This document shows positions 1 through 42,478 of a stretch of DNA of 42,478 nucleotides, in pieces (within the stretch, counting starts at the first letter, position 1; each line of letters starts with the position of its first letter). The stretch lies in assembly GCA_902774905.1 (NCBI GenBank), contig CACYKF010000012.1, forward strand, positions 1 through 42,478. Direction: 5' to 3'. The notes beneath the pieces are model-generated. The model did no database searches, was not told where the DNA came from, and saw only the letters and a program-made list of their open reading frames with translations. The translations under genes and the position numbers were made by a program. This stretch comes from an uncultured bacterium. GTDB taxonomy: Bacteria > Cyanobacteriota > Vampirovibrionia > Gastranaerophilales > Gastranaerophilaceae.

Positions 1-129
1 ATACGTATGTATATTAATTATAACATCAACCCATGCCTCAGTCAATGATAGAAAAGCCATATATGTCAAATGTTTTTACAAATTTTAATCTATTTTTTTG
101 CTATAAAAAACAAAAGAATAAGTATATTC

Positions 130-158
130 TTGCCTAAAATTTTTCACCGTTATAGAAT
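130..158 (+). promoter_or_regulatory. Candidate sigma70 promoter of the HydS operon
   Basis: TTGCCT at 130-135 and TAGAAT at 153-158 are separated by 17 bp, 38 bp before the first ATG of the four-gene hydrogenase operon. It is the best -35/-10 match in the leader. In an AT-rich region such matches also arise by chance, so this is tentative. I see no gene in 1-195. Confidence 0.4.
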
Positions 159-195
159 AATTAGTATGGTTTAAATTAATTAGGGATAGGAAGAT

Positions 196-432
196 ATGAA
201 ACACGAAATAAAAGTTTGTATGGGAAGTTCTTGTTTTGCAAGAGGGAACATTAATAATCTTGAATACATAGAAAATTTTATCAAAGACAACAATCTTGAT
301 ACAGAACTTGATTTGGTCGGTTCTCATTGTCAAAATAAATGTGAAAACGGACCACACATTACTGTTGACGGAAAAGATTATGATGAAGTCGATGAAAACA
401 AATTGAAAAATATTCTTGACGGATTATTATAA
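196..432 (+). CDS. Thioredoxin-like [2Fe-2S] ferredoxin (NuoE C-terminal-like), 78 aa
   Basis: A small ferredoxin of the thioredoxin-fold type, as found at the C-terminus of NuoE/HydC. Four cysteines have the right layout for one 2Fe-2S cluster: C8 and C13 (CMGSSC), then C45 and C49 (CQNKC). The family normally passes single electrons between Fe-S proteins. The start has a purine-rich ribosome site (GGATAGGAAG) just upstream. The hydrogenase gene follows after 30 bp on the same strand, and a paralogue (84 aa, 3355-3609) closes the operon, so it probably wires the sensory hydrogenase. That pairing is inferred from context. Which protein it actually donates to or accepts from cannot be seen. 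Confidence 0.85.
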   Translation: MKHEIKVCMGSSCFARGNINNLEYIENFIKDNNLDTELDLVGSHCQNKCENGPHITVDGKDYDEVDENKLKNILDGLL

Positions 433-462
433 ATATATATATTGATTATTAGGGGTTAAGAT

Positions 463-2181
463 ATGACAAAACAGCATCCGGTTTATACTTTAACAAACGA
501 ATGTAAAGACTGCTACAAATGTGTCAGGCATTGTCCTGTAAAAGCAATCAAGATAGAAAACGATCACGCATCTGTTATTGCGGAAAAATGTATTTCCTGC
601 GGACACTGCGTTCAGGTTTGTCCGACAAATGCAAAATGCGTAAGGACGGATTTGGAAAAAGTCAAAAATTTATTTATAGCCAAAAAAGATGTTTATGTTT
701 CTCTTGCTCCATCCTGGCGTTCGGTTTTTGAAAATTCTGCAAAAAAAATGATTGCCGTACTAAAAAAATTAGGATTCAAAGAGGTATCGGAAACAGCGTT
801 AGGCGCGCAAGAAGTTTCTATACATGACACTGAAATTTTAAATAAAATGGAAAAGGGACTTCTAATTTCAAGTGCTTGTCCTGTAATCGTAGATTATATA
901 AGGCTCTATAAACCGGAGTTTGCAAAATACATAACACCTGTCGGTTCACCTGCAAAAACGCATGCAAAAATGTTGAAAAATATTTACGGCAATGATATTG
1001 CCGTTGTATTTATCGGGCCATGTATAGGAAAGAAAAATGAAGCAGATGAAGATGACGGACTTATTGATGTCTCAATAACATTCGAAGAACTCAAATATTG
1101 GATAGCAGATGAAATCGGAGATATTTCGAGTATTAAGAGAGAAAATGATTACGAGTTTGTTCCATATAGTGCCCACGAAGGTACTTTATACCCTATCAAT
1201 GGCGGAATGAATGAAACAATTCGTAAAGTAGGAATTAAACCTGAAGTTCAACTAATGGAAATCTGCACAATTCCCGCATTTGAAAAAGCATTAGAAAATC
1301 TTGACCCTGAAAAACTTGCTATGCCTGTCTTTGTAGAGGCTTTGGCTTGCGATTCGGGTTGTATAACAGGTCCCTGCATAGCATCAAATAAAGCAAGTAT
1401 CAGTTCTATTTCGGATGTAATGTATAAGGTTAAAGTTCGTGATAATATTCCGCAACAGGCAACAACCGTTGTAGAGTGTAAGTATGAGCCAAAGGGAGTC
1501 GTAAATTCCCGTTATACGCTTGAGGAAATTAAATCAGCACTCAAAAAAATCGGAAAACACACAGATGAAGATGAACTAAACTGCGGAGGCTGCGGTTACA
1601 GTTCATGCAGAGAACTTGCAGTTGCGTTGTTAGACGGTGTTGCAGAAACCTCAATGTGTGTTTCTTATATGAGAAAAATTGCAATGAGAAAAGCCGCGGC
1701 GATGCTTCGTTGTATGCCATCTGCTATTGTTATGGTTGATAATAATATGAATATCCTTGAAGCAAACGACAGTTTTATGAAAATGTTTGCAGGAGAAATG
1801 TACGAAATATTTAAATCAAGACCTGACGGAATGACAGGAGCAGCGTTAGACAGAATCGTTGATTTTTCGGATTTGTTTGCAACAATTCTTAAAACAGGAA
1901 AAGAATTGCACAAGGAACATTATGCAATAAAAGACCGTTTGTATGATATAAATGTATTCACAATAGAAGAGAACGAAATTGTCGGTGCGGTTATAACAGA
2001 TGTAACCCAAACAGAAACAACAAGGGAAAAAATTTCCGAAAAAGCAAGAGAAGTTATTTCCAAAAATATTTCTATTGTTCAAGAAATCGCCTGCCTGTTG
2101 GGGGAACACATGGTTGAAACCGAAACGCTTTTAAACTCTATTGCGAACGATTATGACGACAAATCTGAAAGTGAAAAGTAA
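463..2181 (+). CDS. Sensory [FeFe] hydrogenase (HydS/group C type) with 4Fe-4S domain and PAS domain, 572 aa
   Basis: Domain order: a two-cluster ferredoxin domain (C14, C17, C20, C24 and C43, C46, C49, C53), the H-cluster domain (about 75-330), a small Fe-S domain with CGGCGYSSC (374-382) and C399, then a PAS domain (about 411-520) and a helical tail. The three H-cluster signatures are present but altered: L1 is SSACP (A138-C139), L2 is PCIGKKNE (186-193), L3 is EALACDSGC (292-300) followed by GPC. Catalytic enzymes carry two cysteines in L1, the first relaying protons. Here it is alanine, as I recall for Thermotoga HydS, so a slow sensor enzyme is more likely than a bulk H2 producer. PAS and the phosphatase gene downstream support signalling. 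The stop overlaps the next start by one base (TAATG), implying translational coupling. Confidence 0.9.
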   Translation: MTKQHPVYTLTNECKDCYKCVRHCPVKAIKIENDHASVIAEKCISCGHCVQVCPTNAKCVRTDLEKVKNLFIAKKDVYVSLAPSWRSVFENSAKKMIAVLKKLGFKEVSETALGAQEVSIHDTEILNKMEKGLLISSACPVIVDYIRLYKPEFAKYITPVGSPAKTHAKMLKNIYGNDIAVVFIGPCIGKKNEADEDDGLIDVSITFEELKYWIADEIGDISSIKRENDYEFVPYSAHEGTLYPINGGMNETIRKVGIKPEVQLMEICTIPAFEKALENLDPEKLAMPVFVEALACDSGCITGPCIASNKASISSISDVMYKVKVRDNIPQQATTVVECKYEPKGVVNSRYTLEEIKSALKKIGKHTDEDELNCGGCGYSSCRELAVALLDGVAETSMCVSYMRKIAMRKAAAMLRCMPSAIVMVDNNMNILEANDSFMKMFAGEMYEIFKSRPDGMTGAALDRIVDFSDLFATILKTGKELHKEHYAIKDRLYDINVFTIEENEIVGAVITDVTQTETTREKISEKAREVISKNISIVQEIACLLGEHMVETETLLNSIANDYDDKSESEK

Positions 2182-3344
2182 TGTTTATTGATATTGATTG
2201 CCACCAGATAAAAAAATACAATCAAAATGCTTTCGGGGATTATTTTGTATCAAAAAGATATCCTGATGAAGAAAGACTTATTGCTGTTTTATCAGACGGG
2301 TTAGGTTCGGGAATAAAAGCAAACATTTTATCCTGTATGACAGCAACAATGCTTTTGAGATTTGTCGAGGGCGATCAAATTCCTATTAAAGATGCGGCAG
2401 AAATAGTTATGAATTCGTTGCCGATATGTCAGGTCAGAAAAATCAGTTATTCTACTTTTTCTATCATAGATGTTAATGACGAAGGGCATGCAAAAATAGT
2501 TGAAGAAGGGAATCCTGACTTTTTATGGATTAGAAATGGCGAAGTAATGGAACCGCCTTATGAATCAATTCCGTCAAAAAATCACAAAAATCGTTGTATG
2601 AAAAGTTACAAGATCAAACTTGATTTGGGTGACAGATTGATATTTTGTTCTGACGGAATTACACAATGCGGATTAGGGAATGAAAAATTAAAACTCGGTT
2701 TACGCAGAAGCGGACTTATTAATCTTGTGTTGGAGAAGTTAAAACAAGATCCTGAAATTTCGAGTTCGGAATTATCTTCATACCTTGTAAAACAGGCAAG
2801 GAATATTGAAACCGACAGAAATCCGAAAGACGATATGTCTGCACTTGTATTGTACTGCAGAGAACCGAGAAAATCGCTTGTATTTACAGGACCACCGTTT
2901 AATCAGAAAAATGATGCGCAATACGCTCAAACATTTAAAGATTTCAAAGGGAAAAAAGCCATTTCCGGAGGGACAACGGCAAACCTTATTTCAAGAGAAT
3001 TAAATATCCCGATTACTATGGATACAACCATAAGTATCGGCAGACTTCCGTCCTGCTCTTATATGGAAGGTGTTGATTTAGTAACAGAGGGTATTTTGAC
3101 GCTTACCCAAACCCTTGAATATCTTGAATCAGGAGATTGGGATATTGACAATGCGGCAGGGAAGTTGGTAAAATTTTTGTTAGATAGCGACTGTATATAT
3201 TTTATGGTCGGAGCAAAACTCAATCAGGCTCACTATAATCCGAATATGCCGATTGAAATTGAAATCCGTAAAAACATAATCAAAAAAATGAAAAATGTTT
3301 TGCAGGACAAATATTACAAAAATGTAAGTGTACAGTATATATAG
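2181..3344 (+). CDS. SpoIIE-type PP2C serine phosphatase with unassigned C-terminal domain, 387 aa
   Basis: A metal-dependent PP2C phosphatase of the SpoIIE/RsbU class. Visible motifs: SDGLGSG (D39-G40), GNPDFLWIRNG, a second SDG (D158-G159) and the final metal-binding NPKDD (D217-D218). Residues from about 230 on form an extra domain containing GPPFNQKND and GGTTANLISREL that I cannot assign. Phosphatases of this class usually dephosphorylate an anti-sigma-factor antagonist or similar partner. The gene overlaps the hydrogenase stop codon by one base, so both are probably made in fixed ratio. This fits a model where H2 or redox state read by the hydrogenase-PAS protein changes phosphatase activity. 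No partner kinase or antagonist is encoded nearby, so the target is unknown. Confidence 0.85.
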   Translation: MFIDIDCHQIKKYNQNAFGDYFVSKRYPDEERLIAVLSDGLGSGIKANILSCMTATMLLRFVEGDQIPIKDAAEIVMNSLPICQVRKISYSTFSIIDVNDEGHAKIVEEGNPDFLWIRNGEVMEPPYESIPSKNHKNRCMKSYKIKLDLGDRLIFCSDGITQCGLGNEKLKLGLRRSGLINLVLEKLKQDPEISSSELSSYLVKQARNIETDRNPKDDMSALVLYCREPRKSLVFTGPPFNQKNDAQYAQTFKDFKGKKAISGGTTANLISRELNIPITMDTTISIGRLPSCSYMEGVDLVTEGILTLTQTLEYLESGDWDIDNAAGKLVKFLLDSDCIYFMVGAKLNQAHYNPNMPIEIEIRKNIIKKMKNVLQDKYYKNVSVQYI

Positions 3345-3354
3345 GAGTTAGAAA

Positions 3355-3609
3355 ATGGCTAAAGTTAATGTAAAAGTATGTTTGGGAACAACTTGTTTTG
3401 TAATGGGTTCATCAAATTTGCAGGAACTGATTGACCTTGTTCCAAAAAAATACGGTGAAGATGTGGAAGTTGCCGGCTCGCCATGTTTAGGTTTATGTTC
3501 AATTGACTGGGAATTTTCAAAAGCCCCTTATGTAAAAGTTAATGATGAAGTTATTAAAGAAGCAACGGTTGAAAAAGTTCTCGCTGCTATCGACAGAGAA
3601 CTGAAATAA
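3355..3609 (+). CDS. Thioredoxin-like [2Fe-2S] ferredoxin, 84 aa
   Basis: A second small thioredoxin-fold ferredoxin, paralogous to the 78-aa protein that opens the operon. The 2Fe-2S ligands are C9 and C14 (CLGTTC) and C44 and C48 (CLGLC). It begins 10 bp after the phosphatase stop behind a clear AGGAG, so it is part of the same transcript. NuoE-like proteins often accompany HydS/HydA-type hydrogenases. Two separate copies around one hydrogenase is less usual and suggests distinct electron input and output partners, which is inference. Confidence 0.85.
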   Translation: MAKVNVKVCLGTTCFVMGSSNLQELIDLVPKKYGEDVEVAGSPCLGLCSIDWEFSKAPYVKVNDEVIKEATVEKVLAAIDRELK

Positions 3610-3670
3610 GTTTTTTATAAAATAAGTTAACTATATGGGAGTTACCCCAAAAATAAGTTAAAATCAGCAC

Positions 3671-3722
3671 CCCTCCCTCACGAGGGAGGGAGAAATTTCA
3701 AATTGAACAGAATGTGAAATTT
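3671..3722. repeat. GC-rich palindrome of the dispersed CCCTCCC/GGGAGGG type, plus an AT-rich inverted repeat
   Basis: A 9-bp perfect stem, CCCTCCCTC/GAGGGAGGG (3671-3690), stands out in AT-rich DNA and is followed by an inverted repeat AAATTTCA/TGAAATTT (3693-3700 and 3715-3722). There is no U-tract directly after the first hairpin, so it is not an obvious terminator. It resembles the palindrome inside the helicase gene at 16347-16380, suggesting a dispersed repeat family. Confidence 0.6.
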
Positions 3723-3811
3723 AAAAATTTGGGTGAGTGATTTCCAGTTAGGGATAACCGTTTTGCCAAAATTTTGTGGTAAAATAATATATAATCGCCT
3801 AAAATAATATA

Positions 3812-3843
3812 AAAAAATGAAATGATATATCATTTCATTTTTT
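3812..3843. terminator. Bidirectional AT-rich hairpin terminator
   Basis: An almost perfect palindrome (AAAAAATGAAATGAT paired with ATCATTTCATTTTTT) with A-run and T-run flanks, between the hydrogenase operon and the next gene. It could stop transcripts from either side. The stem is AT-only apart from two G-C pairs, so its strength is uncertain. Confidence 0.5.
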
Positions 3844-3900
3844 ATAGCAAATTTTATTTTTACAGGCATTATTAATATCAAGTTTTACATGGAGATAATT

Positions 3901-4326
3901 ATGGAAATAGAACTCGGACCTTTTCCCAAATATGAAAATATAAGAAATAATGCATATTGGTCAAGAGTGCATATTGATTCATCTTTAAGAATTGATAATT
4001 CAGATATAGAAGAATACAAAGCGCATTTGAAAGATTGCAACGAAAACCCGACAATAGGTCTGCTTGCAAAAAGAAAATACATAACCCAAAAACCTATGAA
4101 TTATCCCGAATATGCACACCGTAACATGCGATATTTAGAAAGACAGCCTGTTATCAGTGAATTAAAAAAGGATTTAAAGTCCAAAATTAATACACTATAT
4201 CCTGACACAAAACACATCCGAGATTACATAATTAACAACGACAGAGTTACGCTTGATTTTGTTGAAAAACACAAAAAATATACCGCATTTAACAAATTGA
4301 TGATAATGCTGAAAAAAATAATATAA
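3901..4326 (+). CDS. Hypothetical protein, 141 aa
   Basis: I do not recognise this protein. It is soluble, highly charged and Lys/Asn/Tyr-rich, with no signal peptide, membrane segment or cysteine pair. The N-terminus has ELGPFPKYENIRNN and the C-terminus ends in a basic helix (MIMLKKII). An in-frame ATG lies 12 bp earlier at 3889, but the GGAG at 3891-3894 sits 6 bp before the ATG at 3901, so I prefer the later start. It is flanked by a terminator on the left and the gyrB promoter on the right, so it is probably a single-gene unit. Confidence 0.6.
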   Translation: MEIELGPFPKYENIRNNAYWSRVHIDSSLRIDNSDIEEYKAHLKDCNENPTIGLLAKRKYITQKPMNYPEYAHRNMRYLERQPVISELKKDLKSKINTLYPDTKHIRDYIINNDRVTLDFVEKHKKYTAFNKLMIMLKKII

Positions 4327-4357
4327 AAAGATTTCTGTATGACTGACCTGTAAAAAG

Positions 4358-7029
<2,672 letters not shown>

Positions 7030-7034
7030 AAATC

Positions 7035-7063
7035 AAAAGACCGAACTTAATGTTCGGTCTTTT
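7035..7063 (+). terminator. gyrB terminator
   Basis: A perfect stem AAAAGACCGAAC/GTTCGGTCTTTT with a short loop, ending in T residues, 5 bp after the gyrB stop. A classic intrinsic terminator, and near symmetric, so it may work both ways. Confidence 0.9.
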
Positions 7064-7085
7064 ACATAAATAATATTATGTGTAT

Positions 7086-7480
7086 GTTCATTCTTTCTCT
7101 TTTCTTGCGATGAAAAGAGAAAGAATGAACCAAGAAAGAGAAAATACGCTATTTCACTGCAATGCCTGACGGCATCGCTCATCGCTCCGCTCATAAGATA
7201 TTGTAAGTTGGGCTTTCAGCTCAACAGAAGTTCATACGTTTTTGTCCTTACGGACAAAAATCAATCAGGCGCCTAAAACTACGGCGCCTTTGATAATTAT
7301 CTTTCAAGCGCACGGCGTTGTCCTTAGCCGTGCTGAGAGATTTTTGCCGACAGGCAAAAACACATATCACTGCGTTAGCAGTCTTATGCCGCCGTAAGGC
7401 GGTATTGTAATCAGCGAAGTTTTCTTTTCTTTGGTTCATTTCTTTTCTTTTGCCTCGCAAACAAAAGAAAAGAAATGAAC
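7086..7480. repeat. Composite multi-hairpin repetitive element (about 395 bp)
   Basis: The 525 bp between gyrB and the GH57 gene hold no convincing gene but a run of at least eight hairpins. Both ends are 19-bp perfect stems opening with GTTCATT: 7086-7130 (7-nt loop) and 7434-7480 (9-nt loop). Between them lie 7207-7225, 7239-7260 (TTTTTGTCC/GGACAAAAA), 7267-7289 (AGGCGCC/GGCGCCT), 7310-7333 (GCACGGC/GCCGTGC), 7341-7360 (TTTTTGCC/GGCAAAAA), 7369-7382 and 7386-7405 (CCGCC/GGCGG), several with 4-nt loops. The interior is clearly more GC-rich than the surroundings. A 70-aa minus-strand reading frame here looks spurious. It may be a nonautonomous repeat or a structured RNA. Confidence 0.8.
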
Positions 7481-7588
7481 TACTTATAATATTATTTATG
7501 TAAATATATTGGCAGAATGTTTATATATATTATTTAAAATTAAATAAATTTATGCTACTATATAACTTGAAAGAGTGGTCTTAAAAGT

Positions 7589-9850
7589 ATGATAAGTCAA
7601 ACCAAAAAGTTATCTATCGCTTTTTACTGGCACATGCATCAGCCTGTTTATCAACTTACGCCGCAAGGCGATTATATTATGCCTTGGGTCAGGCTTCATG
7701 CTGTCAAAGATTATCTTGATATGATGATGTGGGTTGAAAAATTTGACAACTTAAAACTCAATTTCAACTATGTTCCGGTTCTGTTAGATTCTCTTATCGG
7801 CTATGAAAACGGCGCTCACGATATCCACTCAAGAATTACTGTTACCCCAGTTGAACAACTTTCTCAAGAAGATAAAATCTTTATTATAAATAACTTTTTT
7901 GATGCAAATTATCAAACTATGATTTTGCAAAACGAACAATATCACAACTTATACAAAAAATACCAGCAAAATATTGAAAGTACGGATATTTTTACAGGAC
8001 AAGAATATTCTGATTTGATGGCACTATTCAATCTCGCATGGATTGATCCGTCTTTTAAAAATTCTGATGAACGACTTAAAAGACTTGTGCAAAAAGGTAA
8101 AGACTATACCCTTGAAGACAGAATTGAAATAATAGAAATTCAAAGAGAAATAATAAGACAAATTATTCCGAAATTAAAAAAACTTGTTGCGGAAAATAAA
8201 ATAGAAGTTTCCACAAGTCCGTATTATCACCCGATTTTACCAATTTTGATTGATTATAAGGCAATTAGAAAAGACAATTCCGATACGGATGAATTATCAG
8301 AACTTAATACTGAAGAAGATGCAAAAATTCAGACAAAAATGGCATTAGACCGTATTGAAAAATTGATAGGCAAACGCCCAAAAGGGATTTGGGCATCAGA
8401 ACAATGCGTCAGTCCCGACACGCTTGAAATGCTTTCAGATTTGGGAGTTGAGTGGTCAATATCTGATGAAGGTAATCTTGCCCGTTCAATAGATTTTGAA
8501 TTTGTCCACGATTTTAAAGGATACCTTGAAGACCCTTATCATTTGTTAAAAACTTATTCATACAAAACTCAAAACTCTGATATTAAAATGATTTTCAGAG
8601 AATCAACAATATATAATCTTGTAAGTTTTGAATATGCAAACCATAATCCTGTCGCAACGGCAAACGATTTATACGACAGAATAAAAGTAATGCAGGGAAA
8701 AATTTTATCTTCCCCTGACCAAGACCACCTTTTAACTATTGCCATGGATGGGGAAAACTGTTGGGAAAATTATATAGATGACGGCAACACATTCCTGCAA
8801 ACCCTTTATGAACTTATTAGCAAAGATGAATCATTAGAAACCGTTTTAATCAGTGATTATATAGAAAAGACAAAAGAGCATAAAAGACTTGATAAGGTTG
8901 CAACAGGTGCAAGTTTTAACAGAGGTTACAAACTCTGGATAGATGAACCTGTTAAAGATATTGCATGGAAATATTTAAAACGGGCAAGACAAGATTTTAT
9001 TTCATTTTCAAAACGAGAACCAAACCACCCGAATCTTATTGATGCACAAAGAGAACTTTTTATTTGTGAAGGAAGTGACTGGTTTTGGTGGTATGGCGAA
9101 CCCAATTCTTCAGGCAGGGATAATATTTTCGACTTTTTATACAGAACACATTTAAAAAATATATACAGAACACTTGAATTGGAATACCCAAAATACCTTG
9201 ATGAACCTCTTACAAGTGTTTCACCGGCAAGACCGTCAAATTACCCGAAAGCACTTATTAGTCCTGAAGTAAACGGGAAAAGTACAACAGATGACGACAG
9301 TTGGCTGAATGCGGGCTGTATAGATATTCCTGACGGACCTGTTTTGAGAGAATCAAAACTTTTTGATAAAATCTGCTTTGGTAACGACAGTGAAAATTTT
9401 TATTTAAGATTTTATCTTAATAAATATATCAAAGAAAATCCGACAACACTGCCGCGAACTTATCAGATGTATATTTATTTAAGAAAAGCAGGCAGAACTC
9501 AGGCACTTGCACCAATAAGACTTATTAATAAATCTGCAAATATATCACCTATCGCAATGGAAAAATTTCACAATGAAATACAAATTTCGATAAGAGATAA
9601 TGAATTGAGATTTTTAAGACTTGTCAAAGCAATCCCTGGGGATATGTGGGTTCTTGAGAATTATAAATCAATGGAAGTTGCTTATGACGAAGTTTTGGAT
9701 CTGAAAATACCTTTTAAAACTCTTGAAATTGAAAATGGCGAAAAATTAGAGTTTTTATTTGTTAATGCAAATTACGGAATGACGGATTTTTATGTTCCGA
9801 ATGAAATGGTCTTGTCAGTTCTGCGACCGGAAGTTTCCGTCAAAAAGTAA
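7589..9850 (+). CDS. Glycoside hydrolase family 57 alpha-amylase-like protein, 753 aa
   Basis: A GH57 retaining glycosidase acting on alpha-glucans (alpha-amylase or 4-alpha-glucanotransferase group). The N-terminal catalytic barrel has HMHQP (15-19, conserved region 1), the nucleophile region GIWASEQC with E271, and the acid/base region AMDGENCWEN with D387. A helical part contains FWWYGEP, and the last 200 or so residues look like a beta-rich accessory domain. There is no signal peptide, so it should act inside the cell on glycogen or maltodextrin. It pairs functionally with the GH57 branching enzyme at 20131-21858. Substrate cannot be fixed from motifs. No strong ribosome site is visible. 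recG follows after 22 bp and may be cotranscribed. Confidence 0.88.
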   Translation: MISQTKKLSIAFYWHMHQPVYQLTPQGDYIMPWVRLHAVKDYLDMMMWVEKFDNLKLNFNYVPVLLDSLIGYENGAHDIHSRITVTPVEQLSQEDKIFIINNFFDANYQTMILQNEQYHNLYKKYQQNIESTDIFTGQEYSDLMALFNLAWIDPSFKNSDERLKRLVQKGKDYTLEDRIEIIEIQREIIRQIIPKLKKLVAENKIEVSTSPYYHPILPILIDYKAIRKDNSDTDELSELNTEEDAKIQTKMALDRIEKLIGKRPKGIWASEQCVSPDTLEMLSDLGVEWSISDEGNLARSIDFEFVHDFKGYLEDPYHLLKTYSYKTQNSDIKMIFRESTIYNLVSFEYANHNPVATANDLYDRIKVMQGKILSSPDQDHLLTIAMDGENCWENYIDDGNTFLQTLYELISKDESLETVLISDYIEKTKEHKRLDKVATGASFNRGYKLWIDEPVKDIAWKYLKRARQDFISFSKREPNHPNLIDAQRELFICEGSDWFWWYGEPNSSGRDNIFDFLYRTHLKNIYRTLELEYPKYLDEPLTSVSPARPSNYPKALISPEVNGKSTTDDDSWLNAGCIDIPDGPVLRESKLFDKICFGNDSENFYLRFYLNKYIKENPTTLPRTYQMYIYLRKAGRTQALAPIRLINKSANISPIAMEKFHNEIQISIRDNELRFLRLVKAIPGDMWVLENYKSMEVAYDEVLDLKIPFKTLEIENGEKLEFLFVNANYGMTDFYVPNEMVLSVLRPEVSVKK

Positions 9851-9872
9851 TATTTTATGCTAAAATCTACTT

Positions 9873-12266
9873 ATGCTTGATAATCTGGATAAAATAAAGC
9901 AGGCTCTTGATATTGAAGCAGAGTACCGGTATATTGATATTCACGGGAGAGAAAAAACTTTTTCCCAATTTATTCGTGCTGAAATAAAAAAAGAAATAAA
10001 AAAAGACAAAAAAAATCCGCGCTGGGCAGTGTTATACGAAGCGTTTGATGTTTACCCGTACGCAGGTGTTCCGGAAAGGCGCAGGGCAATCGAACAGTTA
10101 GTCAAAATTATTAAACTTGAACTAAAAAAACAAAAGCAAGACAAAGAAGAACAAGAAGAACGCAATATTCAAAGCCAAAAGCACCCATCCGAAGTTGATG
10201 TTATGTATATCAAAGGAGTTGGGCCAAAAGTTGCGTACAAATTCAATAAACTTGGAATTTATACCGCTCAGGATTTGATGATGTATTTTCCTAAAAAACA
10301 CATTGATTATTCCTCTCGGACATTAATTAAAAATCTAAAAGAAGGACAAACTACAACCGTTTTTGGGTATATAAAATCGGTTTCATCATTCAATACAAGA
10401 AATAACCTGTCAATCACAAGAGTAACCATTAAAGACGAAAGCGGAAAATTTGAACTTTGCTTTTTCAATGCGAAAGGCAACAGATATGTTTTGGAAAGAA
10501 TGAAAGCACAATTTCCGGTAAATTCAGGCATAATGGTTTCAGGTGTTGTAAAACGGGATAATTACACTTTCGGACTTACCATGGATAAGCCGACTTATTC
10601 AATTATGAGCGGAGAGTTTTTGGATAACCCTGATTCAAATTTGAATTTGGCAAGAATTGTTCCTATTTACACAGTTTGTGAAGGATTGAGTATAAAAACA
10701 CTGCGCAGAGCAATATTTAACGCAATTGAAATGTATCAGGAACATATAATAAATGTTCTGCCTGATTTTATCAGAAATAAATACGGAATATTAGATAAAA
10801 AAGATGCAATAAAACAAATACATTTTCCTGAAACAATGGAAACACTGGAGCAGTCAAGATTTTCACTTATTTTTGAAGAACTGTTTTTAATTCAGTTGAA
10901 ACTAATAAGACTAAGAGAATCAACTGCTAAAAATATGCCGTCTTATGCTTTGAGCGTACATCCTGACGGCTTGGTACAAAAATTTATAAAAAGTCTGCCC
11001 TTTGAACTCACTTCCGGACAAAAAAATGCAATAAATGAAATTTTAAACGACATGAATTCTTCTACACCTATGCAAAGACTTTTGCAGGGAGATGTCGGAA
11101 GCGGGAAAACAGTTGTTGCGACAATTATGCTTCTTGCGGCGATAGAAAACGGATTTCAGGGTGCATTTATGGCTCCGACGGAAATTCTTGCACAGCAACA
11201 CTACAATAACCTTGTAAAATGGCTTACCCCTTTAGGATTGAGTGTAGGCTTATTTATGGGGTCACAGGGCAAAAAAGTGCGAAATCAATTTGAAACATCA
11301 CTTCGCAACGGACAAATAAATATTGCAGTCGGAACACATGCACTAATTCAGGATAATATTGATTTCAATAATCTTGGGGCTATAGTAGTTGATGAACAAC
11401 ACAGATTTGGAGTTCGCCAAAGGAATATACTGAAGAAAAAATCACAAAATCCGCAAATGCTTACAATGACAGCGACACCAATACCAAGAACCCTTGCGCT
11501 GACAGTTCACGGAGATTTGGATTTGACAATAATAGATGAACTTCCAAAAGGCAGAAAACCCATTAAAACCTACCTGACAAGTGCCCACAAGAAAGTTTGG
11601 GAACTTGTAAAAGAACAAATTGAAAAAGGCAGACAGGCTTATGTTGTTTATCCGCTGATTGATGAAAGTGAAACTCTTTCTGCCAAAGCCGCAACTGAAG
11701 AAGCAAAGAATCTGCAGGAAAATATATTTCCTCAGTACAAAATAGGACTTTTGCACGGGAAACTAAAACCTGACGAAAAAGATTCTGTTATGAATGATTT
11801 TAAGGAAGGGAAGTTTGATATTTTGGTATCCACTACGGTTGTTGAAGTCGGAGTTGATGTTCCGAATGCAACGGTTATGGTCATAGAAAATGCGGAACGA
11901 TTCGGGCTTTCACAACTGCATCAGTTGAGAGGTCGTGTCGGCAGAAGTGATTTGCAGTCTTATTGCATTTTAATAACATCTTCACGCAAATCTGAAACAA
12001 TGGACAGACTTGGGATTATGACACAAACTAATGACGGTTTTGTTATTGCCGAAAAAGATTTACAACTTCGCGGGCCGGGGGAATTTTTAGGGACAAGACA
12101 AAGCGGTCTGCCTGATTTGATTATTTCTGATATTGTTCGGGATGCCAAAATTCTTGAACTCGCAAGAAATGAAGCCATTGATTTTGTAAAAACACAAGAT
12201 ATTGAAAAATACCCCGCACTCAAAACAGCTACATCTTTAGAGATGTTTACCGGACTTGATATTTAA
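9873..12266 (+). CDS. recG: ATP-dependent DNA helicase RecG, 797 aa
   Basis: Branched-DNA translocase that remodels stalled forks and Holliday junctions. It is about 100 residues longer than E. coli RecG because of a charged Lys/Glu-rich N-terminal extension (1-105). Then come a helix-hairpin-like segment (KGVGPKVAYKFNKLG), the wedge/OB domain (about 150-300), helicase motif I GDVGSGKT (about 405-412), motif II DEQH (about 507), TATPIPRTL, and motif VI QLHQLRGRVGRS. The C-terminal RecG block with GPGEFLGTRQSGLPD is intact. N-terminal extensions are also known in cyanobacterial RecG. It starts 22 bp after the GH57 stop with no clear ribosome site, suggesting coupling or reinitiation. Confidence 0.95.
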   Translation: MLDNLDKIKQALDIEAEYRYIDIHGREKTFSQFIRAEIKKEIKKDKKNPRWAVLYEAFDVYPYAGVPERRRAIEQLVKIIKLELKKQKQDKEEQEERNIQSQKHPSEVDVMYIKGVGPKVAYKFNKLGIYTAQDLMMYFPKKHIDYSSRTLIKNLKEGQTTTVFGYIKSVSSFNTRNNLSITRVTIKDESGKFELCFFNAKGNRYVLERMKAQFPVNSGIMVSGVVKRDNYTFGLTMDKPTYSIMSGEFLDNPDSNLNLARIVPIYTVCEGLSIKTLRRAIFNAIEMYQEHIINVLPDFIRNKYGILDKKDAIKQIHFPETMETLEQSRFSLIFEELFLIQLKLIRLRESTAKNMPSYALSVHPDGLVQKFIKSLPFELTSGQKNAINEILNDMNSSTPMQRLLQGDVGSGKTVVATIMLLAAIENGFQGAFMAPTEILAQQHYNNLVKWLTPLGLSVGLFMGSQGKKVRNQFETSLRNGQINIAVGTHALIQDNIDFNNLGAIVVDEQHRFGVRQRNILKKKSQNPQMLTMTATPIPRTLALTVHGDLDLTIIDELPKGRKPIKTYLTSAHKKVWELVKEQIEKGRQAYVVYPLIDESETLSAKAATEEAKNLQENIFPQYKIGLLHGKLKPDEKDSVMNDFKEGKFDILVSTTVVEVGVDVPNATVMVIENAERFGLSQLHQLRGRVGRSDLQSYCILITSSRKSETMDRLGIMTQTNDGFVIAEKDLQLRGPGEFLGTRQSGLPDLIISDIVRDAKILELARNEAIDFVKTQDIEKYPALKTATSLEMFTGLDI

Positions 12267-12271
12267 AAATA

Positions 12272-12332
12272 TGTAAACAAATGTTACAAAAAATCCTTAT
12301 TGTGAAATCTTACTTTTTTAAAATACTTTATA
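12272..12332 (+). promoter_or_regulatory. 61-bp conserved upstream region, copy 1
   Basis: Aligns without gaps to 22554-22614. Identical blocks include TGTAAACAAATGT, ACAAAAAA, TGAAATCT and TTTTTAAAATACTTTATA, with differences concentrated in one 9-bp stretch. The end at TACTTTATA looks like a -10. The coding sequences downstream are much more diverged, so this region is under selection, probably as promoter plus regulator site. Confidence 0.7.
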
Positions 12333-12366
12333 GACATGAGAGAGTTAAAAATAAGGAGACGAGATT

Positions 12367-12699
12367 ATGGCATTTTTAGCATTAGCAAGTCAAAAGAGTT
12401 TACTCAACTTGCAGAAAAACTTTTTACAGTTGCAGTACACATCAATTATGAATCAGACACAAGCCGCAGAAGCACAAATGGCTGCAATCAAAAAATCACA
12501 CAATGGCGATACTGATTATGATGAATCTGAAGACGCAACTTATTTGTACTATGAACAGTTAGATGAACAATTGAGTTCTGAAAAAGACTCTATTGATACT
12601 CAAATGACTGCAATAGAAAACGAAATTTCTTCATTAAAAACACTTGTAAACAACAATGTAAAATCTGCTTGTACTTTGAACCTTGCATCAGGCGGTTAA
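12367..12699 (+). CDS. Small coiled-coil protein with Gly-Gly C-terminus, 110 aa
   Basis: Unrecognised. A mostly helical, Gln/Ser/Glu-rich protein with two predicted coiled-coil stretches (about 8-45 and 65-98) and a C-terminal tail ending in ASGG. A clear GGAG lies ahead of the ATG. It is a diverged paralogue of the 133-aa protein at 22653-23054: same overall design, similar YDESEDATYLYYEQLDEQL versus YGTDEYAEVLVELQ segments, both ending with an NN-rich stretch and Gly tail, and a nearly identical upstream region. There is no signal peptide or membrane segment. It converges with folD 13 bp away. The design suggests a self-assembling or secreted filament-like protein, which is speculation. 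Confidence 0.75.
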   Translation: MAFLALASQKSLLNLQKNFLQLQYTSIMNQTQAAEAQMAAIKKSHNGDTDYDESEDATYLYYEQLDEQLSSEKDSIDTQMTAIENEISSLKTLVNNNVKSACTLNLASGG

Positions 12700-12712
12700 G
12701 GATAAGCAAAAA

Positions 12713-13549
12713 TTACAATGAGTTTTCAAACAGTTCCACTGTGTTGAGCATCAATGATGCAATAGTCATTGGGCCAACTCCACCCGGAACAGGCGAAATA
12801 TATGATGCGATTTTTGAAGATGTCTCAAAATCTACGTCTCCAAGCAACTTGCCTGAGGCATCTTTGAAAATTCCCACATCAACAACTACACAACCCGATT
12901 TTAACATTTCCCCTTTTATAATATTTTTTCCCACTGCAGAAACGATTATGTCTGCAGTTTTTGTTATTTGTTCAAGATTTTTTGTATAACTGTGACAAAC
13001 AGTTACGGTCGCATTGCGGTTCATCAACATCTGTGCCATCGGACGACCGACAATATTTGAACGCCCTATAACAACGGCATGTTTACCTTCAAGTTCTATG
13101 CCATACTCATCTAAAAGTTTCAAAACACCTTTGGGGGTACAAGGATAAACATAAGGTTTTTCGCCTGAAAAAAGTTTGCCAAAATTGTACGGAGTAAATC
13201 CATCCACATCTTTTTGAGGGGCAATAGCATTTATAATATTTGTTTTTGAAATATGCTCAGGCAAAGGAAGTTGAACTAAAATAGCATGAACAAATTTATC
13301 ACTATTTAATTCATTTATTTTATCAATTAGAACCTGTTCCTTTACATCAGACGGATAATTTATAACTTCTGAAATTATACCGATTTTTTGAGCACATTTC
13401 TGTTTATTTGCAACATAAATTTTACTTGCAGAATCTTCTCCGACAAGGATAACAACAAGTTTTGGTTTAACAGAAAAACTGCTGATTTTTTTTGCCAACT
13501 CATCAAGAATTTTATCTCTTAATTTTTTACCGTCTAATATTGTAGCCAT
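12713..13549 (-). CDS. folD: Bifunctional methylenetetrahydrofolate dehydrogenase/cyclohydrolase FolD, 278 aa
   Basis: Interconverts 5,10-methylene-THF, 5,10-methenyl-THF and 10-formyl-THF, supplying one-carbon units for purines and fMet. Full length for the family. Seen: the catalytic region SKIYVANKQKCAQKIG with the lysine used in cyclohydrolysis, VQLPLPEHI, KDVDGF, the Rossmann site GRSNIVGRPMAQML, and the C-terminal PVPGGVGPMT. The start ATG lies only about 6 bp downstream of a TATAAT (13561-13556 on this strand), so the mRNA may be leaderless. Converges with the small coiled-coil gene. Confidence 0.96.
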   Translation of the reverse strand: MATILDGKKLRDKILDELAKKISSFSVKPKLVVILVGEDSASKIYVANKQKCAQKIGIISEVINYPSDVKEQVLIDKINELNSDKFVHAILVQLPLPEHISKTNIINAIAPQKDVDGFTPYNFGKLFSGEKPYVYPCTPKGVLKLLDEYGIELEGKHAVVIGRSNIVGRPMAQMLMNRNATVTVCHSYTKNLEQITKTADIIVSAVGKNIIKGEMLKSGCVVVDVGIFKDASGKLLGDVDFETSSKIASYISPVPGGVGPMTIASLMLNTVELFENSL

Positions 13550-13555
13550 GCAAAA

Positions 13556-13561
13556 ATTATA
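13556..13561 (-). promoter_or_regulatory. folD -10 element, possible leaderless transcript
   Basis: A perfect TATAAT reading on the minus strand ends 6 bp before the folD ATG. Normal initiation 6-8 bp downstream would put the RNA 5' end at or next to the ATG, and no Shine-Dalgarno sequence is present in the gap. Confidence 0.45.
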
Positions 13562-13665
13562 GCATAAAATATTTTCTTAAATAATTATCAAAAATATTCC
13601 CAATAAAGCAAAATTTACATCATAAGTATGATTTACGAATTTCAATAAATAAATAGAATAAAATT

Positions 13666-13842
13666 ATGAAAATAATTAAATTGACATTGCCATTGGAAGT
13701 ATATACAAAATCCCTGTATAAAAATACAATAGGGAACGATTTAGGACGAGTTCACAAATGCAAACTTATAAGTTTAAACTCCAAATTAAAAGCCGATACT
13801 TATGCAAAGAATAGCAATATTCAAAAGAATTTAACAAATTAA
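13666..13842 (+). CDS. Hypothetical small protein, 58 aa (doubtful)
   Basis: An open frame ATG to TAA encoding a basic, Lys/Asn-rich peptide starting MKIIKLTLPLEVYTKSL. No good ribosome site and no recognised family. It sits in the gap between folD and the HAD gene, the start of the accessory patch, and could be a remnant of a longer gene. Confidence 0.3.
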   Translation: MKIIKLTLPLEVYTKSLYKNTIGNDLGRVHKCKLISLNSKLKADTYAKNSNIQKNLTN

Positions 13843-13863
13843 TTTTGGTAACTATATACAATG

Positions 13864-14115
13864 TTACCTAAATTTTTCTATTTTATTCATCAAATCTTCG
13901 TAATCTCCAGAAAATGTGATACATCTATCATTATTTATCAACCATTCTTTGGTTAAGTCTTGGTTTCTTGTTGTAAAAATTTTTACATCATATTCGTAAG
14001 ATAGTTTTTTAAGTAAATCATACGCACCCTCCTTGATTGGCGAAATGTAATCTGCTTGATAATTGTCTGTATAGGTATTTAATACACCATCTAAATCTAT
14101 TAATATTGTTTTCAT
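13864..14115 (-). CDS. Short HAD-superfamily protein (5'-nucleotidase-like), 83 aa
   Basis: The N-terminus MKTILIDLDGVL is HAD motif I (DxDGV), where the first aspartate would be the nucleophile. A threonine-rich motif II-like segment, VKIFTTRNQ, follows with the spacing of deoxyribonucleotidase-like and phage HAD proteins. The protein stops after 83 residues without the acidic motif IV, so it is either a minimal variant or truncated. An ATG one codon upstream (14118) is only 3 bp from AGGAG; the second ATG has better spacing and was chosen. The next gene along is a headless HTH fragment, in keeping with a decayed accessory patch. Confidence 0.6.
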   Translation of the reverse strand: MKTILIDLDGVLNTYTDNYQADYISPIKEGAYDLLKKLSYEYDVKIFTTRNQDLTKEWLINNDRCITFSGDYEDLMNKIEKFR

Positions 14116-14188
14116 CATATTCTCCTAAAACCATTGTTATTTCTCAATGAAATTAATCTTATTATATTTAATAATTGAGATAATGTAA

Positions 14189-14401
14189 TACAATAAACTT
14201 GGTATTTATATAAAGCATAGAAGAAAATTGATGGGTGTTTCATTAAATAAGTTTGCGATTAACAATGAGATAGACCCCGCGATACTTAGTAGAATAGAAA
14301 ATTTAAAACAAGATATAAAAATGGGTATTTTAGTTAAAATAGCTAATGGATTTGAAACTACACCTGCAAAATTTTTGTCAGAATTTGAGAATTATGAGTA
14401 A
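14189..14401 (+). pseudogene. XRE/Cro-type HTH protein lacking a normal start
   Basis: The frame 14189-14401 reads as a compact XRE domain: LGIYIKHRRKLMGVSLNKF, then DPAILSRIENLKQ (the recognition-helix region) and ILVKIANGFETTPAKFL. The open frame begins right after a stop codon and contains no ATG, GTG or TTG before the domain; the first ATG (14231) would remove the first helix, leaving 56 aa. Either a non-standard start is used or the 5' end has been lost. It lies 17 bp from the converging helicase gene. Confidence 0.5.
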
Positions 14402-14418
14402 TATTTGTACTAATCCCT

Positions 14419-17400
14419 CTATATAGCATTCATTTTGCAAAGGTTTTTGTAGTCGCAGAATTTTTCGTTCGGGCATTTTGACGGTCGGTCAAATTCAAGG
14501 TTATTGATTTTACCCACAATTTCAATAAATTCCTGTGCTATTTCTTCACAAACCTCATCTGACATCTCTTTCAATGTATGGTATTCTTCGTCTAACAACG
14601 GATAAATAAATGTTGTAGAAATATCAGCCGTTGTGTTAAACTGCTTTTTAAACAGATATTTATAAAATCCAATCTGGTAAAAATAATCCGAATGTTGTCC
14701 AGCTTTTGTTATTCCGGAATTGTCCGTACCTGTTTTGTAATCATAGATTGAATAAGTGCCGTCAGAATTTTTGTCAATTCTGTCTATCGAGCCGACAAAA
14801 TTTATCCCGTCCTCGGTTGTGTAATCAAGTGGTAATTCTGCTCTTGTTTCAAGGGTTTCAATAGGTGCAATAGAGATAAATTTGTCGTAATATTTTCCGT
14901 CAGAGAAAATATACTCTTTCCCGCTTTGTTTCAAATTTTCAGGGGTTGAACAAGGCTGTTCGTCAATACTTTTAGCAAAGACGTTATAAACCTCGTCCAC
15001 ACTTGGGTATTTTTTGTTATCAACAGCATAATCTAATGTAAACTGAAAAGCCTTATGAACCGCATTCCCGTAGGTTAAATTATCTCTGTTGCCTGAAGAT
15101 GATTTCAACCCCAAAATATAGTTATAAAAATATTCTCTCGGGCATTTTCGGTATTTATTCAGCGAACTTGGAGAGTAAGATTTTTGGAAACGGTTACGGA
15201 TAAATTCTTCAAATTCTTTTTTGTAATCGTAATCTGTTGTCGGTTTTTCAAACCCCTGAATTTCGGGTTTTTCAGGATACGCCAAATATTCAGGTTTATC
15301 TTTAAATTTATTTTTTAATTGCTCAATAAACCAACTTGGCTTACCGTCTTTTGTTCCCATATCGACGCAAGTCAAATACAAAGAGTGTTTTGCCCTTGTC
15401 ATACCGACATATAGGAGTTTAATGTTATCTAAGAATTTGCTTTGCGCTTGCTTTTCTTCACATTCTTCAAACATTGTGAAATCTGTCGCCATAGGGATTT
15501 TGTCCTTGTAACTTGATGATGAGCTTTCCCATTTTTTACTTGTCAAAAACGGCATAAAGACATATTCAAATTCTCTGCCTTTTGATGCGTGATAGGTTGA
15601 TAATTGGATAGCATTCAGAGGTTTATCCTCTTTATCCAAATTTATTTTAATTCCGCTTTCAAGCATTTTGGTTAAATAATCCACAAAATGAGAAAACGAA
15701 TTTTCTTGATTCGTATGGATTGCAAAATACGCATCAGCTTCATCCAAAAGCTTTTTAATCCCTTTTACATTTTCTAATTTATTAATATCGTCATTAAGAT
15801 AGTGCTTGAAAATCCCTGTTTTATTGCCGATTTCAAGGAGTGAATTTGCATAATTTTCGTTTGTAACATAATTTCTCAAATATTCATAAGTCGAGATAAA
15901 ATCTTTCAATTTTCCTTCGTCATAAATTGTCAAATTTTTGTTATCCAAAAGATTTTTTATATCGTTTGTGATTGAGTTTGATTGAGATTTTAAAAGTCCT
16001 GAAAGACGTGATTTTAGATTTTCCTCGCTTATGCCTTTTTCAAGGAGATTTAAAATATTATCTGTCAAAGTTCTGTGGTGAGATTTGTTTTCGCATAATG
16101 TTTTGTAATCTCTCGGATCAATATGGAACGGTCGCATTAAAAGATACCCTAACAATTTATCCGAATACAGTTCAGGATTTGTCAAAAACTGCATATAAGT
16201 AATCATTGCATTAACGGAATTTATGTCAAAAATATTTTTACCGCCTGTGATTTCAACAGGTATTCCGTTTGCTTTCAAATAAACCTCAAACCCTTTCAGT
16301 TCCTCATTTGTACGAGTTAAAACGGCAATTTCAGAGAGTTTTAACTCCCTCTCCCGACGGGAGAGGGTAGGGGTGAGGGGTGAATAATCATCTACTGATT
16401 GATTTTCTTGTCCAAAACTTGTATTTTCTGCAATAATATTTTTTATACTCTGAACTACAAAATCCCTTTCATCCTGCTCATTTTCAAAACTGTAATATTC
16501 AACAGGCTTGTTTTTATCGTGAACTGGTGATGTTTCAGGAGAAACTAAGTCCTTTGTTATCCTTAAATCTGCAAACTTTGGCTTTGAACTGATTCTAAGG
16601 TCAATCGGATTTGCAGTATATAGTTCTTTTTCACGTTTTGTTTTTGCTTTTTCTGCTCTAAAGGTGTTGAACTTATTTTGTAATTCTGCTAATTCTTGCG
16701 ACACATCCAAAATATTCTGCGTCGAACGGTTGTTTTCTGTCAGGCAAACAACTTTAACTTCATCTTTAAAATTATCCAAAAAGTTTTCTATTGTGTCTAA
16801 ATTTGCACCCTGAAACGTATAAATAATCTGATCATCGTCCCCCACAACAAAAATATTCGGGCAGAATTTTGACAGCGCAAAAACAATATCGTTTTGAGCC
16901 TTGTTGGTGTCTTGGTACTCGTCAACCAAAATATACTCATATTTGTAAGCAATTTCTTCTAAAAGTGAAGAATTTTCATCCTCAAATTTTTCAAGCACCA
17001 TATTTATCATATCGTGAAAGTCGATATAGTTTAGTTCTCTCATTTTTTGAGTGTAGAGTTCGTAAAATCCCCACAACTCTTTCATTTGAGCAATTTTATT
17101 TGTTAAACTTTCAATCTCATCTTTTCTTTTTTTAGTTGGCTTATCTGCTTGGTCATTTAATATTTGGGCAAGATGCTTTTCCCACATCGGATTTTCTTTT
17201 AAGTTCGTGAAAAATTCACTTTTTGTCATTCGGTATTTTTTAATTTCTTCAATCCCATCTAAAATATCCTGAGAATATTGATAGGGGTTGTTTTTCTCGT
17301 TATTGTAAGCAACAGGACAAAGTTCATCAATACATTCTTTTATGAGGTTACGTTTGTGAGAATCAGAGATAATATTTGAGTTTTCGATGTCAAATTGTTC

Positions 17401-17715
17401 AGGGAATTCTTCCATAATGTTTAAACAAAATTCGTGGTAGGTAAAAACATTGACATCATATTTTTCACCGATTTTTGTTTTCATCTCTCGGGCGGCAGTG
17501 TTGGAAAATGTCAGACAGAGGATTTTTTCAGGCTCCACTCCGTCATCTTCTATCATGTGTTTAATCTTTCGGGTAACAGTAAAAGTTTTTCCTGTTCCCG
17601 GGCCTGCTATAACAAGGTATTTGCCTAACTTTGTATTATAAATACATTCTTTTTGCTTGGCATTTGGTTCAGGTAACTTTTTTACTTCAACACTATCTAA
17701 CACATCTTCCATCAT
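14419..17715 (-). CDS. UvrD-family helicase fused to an Fe-S PD-(D/E)XK nuclease (AddAB/RecB-like), 1098 aa
   Basis: N-terminal SF1A helicase: motif I GPGTGKT (38-44), motif II VDEYQDT (264-270), GDDDQIIYTFQGA (292-304), and near residue 770 LLYVGMTRAKHSL. The C-terminal 230 residues form a RecB/AddB-type nuclease with GSIDRID and IYDYKTG. One cysteine in YRKCPREY and three in KCPNEKFCDYKNLC match the four ligands of the AddB/Cas4-type 4Fe-4S cluster. This is a one-polypeptide resection or defence enzyme; no second Add/Rec subunit is nearby. About residues 445-460 (PLTPTLSRRERELKL) are encoded by an inserted palindromic repeat. A GAGGGG lies ahead of the start. Confidence 0.9.
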   Translation of the reverse strand: MMEDVLDSVEVKKLPEPNAKQKECIYNTKLGKYLVIAGPGTGKTFTVTRKIKHMIEDDGVEPEKILCLTFSNTAAREMKTKIGEKYDVNVFTYHEFCLNIMEEFPEQFDIENSNIISDSHKRNLIKECIDELCPVAYNNEKNNPYQYSQDILDGIEEIKKYRMTKSEFFTNLKENPMWEKHLAQILNDQADKPTKKRKDEIESLTNKIAQMKELWGFYELYTQKMRELNYIDFHDMINMVLEKFEDENSSLLEEIAYKYEYILVDEYQDTNKAQNDIVFALSKFCPNIFVVGDDDQIIYTFQGANLDTIENFLDNFKDEVKVVCLTENNRSTQNILDVSQELAELQNKFNTFRAEKAKTKREKELYTANPIDLRISSKPKFADLRITKDLVSPETSPVHDKNKPVEYYSFENEQDERDFVVQSIKNIIAENTSFGQENQSVDDYSPLTPTLSRRERELKLSEIAVLTRTNEELKGFEVYLKANGIPVEITGGKNIFDINSVNAMITYMQFLTNPELYSDKLLGYLLMRPFHIDPRDYKTLCENKSHHRTLTDNILNLLEKGISEENLKSRLSGLLKSQSNSITNDIKNLLDNKNLTIYDEGKLKDFISTYEYLRNYVTNENYANSLLEIGNKTGIFKHYLNDDINKLENVKGIKKLLDEADAYFAIHTNQENSFSHFVDYLTKMLESGIKINLDKEDKPLNAIQLSTYHASKGREFEYVFMPFLTSKKWESSSSSYKDKIPMATDFTMFEECEEKQAQSKFLDNIKLLYVGMTRAKHSLYLTCVDMGTKDGKPSWFIEQLKNKFKDKPEYLAYPEKPEIQGFEKPTTDYDYKKEFEEFIRNRFQKSYSPSSLNKYRKCPREYFYNYILGLKSSSGNRDNLTYGNAVHKAFQFTLDYAVDNKKYPSVDEVYNVFAKSIDEQPCSTPENLKQSGKEYIFSDGKYYDKFISIAPIETLETRAELPLDYTTEDGINFVGSIDRIDKNSDGTYSIYDYKTGTDNSGITKAGQHSDYFYQIGFYKYLFKKQFNTTADISTTFIYPLLDEEYHTLKEMSDEVCEEIAQEFIEIVGKINNLEFDRPSKCPNEKFCDYKNLCKMNAI
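16347..16380. repeat. Dispersed GC-rich palindromic repeat inside the helicase coding sequence
   Basis: Arms CCCTCTCCCG and CGGGAGAGGG with one central base (16347-16367), followed by TAGGGGTGAGGGG. It is far more GC-rich than the gene around it and is read in frame as PLTPTLSRRERE, a peptide I know as the translation of a repeat widespread in bacterial genomes. It falls between helicase blocks, where an extra loop would be tolerated. Confidence 0.8.
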
Positions 17716-18005
17716 TCATACCCCTCTTTTGCTTGCATTATATTCACAATTTAACTCTCTATTGAAAGAATATCAAGTGTTTTCTTGTATATGTGTTAAA
17801 ATATGTCTATTTTTCTCTTGCTTGTTTGGTTTTGTTTTAATATAACGTTATTTTTTATAATCAGGCAATAAACCTAAATTAATGCTATAATACATATATG
17901 TCTAATAGAGTAGATAAATGTTTTTTATATCGTTAATAATAATATTTGTATTAACAGTAGGAATACCAATAATTCATTTAAATGATTTATGTCACAACAA
18001 GAACT

Positions 18006-18266
18006 TTATTGTAATGAACAATATTTTTTATCTTCTAACCATTTACCATGTCTATCTGTACAATCTTGCTCATCTCTGACACAAAAACCCTGGTTTTTTT
18101 CTTCACAACGATTTCTAATATAATCCCAACAATATCCTTTATCAAGACAAGAATCTATATCAGAGTTGTAAATACTTTTAAACAACATTAAAGCCAAAAT
18201 TATTAGAATAACAATAATAATGCTAAAAAATATTATACTAATTTTTATAAGTTTTTTTTCTTTCAT
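18006..18266 (-). CDS. Single-pass membrane protein with Cys-rich outer domain, 86 aa (candidate immunity protein)
   Basis: A short basic N-terminus (MKEKKLIK) precedes one strongly hydrophobic segment (about 9-31), then a 50-residue domain with six cysteines in the pattern DSC, GYCWDY, NRCEE, GFC, DCTD, KYC. The orientation predicts that domain is outside the cytoplasm, where disulfides can form. It lies 18 bp downstream of the 255-aa KYFH-domain protein on the same strand, so they are likely cotranscribed. I recall CWDY...RC domains as partners of KYFH-type proteins but cannot verify this. Immunity to an exported toxin is an inference. Confidence 0.65.
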   Translation of the reverse strand: MKEKKLIKISIIFFSIIIVILIILALMLFKSIYNSDIDSCLDKGYCWDYIRNRCEEKNQGFCVRDEQDCTDRHGKWLEDKKYCSLQ

Positions 18267-18284
18267 ATTTTTATTTTACCACAA

Positions 18285-19052
18285 TTATTTCCGTTTATAT
18301 CTTTCAGGGAATCCTTTAGGCATAAGATATTTTAATTTTTCGTAAGCTGATGATGTTGGGAATCTCCGACCAAGCTCCCGACCTTCTTCATTGGCTTGTT
18401 GATCTTCATTTATATCTTTTAAACTAAATGCAGAATCATAACCTTTTTCATTAATATTACGATAATTATCAGTCCATTCTCTTAAATCACTTATCATTTT
18501 TGCAATAACACTTCCTACAATACCTTGTTGAGCTGCATTGTAATTAGCTCTAGCGTGAAAATATTTATCAGCGCCATGGGTATCTGCATCTTTCATCTCT
18601 ATATAATTGGTCAAAAAGCTACCTAATGTGTATGCTGCAGCATTTAGAGGATCCTCAATACTTTTATAATCATTAAACATTCCTAATAAATAATCCGATA
18701 TGGCATTTACATTTAAGCCATTATCATCCTTACTTACTGATCCATATAATGTAAAATTATTAGCATTGCTGTTGTTAAAATTCGCCGCAGTACCAGTCAT
18801 TGAACTACCATTTCTTGAACGATAATGTGCTTTAACTTGTGTCCCGTCTGCCTTGGTATACGAATGAACATAAATTACATCAGGATTTCCACTAAGTTGG
18901 CTTTGTCTTGGAATTCCTAAATTTTTTAATTGATGAAAAATAGCTTTTTCATTTTGTTGATACTCATTGCCTGACATTTCGCCAATGACTTCAGCTGTAA
19001 ATATTTTGTTGTTATTTGAAACTTTGTTGAAAAAATCTTTTAAGTTTGCCAT
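18285..19052 (-). CDS. Two-domain protein with DGTxVxxHYRS and GADKYFH motifs, 255 aa (candidate effector)
   Basis: Residues about 55-80 hold YTKADGTQVKAHYRS, a short domain seen in many surface or conjugation-related proteins. The C-terminal half has DADTHGADKYFHARANYNAAQ, then SDLREWTDNYRN, then QQANEEGRELGRRFP. This resembles a conserved C-terminal module of polymorphic or secreted proteins, as far as I recall. No signal peptide is visible. The start at 19052 is preferred over 19079 because AGGAG lies 9 bp before it. A Cys-rich membrane protein follows at once, and an XRE regulator diverges. It could be a toxin; no catalytic motif proves it. Confidence 0.65.
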   Translation of the reverse strand: MANLKDFFNKVSNNNKIFTAEVIGEMSGNEYQQNEKAIFHQLKNLGIPRQSQLSGNPDVIYVHSYTKADGTQVKAHYRSRNGSSMTGTAANFNNSNANNFTLYGSVSKDDNGLNVNAISDYLLGMFNDYKSIEDPLNAAAYTLGSFLTNYIEMKDADTHGADKYFHARANYNAAQQGIVGSVIAKMISDLREWTDNYRNINEKGYDSAFSLKDINEDQQANEEGRELGRRFPTSSAYEKLKYLMPKGFPERYKRK

Positions 19053-19092
19053 TTTATATTTCTCCTTAGGCTTGTGCATATTTATAAAATAA

Positions 19093-19177
19093 TGTTGATA
19101 AATATAATACTATCATTGTTTTATATATTTGTCAACACTAATTGACATTTACTACTAATTATTGTAAAGTGTTAACA
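19093..19177. promoter_or_regulatory. Divergent control region with three TGTTGAC-like operator half-sites
   Basis: TGTTGATAAATATA (19093-19106) and TATATTTGTCAACA (19124-19137) form an inverted repeat with 13 of 14 matches. A further half-site, AGTGTTAACA, lies at 19168-19177. TTGACA (19142-19147), a 17-bp spacer and TAAAGT (19165-19170) form a promoter for the XRE gene, whose -10 overlaps the third half-site. This layout fits autoregulation by the XRE protein plus control of the KYFH gene. Confidence 0.6.
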
Positions 19178-19186
19178 GAGGGTAAA

Positions 19187-19570
19187 ATGGATAAACAAGA
19201 ACAACTTATTAAATTCGGAATAGCATTAAAGGGCAGACGACAAGCACTAAATTTGAGTCTTAGGGACGTTGAAAGAATGTCTAATGTTAGTGCGGCACTT
19301 ATTACTAAACTTGAAAACGGTAAAATGGCAAATTTCCCCAAAGCACTGACAATTAAACAACTTAGTAACGCACTGAAATTTGATAATGAATTATTTGTTC
19401 TGGCCGATATTTTTTCTGACCCAACATATGTAGAAAAAGACGAAAAAACATTTGAACAAGAATTTAGGGAATTTTTGGCAACCAAAACAACACTAAATGC
19501 GCAAAATATAGAGCAAACTATTTATTTTGTATCAGGATTAGAAAAATTGCAACAAATGGGAAATTTATAA
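19187..19570 (+). CDS. XRE-family HTH regulator, 127 aa
   Basis: The N-terminal HTH spans about 8-70: KFGIALKGRRQALNLSLRDV, then SAALITKLENGKM with the recognition helix, then LTIKQLSNALKF. The remaining 55 residues are acidic and helical, likely for dimerisation. The ATG at 19187 follows AGAGGG at normal spacing; a longer reading from TTG at 19142 would start inside the promoter -35, so it was rejected. It diverges from the candidate effector gene and shares its operator region. A bidirectional terminator follows about 100 bp later. Confidence 0.85.
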   Translation: MDKQEQLIKFGIALKGRRQALNLSLRDVERMSNVSAALITKLENGKMANFPKALTIKQLSNALKFDNELFVLADIFSDPTYVEKDEKTFEQEFREFLATKTTLNAQNIEQTIYFVSGLEKLQQMGNL

Positions 19571-19671
19571 AAATTTTGCAAGGGGTAAATAAAATTAATT
19601 TTGACCTAACTTCCGACTTGCATGTCAAACTCGCGATACTTTATGTCAAAATCCCTGATAATAAACAAAAA

Positions 19672-19700
19672 AAAGTCCGACCAAGCGGACTTTATTTTTA
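19672..19700. terminator. Terminator after the XRE gene
   Basis: Stem AAAGTCCG/CGGACTTT (19672-19679, 19686-19693) with A8 before and a T-rich run after, so it can act in both directions. It lies next to the duplicated tRNA-Asp 3' end. Confidence 0.7.
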
Positions 19701-19703
19701 GTA

Positions 19704-19930
19704 AATGGCGGGAACGACGAGGCTGTCTTGGATTATTGGCAGTTCGTAAACTTTCATTCGTTTTATTTCTCTTACGAGAAATAACCACTCATTACAGTTT
19801 CCTCACTTGGACGGCGTTCCGTTCACTATCGTTCACTTCAGCCTTGCCAAAATCCGCCGAACTCGCATAGGCGATTCTCACCACTATCATTTCAGCCATT
19901 AAAAAAAGAGCCCTGACGGACTCTCTTTTT
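19704..19930. repeat. Displaced tRNA-Asp 3' end plus 206-bp insert (integration scar)
   Basis: The 21 bp at 19704-19724 (starting AATGGCGGGAACGACG) are repeated exactly at 19931-19951, where they form the 3' end and CCA of the real tRNA-Asp. In the left copy the match stops within the T-arm and continues GTCTTGG. The copies are 227 bp apart and each is preceded by its own terminator hairpin. A reading frame across the insert has no family I know and looks spurious. Similar sequence after GTCTTGG occurs at 30516. Confidence 0.7.
19901..19930 (-). terminator. tRNA-Asp terminator
   Basis: On the minus strand AGAGTCC and GGGCTCT pair (one G-U) around GTCA and are followed by T7, just past the tRNA 3' end. 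Confidence 0.7.
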
Positions 19931-19932
19931 AA

Positions 19933-20010
19933 TGGCGGGAACGACGAGGCTCGAACTCGCGACCTCATGCGTGACAGGCATGCGCTCTAACCAAACTGAG
20001 CTACGCTCCC
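19933..20010 (-). tRNA. tRNA-Asp (anticodon GTC), CCA encoded
   Basis: Reading the minus strand, GGGAGCG pairs with CGTTCCC (one G-U) in the acceptor stem. The D arm has TAGCTCAGTTTGGTTAGAGC, the anticodon loop CTGTCAC gives GTC, and the T arm has GTTCGAGCC. Discriminator G and CCA are encoded. Aspartate is assigned from the anticodon. Its 3' end is duplicated 227 bp to the left. Confidence 0.97.
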
Positions 20011-20130
20011 ATACACTTTGTAATATAATTATATTTGCTAAATTTTTAATTGCAAGAGTTTTTATTAAAATAAAAAGCCCTGATAAAAATCAAGGCTCTG
20101 TAATATAAAATGAATTGTAAAAATTTATTC

Positions 20131-21858
20131 TTAGTCCGTATACAACGGGGCAAGTTTTGCCGATTGCTGAGGAATTACACCTTCCTCAATTGACATATAT
20201 ACTCTGTAATCTATATCACTGAAGCAATTATCGATACTTTCAATTTCTTTTAATTTACTGTCATCTATATTGCCCGAATCAATCATATCAGCGATAAATT
20301 CAAATCTGTCAACATGTTCTCTGAATCTGTCTGTTGCATAATCTTTTGCCTGCCATGTTGTAATCAAGAAAGGCCAATCCGAACTCTGCAATAAGAGATT
20401 TTCTCTTGCCAACTGATTTAAGGCTCTGTGTAACAACTTATTTTCAGGGATTGTCTGGTATCTGTCAGCAATTTCTGTTATACGCTTTTCGCAAGAATGA
20501 ATAATCGGCCACATCCATTCAGTCAAATGATTGTTCCATACATAGAAGTGACCACCCTGTCCCCACGAAGATTCCGGAATCTGAATAGCCTCAACAGGAG
20601 GATGAGCCTGCAAATATTCACCTGCAGTCATTCTTTCAATCTGAGGCAAGTAATTATTTAATTTTCTGATTACCTGTTTAATAAATTCAATACCTTCAAA
20701 CCACCAGTGACCGTAAAGTTCGGTATCAAATGAAACCATAATCAAACCCTCTTTACCGCCATGAGATTGCTTATAATCATTCAACAAATGATAAAGCATT
20801 GTTGTATAATGGTCAGAATTTGAATTAACCTGATTTAGAGCAAGTACAGGGTCATAAAGCATTTTGTCACCCAAATCGGTAGTTGAAGAAGTAATTCTCC
20901 AATAATTCATACCTGATTTATCGTCTTTTTTGTGAAATTCTCTGTAGCAACCGTCTCCAGGGTAACCGTCAGCAGCAGACCATACCTGATAACCCGCTCT
21001 GTCATTTCTGCCCATAACCGCAACCTGCGCATCAGGAAGCCAATATGCGCTATATGTATCATATCCGGTCGGTTCTCTTTCAGGTAACGGAATATATTCA
21101 ATGTTTCCGTAAATACCTACAACTCGTCTGCACCCGATTGAATTCCCGCCCTCAATTACATGAGATTCGGTAAAGAAATATTCAATGTCATTATTTTGCA
21201 ATGTAACTTCAATAGCCGGTCTCCAATGTTTTTTACCGTCTTTATCGACATATTCATACCCCTGACGATATGCACATTCAGGAAGCCAAGCACCTTTTGC
21301 TTTTTTACCAAAAAGCCTTTTTGTAGTATCTGATCCTACTTTGAATTGTGCATTCAAATTGTTATCGGTTGCCAAAAGCGGTGAAAATCCGTGAGTTGCA
21401 CCTGATGTTGTAATTTCGATACAACCCAAATCCTGCAACTTTTTAAATGTGGAAATCAAATCTTTATTATATTTATTTACAAAAGAATCTTTAATATTTG
21501 TATACCAATCAAAATAGTATTTAGCAAGGTATTTCAAATGCTGAGAATGAGGAACTTTTTCATCAGGATATCTTTCCAAATCCTTTGAAACACTTTTGAT
21601 TTTTTCATCCAAATACTCTACAAAACCGTTTTGTAAATATTCATCATTTAACTGCTCTGCCAAAATCGGAGTAATACCGACAGTCAATTTTGCCTTAATG
21701 CCCTCATCATAATACAATTCTGAAATTGCATTGACCAAAGGAACATAAGTTTCAGCCATACATTCGTAAAGGTTTTCCTCTCCGAACGGCCACATACCTG
21801 CCTTGCGGTAGTACGGTAAATGCGAGTGTAACATAAATACAAATTGACCTGTTGCCAT
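20131..21858 (-). CDS. GH57 1,4-alpha-glucan branching enzyme (DUF1957 type), 575 aa
   Basis: Makes alpha-1,6 branches in glycogen by transglycosylation. The N-terminal LHSHLPYYRKAGMWPFGEE is the first conserved region. GAWLPECAYRQGYE carries the nucleophile E194, and VSFDTELYGHWWFEG carries the acid/base D378, matching the spacing of the Thermus enzyme. The branching-type features HGFSPLL and the C-terminal helical domain ending in SSDWPFLITT are present. Length is close to the family's. No signal peptide, so it acts in the cytoplasm. Together with the GH57 protein at 7589-9850 it indicates glycogen metabolism without the usual glgB/glgA cluster here. It appears to be transcribed alone. Confidence 0.93.
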   Translation of the reverse strand: MATGQFVFMLHSHLPYYRKAGMWPFGEENLYECMAETYVPLVNAISELYYDEGIKAKLTVGITPILAEQLNDEYLQNGFVEYLDEKIKSVSKDLERYPDEKVPHSQHLKYLAKYYFDWYTNIKDSFVNKYNKDLISTFKKLQDLGCIEITTSGATHGFSPLLATDNNLNAQFKVGSDTTKRLFGKKAKGAWLPECAYRQGYEYVDKDGKKHWRPAIEVTLQNNDIEYFFTESHVIEGGNSIGCRRVVGIYGNIEYIPLPEREPTGYDTYSAYWLPDAQVAVMGRNDRAGYQVWSAADGYPGDGCYREFHKKDDKSGMNYWRITSSTTDLGDKMLYDPVLALNQVNSNSDHYTTMLYHLLNDYKQSHGGKEGLIMVSFDTELYGHWWFEGIEFIKQVIRKLNNYLPQIERMTAGEYLQAHPPVEAIQIPESSWGQGGHFYVWNNHLTEWMWPIIHSCEKRITEIADRYQTIPENKLLHRALNQLARENLLLQSSDWPFLITTWQAKDYATDRFREHVDRFEFIADMIDSGNIDDSKLKEIESIDNCFSDIDYRVYMSIEEGVIPQQSAKLAPLYTD

Positions 21859-22000
21859 TTATTGCCTCCAATCTTTTGAATTATATTCAGTATAATCCAA
21901 ATATGTACACAATATATATAGCACAAATCGATAAAAAATATAATACTTTTTAACTAATTCTATTGAATAATTTTACAAATAGTAATATTCAATAGAAATA

Positions 22001-22459
22001 TTAAAGTCCAAGCATCATTTTATTTAAAGATGCGCTGTAATTCATGCTTGCAAAAACCGCATTTCTATTTTGCTTTACAGTCTGATATGCCTGTTGTAAA
22101 GATGCAAATTCGGCTTTGTGTTCATCATAGTTTCCTGAATCAATTTTATCAGAAATATCTTTTATAATTTGTTCCAATGGAGTTGCACCTGAAACAACTA
22201 ATCCCATTTTTGCAGCAAGAGTCTTTGCTTTTGATATAATTTCCTGCTCTCCCTGACAAACATTTACAGGCAGAGGAATTTTTGCACTTTTACGAATTTT
22301 TATTGCATTTTGAATTAATGCCTGAGCCTGTGCTTCAGATGTTACGGTACGGGGGTCAATCCCGAGCGCAATAAGTTTGCGCCTTGTTTCTTCGGATATT
22401 CCGCCTCCGCCAAAACCGCCACCATAAGAGCCTATTTGTCCGATTGAATTTATTGACAC
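22001..22459 (-). CDS. Gly-rich N-terminus small helical protein, 152 aa, GTG start
   Basis: Unrecognised family. A Gly-rich stretch (YGGGFGGGG, about 13-21) precedes SEETRRKLIALGIDP, a region TSEAQAQALIQNAIKIR, and a helical C-terminus ending in MMLGL. There is one cysteine and no signal peptide or membrane segment. The start is GTG at 22459 with only a weak GGG upstream. It diverges from the 133-aa coiled-coil gene, whose partner tail is also Gly-rich. I have the impression that this family is common in gut Melainabacteria, but I cannot confirm it. Function unknown. Confidence 0.75.
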   Translation of the reverse strand: MSINSIGQIGSYGGGFGGGGISEETRRKLIALGIDPRTVTSEAQAQALIQNAIKIRKSAKIPLPVNVCQGEQEIISKAKTLAAKMGLVVSGATPLEQIIKDISDKIDSGNYDEHKAEFASLQQAYQTVKQNRNAVFASMNYSASLNKMMLGL

Positions 22460-22553
22460 TTTTACCCAAGCCTTTCTGTAAGAAATTTAATGATATTTTT
22501 CTTATAGTCAATAATAATTACGGTTTTTTGTATATAAAACTTGAATATTTTAT

Positions 22554-22614
22554 TGTAAACAAATGTAACAAAAAACTTAACTAATGAAATCTGACATTTT
22601 TAAAATACTTTATA
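22554..22614 (+). promoter_or_regulatory. 61-bp conserved upstream region, copy 2
   Basis: Near-identical to 12272-12332 (see there), located at a similar distance before the paralogous small coiled-coil gene. It contains TGTAACAAAAAACTTAAC, the best match to the gyrB copy. Confidence 0.7.
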
Positions 22615-22652
22615 TGTGTAAGAGAGAATAAAAAAGATATGAGGTGAGAGCC

Positions 22653-23054
22653 ATGTCAATTGCAAATTTACAAGAAAAACTATTATTTTTTACACAACAA
22701 AAAAGCCGTTTGAATAATCAATTATCAAACATTCAAATGCAACAATTATCTGCCACAAGAACATCATCAACATCCCAAATGGCATATAACGAAAAGTTGC
22801 AAAATTTGTACTATGACCCTGAAATCGGTTACGGAACTGATGAATATGCGGAAGTTCTTGTGGAATTACAAAATGATCACGAATTTGAAATGGCAAGTTT
22901 AACCGCATGGGAATCAGAACTTGAAGCACAAAAAGAATCATTTGAAACACAATTAAATGAAGTTCAGAACTATGAAAATTCATGGCAAAAATTACTTGCT
23001 AATAATATCAAAGTTGAATTTACATACGGAGGTTCAGGCGGCGGCAGTAAATAA
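22653..23054 (+). CDS. Small coiled-coil protein with Gly-rich C-terminus, 133 aa
   Basis: A paralogue of the 110-aa protein at 12367-12699, with the same upstream region. Glu/Gln-rich helices (about 1-35 and 62-112) should form coiled coils, and the tail reads GGSGGGSK. The ATG at 22653 sits 5 bp after GAGGTGAG; a GTG at 22644 would overlap that ribosome site, so I reject it. No cysteines, signal peptide or membrane segment. A good terminator follows. Function unknown; a structural or secreted role is a guess based on composition. Confidence 0.75.
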   Translation: MSIANLQEKLLFFTQQKSRLNNQLSNIQMQQLSATRTSSTSQMAYNEKLQNLYYDPEIGYGTDEYAEVLVELQNDHEFEMASLTAWESELEAQKESFETQLNEVQNYENSWQKLLANNIKVEFTYGGSGGGSK

Positions 23055-23080
23055 GCATTATAACTAAATATACAATTCTT

Positions 23081-23110
23081 AAAAAACACCGATTAAATCG
23101 GTGTTTTTTT
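23081..23110 (+). terminator. Terminator of the small coiled-coil gene
   Basis: AAAAACACCGATT pairs with ATCGGTGTTTTT around a tiny loop, ending in T7, 27 bp after the stop. Confidence 0.9.
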
Positions 23111-23117
23111 GTAAAAA

Positions 23118-23145
23118 AAACTGCCGTTAATGTTTTCGGCAGTTT
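23118..23145. terminator. Second hairpin, possible tandem terminator
   Basis: AAACTGCCG/CGGCAGTTT with a 10-nt loop. A8 precedes it, so on the minus strand it is a terminator; on the plus strand it is followed by a T-rich stretch. Confidence 0.5.
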
Positions 23146-23224
23146 GCGACTTTTATTTTTAAGTCTAATGATGGATAAATTATTTTATAAGTACTCATAT
23201 CAATATTATTGACTGATTACATTG

Positions 23225-23262
23225 TTCAATATTAATATAAATTTGTCAATATTTATATTGAA
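23225..23262. promoter_or_regulatory. Operator-like inverted repeat before the small HTH gene
   Basis: TTCAATATTAAT (23225-23236) and ATTTATATTGAA (23251-23262) match in 11 of 12 positions. A TATAAT lies at 23270-23275, about 40 bp before the GTG start, so the repeat covers the -35 area. It suits autorepression by the Cro-like product. Confidence 0.5.
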
Positions 23263-23313
23263 ATTTCCCTATAATCCAAGTTTATAATTTATCATTAAGA
23301 AATAGGAGGACTC

Positions 23314-23544
23314 GTGAACAATCCAATCCTTAATGAAATAAAGAATCTTGTTGCGGATAGAGATATTACGCTGACTTCTCTTGCCCAAAAGTTAGAAAAG
23401 AAGTTGGGAAGAAAATACTCACTTGCGTCATTATCTCAGAAACTGCGCAACGGAACAATTCCTTACAGTGAAGTAAGACATATCGCAGAGATTTTGGAAT
23501 ATAAGATTATTTTTTATGATTTGAGAAAGAGAACAACAAAATAA
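23314..23544 (+). CDS. Small Cro/XRE-like DNA-binding protein, 76 aa, GTG start
   Basis: One compact HTH domain: LTSLAQKLEKKLGRKYSLASLSQKLRNGTIPYSEVRHIAEIL, in which SLASLSQKLR is the likely recognition helix. Such small proteins with LSQKLRNGTI are common in Firmicutes-type mobile elements and plasmids. The GTG start follows a strong AGGAGG. An operator-like inverted repeat lies upstream. No integrase or other phage gene is next to it, so it may be a chromosomal regulator or a relic. Confidence 0.75.
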   Translation: MNNPILNEIKNLVADRDITLTSLAQKLEKKLGRKYSLASLSQKLRNGTIPYSEVRHIAEILEYKIIFYDLRKRTTK

Positions 23545-23562
23545 TTCCTGTTATAAAAAGTT

Positions 23563-24345
23563 TTATATATTTTTAATAATCCGTTTATAATTATTAATTT
23601 TCGGTTTTTCAAAAACATTTTCGACATCTGTTTCTTCAAAACCGTACATTTTTAATAATGCACCAATATTTGCTTCTTCCTTATCAAAATCACCAACGAT
23701 AAGGGTGGATGAGTGATCCATATTTTTTGACAAAGTCCTTGCAAGTTCATGTTGTTCAGCATTTGATAAATATGGCCAAAAATTTCTTGCAAAAAGTATG
23801 GTATTTTTAAAATCTGTTCGTTTAGAATCCTCAAGTATATCGCTTTGTTTGAAGTTCACAAGCGCTTTTAGCATGTCATTTGCTTTTACGGTATTGGTGT
23901 ATTTTAAAAGAGGATCTTTTACTATTTTTTGCGGCAAATAATCAAAATACGCATAAAAATCCCCGTTCATGCAACTGTTTGCAATCACATATTCAGTTTT
24001 TGTAATTTGATAAACACCTTTTTTAGCAAGTTTTAAATGTTCCGCATCAAAATCCCTTGCACTTACTGGCAAAAATTTTGATGCTTTTTGAGCAAGTCTT
24101 GAAACCAAAACTCCCAAAAATGAGTAAACTTCTTCCCCGTTTGAACAGGCATGCATTATTACATTAACTTTTGGAACATTTTTATACTTTTTATCCAAAA
24201 AATCAACCACTTCAGGAAAATACAAATCATCACGGCATATACGAGTATCTCCTCTGTATTTTAGGTTCCCTTCATCATCTTTTATATTATTAAAAAAAAT
24301 ACCAAACGATGGATTATAAAATTTTACCGGAGATATTGCAAACAT
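23563..24345 (-). CDS. CheR-like SAM-dependent methyltransferase, 260 aa
   Basis: Resembles the CheR catalytic domain: HACSNGEEVYSFLG matches the SAM motif CSxGEExYS, ARDFDAEHLKLAKKGVY matches the ATDID...A..G.Y block, and FKNTILFARNFWPYLSNAEQ replaces DxIxCRNVLIYF. The family methylates receptor glutamates. Here the arginine-asparagine core is kept but nearby residues differ, and no chemotaxis gene is in the window, so the substrate may be another protein. It starts MFAISPVKFYNPSFG, without a signal peptide. A fusA terminator separates it from the upstream gene, and no clear promoter was found. Confidence 0.7.
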   Translation of the reverse strand: MFAISPVKFYNPSFGIFFNNIKDDEGNLKYRGDTRICRDDLYFPEVVDFLDKKYKNVPKVNVIMHACSNGEEVYSFLGVLVSRLAQKASKFLPVSARDFDAEHLKLAKKGVYQITKTEYVIANSCMNGDFYAYFDYLPQKIVKDPLLKYTNTVKANDMLKALVNFKQSDILEDSKRTDFKNTILFARNFWPYLSNAEQHELARTLSKNMDHSSTLIVGDFDKEEANIGALLKMYGFEETDVENVFEKPKINNYKRIIKNI

Positions 24346-24381
24346 ATAATCCTTAAAACATGCGAAAAAAATTTTTTGCTT

Positions 24382-24414
24382 AAAAAAGAGTCCGATTTTT
24401 ATAATCGGACTCTT
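24382..24414 (-). terminator. fusA terminator
   Basis: On the minus strand AAGAGTCCGAT and ATCGGACTCTT pair around a 7-nt AT-rich loop and run into T6, 19 bp after the fusA stop. Confidence 0.9.
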
Positions 24415-24432
24415 ATTTATTTTATTAAGAAA

Positions 24433-26520
24433 TTACGCTTTAGCACCCGCTTTAGCAATAATTTCGTCTTCAACATTCTTAGGAACCTGTTCATATTTTT
24501 GGAATTCCATAGAGAATGTACCTCTGCCTTGAGTATTTGAACGCAAGTCAGTTGCATAACCGAACATATTAGCCAAAGGTACTACGGCACGAACAATTAC
24601 ATTACCTGTATTGCCTTGCGGTTCCTGACCTTCGATTCTTCCTCTACGACGAGAAATATCACCAATAATTGTACCTGTAAATTCATCAGGGATTTCAATT
24701 TCAACTTTCATCATAGGTTCAAGAATACAAGGTTGTGCTTTTTTACAACCTTCTTTGATTGCCATAGAACCGGCAATTTTGAACGCCATTTCAGAAGAGT
24801 CGACTTCGTGGTAACTTCCGTCATAAAGTTCTACTTTAACATCTATCATAGGATAGCCTGCCAAGATACCGCCTTCAAGTGCTTCTTCCATACCTTTTCT
24901 TGCAGGTTCAATGTATTCTTTAGGAATAGCACCACCGACAATTTTGTTTTCAAATACAAATCCGGCATTTTCTTCAGCAGGAGAAATTCTGACTTTACAA
25001 TGTCCGTATTGACCTTTACCACCTGACTGACGAATGAATTTAGAATCCTGATCGGCAGTTCCTCTGATGGTTTCTCTGTATGCAACCTGAGGTTTTCCGA
25101 TATTTGCTTCGACTTTGAATTCTCTTAACATACGGTCAACGATGATATCAAGGTGAAGTTCTCCCATACCTGAAATAATTGTTTGACCTGTTTCTTCATC
25201 AGATTTAACTCTGAAAGACGGATCTTCTTCAGCCAATTTTTGAAGTGCAATACCCATTTTATCCTGATCTGCTTTTGTTTTTGGTTCAATCGCAACGGAA
25301 ATAACCGGTTCAGGGAAAGTCATTCTTTCCAAGATAATCGGATTCTTTTCATCACACAAAGTATCACCTGTAGTAGTTTCTTTCAAACCGACTGCAGCGC
25401 AGATATCACCTGCGTAAACTTCATTTTCTTCAAGTCTTTGGTCTGCATACATACGAACCAAACGAGAAATACGCTCTTTCTTACCTGTTGTTGAGTTCAA
25501 TACATAAGAACCTGAAGTGATTTTACCTGAATATACTCTCAAGAATGTTAAACGACCTACAAACGGGTCTGTCATAACTTTGAATGACAATGCACTGAAC
25601 GGTTCATCATCAGATGAATGACGAACTGTTTTTGTACCGTCTTCCAATTCACCTTCGATAGCCTTAACATCAACAGGTGATGGCATATAATCAACAACAT
25701 TGTTCAATAACAACTGAACACCTTTGTTTTTAAATGCTGTACCGCAAGTAACAGGAACAATTTTGTTGTTACATACTGCTTTTCTTAAACCTGCTTTCAA
25801 TTCTTCGATAGTAATTGATTCCGGATCTTCAAAGAATTTTTCCATCAAAGCATCATCTTCAGAACAAATCGCTTCGACCATTGCATCATGGTATTCTTTT
25901 GCTTTTGCCTGTAAGTCTGCAGGAATTTCTTCTTCTTTAATATCAGTACCCAAATCGTTTGTATAGATTTCGGCTTTCATAGTCATAAGGTCAACTAAAC
26001 CTGTAAATTTATCTTCAGCACCGATTGGCAACTGAATAGGAACAGCATTAGCACCTAATCTTGTTTTAATTTGTTCTGCTACACGATAGAAGTCTGCACC
26101 TGTTCTGTCCATTTTGTTGACAAATACCATACGAGGAACTTCATATCTGTTTGCCTGACGCCATACTGTTTCAGATTGAGACTGAACACCGCCTACTGCG
26201 CAAAATACTGCAACAACACCATCTAATACACGCAAAGAGCGTTCAACTTCGATTGTAAAGTCAACGTGTCCCGGGGTATCAATAATGTTAATTTGGTGTC
26301 CTTTCCATTCAGCAGTAACTGCTGCAGATTGGATTGTAATACCTCTTTCTCTTTCTTGTTCCATAAAGTCTGTTACTGCAGCACCATCGTGAACTTCACC
26401 TAATTTGTGAGTTTTACCTGTATAAAACAAAATACGCTCTGTTGTAGTTGTTTTACCGGCGTCGATGTGGGCAGCAATACCGATGTTTCTGATTTTTTCT
26501 AACGGAGCTGGTCTTCCCAT
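24433..26520 (-). CDS. fusA: Elongation factor G, 695 aa
   Basis: Ribosomal translocase GTPase, full length. Seen: G1 [15 protein letters not shown], the switch region [11 protein letters not shown]3 DTPGHVDF, G4 NKMDRTGAD, then domains II-V, with [11 protein letters not shown] and the C-terminal [20 protein letters not shown] block. In many bacteria fusA sits in the str operon with rpsL, rpsG and tuf. Here it is alone, between a CheR-like gene and a radical SAM gene, with its own terminator. An upstream motif shared with gyrB lies about 120-145 bp before the start. AAGGAAAAG precedes the ATG. Confidence 0.98.
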
Positions 26521-26640
26521 TTTTCTTTTCCTTCTTTTCTTTATTAAAATGTGTACTACTTCGCTATTTATAGGTCAGCATAATTATACTGACAAAAATA
26601 TTAGCATACGAAAATTATCACATAAACATAAAATTTTTCA

Positions 26641-26665
26641 AATCTTATTAAAGTTCTTTGTTACA
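26641..26665 (-). promoter_or_regulatory. Shared upstream motif, fusA copy
   Basis: Read on the minus strand it is TGTAACAAAGAACTTTAATA, matching TGTAACAAAAAACTTAACTA at 22564 in most positions. It lies upstream of fusA in the same orientation relative to the gene as the other three copies. Confidence 0.45.
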
Positions 26666-26708
26666 AATTTTTTGTTTTTGTTTTTGAATAATCGTTTATA
26701 TTAACAAC

Positions 26709-26737
26709 TTGACCTCAATTGAGGTTTAAATCATAAT
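26709..26737 (+). promoter_or_regulatory. Radical SAM gene promoter with 14-bp palindromic operator
   Basis: TTGACC (26709-26714), a 17-bp spacer and CATAAT (26732-26737). The perfect palindrome ACCTCAATTGAGGT (26712-26725) overlaps the -35 and spacer, a position suited to a repressor or a MerR-type regulator. Confidence 0.6.
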
Positions 26738-26775
26738 TACACTATAAGAAGCGGTTTATTGAAAAAGGAGCAGTT

Positions 26776-28449
26776 TTGAGAATATTACTTACATTTCCCC
26801 CTTTGTGGGACTTAAATTTAGGACCAATGCTGAGTTTACCGGTACTTGCAAGTATGCTCAGAGAAAAAAAACACGAGACAAAAATAATAGACATAAATTC
26901 ATACCTTATGAATTTCATTTTGAGCAAGGATTTTCATAACTATTTTAAAAACAAAATTGAATTTTATAAAAATGAAACCGAAAAATACATCAACGAAAAT
27001 ATAAAAAATTCTGCATCTTGTAATAATCCTTTAGACTATGAAACTGTTGAATATTTTAAAAGCATGATAAAACTGTTTGAGAAGTATGACCGTACACTTT
27101 ACTCTTGGTTTATAGATAGATACCCGAATGTGCAAACGGGAATGGCAGATTTATTCAAAAATAACATCCCGGATTTTAACAAATTGTGTATAACTTTGAG
27201 AAAAATTCTCACACAAATTATGAAGCAAAAATATATAGAAAGAGTTCCAAAGCACTATCAACTCCTTTATGACTGGGAACAAGAACTTCTTATACCGCTT
27301 ATAAAAGATTTTAATCCTGACATTATAGGATTTTCTATATATGACAGCGTTCAATATGCTTGGAGTGACAGTTTTTGTGAAATATTAAAAGAAAATACAA
27401 ATGCAAAAATAGTTTATGGTGGAACACAAATTACTCAAATTCGTTATAATCTAACGCCTGATAATTTTAAAAACAGTGCAGATATTATGATATACGGAGA
27501 AGGGGAAAATGCCTTTACTGATTTTGCGGCAGAGAAGCCTCTTGCCCAAATTCCAAGTATAATTTATCTAAATAAAAGAAAAAAGGTAAAAATTAATCCT
27601 CAAAAAAATAAACAGAACAACAATCCGATTAAGTTTTACAAACCTGATTATACAAATATCAATTTGCAAAATTATTTCATGCCTGAACCTGTTTTGCAAA
27701 TTGAAAGTTCAAGGGGATGCTATTGGCACAAATGCAAGTTCTGCACCTTTATGGACTGCATACCTTTTAAAATAAAAAAAGTTGATGACCTGATAGAAGA
27801 AATAAAAGAATATGTAGACAAATACAACATTAACCATTTTTTCTTTACAGATGCAGCAATACACCCATCATATGCCAAAGAATTTTCACAAAAACTTATT
27901 GAAAATAATCTGAAAATATACTATACTGCTTGTCTTCGTTTAGAAAAAGAACTCGACTATGATTCTCTTAAACTTATGTTTGACGGCGGTTTAAGAATGG
28001 TAATGTGGGGGGTTGAAAGCGGTTCTGACAAAATTTTAAAACTCTATAACAAAGGTACAAAAGTCAAAAATAATGCAAAAATATTAAAATATGCTCATGA
28101 TATTGGAATTTACAATTATTGCTGGGTTATAACACAATTTGCACAGGAAACAAAAGAAGATTTAGAATTAACCTACAAGTTTTTAAGCGATAATAAAGAG
28201 AATATAGATTTTATTTCTTATCATATATTTACACTAATGCCAAATTCTCCTATCGCTCATTCACCCGAATCTTTCGGTCTTAGTAAAGAAGATTTCAAAA
28301 TTTTAAAAATGTACAAGTCACCAATGGAAATTTCCACATTATCTGACAAATTAGTTTGCAAAATTATGGATGAATTTAAAGAAAAAATGCTTTCATATCC
28401 AAACGATATTTCTTATATATTATTAAAAAGAGCGCAACAATACCCTTAG
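26776..28449 (+). CDS. B12-binding radical SAM protein, 557 aa, TTG start
   Basis: N-terminal B12-binding-like segment (LLTFPPLWDLNLGPMLSLP) followed, after a long helical region with IIGFSIYDSVQYAW and KIVYGGTQIT, by the radical SAM barrel. The cluster motif is C315-x4-C320-x2-C323 (CYWHKCKFC), wider than the usual Cx3Cx2C but typical of one B12-radical SAM subgroup that includes RiPP-modifying enzymes. GGLRMVMWGVESGSDKIL is the later barrel block. AAGGAG lies 5 bp before the TTG. The substrate is unknown and no precursor peptide gene is obvious next door. It converges with a second radical SAM gene, overlapping it by 4 bp. Confidence 0.85.
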   Translation: MRILLTFPPLWDLNLGPMLSLPVLASMLREKKHETKIIDINSYLMNFILSKDFHNYFKNKIEFYKNETEKYINENIKNSASCNNPLDYETVEYFKSMIKLFEKYDRTLYSWFIDRYPNVQTGMADLFKNNIPDFNKLCITLRKILTQIMKQKYIERVPKHYQLLYDWEQELLIPLIKDFNPDIIGFSIYDSVQYAWSDSFCEILKENTNAKIVYGGTQITQIRYNLTPDNFKNSADIMIYGEGENAFTDFAAEKPLAQIPSIIYLNKRKKVKINPQKNKQNNNPIKFYKPDYTNINLQNYFMPEPVLQIESSRGCYWHKCKFCTFMDCIPFKIKKVDDLIEEIKEYVDKYNINHFFFTDAAIHPSYAKEFSQKLIENNLKIYYTACLRLEKELDYDSLKLMFDGGLRMVMWGVESGSDKILKLYNKGTKVKNNAKILKYAHDIGIYNYCWVITQFAQETKEDLELTYKFLSDNKENIDFISYHIFTLMPNSPIAHSPESFGLSKEDFKILKMYKSPMEISTLSDKLVCKIMDEFKEKMLSYPNDISYILLKRAQQYP

Positions 28450-29744
28450 GCAGTCAAATCAATGTAATAATATTTCAGAAAAATATTACCAAGTAAAATC
28501 ATTATTCTGACAGGTAATTTGTATCTCGAATGAATAAATCGCTTAAACATTTCCCTATAACTGTAATATTTTTTGATGTAATCATAACCAAGTGTCGTCA
28601 TTTCTTCTTTATTAAAATGTTCGGTTACAAACAAGGCGGTATGATAAGGTGCAATATCTTCAAGCCACCATTTATCAAAAATTAGTCTGCCGCTTTCTTT
28701 TAGTCTGTTATAAAAAGGAGTTCCCGGGAAAGGGAGCAAATTAACAAAATTGCAGAACAAAATTTGATGTTTGCTTACAAAATCATAAGTTTCATTTATT
28801 GATTCCCTTGTATCCGTATCAGAACCGACAATCAGTCCGGCAGCAATTGCAATATCATTATCAACACAGTTTTGTATTGCTATATCATAACTGTCTTTTT
28901 TCATATTTGCCATTTTATTCATCTGCTTCAATGTTTCGACATTAGTTGTTTCAAATCCAATAAATAAACACTTACAGCCGCTTTTTGCAAGCAATTTTAC
29001 GAAATCTGCATTTTGAAGTGCATTAACAGACATCTGAGCAAACCATTTAATTTTCAAAGGCATTAATGCCTCACACAATTTTGAAGTTTGTTCTATATCA
29101 TTTCCAAAATTTTCATCAACAAATAAAAAAAACTTATTAGGATTACTTTTAATCTCTACTGCAACATCTTCAGGATTTCGGTAGGTTACTTGCTGCTTAT
29201 ATATCGGAGCATAAGAACAAAATTCGCAATTAAATTTACAACCTCGGCTAAATTCAATTGAACTTATTGGAACATATTTATATCGCTTATAGATACTTCT
29301 GTCAGCCTTTACCTCATGAAAATCATATCTTGCCCCATCGCATTTATAAATTTTTTGTAAATTATTATTTTTAAAATCTTCAAGAACCTTCGGCCAAGTG
29401 ATTTCTGATTCCCCAAGACAAACTGCATCAGCATTTTCCATTGCCTCTTCAGGGCATAAAGTTACATGACACCCCCCAAGAACAACAGGAATACCTCGTC
29501 TGCGGAATTCCGCACTAATAGAATACGCACTGCGAGAAGTTAATGTTGAAACTGACATAACAACCAAATCTGTTTTTATATCAAAATCAACATCCTCCAT
29601 CCTTGCATCAATAAGTTCACATTCAAAATCATCAGGAGTAAGCCACTTTAGTTTTGAATAAATAGTAGGCTCAATTCTTAACCTTCTTTTTCTTTTTATA
29701 TAAATAAGGTTAGGCTGAATGAATGTTATCCTTTTCTTTTGCAT
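28446..29744 (-). CDS. B12-binding radical SAM protein (COG1032 type), 432 aa
   Basis: A standard B12-binding radical SAM methyltransferase or methylthiotransferase-like enzyme. The N-terminal domain has VVMSVSTLTSRSAYSI, VVLGGCHVTLCPEEAM and DAVCLGESE. The cluster motif is C169-x3-C173-x2-C176 (CKFNCEFC). LFIGFETTN and IIVGSD-like AGLIVGSDTDT match later barrel blocks. The C-terminus, HSRYKLPVRIMILLGNIFLKYYY, is basic and hydrophobic, suggesting peripheral membrane contact as in lipid-modifying members. Substrate unknown. Its stop overlaps that of the converging gene. Confidence 0.88.
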   Translation of the reverse strand: MQKKRITFIQPNLIYIKRKRRLRIEPTIYSKLKWLTPDDFECELIDARMEDVDFDIKTDLVVMSVSTLTSRSAYSISAEFRRRGIPVVLGGCHVTLCPEEAMENADAVCLGESEITWPKVLEDFKNNNLQKIYKCDGARYDFHEVKADRSIYKRYKYVPISSIEFSRGCKFNCEFCSYAPIYKQQVTYRNPEDVAVEIKSNPNKFFLFVDENFGNDIEQTSKLCEALMPLKIKWFAQMSVNALQNADFVKLLAKSGCKCLFIGFETTNVETLKQMNKMANMKKDSYDIAIQNCVDNDIAIAAGLIVGSDTDTRESINETYDFVSKHQILFCNFVNLLPFPGTPFYNRLKESGRLIFDKWWLEDIAPYHTALFVTEHFNKEEMTTLGYDYIKKYYSYREMFKRFIHSRYKLPVRIMILLGNIFLKYYYIDLTA

Positions 29745-29833
29745 AAAAACAATCCTCTGAACGATAATTATAACATTTTATTCAACATTACTTAAATATT
29801 TATCAACAAAATCAACTAAATAATGTATAAAAA

Positions 29834-30424
29834 CTAATCAAAAGTCAGTTTTCCAAAATTATTTATAAGATTATATAAATCAGTTCCCGGGGTTTTTGCT
29901 TCTTCTTCAAGAATCACCATATTCATATAATCAAATTCAAAATCTTTTAATTTTGATTTTGGATATTCTTTTTTTATACGCTTTGCAACTGACAAATTTT
30001 CTAAAAATTTATTTTTACTTTTTTCATTTTTTAATACTTTTTGCGCAATATTTTCTAAATCTTCAAAACTTTTACCGGAATTTATACTCTTTGATATGAT
30101 AGTTCTGAACATTTTATTTTCAATTCGTGCCAATGTCTTTGGACATTCCTGCAACAGTGAATTTGCAAAAGATTTTTTAAAAACAGGTTTTTCTGTCGTT
30201 TTGTGTTTCATTTTCAGAAATTCGGAATGAGAAAACACATAATTACCGGATTTATCGACATCAACAACAGTGTTACTATCAATATTTTTAGAGAATGTAT
30301 CATCAAATAAGCGTTCAAATTTAGCGACTTTGTCTGTATCGCCACCAAAATCATTTTTGAGAATTTTTAACGCATTTTTACCGACTCTTGCCTCAAATGC
30401 GATATTGTTATTACAGATTTCCAT
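29834..30424 (-). CDS. Hypothetical helical protein, 196 aa
   Basis: Unrecognised. Lys/Asn/Phe-rich, with a predicted coiled-coil stretch around residues 120-165 and KTPGTDLYNLINNFGKL at the C-terminus. The N-terminus MEICNNNIAFEARVG resembles other proteins that I associate with gut Melainabacteria (short Asn-rich lead then an IxFxA motif), which is an impression only. A longer reading starts at 30481 but adds a hydrophobic stretch encoded at the edge of the neighbouring repeat; neither start has a good ribosome site, so the start is uncertain. Confidence 0.5.
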   Translation of the reverse strand: MEICNNNIAFEARVGKNALKILKNDFGGDTDKVAKFERLFDDTFSKNIDSNTVVDVDKSGNYVFSHSEFLKMKHKTTEKPVFKKSFANSLLQECPKTLARIENKMFRTIISKSINSGKSFEDLENIAQKVLKNEKSKNKFLENLSVAKRIKKEYPKSKLKDFEFDYMNMVILEEEAKTPGTDLYNLINNFGKLTFD

Positions 30425-30489
30425 ATTACATATAAAAATAGAAAAAAAATATTTTGCTAATAAATAACAACATGCTTTCAATTATGCAG

Positions 30490-30672
30490 TTTTTAATTCG
30501 GAGAAGCAGGGATTGTCTTGGGTTGTTCGCAATAAACGGCATTTCGCATTTTGGTTTTTGTGCTTTACAAGCACTAACCAAAATCTGCTCCAGCCTCTGC
30601 TCACAACCCGCTCGAACCGGACAAGGCTTTCGCCTTGTGGGTTCTTTTCTATGTGTAAAGACACACTCTAGA
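30490..30672. repeat. tRNA-3'-end-like fragment joined to a GTCTTGG repeat, copy 2
   Basis: Starts with CGGAGAAGCAGGGATT, which reads like the 3' end of a tRNA on the minus strand, and breaks inside the T-arm at GTCTTGG. That is the same junction as at 19704-19930, although the tRNA piece differs. Both copies continue with similar sequence (CLGLxAxxxxS in the plus frame). Inside are short hairpins such as CAAGGC/GCCTTG. Reading frames on both strands look spurious. Confidence 0.5.
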
Positions 30673-30722
30673 TGATTATTTGTAACAGGGTAGTTGATTA
30701 TTCTACAAATACCAATTAAACC

Positions 30723-31409
30723 TTAATCAGATTTTTTCGTTATATCAATAAATGCTGCACCAATGACTCCTATTAGCAATGCATGTAAACCTATTCCCAT
30801 AATAGCAGTAAAAGCTCCAATAAATTTACCAATTGTTGTTATTGGATAAGTATCACCATAGCCAACACTTGTAAATGTTACAACGGACCACCAAAAAGAG
30901 GATGGGATACTTGCAAAGTTAGGATTGCCTGTTTGATTTTCGGCAAAATAGATTGCTATTGAAGCAATTGTTAGTCCCACAAAAAATATTACTGCAGTTA
31001 CAATTATTTCATCTTTTTTATTTATAAAAGAATTTTTTATTTTTTCCAAGGCTGTTGTATATCTTGCCAATTTTGCAATTCGTAATAGTCTTACAACTCT
31101 TAAAATCCTTAAAAATACTGTATTTACTGTAATAAATGATAAATAATAAGGAAATACTGCAAGAAAATCAACAATCATCATTGGTTTAAATATTTCCTTT
31201 AACTTAGAAACAGATATTACCCTCAAAAAATATTCAATAGTGAATATAACAATTGAAGCCAATTCAAACTTTTCAATATAATCTTTAAATGTATTATAGA
31301 AATTCACATCTGTTTGAAAAATAAATACAATAAAGTTTAATAGTATTAAGCCTATTAAAAAATTGTCTACATAAGTATTTTCTAAAAATTTTCTTATTTT
31401 TTCTTTCAT
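30723..31409 (-). CDS. Voltage-gated K+ channel homologue, 228 aa
   Basis: Six-helix Kv-type subunit: S1 (about 14-31), S2-S3 (49-92), an S4 sensor with arginines every third residue (R101, R104, R107, R110), S5 (135-155), pore loop with selectivity filter TSVGYGD (180-186) and S6 (195-221). There is no C-terminal RCK or ligand domain. The ATG lies 4 bp after the stop of the 1439-aa helicase gene, so translation is probably coupled. That placement suggests a role within the helicase cluster, perhaps as a membrane effector; standing alone it would be an ordinary channel. A reading from 31445 would overlap the helicase gene and was rejected. Confidence 0.9.
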   Translation of the reverse strand: MKEKIRKFLENTYVDNFLIGLILLNFIVFIFQTDVNFYNTFKDYIEKFELASIVIFTIEYFLRVISVSKLKEIFKPMMIVDFLAVFPYYLSFITVNTVFLRILRVVRLLRIAKLARYTTALEKIKNSFINKKDEIIVTAVIFFVGLTIASIAIYFAENQTGNPNFASIPSSFWWSVVTFTSVGYGDTYPITTIGKFIGAFTAIMGIGLHALLIGVIGAAFIDITKKSD

Positions 31410-31413
31410 TCTG

Positions 31414-34400
31414 TTATTCCGTAATTTCACTAGAACTTGACACAAGCATCCTATTCCCGCTTAGATTGTTGATATAATCAACTAACTTATCTAATTGTTT
31501 TTGAGGATTTTTAAACCAATCAGTTGACCATATTCGATATATTTTCCAACCTAGTTTTTCTAATACTTCTTGCCTTAATCTATCACGATCACGTGCAGTT
31601 GCACAAGAATGGTATGCTGCTCCATCACACTCTATACCCAATAAAAATTGTCCCGGATTATCTTTATCTCTGATAGCCAAATCTATTTTATAACCTGAAC
31701 AACCAACTTGAGTTTTTACAGAATAACCTTTGTTCCTTAATGCTTTACATACAGCTTCTTCAAAAGGAGAGTCAAAGCAATCATCATATCCGGCTTCAGT
31801 TGTTTGTTTCAGTGCGGCTTCTCCTCTTTCTGCGAAATCTAAATACCATTGAAGTAACTGAACACCTCTGCTCTTTGATTTATCCATATTAAAGTCAATG
31901 GCTTTTATGCCGCTAAATACTTCAACCATATATCTAGCTCTGGTAATTAATACGTTTAACCTTCTTTCTCCACCGTCTTTGTTAATAGGACCAAAGTTCA
32001 TAGGAAGAACGCCATTCTGATTCTTAAAGTATCCGACACTAATCATTATCACATCACGTTCATCACCCTGTATAGATTCCAAATTTTTAACAAAGAAGTA
32101 TTCCGGATTACTGCTATTAAAGAAATCTTCGCAAGACGGATCTTCTTCTCTTAATTTTTCTATTTCAGACTCTATTAAACCTTTCTGCTTAATATTCAGG
32201 GTTGCAACGCCCAAAGACATATCAGGATGTTTTTTAGCATGTTGCATAACCGCACGAGCTACAATTTGCGCTTCTTCTAGTCGTTTATTCTCTTTAGTAG
32301 TATCTGATGGTTGGTGATATAAAAATTTTATACCGAGAGTTTCACTATCCTCTACGCAGCTAGGGAAAGTGTATAATTCCTGATATAGATGTTTGTTAGA
32401 GAAGGCAATTAAGAATTCATGTTTACTTCTATAATGCCATTTAAGCATGCATTGCGGAAACCCTGATGTCGTACATTCATCTAAAATACTATCTAAATCA
32501 GTTCTTTCATACTCATCAATTTTATCTTCGTCTTCATCTTCCATTTCATCTTCTTCGACAACAGTTTTAAAGAATGATGTAGGAGGTAATTGTTTTGTAT
32601 CTCCTGCGACAACCAACTTATCTCCTCGAATGACGGAGCCAATACAATCCTCTGTTGTTAATTGGCTCGCTTCGTCAAAAATAACTACATCAAAGTGAAA
32701 CACTTCAGGATCTAATAGTTGAGCAACTGTTGAAGGACTCATCATTAGACAAGGCTTTAATGATAAGAAAAGATTAGGGATGCTACGAATTATTTGTCTT
32801 AATGATTTTCTCATTCTTTGCAATTTACCTTGTCTTTTTAATTCGGTTGCTTCCTTTGAATATTCTTCTTTCGCTAACATTGCATTTGAAGATAATATTG
32901 TTAATAATCTTTCTTTTGCAGAATCTATTTGATTTCTATCAAGATATTTAAATTCTTTTACTAAATCATCTTGATCTAAAGAATTGAAAATCTTTAAAAC
33001 GTTATTATTTTTTAAGACATATCCATTCAACCAAACACGTAAGAATTGTGTTTCTAAAGCTGTATCATAATCATCTAACTTGATATTATTTTCTGTACAT
33101 TTATCCCAGAACTCTTTTAATTTTGCATTTTTAATTGCATCAATAGATTGTAGATACTTAAACCAAATGGTTAGGTCATCTGCCTTTTCTGATATGGCTG
33201 CAAATTTATTTCTTAATTGTTGAAATTCAATATTACTATAATCTGTTGAAAAAGCCTTTAGACAATCAAATTGTAATATCTTTGAAATAGAGTCAAAATC
33301 ATTTTTTATATCAATTTGTAATTTATTGATTTCAGCAGCAAGCTGTTTTATTCTTTCATAGTCAATATTTTTGGAATCAATTTTATCTAATATATTGCTT
33401 GCGAAATATTTACCCGATTTTACAAGTTCTTTAAATTTTAGTAAATAATTACTTTTCGCTTGTATAACAGACTCATCAGGTTCTTTTTTGTTCCAGACTT
33501 TATCATATAATTCGGTTGCGATATTATTGCATTCTTCTAACTTGGTAATTGATAAATTTAGTTCTTTTAGATTTTGAAAATCATTAACAAGTTCATCTAA
33601 ATTTGGTCTATATGTGTTGCTAAAATATTGCCTTACATACTTACAGTCTTTATAAAATTTAAAGGATATTCTCGAAAAGAATTTGTCTCTATATAAACCA
33701 AATTTAAAAATCAAATTATCTAGATCTTCGTTTAAAATACCCAAATTATATTTATTTTTAATCCTATTGTTGAACAAATTAAATTGCTTCACATTATCAC
33801 AAACAGTTTTAATATCATTTGCCAATTTTGTATCATCGTATGCAATAGTTGGCACAGCTGTCGCAGGAATATTTAATATAATATCTGCTGTATCAAGTAA
33901 TGTTTTTATTTCAGACGGCTTTAATATAGGTTTTAATAAAATTTCAGCTGATAAATCTTTTATATAATTGTCAAGATTATCAATGTTTTTTACAAAAGAG
34001 TCTATTTTATCTTTTAATTGACTTTTTTCTTCATATTCTAATTCTCTTATTTCTGCACCATACCAAGCAAAGTCGTTTGGATTTCCTAATTTTTTAAGGA
34101 CTTCTTTTGCATTCGTAAATAATTCTTTATTTGCAGATAATTGTTCATTGGTCCATTTATCATAGTCATCAAAAATGTACCTTAGATCAGGGATATAGTT
34201 ATTATCAAGCACAATTCCCAAAGCTTTAAATGGTGAATATTGTAATGTTCCCATTGGTGTATGTAATTCTTTTGAATAAGTTTTCAAAGTTTTTATATCC
34301 GAAGATAGCTTTGATAAACTTCCAGCATCATATGTTCCTATGAAATTGTATTCTAGAGTATTAATCAATTCATCGACAACCCTTTTCTTATTTGTCTTAT

Positions 34401-35733
34401 TACTATGTAATTCAAGGCAATATGGAGCAAGTCCATTCATATCTAAACGGCTTTTAACTACGTCTAATGCTGCAATTTTTTGACTTACGAATAAAACTTT
34501 TTTATTTTGTGATAACAATTCAGCAATAATATTTGCAATAGTTTGACTTTTCCCTGTCCCCGGAGGTCCTTCAATTACTAAATTATTACCCGATTTAACA
34601 ACTTGTATCGCTTGTTGTTGAGAAGAATCGGCATCTAATATTTGATATGTTGTTTGAGGTTGAACTCTCTTGTCTAATTCGGACAATGGACATATACTAT
34701 CAGTTGAAACTTGTTTTTCATCATTTAATCCACAAATGGTTCCAACCAGTTTACTGCTCTTGATTAATCCCTGATATTCGTCAAGGTCTTTATACATTAC
34801 AAATTTTGCAAAAGAAAACAATCCAATATAGATATTATTTAGAAGTTTCCAACGAGATTTATCTTTAATTTTTTCTTGTACTTTTGCAAATACTTCAACA
34901 GGATTTATACCATCTTCATCAAAAATTATATCTTCTAAATTAATACCGAAATCTCTTTTTAATTTAAGCGTTAATGCTGGATTTAAAATCACAGAATCCT
35001 CGTTATATTTTATGGTGTATGGTTGTCCAACACTTTTTCTTTTAATTTCAACAGGAACCAGTATTACGGGAGCTTCCATTTTTTCATCACTATTATCTGC
35101 TTCATACCAAATAACACTTCCTAAAGCTAAAAATAATACATTATATCCAAGATCATCATTTGTAGATCTTGCTGTAGTACTTATTTTATTTAATGTTTTA
35201 TTCAAATCTTGTAAGGAAAGCTTTGTTTGCAAATATTTATCAACATGTTTTTTATCAAGATTTTCTACTTCATATTCTTTGAATTCTTGTGCTTTAAATT
35301 CTATTCCCTCATTTAATTCTTCTAATGATTTTTTCTCTTCTTCAGGAGTATCTTCTTCATTAACATTAACGGATAAAAACTCCATTGTTTGCATATTTTG
35401 TACTAATGATCTATATACTTCAGGCGGTTGTTCATCAATAATACGTAGAGTAGAATATTTTGCAGTTTTGAAACTCAATAATCTGTTTCTTTTTGATAAA
35501 TCGATTAGCTTTTCTTTCCATTTATAAATTCTTTTATCTATACTTTTTTCTATTTTTAGATCTTCTTCTGTCTTTACAGTTTTTACTGCTTCAGTAGAAT
35601 TTTCTGCGTTATTGCTTACTTCCTCTGTCGCATATTGATTTTCCACAGCTTCCTCTATTTCAACTTTAGTTCCGCAATATTCGCAGAATTTTGAGTCGTC
35701 ACTTATTTCTCTTTTACAAAATACACATTTCAT
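31414..35733 (-). CDS. DUF4011-type SF1 helicase with N-terminal zinc ribbon and C-terminal Vsr-like nuclease, 1439 aa
   Basis: Zinc ribbon C3-C6 and C17-C20 (CVFC...CEYC), an acidic linker, a DUF4011-like region (KEKLIDLSKRNRLLSFK, about 73-89), the SF1 helicase with GPPGTGKS (389-396), a long coiled region (about 560-960), motif II FDEASQL (near 1019), GDTKQLPP, HYRSKHE, QGDERDVIMIS and LNVLITRAR. The last 120 residues form a Vsr/DUF559-like nuclease: SPFEEAVCKAL, YKIDLAI, GIECDGAAYH. Such helicase-nuclease proteins are frequent in defence islands. It is the third gene of a four-gene minus-strand cluster, with 13 bp before it and 4 bp after. Confidence 0.88.
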   Translation of the reverse strand: MKCVFCKREISDDSKFCEYCGTKVEIEEAVENQYATEEVSNNAENSTEAVKTVKTEEDLKIEKSIDKRIYKWKEKLIDLSKRNRLLSFKTAKYSTLRIIDEQPPEVYRSLVQNMQTMEFLSVNVNEEDTPEEEKKSLEELNEGIEFKAQEFKEYEVENLDKKHVDKYLQTKLSLQDLNKTLNKISTTARSTNDDLGYNVLFLALGSVIWYEADNSDEKMEAPVILVPVEIKRKSVGQPYTIKYNEDSVILNPALTLKLKRDFGINLEDIIFDEDGINPVEVFAKVQEKIKDKSRWKLLNNIYIGLFSFAKFVMYKDLDEYQGLIKSSKLVGTICGLNDEKQVSTDSICPLSELDKRVQPQTTYQILDADSSQQQAIQVVKSGNNLVIEGPPGTGKSQTIANIIAELLSQNKKVLFVSQKIAALDVVKSRLDMNGLAPYCLELHSNKTNKKRVVDELINTLEYNFIGTYDAGSLSKLSSDIKTLKTYSKELHTPMGTLQYSPFKALGIVLDNNYIPDLRYIFDDYDKWTNEQLSANKELFTNAKEVLKKLGNPNDFAWYGAEIRELEYEEKSQLKDKIDSFVKNIDNLDNYIKDLSAEILLKPILKPSEIKTLLDTADIILNIPATAVPTIAYDDTKLANDIKTVCDNVKQFNLFNNRIKNKYNLGILNEDLDNLIFKFGLYRDKFFSRISFKFYKDCKYVRQYFSNTYRPNLDELVNDFQNLKELNLSITKLEECNNIATELYDKVWNKKEPDESVIQAKSNYLLKFKELVKSGKYFASNILDKIDSKNIDYERIKQLAAEINKLQIDIKNDFDSISKILQFDCLKAFSTDYSNIEFQQLRNKFAAISEKADDLTIWFKYLQSIDAIKNAKLKEFWDKCTENNIKLDDYDTALETQFLRVWLNGYVLKNNNVLKIFNSLDQDDLVKEFKYLDRNQIDSAKERLLTILSSNAMLAKEEYSKEATELKRQGKLQRMRKSLRQIIRSIPNLFLSLKPCLMMSPSTVAQLLDPEVFHFDVVIFDEASQLTTEDCIGSVIRGDKLVVAGDTKQLPPTSFFKTVVEEDEMEDEDEDKIDEYERTDLDSILDECTTSGFPQCMLKWHYRSKHEFLIAFSNKHLYQELYTFPSCVEDSETLGIKFLYHQPSDTTKENKRLEEAQIVARAVMQHAKKHPDMSLGVATLNIKQKGLIESEIEKLREEDPSCEDFFNSSNPEYFFVKNLESIQGDERDVIMISVGYFKNQNGVLPMNFGPINKDGGERRLNVLITRARYMVEVFSGIKAIDFNMDKSKSRGVQLLQWYLDFAERGEAALKQTTEAGYDDCFDSPFEEAVCKALRNKGYSVKTQVGCSGYKIDLAIRDKDNPGQFLLGIECDGAAYHSCATARDRDRLRQEVLEKLGWKIYRIWSTDWFKNPQKQLDKLVDYINNLSGNRMLVSSSSEITE

Positions 35734-35746
35734 TTATATTACTCCA

Positions 35747-36871
35747 TTATTGTTTTGTACCGCAATATTTACAAAAATTTGCGTCAGTAGAAATTTCTTT
35801 GCTACAATTTATACACTTTCTTGTTCTATTTACATTCATACTTCTTAAAGTTTCATAAATTTGTCTTGCTTGTATTGCTTTGGATTTGCTTGAAACAAGA
35901 ATAGATAAATTTAATCCGTCATCATTTTTAATGTCTACAGTTCCGTATAGACATCTTGGAAATTGTGGGTTATATTTGTATCTTCGATCAGGTCCACCCT
36001 TTTTATTAACATATTGATATGTATATTCAATAACTTCACTATCAGAAGGGGCTTCTTGTTGTTCTACAAAAGTAGTTTCATTAAATTCAAAAGATAATTC
36101 CTGAAAATTAAGACCTATCGTTTTATTTTTATCATGTACAAGTATTTTATTTGGTAAAAAATAAAACTCTTTATCTTTTATAGACAAACAGTAGCATTTT
36201 ACATTTGTTTTTAGATAGTAAGGGATTTTCTGTATTATAGAAATTTGCATTCTTTCAACGCAACTATCAACTCCTGCATTGCGTTTAGCATCGAAATTTT
36301 TATATCTTGATTCAATAATCCACAATTTGCTAGAAGACGCAAGGGTACTAAAAAAATTATTTATCAATTCGTAAAATTTTTCATTTTCAACATCAAAATC
36401 ATATTCAACACTAATTAACATTTTACAATTTCTATAAATTAAGTATATGCAGAATATACTTATTCCTATGATAATAACTATTGGATTACTTAGTACAAAC
36501 AACGATATAATCGATAGCAATATTATGGTTATCTTAATACCTGTATCCATATTTCTGAATTTGTTAATTCTATTTATAAATTCATCGTAATCTGAATTTT
36601 CTTCGAAATCTGTACTGCTAACTTTTTCTTCTACTATTCCAACAGAAGAAGATGACTCATAAGTTTGTCTCTGTTGTTTTTTACCTGATGAAACATCTTC
36701 AACATAAGATATCCCAGTTCCAGGAATAGAATAAGTATGTCTTTCTCTCCCATTTGCTAATTTAGAATATCGCATACCGGGAATCCCCCAACTATACCCA
36801 ATACCGGATTTACTTAAATTTATTTTAAATCCACCGCCTAAATTTATGCTTTTTCTAAATCTATAACCCAT
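35747..36871 (-). CDS. DUF4236 membrane protein with C-terminal zinc ribbon, 374 aa
   Basis: The first 55 residues (GYRFRKSINLGGGFKINLSKSGIGYSWG) are a DUF4236 domain. A hydrophobic region (about 112-146) makes one hairpin or two membrane segments, and the soluble remainder is beta-rich. The C-terminus is a zinc ribbon, C353-C356 and C367-C370 (CINC...CKYC), nearly the same as that at the start of the neighbouring 1439-aa helicase. This suggests the two proteins share a binding partner or assemble together at the membrane. The start at 36871 has AGGGG 6 bp before it; the longer reading to 36901 was rejected. Confidence 0.8.
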   Translation of the reverse strand: MGYRFRKSINLGGGFKINLSKSGIGYSWGIPGMRYSKLANGRERHTYSIPGTGISYVEDVSSGKKQQRQTYESSSSVGIVEEKVSSTDFEENSDYDEFINRINKFRNMDTGIKITIILLSIISLFVLSNPIVIIIGISIFCIYLIYRNCKMLISVEYDFDVENEKFYELINNFFSTLASSSKLWIIESRYKNFDAKRNAGVDSCVERMQISIIQKIPYYLKTNVKCYCLSIKDKEFYFLPNKILVHDKNKTIGLNFQELSFEFNETTFVEQQEAPSDSEVIEYTYQYVNKKGGPDRRYKYNPQFPRCLYGTVDIKNDDGLNLSILVSSKSKAIQARQIYETLRSMNVNRTRKCINCSKEISTDANFCKYCGTKQ

Positions 36872-36938
36872 GTGTACCCCTGTTTGATTTGATTTTAGCA
36901 TAAAAATAATGTAGTTGTTTTATTAATGCTTAACATTT

Positions 36939-39900
36939 CTAGTTCATATCAAGCCATTTTTGTATCTTTTTTATACAAGAATCAGAATGATTAATTATTT
37001 CATATGCCCAAAAACGCATTATTGACCAATTATCATTGTATAAGCTCTTTTCTCTAATTCTATCGGCATTTAATATTTCGCCATTCCATTGTTTATGATA
37101 ATTTTTTCCGTCTAATTCTATATCAAGTTTATTACCTTTTGATGTTAATATTGCAAAATCTAAAGAATACCCACATGCCTGATACTGAGGTATAACTTTT
37201 ATATTATTTTCAACCAATTTATTGTAGAACATTTCTTCTAATTCTGAAACTAATTCATCATTTGGAACAATCGGATATTTGTTATTATATTTGTCTTCTA
37301 AATCAATAACATATTGTGTAAATTTTTCCAAATATGGTATTTCTGATTTCAGACAAGCAAATTTATTGCCAATTATAATTAAATGTGCTCTAGCCCTTGT
37401 TATTGCGACATTAAAGACATTTTCTTCTTTACTTAAAAATAATGAGGCACCGCTAGTTATATTGTCTGATACAACTGGTGAGAATATTATAATATCTCTC
37501 TCATCACCTTGAAATCCATGTGCTGTATTAATTAATAAATTAACCGAATTCATTCTAGATACAAGCTCTGTATCGTTATGTATAAGTTCTCTAATTTTAT
37601 TAACTTGGGCTCTAAAAGGAGATACTACTCCAATGCTGCCAATATAACTATTATCTATTAGTATTTCTCGTAATTTTTCGACAACGGCTTGGGCTTCTTC
37701 AATATTTAATAGTCCACCGGAAGAAGGTCTTCTGGATTCTCCAACAATATTTTCCCATATGATAGGGTGGGCAATTTCATTGGAAGAATGTAAGTCGTTT
37801 ATAGATGTTGCAATCCTTAAACTATTATTATAGAATTCCTGATTTGAAAAATTTATAATGTCAGAATTTGAGCGGTAGTGTTCCTTTAATGAAATAATTT
37901 CTTCATGTGAATTAACTACACCTTCTGCAACATTATATAGAGAGTTCGTTACATAAGAAAATCTTGCATCTTCAACGGAAAATTTATGTTTTAATCTTAG
38001 ATTTTTTTCATCCGACAGTCGTAAATTTGTAATATGTGATAACTGTTTTGGATCTCCAATTATAACCATTTGTTTAGCTCTATATAATAAAGGAATTGCT
38101 GATGCGATATCACATTGGCTTGCCTCATCAAAGACAACAATATCGTAATAATTTTTTATAAAAGGAATTTTTCCACTTTTTGCAGAAAGAGATGTGACAG
38201 CCCAACAAGGCAACATATCTGAACAATCCTTTAACAGTTGTGCATATTGGCTAGATTGTATTTTTGTCAAATATCCATCGCCATTATCATTTATATTAAT
38301 AATTTCTTTCATTAAAGGTACAAAGGCACTTAAATTTTTCCTATGTCCCTTTGATAAATTCATAGATTGTTTTATTAAATAAAGTTGCCAAATTCTTTTC
38401 GACAAAACTAAAACTTTATCATTGCACCTAAATATAGAACTATTTATTTCTTCCAAAGTTGGCATTTTTTGCAATTTATGGACTTTTCGCAAATATTCTT
38501 TGTACTTAAATAGTTGGGATAATTGTTCTTTACAATCTTGAGCAACATCATAGTAATCATTTATATTTAGAATATCGTATTTTTCAGATAAATTTGATAA
38601 ATCTATATTGATTTCTGATGCGTAATTCTTTAATATATTAAGATTATTTTCAAATAGATGAATTTTTTTCTTTGAAAATATTTTCCATGTAATTTTATCT
38701 ATCCAGTTAAATTTATTTGTATCAACAGTTAATATATTTTTTTCAAATTCATACATAAAATGATTTATAGAAGCAAGGTCTATTTTTTCAAAATTATTAA
38801 TAAATTTTTGTCCTTGTTTGATTCTAAAAGCAGTTACTTTTTGATCTGCTTCATCAACTTCATTTCTATAATTTTTAACTTTTACTGCGGTATTTTTTAA
38901 TTCAATAAGCTGTTGCTGAATTTTATTATATTCTGAATATTTTTCATCAAATTCTTCTATTAGTTCCGGTGTTCCATTTAATTGCAATAAGGACAATAAA
39001 TATTTTGCCAAATTGTGACTATATTTATTGCTCCCCTGCCTTAGAATAATAGGTCTGTCTCCTATTTGATTTATTCGTTCATCAATAACATCAACTGCCT
39101 TATTATTTTTACTGGCAAATAAAACTTTCTTATTATTTAAAACAGCATTTATAATTATATTTCCTATTACCTGAGATTTACCAGTTCCGGGAGGACCTGT
39201 TATTATAGTAACTTGATTGGATAAAGCAGATTTAACTGCTTTTCGTTGTTCTTCATTTAAAGGTAAAACTTCTAATATCGGATAAGTCGAACTTTTAATA
39301 CTATTAACATTTTGGTCTAACAAAATTTCTAAAGCAGTACCTTTTATATTTCCATCTGTCAATTTTGATAGCTCTTTTAATTCTTGAACCAGCCCTTGTG
39401 TATATGTACTTTGTTCTACATGAACAAGTATTGAGTTATCAAATATGCCACCTTCATTAATTTCTATAAGGTTCTCTATTTGATTTTTCCATTCCCAGTT
39501 TGGAGTTATGTCTTTTAACTTTTTTACCAAATTATCGATATCAAATATCTCAGAATCGTCGTATAAGCCTAAAGACTGTTCCATACTGATTACATCATTA
39601 ATTACCTGACTTCCTGAACTTCCGCACAAAGATTTAACAGCGTCAAAGTTTATTAATGGCGATTCAATATCAATTTCGTTACTATTCATATTTAATTTGA
39701 ATAAAAATATCGGTTCTAATTTATAAAAAGTACTGCCGTTTTTTGACATAACTTCTCTTACAGATGTAGGATATCCTATATAAAAGTTTGCACCACGAAA
39801 ATTATTAATATACAAAGAAATATCTTTTTGTTCTAAATCTTCTTTTGTTTTGGGAAATACTTTTAAATCAATATAATCAGGAATTGATTTTCTGGATGTT

Positions 39901-39977
39901 GAATATAAGGAAACACTTATGCCTTCATTTCCAACACAATCAATGTAATATTCACATATATCTTTTAAAGTCGCCAT
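36939..39977 (-). CDS. SF1 helicase with C-terminal Vsr/DUF559-like nuclease, 1012 aa
   Basis: A Dna2/NAM7/Upf1-type helicase: GPPGTGKS (261-268), FDEASQCD (near 617), GDPKQLSH, EHYRSNSDIINF, HGFQGDERDIIIFS and VAITRARAHL. The N-terminal 230 residues are a separate domain without known motifs, and a helical region spans about 330-560. The C-terminal 110 residues resemble DUF559/Vsr nucleases (ELEEMFYNKL, YSLDFAI, DIELDGKNYH). First gene of the minus-strand cluster, about 80 bp from the divergent Fic gene. It is not a close paralogue of the 1439-aa helicase: the nuclease and helicase order is shared but the N-termini differ. Likely antiviral, by association. Confidence 0.88.
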   Translation of the reverse strand: MATLKDICEYYIDCVGNEGISVSLYSTSRKSIPDYIDLKVFPKTKEDLEQKDISLYINNFRGANFYIGYPTSVREVMSKNGSTFYKLEPIFLFKLNMNSNEIDIESPLINFDAVKSLCGSSGSQVINDVISMEQSLGLYDDSEIFDIDNLVKKLKDITPNWEWKNQIENLIEINEGGIFDNSILVHVEQSTYTQGLVQELKELSKLTDGNIKGTALEILLDQNVNSIKSSTYPILEVLPLNEEQRKAVKSALSNQVTIITGPPGTGKSQVIGNIIINAVLNNKKVLFASKNNKAVDVIDERINQIGDRPIILRQGSNKYSHNLAKYLLSLLQLNGTPELIEEFDEKYSEYNKIQQQLIELKNTAVKVKNYRNEVDEADQKVTAFRIKQGQKFINNFEKIDLASINHFMYEFEKNILTVDTNKFNWIDKITWKIFSKKKIHLFENNLNILKNYASEINIDLSNLSEKYDILNINDYYDVAQDCKEQLSQLFKYKEYLRKVHKLQKMPTLEEINSSIFRCNDKVLVLSKRIWQLYLIKQSMNLSKGHRKNLSAFVPLMKEIININDNGDGYLTKIQSSQYAQLLKDCSDMLPCWAVTSLSAKSGKIPFIKNYYDIVVFDEASQCDIASAIPLLYRAKQMVIIGDPKQLSHITNLRLSDEKNLRLKHKFSVEDARFSYVTNSLYNVAEGVVNSHEEIISLKEHYRSNSDIINFSNQEFYNNSLRIATSINDLHSSNEIAHPIIWENIVGESRRPSSGGLLNIEEAQAVVEKLREILIDNSYIGSIGVVSPFRAQVNKIRELIHNDTELVSRMNSVNLLINTAHGFQGDERDIIIFSPVVSDNITSGASLFLSKEENVFNVAITRARAHLIIIGNKFACLKSEIPYLEKFTQYVIDLEDKYNNKYPIVPNDELVSELEEMFYNKLVENNIKVIPQYQACGYSLDFAILTSKGNKLDIELDGKNYHKQWNGEILNADRIREKSLYNDNWSIMRFWAYEIINHSDSCIKKIQKWLDMN

Positions 39978-40038
39978 TCTGTACAGAGTATACCATGAAT
40001 ATTATTTTATGGTAAAATAAAGGTGTTCAGAGGTATTC

Positions 40039-40065
40039 ATGGCAGAGAAATATATAAATGTATAA
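40039..40065 (+). CDS. Eight-codon upstream ORF overlapping the fic start
   Basis: ATG at 40039 has AGAGG 5 bp upstream and reads MAEKYINV then stop; the fic ATG (40058) lies inside it, one base out of frame. The fic ATG itself has only a weak ribosome site. It may be a coupling leader, or the mark of a one-base frameshift from a longer Fic N-terminus. Confidence 0.35.
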   Translation: MAEKYINV

Positions 40066-41035
40066 ACCACCATTTGAAATTACATCAAAAATAATTGAAC
40101 TTATTTCCAATATTTCGGAAAAGATTGGAGAGATAAATTCGCTTCAGGATAGTCCGTATCATGTTAAGTTGCGAAAAGAAAATCGTATAAAAACGATACA
40201 TTCATCTCTTGCGATTGAAAATAATAGCTTAAGCTTAAAACAAATTACTGCAATTATTGACGGAAAACGAGTTTTAGGTAATCCAAATGAAATACAAGAA
40301 GTAAAAAATTCAATTCAGGCGTATGACTTACTTTTATCCCTTAATCCTTATAATGAAAAAGATTTACTAAAAGCTCATAAACTTATGATGCAGGATTTAG
40401 TTGAAAGAAACGGCAAATACAGAACTGACGGAGTTGGTATATTTGACGGAGAAAAAGTTGTACATATGGCTCCGCCGGCAAGCAGGGTTCCTGAACTTAT
40501 GGGGGATTTATTTAAATGGCTAAAAACAAGCGATGTACATCCGCTTATAAAAAGCTGTGTTTTTCATTATGAATTTGAGTTTATTCATCCTTTCCAAGAC
40601 GGAAATGGTAGGATTGGTCGTCTTTGGCAAACTGTGATTCTAAAAGAATGGAAAGAAGTTTTTGCTTGGCTACCTGTTGAAACTTTGGTAAAAGAAAATC
40701 AAAAAGAGTATTATTCAGTTCTTGGGGTGAGTGATAGTATCGCCAACAGCACTAAATTCATAGAATTCATGCTTACATTAATTTTAAATACAATTGAAGA
40801 AATTATTAAAACTGAAGAAAAGGTTACCAAAAAGGTTACTATAAAGGTTACTATAAATCAACAAAAAATTATTGATGCAATTAAGACAAATCCGTATGTA
40901 ACACAAGAAGAACTTGCTACTATTATTGGAATTACAAAGAAAAGCATAACAGCTAACATGAAAAAACTACAAAATAGCGGATTAATAAATAGAATTGGTG
41001 CTAATAAAAATGGTCATTGGCAAGTCAATGAATAA
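40058..41035 (+). CDS. Fic-family AMPylase with N-terminal inhibitory helix and winged-HTH tail, 325 aa
   Basis: The Fic core motif HPFQDGNGRIGR (177-188) is complete, including the catalytic histidine and the phosphate-binding GNGR. S50-LAIE-N55 in the N-terminal helix matches the class II inhibitory motif (S/T)xxxE(G/N), which blocks ATP until released. A linker made of three 12-bp repeats (KVT units, 40820-40855) joins a C-terminal winged HTH (about 278-325, TQEELATIIGITKKSITANMKKL), so it may also regulate transcription. Fic enzymes transfer AMP to proteins and include toxins. It diverges from the helicase-nuclease cluster with about 80 bp between and may share its control region. Confidence 0.92.
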   Translation: MYKPPFEITSKIIELISNISEKIGEINSLQDSPYHVKLRKENRIKTIHSSLAIENNSLSLKQITAIIDGKRVLGNPNEIQEVKNSIQAYDLLLSLNPYNEKDLLKAHKLMMQDLVERNGKYRTDGVGIFDGEKVVHMAPPASRVPELMGDLFKWLKTSDVHPLIKSCVFHYEFEFIHPFQDGNGRIGRLWQTVILKEWKEVFAWLPVETLVKENQKEYYSVLGVSDSIANSTKFIEFMLTLILNTIEEIIKTEEKVTKKVTIKVTINQQKIIDAIKTNPYVTQEELATIIGITKKSITANMKKLQNSGLINRIGANKNGHWQVNE

Positions 41036-41115
41036 TGCTTTGTGTTACTATGTAAAGATTTGAATGCTTTTCTTGAGCTTTCACGCTAATATGTTTCCTG
41101 ATATAAGGAGGAAAT

Positions 41116-41337
41116 ATGAAAGAAGTTAGCGGATACAACATTAGCGAGCAGGAATTCAAGAAAGTCTGTAAGTGGGCAGAGGATGTGTACAATATCGCAG
41201 TAATTGTGGATTACTTTGTTTGCAATCAGCCGGAAATTGAAGAGTGCTACAACCTTGCTCCGGTAGTTAAAAACTTAAGAAATAATGCGGATTTATTAAA
41301 TGCATTTTTTATTGATACCGAGGGAAATAAAAATTAA
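41116..41337 (+). CDS. Hypothetical small acidic protein, 73 aa
   Basis: Unrecognised. Acidic and helical, beginning MKEVSGYNISEQEFKKVCKWAEDVYN, with three cysteines. A strong AAGGAGG precedes the ATG at good spacing, which supports expression. It lies between fic and the Mu-type transposase region and could belong to either. Small single-domain proteins like this are common in phages and mobile elements, but I see no specific family. Confidence 0.6.
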   Translation: MKEVSGYNISEQEFKKVCKWAEDVYNIAVIVDYFVCNQPEIEECYNLAPVVKNLRNNADLLNAFFIDTEGNKN

Positions 41338-41445
41338 CTCTTCAATCTCATTTCAAACGTTGTTCAAAAAGTGTTCAACAGACTTTTTGAGAAAAGTTAA
41401 ATGCAAAATTGGTATTATTTTATATTCAAAAATTAAAACTGCTAT

Positions 41446-41467
41446 AAAACTGTTTTAAAACGGTTTT
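41446..41467. repeat. Near-perfect 22-bp palindrome next to the transposase operon
   Basis: AAAACTGTTTTAAAACGGTTTT, symmetric except for one pair, lies just past the stop of the small HTH gene (minus strand). It may be a weak terminator or a protein-binding site. GTTCAA direct repeats occur nearby at about 41357-41380. Confidence 0.5.
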
Positions 41468-41473
41468 AAAAAC

Positions 41474-41893
41474 TTAGATAAAACCATCTTTTTTCATCAT
41501 ATCTTGAAAATCTAAATCCATTTCTTTTTCCATATCAACAACTTGTCTTATAATTCTTAAAAATTCTTCCTTTGTATAACTTTGTTTTTTCTTCTTTAGG
41601 ACTTCATCCATTAGATTAGTGAACATATACATCCTTGAGGAATCAATATGTTTGTTATTATTCATATCTTCATCAAAATCATCAAGCATTTTATGGGCAA
41701 GCGTATACATTGCATCTTTTGATATCGTATTGGCTTTCAAAAATCCGTCACGTTTTATTCCCCAATCACCAAGAGCTTTCCACCGTCTTATGGTTCTGTC
41801 GCATACACCGATTCTCCTTGCAATTTCTTCTTCGGTTATAAATTGCTCAACATACATTTTTTCTGCAATATCAAAAAACTTATCTCTTTTCAT
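41474..41893 (-). CDS. Phage-type HTH protein (terminase small subunit/DUF1804-like), 139 aa
   Basis: The N-terminus AEKMYVEQFITEEEIARRIGVCDRTIRRWKALGDW is a typical HTH as in phage terminase small subunits and DUF1804 proteins of Mu-like phages. The rest is helical and charged with a Lys-rich stretch (KKKKQSY). The ATG follows the transposase stop immediately (TAAATG), so the two are translated together. In Mu the transposase is followed by the MuB ATPase; here this small HTH protein takes that place. It could serve as a targeting partner, or be the remnant of a rearranged prophage. Confidence 0.7.
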   Translation of the reverse strand: MKRDKFFDIAEKMYVEQFITEEEIARRIGVCDRTIRRWKALGDWGIKRDGFLKANTISKDAMYTLAHKMLDDFDEDMNNNKHIDSSRMYMFTNLMDEVLKKKKQSYTKEEFLRIIRQVVDMEKEMDLDFQDMMKKDGFI

Positions 41894-42478
41894 TTATCCG
41901 TATCCACGCTTTTTTCGTTCTTCTGCAATAATTCTATCTGTTTCATATAAATACAATTCCTCTTCCGGTTCATCCAAATACTTTTCTGTTTCCCAAAGAT
42001 AAAATTTCTTTTTTTCTTTTTCTGGTAAAAATATCGACAAATCCGCTTTCCCAAAACTTTCCATATCTTTATTCTTCTGTATTGCTTTATCCATACTGGT
42101 ATTTGCAATTTTTGAAACTTTAACAGGCTTTTTGTATTCTCTTTCTACACTCTGATAAGCTGTTTCGTAGTTTTGATATTTTTCCATTGCAGATATTTCT
42201 TTATTTTGCTTAATATAAGCTTTTGTAATTTTGATATTGCGTTTTTTAGTTGCTACAGCGGCTTCAAATTCTTCTTTTGAAACTTCAGGAGCGTAAAGTG
42301 CTGCAACAGATTTAACTGCTTCTGCTTTTCCTAAAAATTCATCATTTTGGGCATTAAATACCCAAGCTTCTTTGTAATTTTTTATGTCTCTGCGCAAATA
42401 TACTTTCATACCTTTTTTATGTATCATCCAATCTGCCCAATAGGTAGTTTGCAATTTTCCATCTTTTACTCCATTTTT
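41894..42478 (-). CDS. Mu-type transposase, C-terminal part (5' end beyond the window)
   Basis: The reading frame is open to the right edge of the window, so the TTG at 42454 is not the start. The visible part has GMKVYLRRDIKNYKEAWVFNAQNDEFLGKAEAV, the C-terminal beta-barrel of MuA-like transposases, then about 120 residues of helical, charged tail. The catalytic DDE core would lie outside the window. It is followed directly by the small HTH gene. It marks the edge of a Mu-like prophage or transposon adjoining the defence-like cluster. Confidence 0.8.
   Translation of the reverse strand, partial: KNGVKDGKLQTTYWADWMIHKKGMKVYLRRDIKNYKEAWVFNAQNDEFLGKAEAVKSVAALYAPEVSKEEFEAAVATKKRNIKITKAYIKQNKEISAMEKYQNYETAYQSVEREYKKPVKVSKIANTSMDKAIQKNKDMESFGKADLSIFLPEKEKKKFYLWETEKYLDEPEEELYLYETDRIIAEERKKRGYG

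Follow-up and report, generated by a model that had tools for sequence, protein, structure and literature searches.

The HydDB classification lists group C3 of the [FeFe] hydrogenases as 'phosphatase-linked (putative)': a PAS-fused hydrogenase, HydS, is encoded beside a Ser/Thr phosphatase gene, and H2 sensing is proposed but no mechanism is given (PMC5037454). A comparable set has been described in Thermoanaerobacterium, where HfsB is a PAS hydrogenase, HfsC a serine phosphatase and HfsD a ferredoxin-linked hydrogenase, and where genetic evidence gives the hfs genes a regulatory role over adhE and ethanol yield (PMC5707799, PMC11837493); in T. saccharolyticum, the adhE transcript rose 2–3 fold on loss of hfsA or hfsB but not of hfsC or hfsD (PMC5707799). 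In R. albus, a cluster with a group C HydS and a putative Ser/Thr phosphatase shares its transcript with genes for a hydrogenase and an alcohol/aldehyde dehydrogenase (PMC6776011). At the residue level, Ala in place of the proton-relay Cys is recognized as characteristic of groups C and D (PMC10407848, PMC8163306). Slow H2 turnover has been measured for TmHydS and TamHydS (PMC8163306, PMC10407848), and restoring Cys at the relay position of TmHydS lowered its activity (PMC10407848).

Here we describe a related locus in a window of 42,478 nucleotides (the whole stretch of DNA that was analysed) from an uncultured gut bacterium of the Gastranaerophilaceae, a group related to cyanobacteria. Judged by its architecture, its phosphatase linkage and our own tree, the locus is of the published HydDB group C3 or HfsB–HfsC kind. 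The module is therefore not new as a type, having been published as HydDB C3, as HfsB/HfsC and, in R. albus, as HydS and its phosphatase (PMC5037454, PMC5707799, PMC11837493, PMC6776011), the last two being likened to it by description. What is new here is the co-occurrence, linkage and model of the phosphatase C-terminal domain (CTD), the terminal helix of HydS and the link to [NiFe] hox operons, none of which is described in the available portion of the HydDB account (PMC5037454).

Organization of the locus

Four co-directional, tightly spaced genes occupy positions 196–3609 of the + strand, to which all coordinates below refer; the earlier note's observation and its coordinates were confirmed. 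The first, fdxN (196..432), encodes a 78-aa thioredoxin-like [2Fe-2S] protein with the pattern C-x4-C ... C-x3-C. It is followed by hydS (463..2181), encoding a 572-aa PAS-fused sensory-type [FeFe] hydrogenase that is group C3-like by Pfam, alignment and tree; by the phosphatase gene (2181..3344), encoding a 387-aa SpoIIE/PP2C-type protein phosphatase with a CTD, as assigned by Pfam, alignment and structure comparison; and by fdxC (3355..3609), encoding a second thioredoxin-like [2Fe-2S] protein of 84 aa. Successive genes are spaced by 30 bp, a stop/start overlap of 1 base and 10 bp, and SD-like AGGGG, AGGAG and GGAAG sequences are present, which fits a putative single operon. Pattern scans brought out no informative promoter or terminator. 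Because the window begins at the contig end, upstream DNA amounts to 195 bp only. The two small proteins had been called ferredoxins. They match Pfam 2Fe-2S_thioredx (PF01257; E = 3.3e-10 for fdxN and 8e-8 for fdxC) and are thioredoxin-like [2Fe-2S] proteins of the NuoE C-terminal type (C-x4-C and C-x3-C), for which classical ferredoxin is the wrong label.

HydS lies outside the catalytic groups

HydS begins with a 2x[4Fe-4S] ferredoxin-like domain (residues 11–57, 493..633; Fer4_10, E = 3e-9), followed by the H-cluster domain (residues 75–304, 685..1374; Fe_hyd_lg_C, PF02906, E = 1e-44) and a C-terminal four-Cys cluster motif (residues 374–399, 1582..1659; PF04060, E = 1e-9). This motif, read from the sequence as C374-x2-C377-x4-C382-x16-C399, has invariant cysteines in the alignment (n = 25). 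Motif L1 reads S136-S137-A138-C139-P140, so that the proton-relay Cys is replaced and the cluster Cys retained (A138–C139 codons, 874..879). In the alignment of 25 relatives, C139 of L1, C187 of L2 and C296/C300 of L3 were invariant, in agreement with the earlier note; one correction is that the relay residue is not always Ala, being mostly Ala among relatives but Ser, His and Cys in loci L040, L121 and L115, respectively.

From Pfam alone the PAS domain (residues about 413–516, 1699..2010) is a borderline call, because its scores lie just below the cut-offs (PAS_8, 21.6 bits versus 21.8; PAS_9, 23.2 versus 27). The region aligned, however, with stand-alone cyanobacterial PAS proteins (E = 4e-13) that pass the Pfam cut-off. 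C-terminal of this domain, HydS closes with a conserved 'QEIAxLLGE' helix, here termed the coupler helix (residues about 520–561, 2020..2145, 'QEIACLLGEHMVETETLL'), in which A543, L546, G547, E548 and L557 were invariant across 25 sequences and which is retained in the stand-alone PAS proteins from hox operons. Four features of group C were checked and found in HydS: the L1, L2 and L3 cysteines, the replaced relay Cys, the C-terminal Cx2Cx4Cx16C motif and PAS. A C-terminal PAS domain is the feature that separates group C from group D.

In the tree, HydS sat in a single clade of phosphatase-linked proteins (SH-aLRT 97), separate from groups A and B and from MCP-fused (C2-like) and D-like forms; reference groups A and B were set by NCBIfam and the others by architecture (MCP-fused; HATPase-linked and PAS-less), and the tree was built without the HydS proteins of T. 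maritima, T. mathranii and R. albus. Placement in catalytic group A or B was rejected, as HydS scored 90 bits against a cut-off of 406 for TIGR02512 and 195.5 against 450 for TIGR04105, and lay outside both clades. The proposal that HydS serves sensing and not bulk turnover is in line with this position. A138 by itself is no proof of sensing, given the slow turnover of TmHydS and TamHydS, the effect of the restored Cys in TmHydS and the one relative with Cys; with a relay residue that varies, A138 alone is compatible with turnover, and the roles of HydS as an H2 sensor and as the input to the phosphatase are putative.

The phosphatase carries a conserved CTD

The PP2C catalytic domain (residues 1–229, 2181..2867) is of the SpoIIE/RsbU/RsbX type. 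Pfam SpoIIE matched residues 30–224 (E = 6e-14), and the predicted fold matched known structures (Foldseek, E = 1e-12; VIA, Z 23–25 to 5ucg/3pu9). D20, D39, D158 and D218 were invariant in the alignment of relatives and conserved in the profile alignment to SpoIIE 3t91, showing at the level of sequence a complete PP2C metal site. Known substrates of SpoIIE/RsbU/RsbX-type phosphatases are STAS proteins. The catalytic fold and metal-site residues are shared with these enzymes, whereas here the sensor is a separate protein and the phosphatase bears a CTD.

The CTD (residues 230–387, 2868..3341), which the earlier note had singled out for a search, had no Pfam match for the window sequence even at E 5, no relevant NCBIfam match and only chance matches to PDB sequences (all E > 0.3). 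Its confidently predicted model is Rossmann-like, with the invariant GPP, GGTT, TEG and VGxxxN motifs placed at strand ends, an arrangement that suggests a ligand pocket in the model. The best VIA match was to a molybdopterin-oxidoreductase-type Rossmann domain (6s6y_F, Z 10.2, rmsd 2.6, 113 aligned), ahead of FwdB (Z 8.5–8.8) and E. coli NuoG (8.4); Foldseek matches were weak (TM about 0.3–0.5), and no sequence link between the CTD and molybdopterin-oxidoreductase-type domains was found. As these matches are generic Rossmann-like ones, we claim no family on the basis of fold.

HydS and the phosphatase are inseparable in relatives

Across 79 relative genomes, the C-terminal half of HydS and the CTD were both present in the same 46 and both missing from the remaining 33; another three HydS matches were fragments of 37–47 aa. 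The CTD adjoined hydS in all 103 loci that allowed judgement, and hydS lay directly upstream of the phosphatase gene in 101 of them; in the remaining two, hydS was a fragment truncated where the contig stops. An fdxN-pattern protein preceded hydS in 95/98 judgeable loci and an fdxC-type protein followed the phosphatase in 88/101. This gene order is fixed across several phyla. The earlier note had staked its reading on a HydS position apart from group A enzymes and on linkage to the phosphatase in relatives, and on both points the results side with it.

Neighbours of the module in relatives include a group B hydrogenase that scores 516 bits against the TIGR04105 cut-off of 450, adhE and rex, with AdhE and Rex exceeding NCBIfam cut-offs. 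In this species the three genes are located elsewhere in the genome, away from the module. The hydrogenase partner in relatives differs from the group A1 enzyme of R. albus (PMC6776011), and the module differs from HfsABCD in its two [2Fe-2S] proteins and in this group B partner.

Homologues in cyanobacterial hox operons

Four loci (L191, L194, L197 and L198) comprised a bidirectional [NiFe] hox operon (PMC4264147, PMC2674450) with homologues of the [2Fe-2S] protein, the PAS-helix protein and the phosphatase–CTD. The hosts are oxygenic cyanobacteria and, unlike in the window, the PAS-helix protein stands alone, without an [FeFe] H-cluster domain. The output half would therefore be independent of any one hydrogenase class, and H2 is not necessarily the signal that the phosphatase reads. 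In Synechocystis, Sll1222, Ssl2420 and Sll1225 are ORFs of unknown function in the hox operon (PMC4264147, PMC3933540); one of the three also features in a toxin–antitoxin paper, and we assign none of them to the cassette.

Discussion

The locus is probably a hydrogen or redox sensor, and most likely the cassette converts H2 or redox state into a Ser/Thr dephosphorylation signal. We put the full mechanism proposed for this phosphatase-linked sensory module of the C3 or Hfs kind at a probability of roughly 0.6. The input would be H2, or the ferredoxin pool, with the two [2Fe-2S] proteins and the [4Fe-4S] clusters at the N terminus of HydS as its route of entry, and would set the redox state of a slow H-cluster and of the C-terminal four-Cys cluster. 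The PAS domain and 'LLGE' helix would relay this state to the separately encoded phosphatase, a contact suggested by conservation and co-occurrence. The earlier note had the CTD reading the sensor; the HydS-specific helix after PAS is an equally good candidate for this contact, or a better one, and the CTD, from its fold and motif placement, may bind a metabolite or the sensor. The phosphatase would then dephosphorylate a Ser/Thr phosphoprotein. The leading candidate is the one STAS protein found in the genome, although it adjoins a PDC-HAMP-SpoIIE-HATPase protein and, having its own fused phosphatase, may not be the target. As the module sits with the group B hydrogenase, adhE and rex in relatives, the output may tune H2-producing, ethanol-forming fermentation; in cyanobacteria the PAS-helix protein and phosphatase–CTD would serve the [NiFe] Hox enzyme to which they are linked.

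That a [2Fe-2S] protein accompanies the PAS–phosphatase pair in nearly all loci, including hox operons without an H-cluster domain, and that rex, encoding an NADH sensor, is frequent among the neighbours would also suit a cassette that senses cellular redox state, as ferredoxin or NAD(P)H poise, rather than H2 itself, with the H-cluster and [2Fe-2S] proteins as electron inlets and H2 as one donor among several. We consider this rather unlikely, since the H-cluster ligands, needless for a pure redox relay, are invariant in 25/25 aligned HydS proteins and regulation in R. albus tracks the H2 level (PMC6776011). Less likely still, the phosphatase might switch neighbouring enzymes (group B hydrogenase, AdhE or Hox) post-translationally, bypassing a STAS/sigma-factor pathway: its gene is tightly linked to theirs, and in the genome we found only the one STAS protein and no Hanks-type kinase. 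The catalytic domain is nevertheless of a type whose substrates, as far as we know, are STAS proteins, and we know of no kinase that phosphorylates AdhE, group B hydrogenase or Hox. Activity changes in T. saccharolyticum that are not all explained by adhE transcript favour such direct action (PMC5707799). That HydS is simply a working slow hydrogenase tied to the phosphatase by shared transcription alone is very improbable despite the measurable turnover of TmHydS and TamHydS (PMC8163306, PMC10407848), given the perfect co-occurrence, the fixed gene order across phyla, the PAS and helix particular to HydS, and the fact that PAS-helix and phosphatase stay together in loci that lack the hydrogenase domain.

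Alongside the sensory-module reading, we tentatively propose, at somewhat under even odds, that PAS-helix, SpoIIE–CTD phosphatase and thioredoxin-like [2Fe-2S] protein form a portable signalling cassette not bound to a single hydrogenase class, [FeFe]-fused in gut and sediment anaerobes and free-standing in cyanobacterial [NiFe] hox operons, in which the CTD, as an undescribed Rossmann-like ligand-binding domain, would integrate a metabolite cue and the H2/ferredoxin redox state. Groups C and D of the [FeFe] hydrogenases have been called sensory mainly by domain content; the hox-linked PAS-helix tail and phosphatase–CTD single out a putative conserved PAS-helix/phosphatase contact, for which cyanobacteria are possible genetic hosts. 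Regulation of H2 metabolism may thus be common to Cyanobacteria and their non-photosynthetic relatives, despite the reported absence of [FeFe] enzymes from Cyanobacteria (PMC6349859).

A phosphatase-linked HydS module

The module (positions 196-3609) consists of four plus-strand genes in succession, with 30 bp between the first two, a 1-base overlap of the second and third, and 10 bp before the last. By family assignment they encode a thioredoxin-like [2Fe-2S] protein (fdxN, 196-432), an [FeFe] hydrogenase with 2[4Fe-4S], an H-domain, a 4-Cys cluster and a PAS domain (hydS, 463-2181), a SpoIIE/PP2C phosphatase (2181-3344) and a second thioredoxin-like [2Fe-2S] protein (fdxC, 3355-3609). The tight co-directional order agrees with the four-gene unit of the earlier note, but its "small ferredoxins" are thioredoxin-like [2Fe-2S] proteins. 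Because the window, which is all of contig C12 of a 1.99-Mb assembly in 51 contigs, opens only 195 bp ahead of the first gene, the operon may reach further upstream. By architecture, the module belongs to HydDB group C3 (PMC5037454) and of the same kind as Hfs of Thermoanaerobacterium and R. albus HydS (PMC5707799, PMC11837493, PMC6776011). On the 3′ side of fdxC, a perfect inverted repeat, TCCCTCCCTCGTGAGGGAGGG (3669-3696), carries a T-run that fits a terminator on the minus strand only, and a 145-aa protein without a Pfam family (3889-4326) was seen beside the module in the closest relatives (G015 and G040) and in no others. A 700-aa HydA-type subunit of one relative (L040, 7994-10096) ends in a domain resembling fdxN, which gives the small [2Fe-2S] protein both a free-standing and a fused form.

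We built a tree from 46 hydrogenases. Here 23 phosphatase-linked HydS, the window protein among them, formed a clade (SH-aLRT 97) that lay, as the earlier note had expected, outside catalytic group A (99). The clade was also distinct from group B (99), from the MCP-fused HydS found in Treponema and in one other bin (99), and from the D-like forms, which are HATPase-linked and have no PAS (100). HydS missed the NCBIfam cut-offs for groups A and B by far. Its L1 motif reads SSACP, with A138 at the position of the proton-relay cysteine of group A enzymes, and the H-cluster residues C139, C187, C296 and C300 and four C-terminal cysteines were invariant in an alignment of 25 relatives, in keeping with the earlier claim of a replaced relay and retained cluster ligands in this hydrogenase. 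The further claim that A138 points to sensing stood in part: alanine is the published norm here in groups C and D (PMC10407848), but the relatives examined also have Ser, His or even Cys, so A138 serves as a marker but does not by itself establish sensing. In our motif-based alignment G185 occupies the CpI M353 position, where T. maritima HydS is reported to have the same residue (PMC8163306).

The PAS domain scored just below the Pfam cut-offs and aligned with stand-alone PAS proteins that exceed them. After it, every aligned HydS has a helix-like end with the consensus QEIAxLLGExxxET, in which A543, L546, G547, E548 and L557 are invariant. Such a helix was absent from the MCP-fused and D-like hydrogenases examined, making it, from sequence, a good candidate for the phosphatase contact. 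In four loci of Treponema and one Desulfovibrio-titled bin (L177, 990-3098; L178, 995-3064; L179, 523-2616; L181, 2169-3902), HydDB C2-like hydrogenases join the H-domain and 4-Cys cluster directly to an MCP signalling domain, without PAS. Two Treponema D-like loci (L180, 846-3152; L182, 119-2575) hold, in a single run, a weak DRTGG-type protein, an RsbW-like HATPase and a PAS-less HydS-like protein.

The phosphatase and its C-terminal domain

The whole-protein model of the phosphatase was confident (pLDDT 90.4, pTM 0.84). Residues 1-229 form a PP2C domain (Foldseek E 1e-12), with VIA Z 25.0 against 3pu9 (rmsd 3.0, 219 aligned) and 23.7 against B. subtilis SpoIIE (5ucg). Its aspartates D20, D39, D158 and D218 show no variation and correspond in alignment to those of the SpoIIE metal site; with this set intact, the phosphatase should be active. 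The C-terminal domain (CTD, residues 230-387), rightly described earlier as unassigned, had no Pfam match and only chance-level sequence matches in the PDB. Modelled by itself, it is a Rossmann-like alpha/beta domain (pLDDT 89, pTM 0.85), whose invariant motifs GPP (9-11), GGTT (35-38), TEG (74-76) and VGxxxN (115-120; CTD numbering) directly follow strands 3-8, 30-34, 70-74 and 110-115. Strand ends are the usual ligand site in Rossmann-like folds, and we infer from this placement in the model that the CTD may bind a ligand. The closest folds were molybdopterin-oxidoreductase-type domains (6s6y, Z 10.2; FwdB, 8.5-8.8; E. coli NuoG, 8.4), followed by CARF and methylglyoxal synthase (Z 6-7); these model-based matches are weak evidence of kinship.

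Linkage across relatives

Separate searches of one set of 79 relatives for the CTD and for the C-terminal half of HydS found both in the same 46 and neither in the other 33; three additional HydS matches were fragments of 37-47 aa. The link between phosphatase and HydS held at the loci examined: hydS lies directly upstream in 101 of 103 loci with a recognised phosphatase, and in the remaining two a contig end leaves hydS fragments. A [2Fe-2S] protein stands 5′ of hydS in 95 of 98 judgeable loci and 3′ of the phosphatase in 88 of 101. Within 1.2 kb downstream, 68 of 98 loci have a group B hydrogenase (above the TIGR04105 cut-off in the members tested), and adhE and rex share the gene run in several Gastranaerophilales and Alphaproteobacteria. 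The window's own genome has its group B enzyme, adhE and rex on contigs C5, C4 and C11, away from the module, and G015 and G002 likewise lack the adjoining enzyme, so module and enzyme are separated in this species group. The group B gene that adjoins the module in most relatives is here at 7382-8851 of L146, on C5. Titles among the best 80 of at least 586 matches in named genomes covered Gastranaerophilales, Alphaproteobacteria, Treponema, other Spirochaetes, Desulfovibrio, Planctomycetes, Lentisphaeria, Margulisbacteria and Hydrogenedentes.

The proposed output half in [NiFe] hox operons

Of 244 genomes from the window's own phylum, 93 gave a CTD match in a profile search; eight of these 93 carry PsbA-type reaction-centre genes and are therefore oxygenic cyanobacteria. 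[FeFe] hydrogenases are reported absent from Cyanobacteria (PMC6349859). In four of the eight (two families), the phosphatase terminates a [NiFe] hox operon: three loci (L191, 2412-9807; L197; L198) run hoxE-hoxF-hoxU-hoxY-hoxH, a [2Fe-2S] protein (C-x4-C and C-x3-C in these operons), a stand-alone PAS protein and phosphatase-CTD, and L194 (9003-18743) keeps this order, adds hcp and has a hydrogenase maturation protease, hypA, hypB and hypF downstream. Two genomes of a third family have phosphatase-CTD followed by a hydrogenase maturation protease (L192, 8852-10504, tested; L199, 8565-10440, called by near-identical sequence), with no hox genes in these stretches, and in a further two genomes (G266 and G231) no hydrogenase gene was seen near the phosphatase.

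The stand-alone PAS protein is similar in sequence to the C-terminal part of HydS, both in L040 (35% over 150 aa, E 4e-27) and in the window (E 4e-13), and retains QEIAGLLGETTAET. Cyanobacterial and window-type phosphatases align over their full length (33%, E 1e-63). In the phosphatase tree the cyanobacterial members form one clade (100/99), placed next to the Gastranaerophilales forms beside hydABC at moderate support and with the bootstrap not settled (81/86). The cited accounts of cyanobacterial hox regions do not mention a hox-linked PAS/phosphatase-CTD (PMC2674450, PMC3858816, PMC5186783). In the open-access literature searched we found neither the universal presence of the CTD nor the helix specific to HydS described, nor any report that oxygenic cyanobacteria reuse the output half with [NiFe] Hox.

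Proposed role

The window's own genome yielded one STAS protein, which adjoins a membrane protein of PDC-HAMP-SpoIIE-HATPase architecture, and no Hanks kinase, making the STAS protein the leading candidate substrate of the phosphatase. These two neighbours (L145, 6484-9134, on C4) constitute a self-contained partner-switch set, on which the HydS phosphatase might also converge. Beyond what is demonstrated here (the genes and their motifs, an intact metal site in the phosphatase, linkage, co-occurrence and a common PAS-helix), we propose that H2 or ferredoxin would set the redox state of HydS, that the PAS-helix would switch the phosphatase and that the CTD would contribute an extra ligand or contact input. 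The output may tune H2 and ethanol metabolism, a role with genetic support from the Hfs system, where loss of hfsA or hfsB raised the adhE transcript 2-3 fold and loss of hfsC or hfsD did not raise it (PMC5707799).
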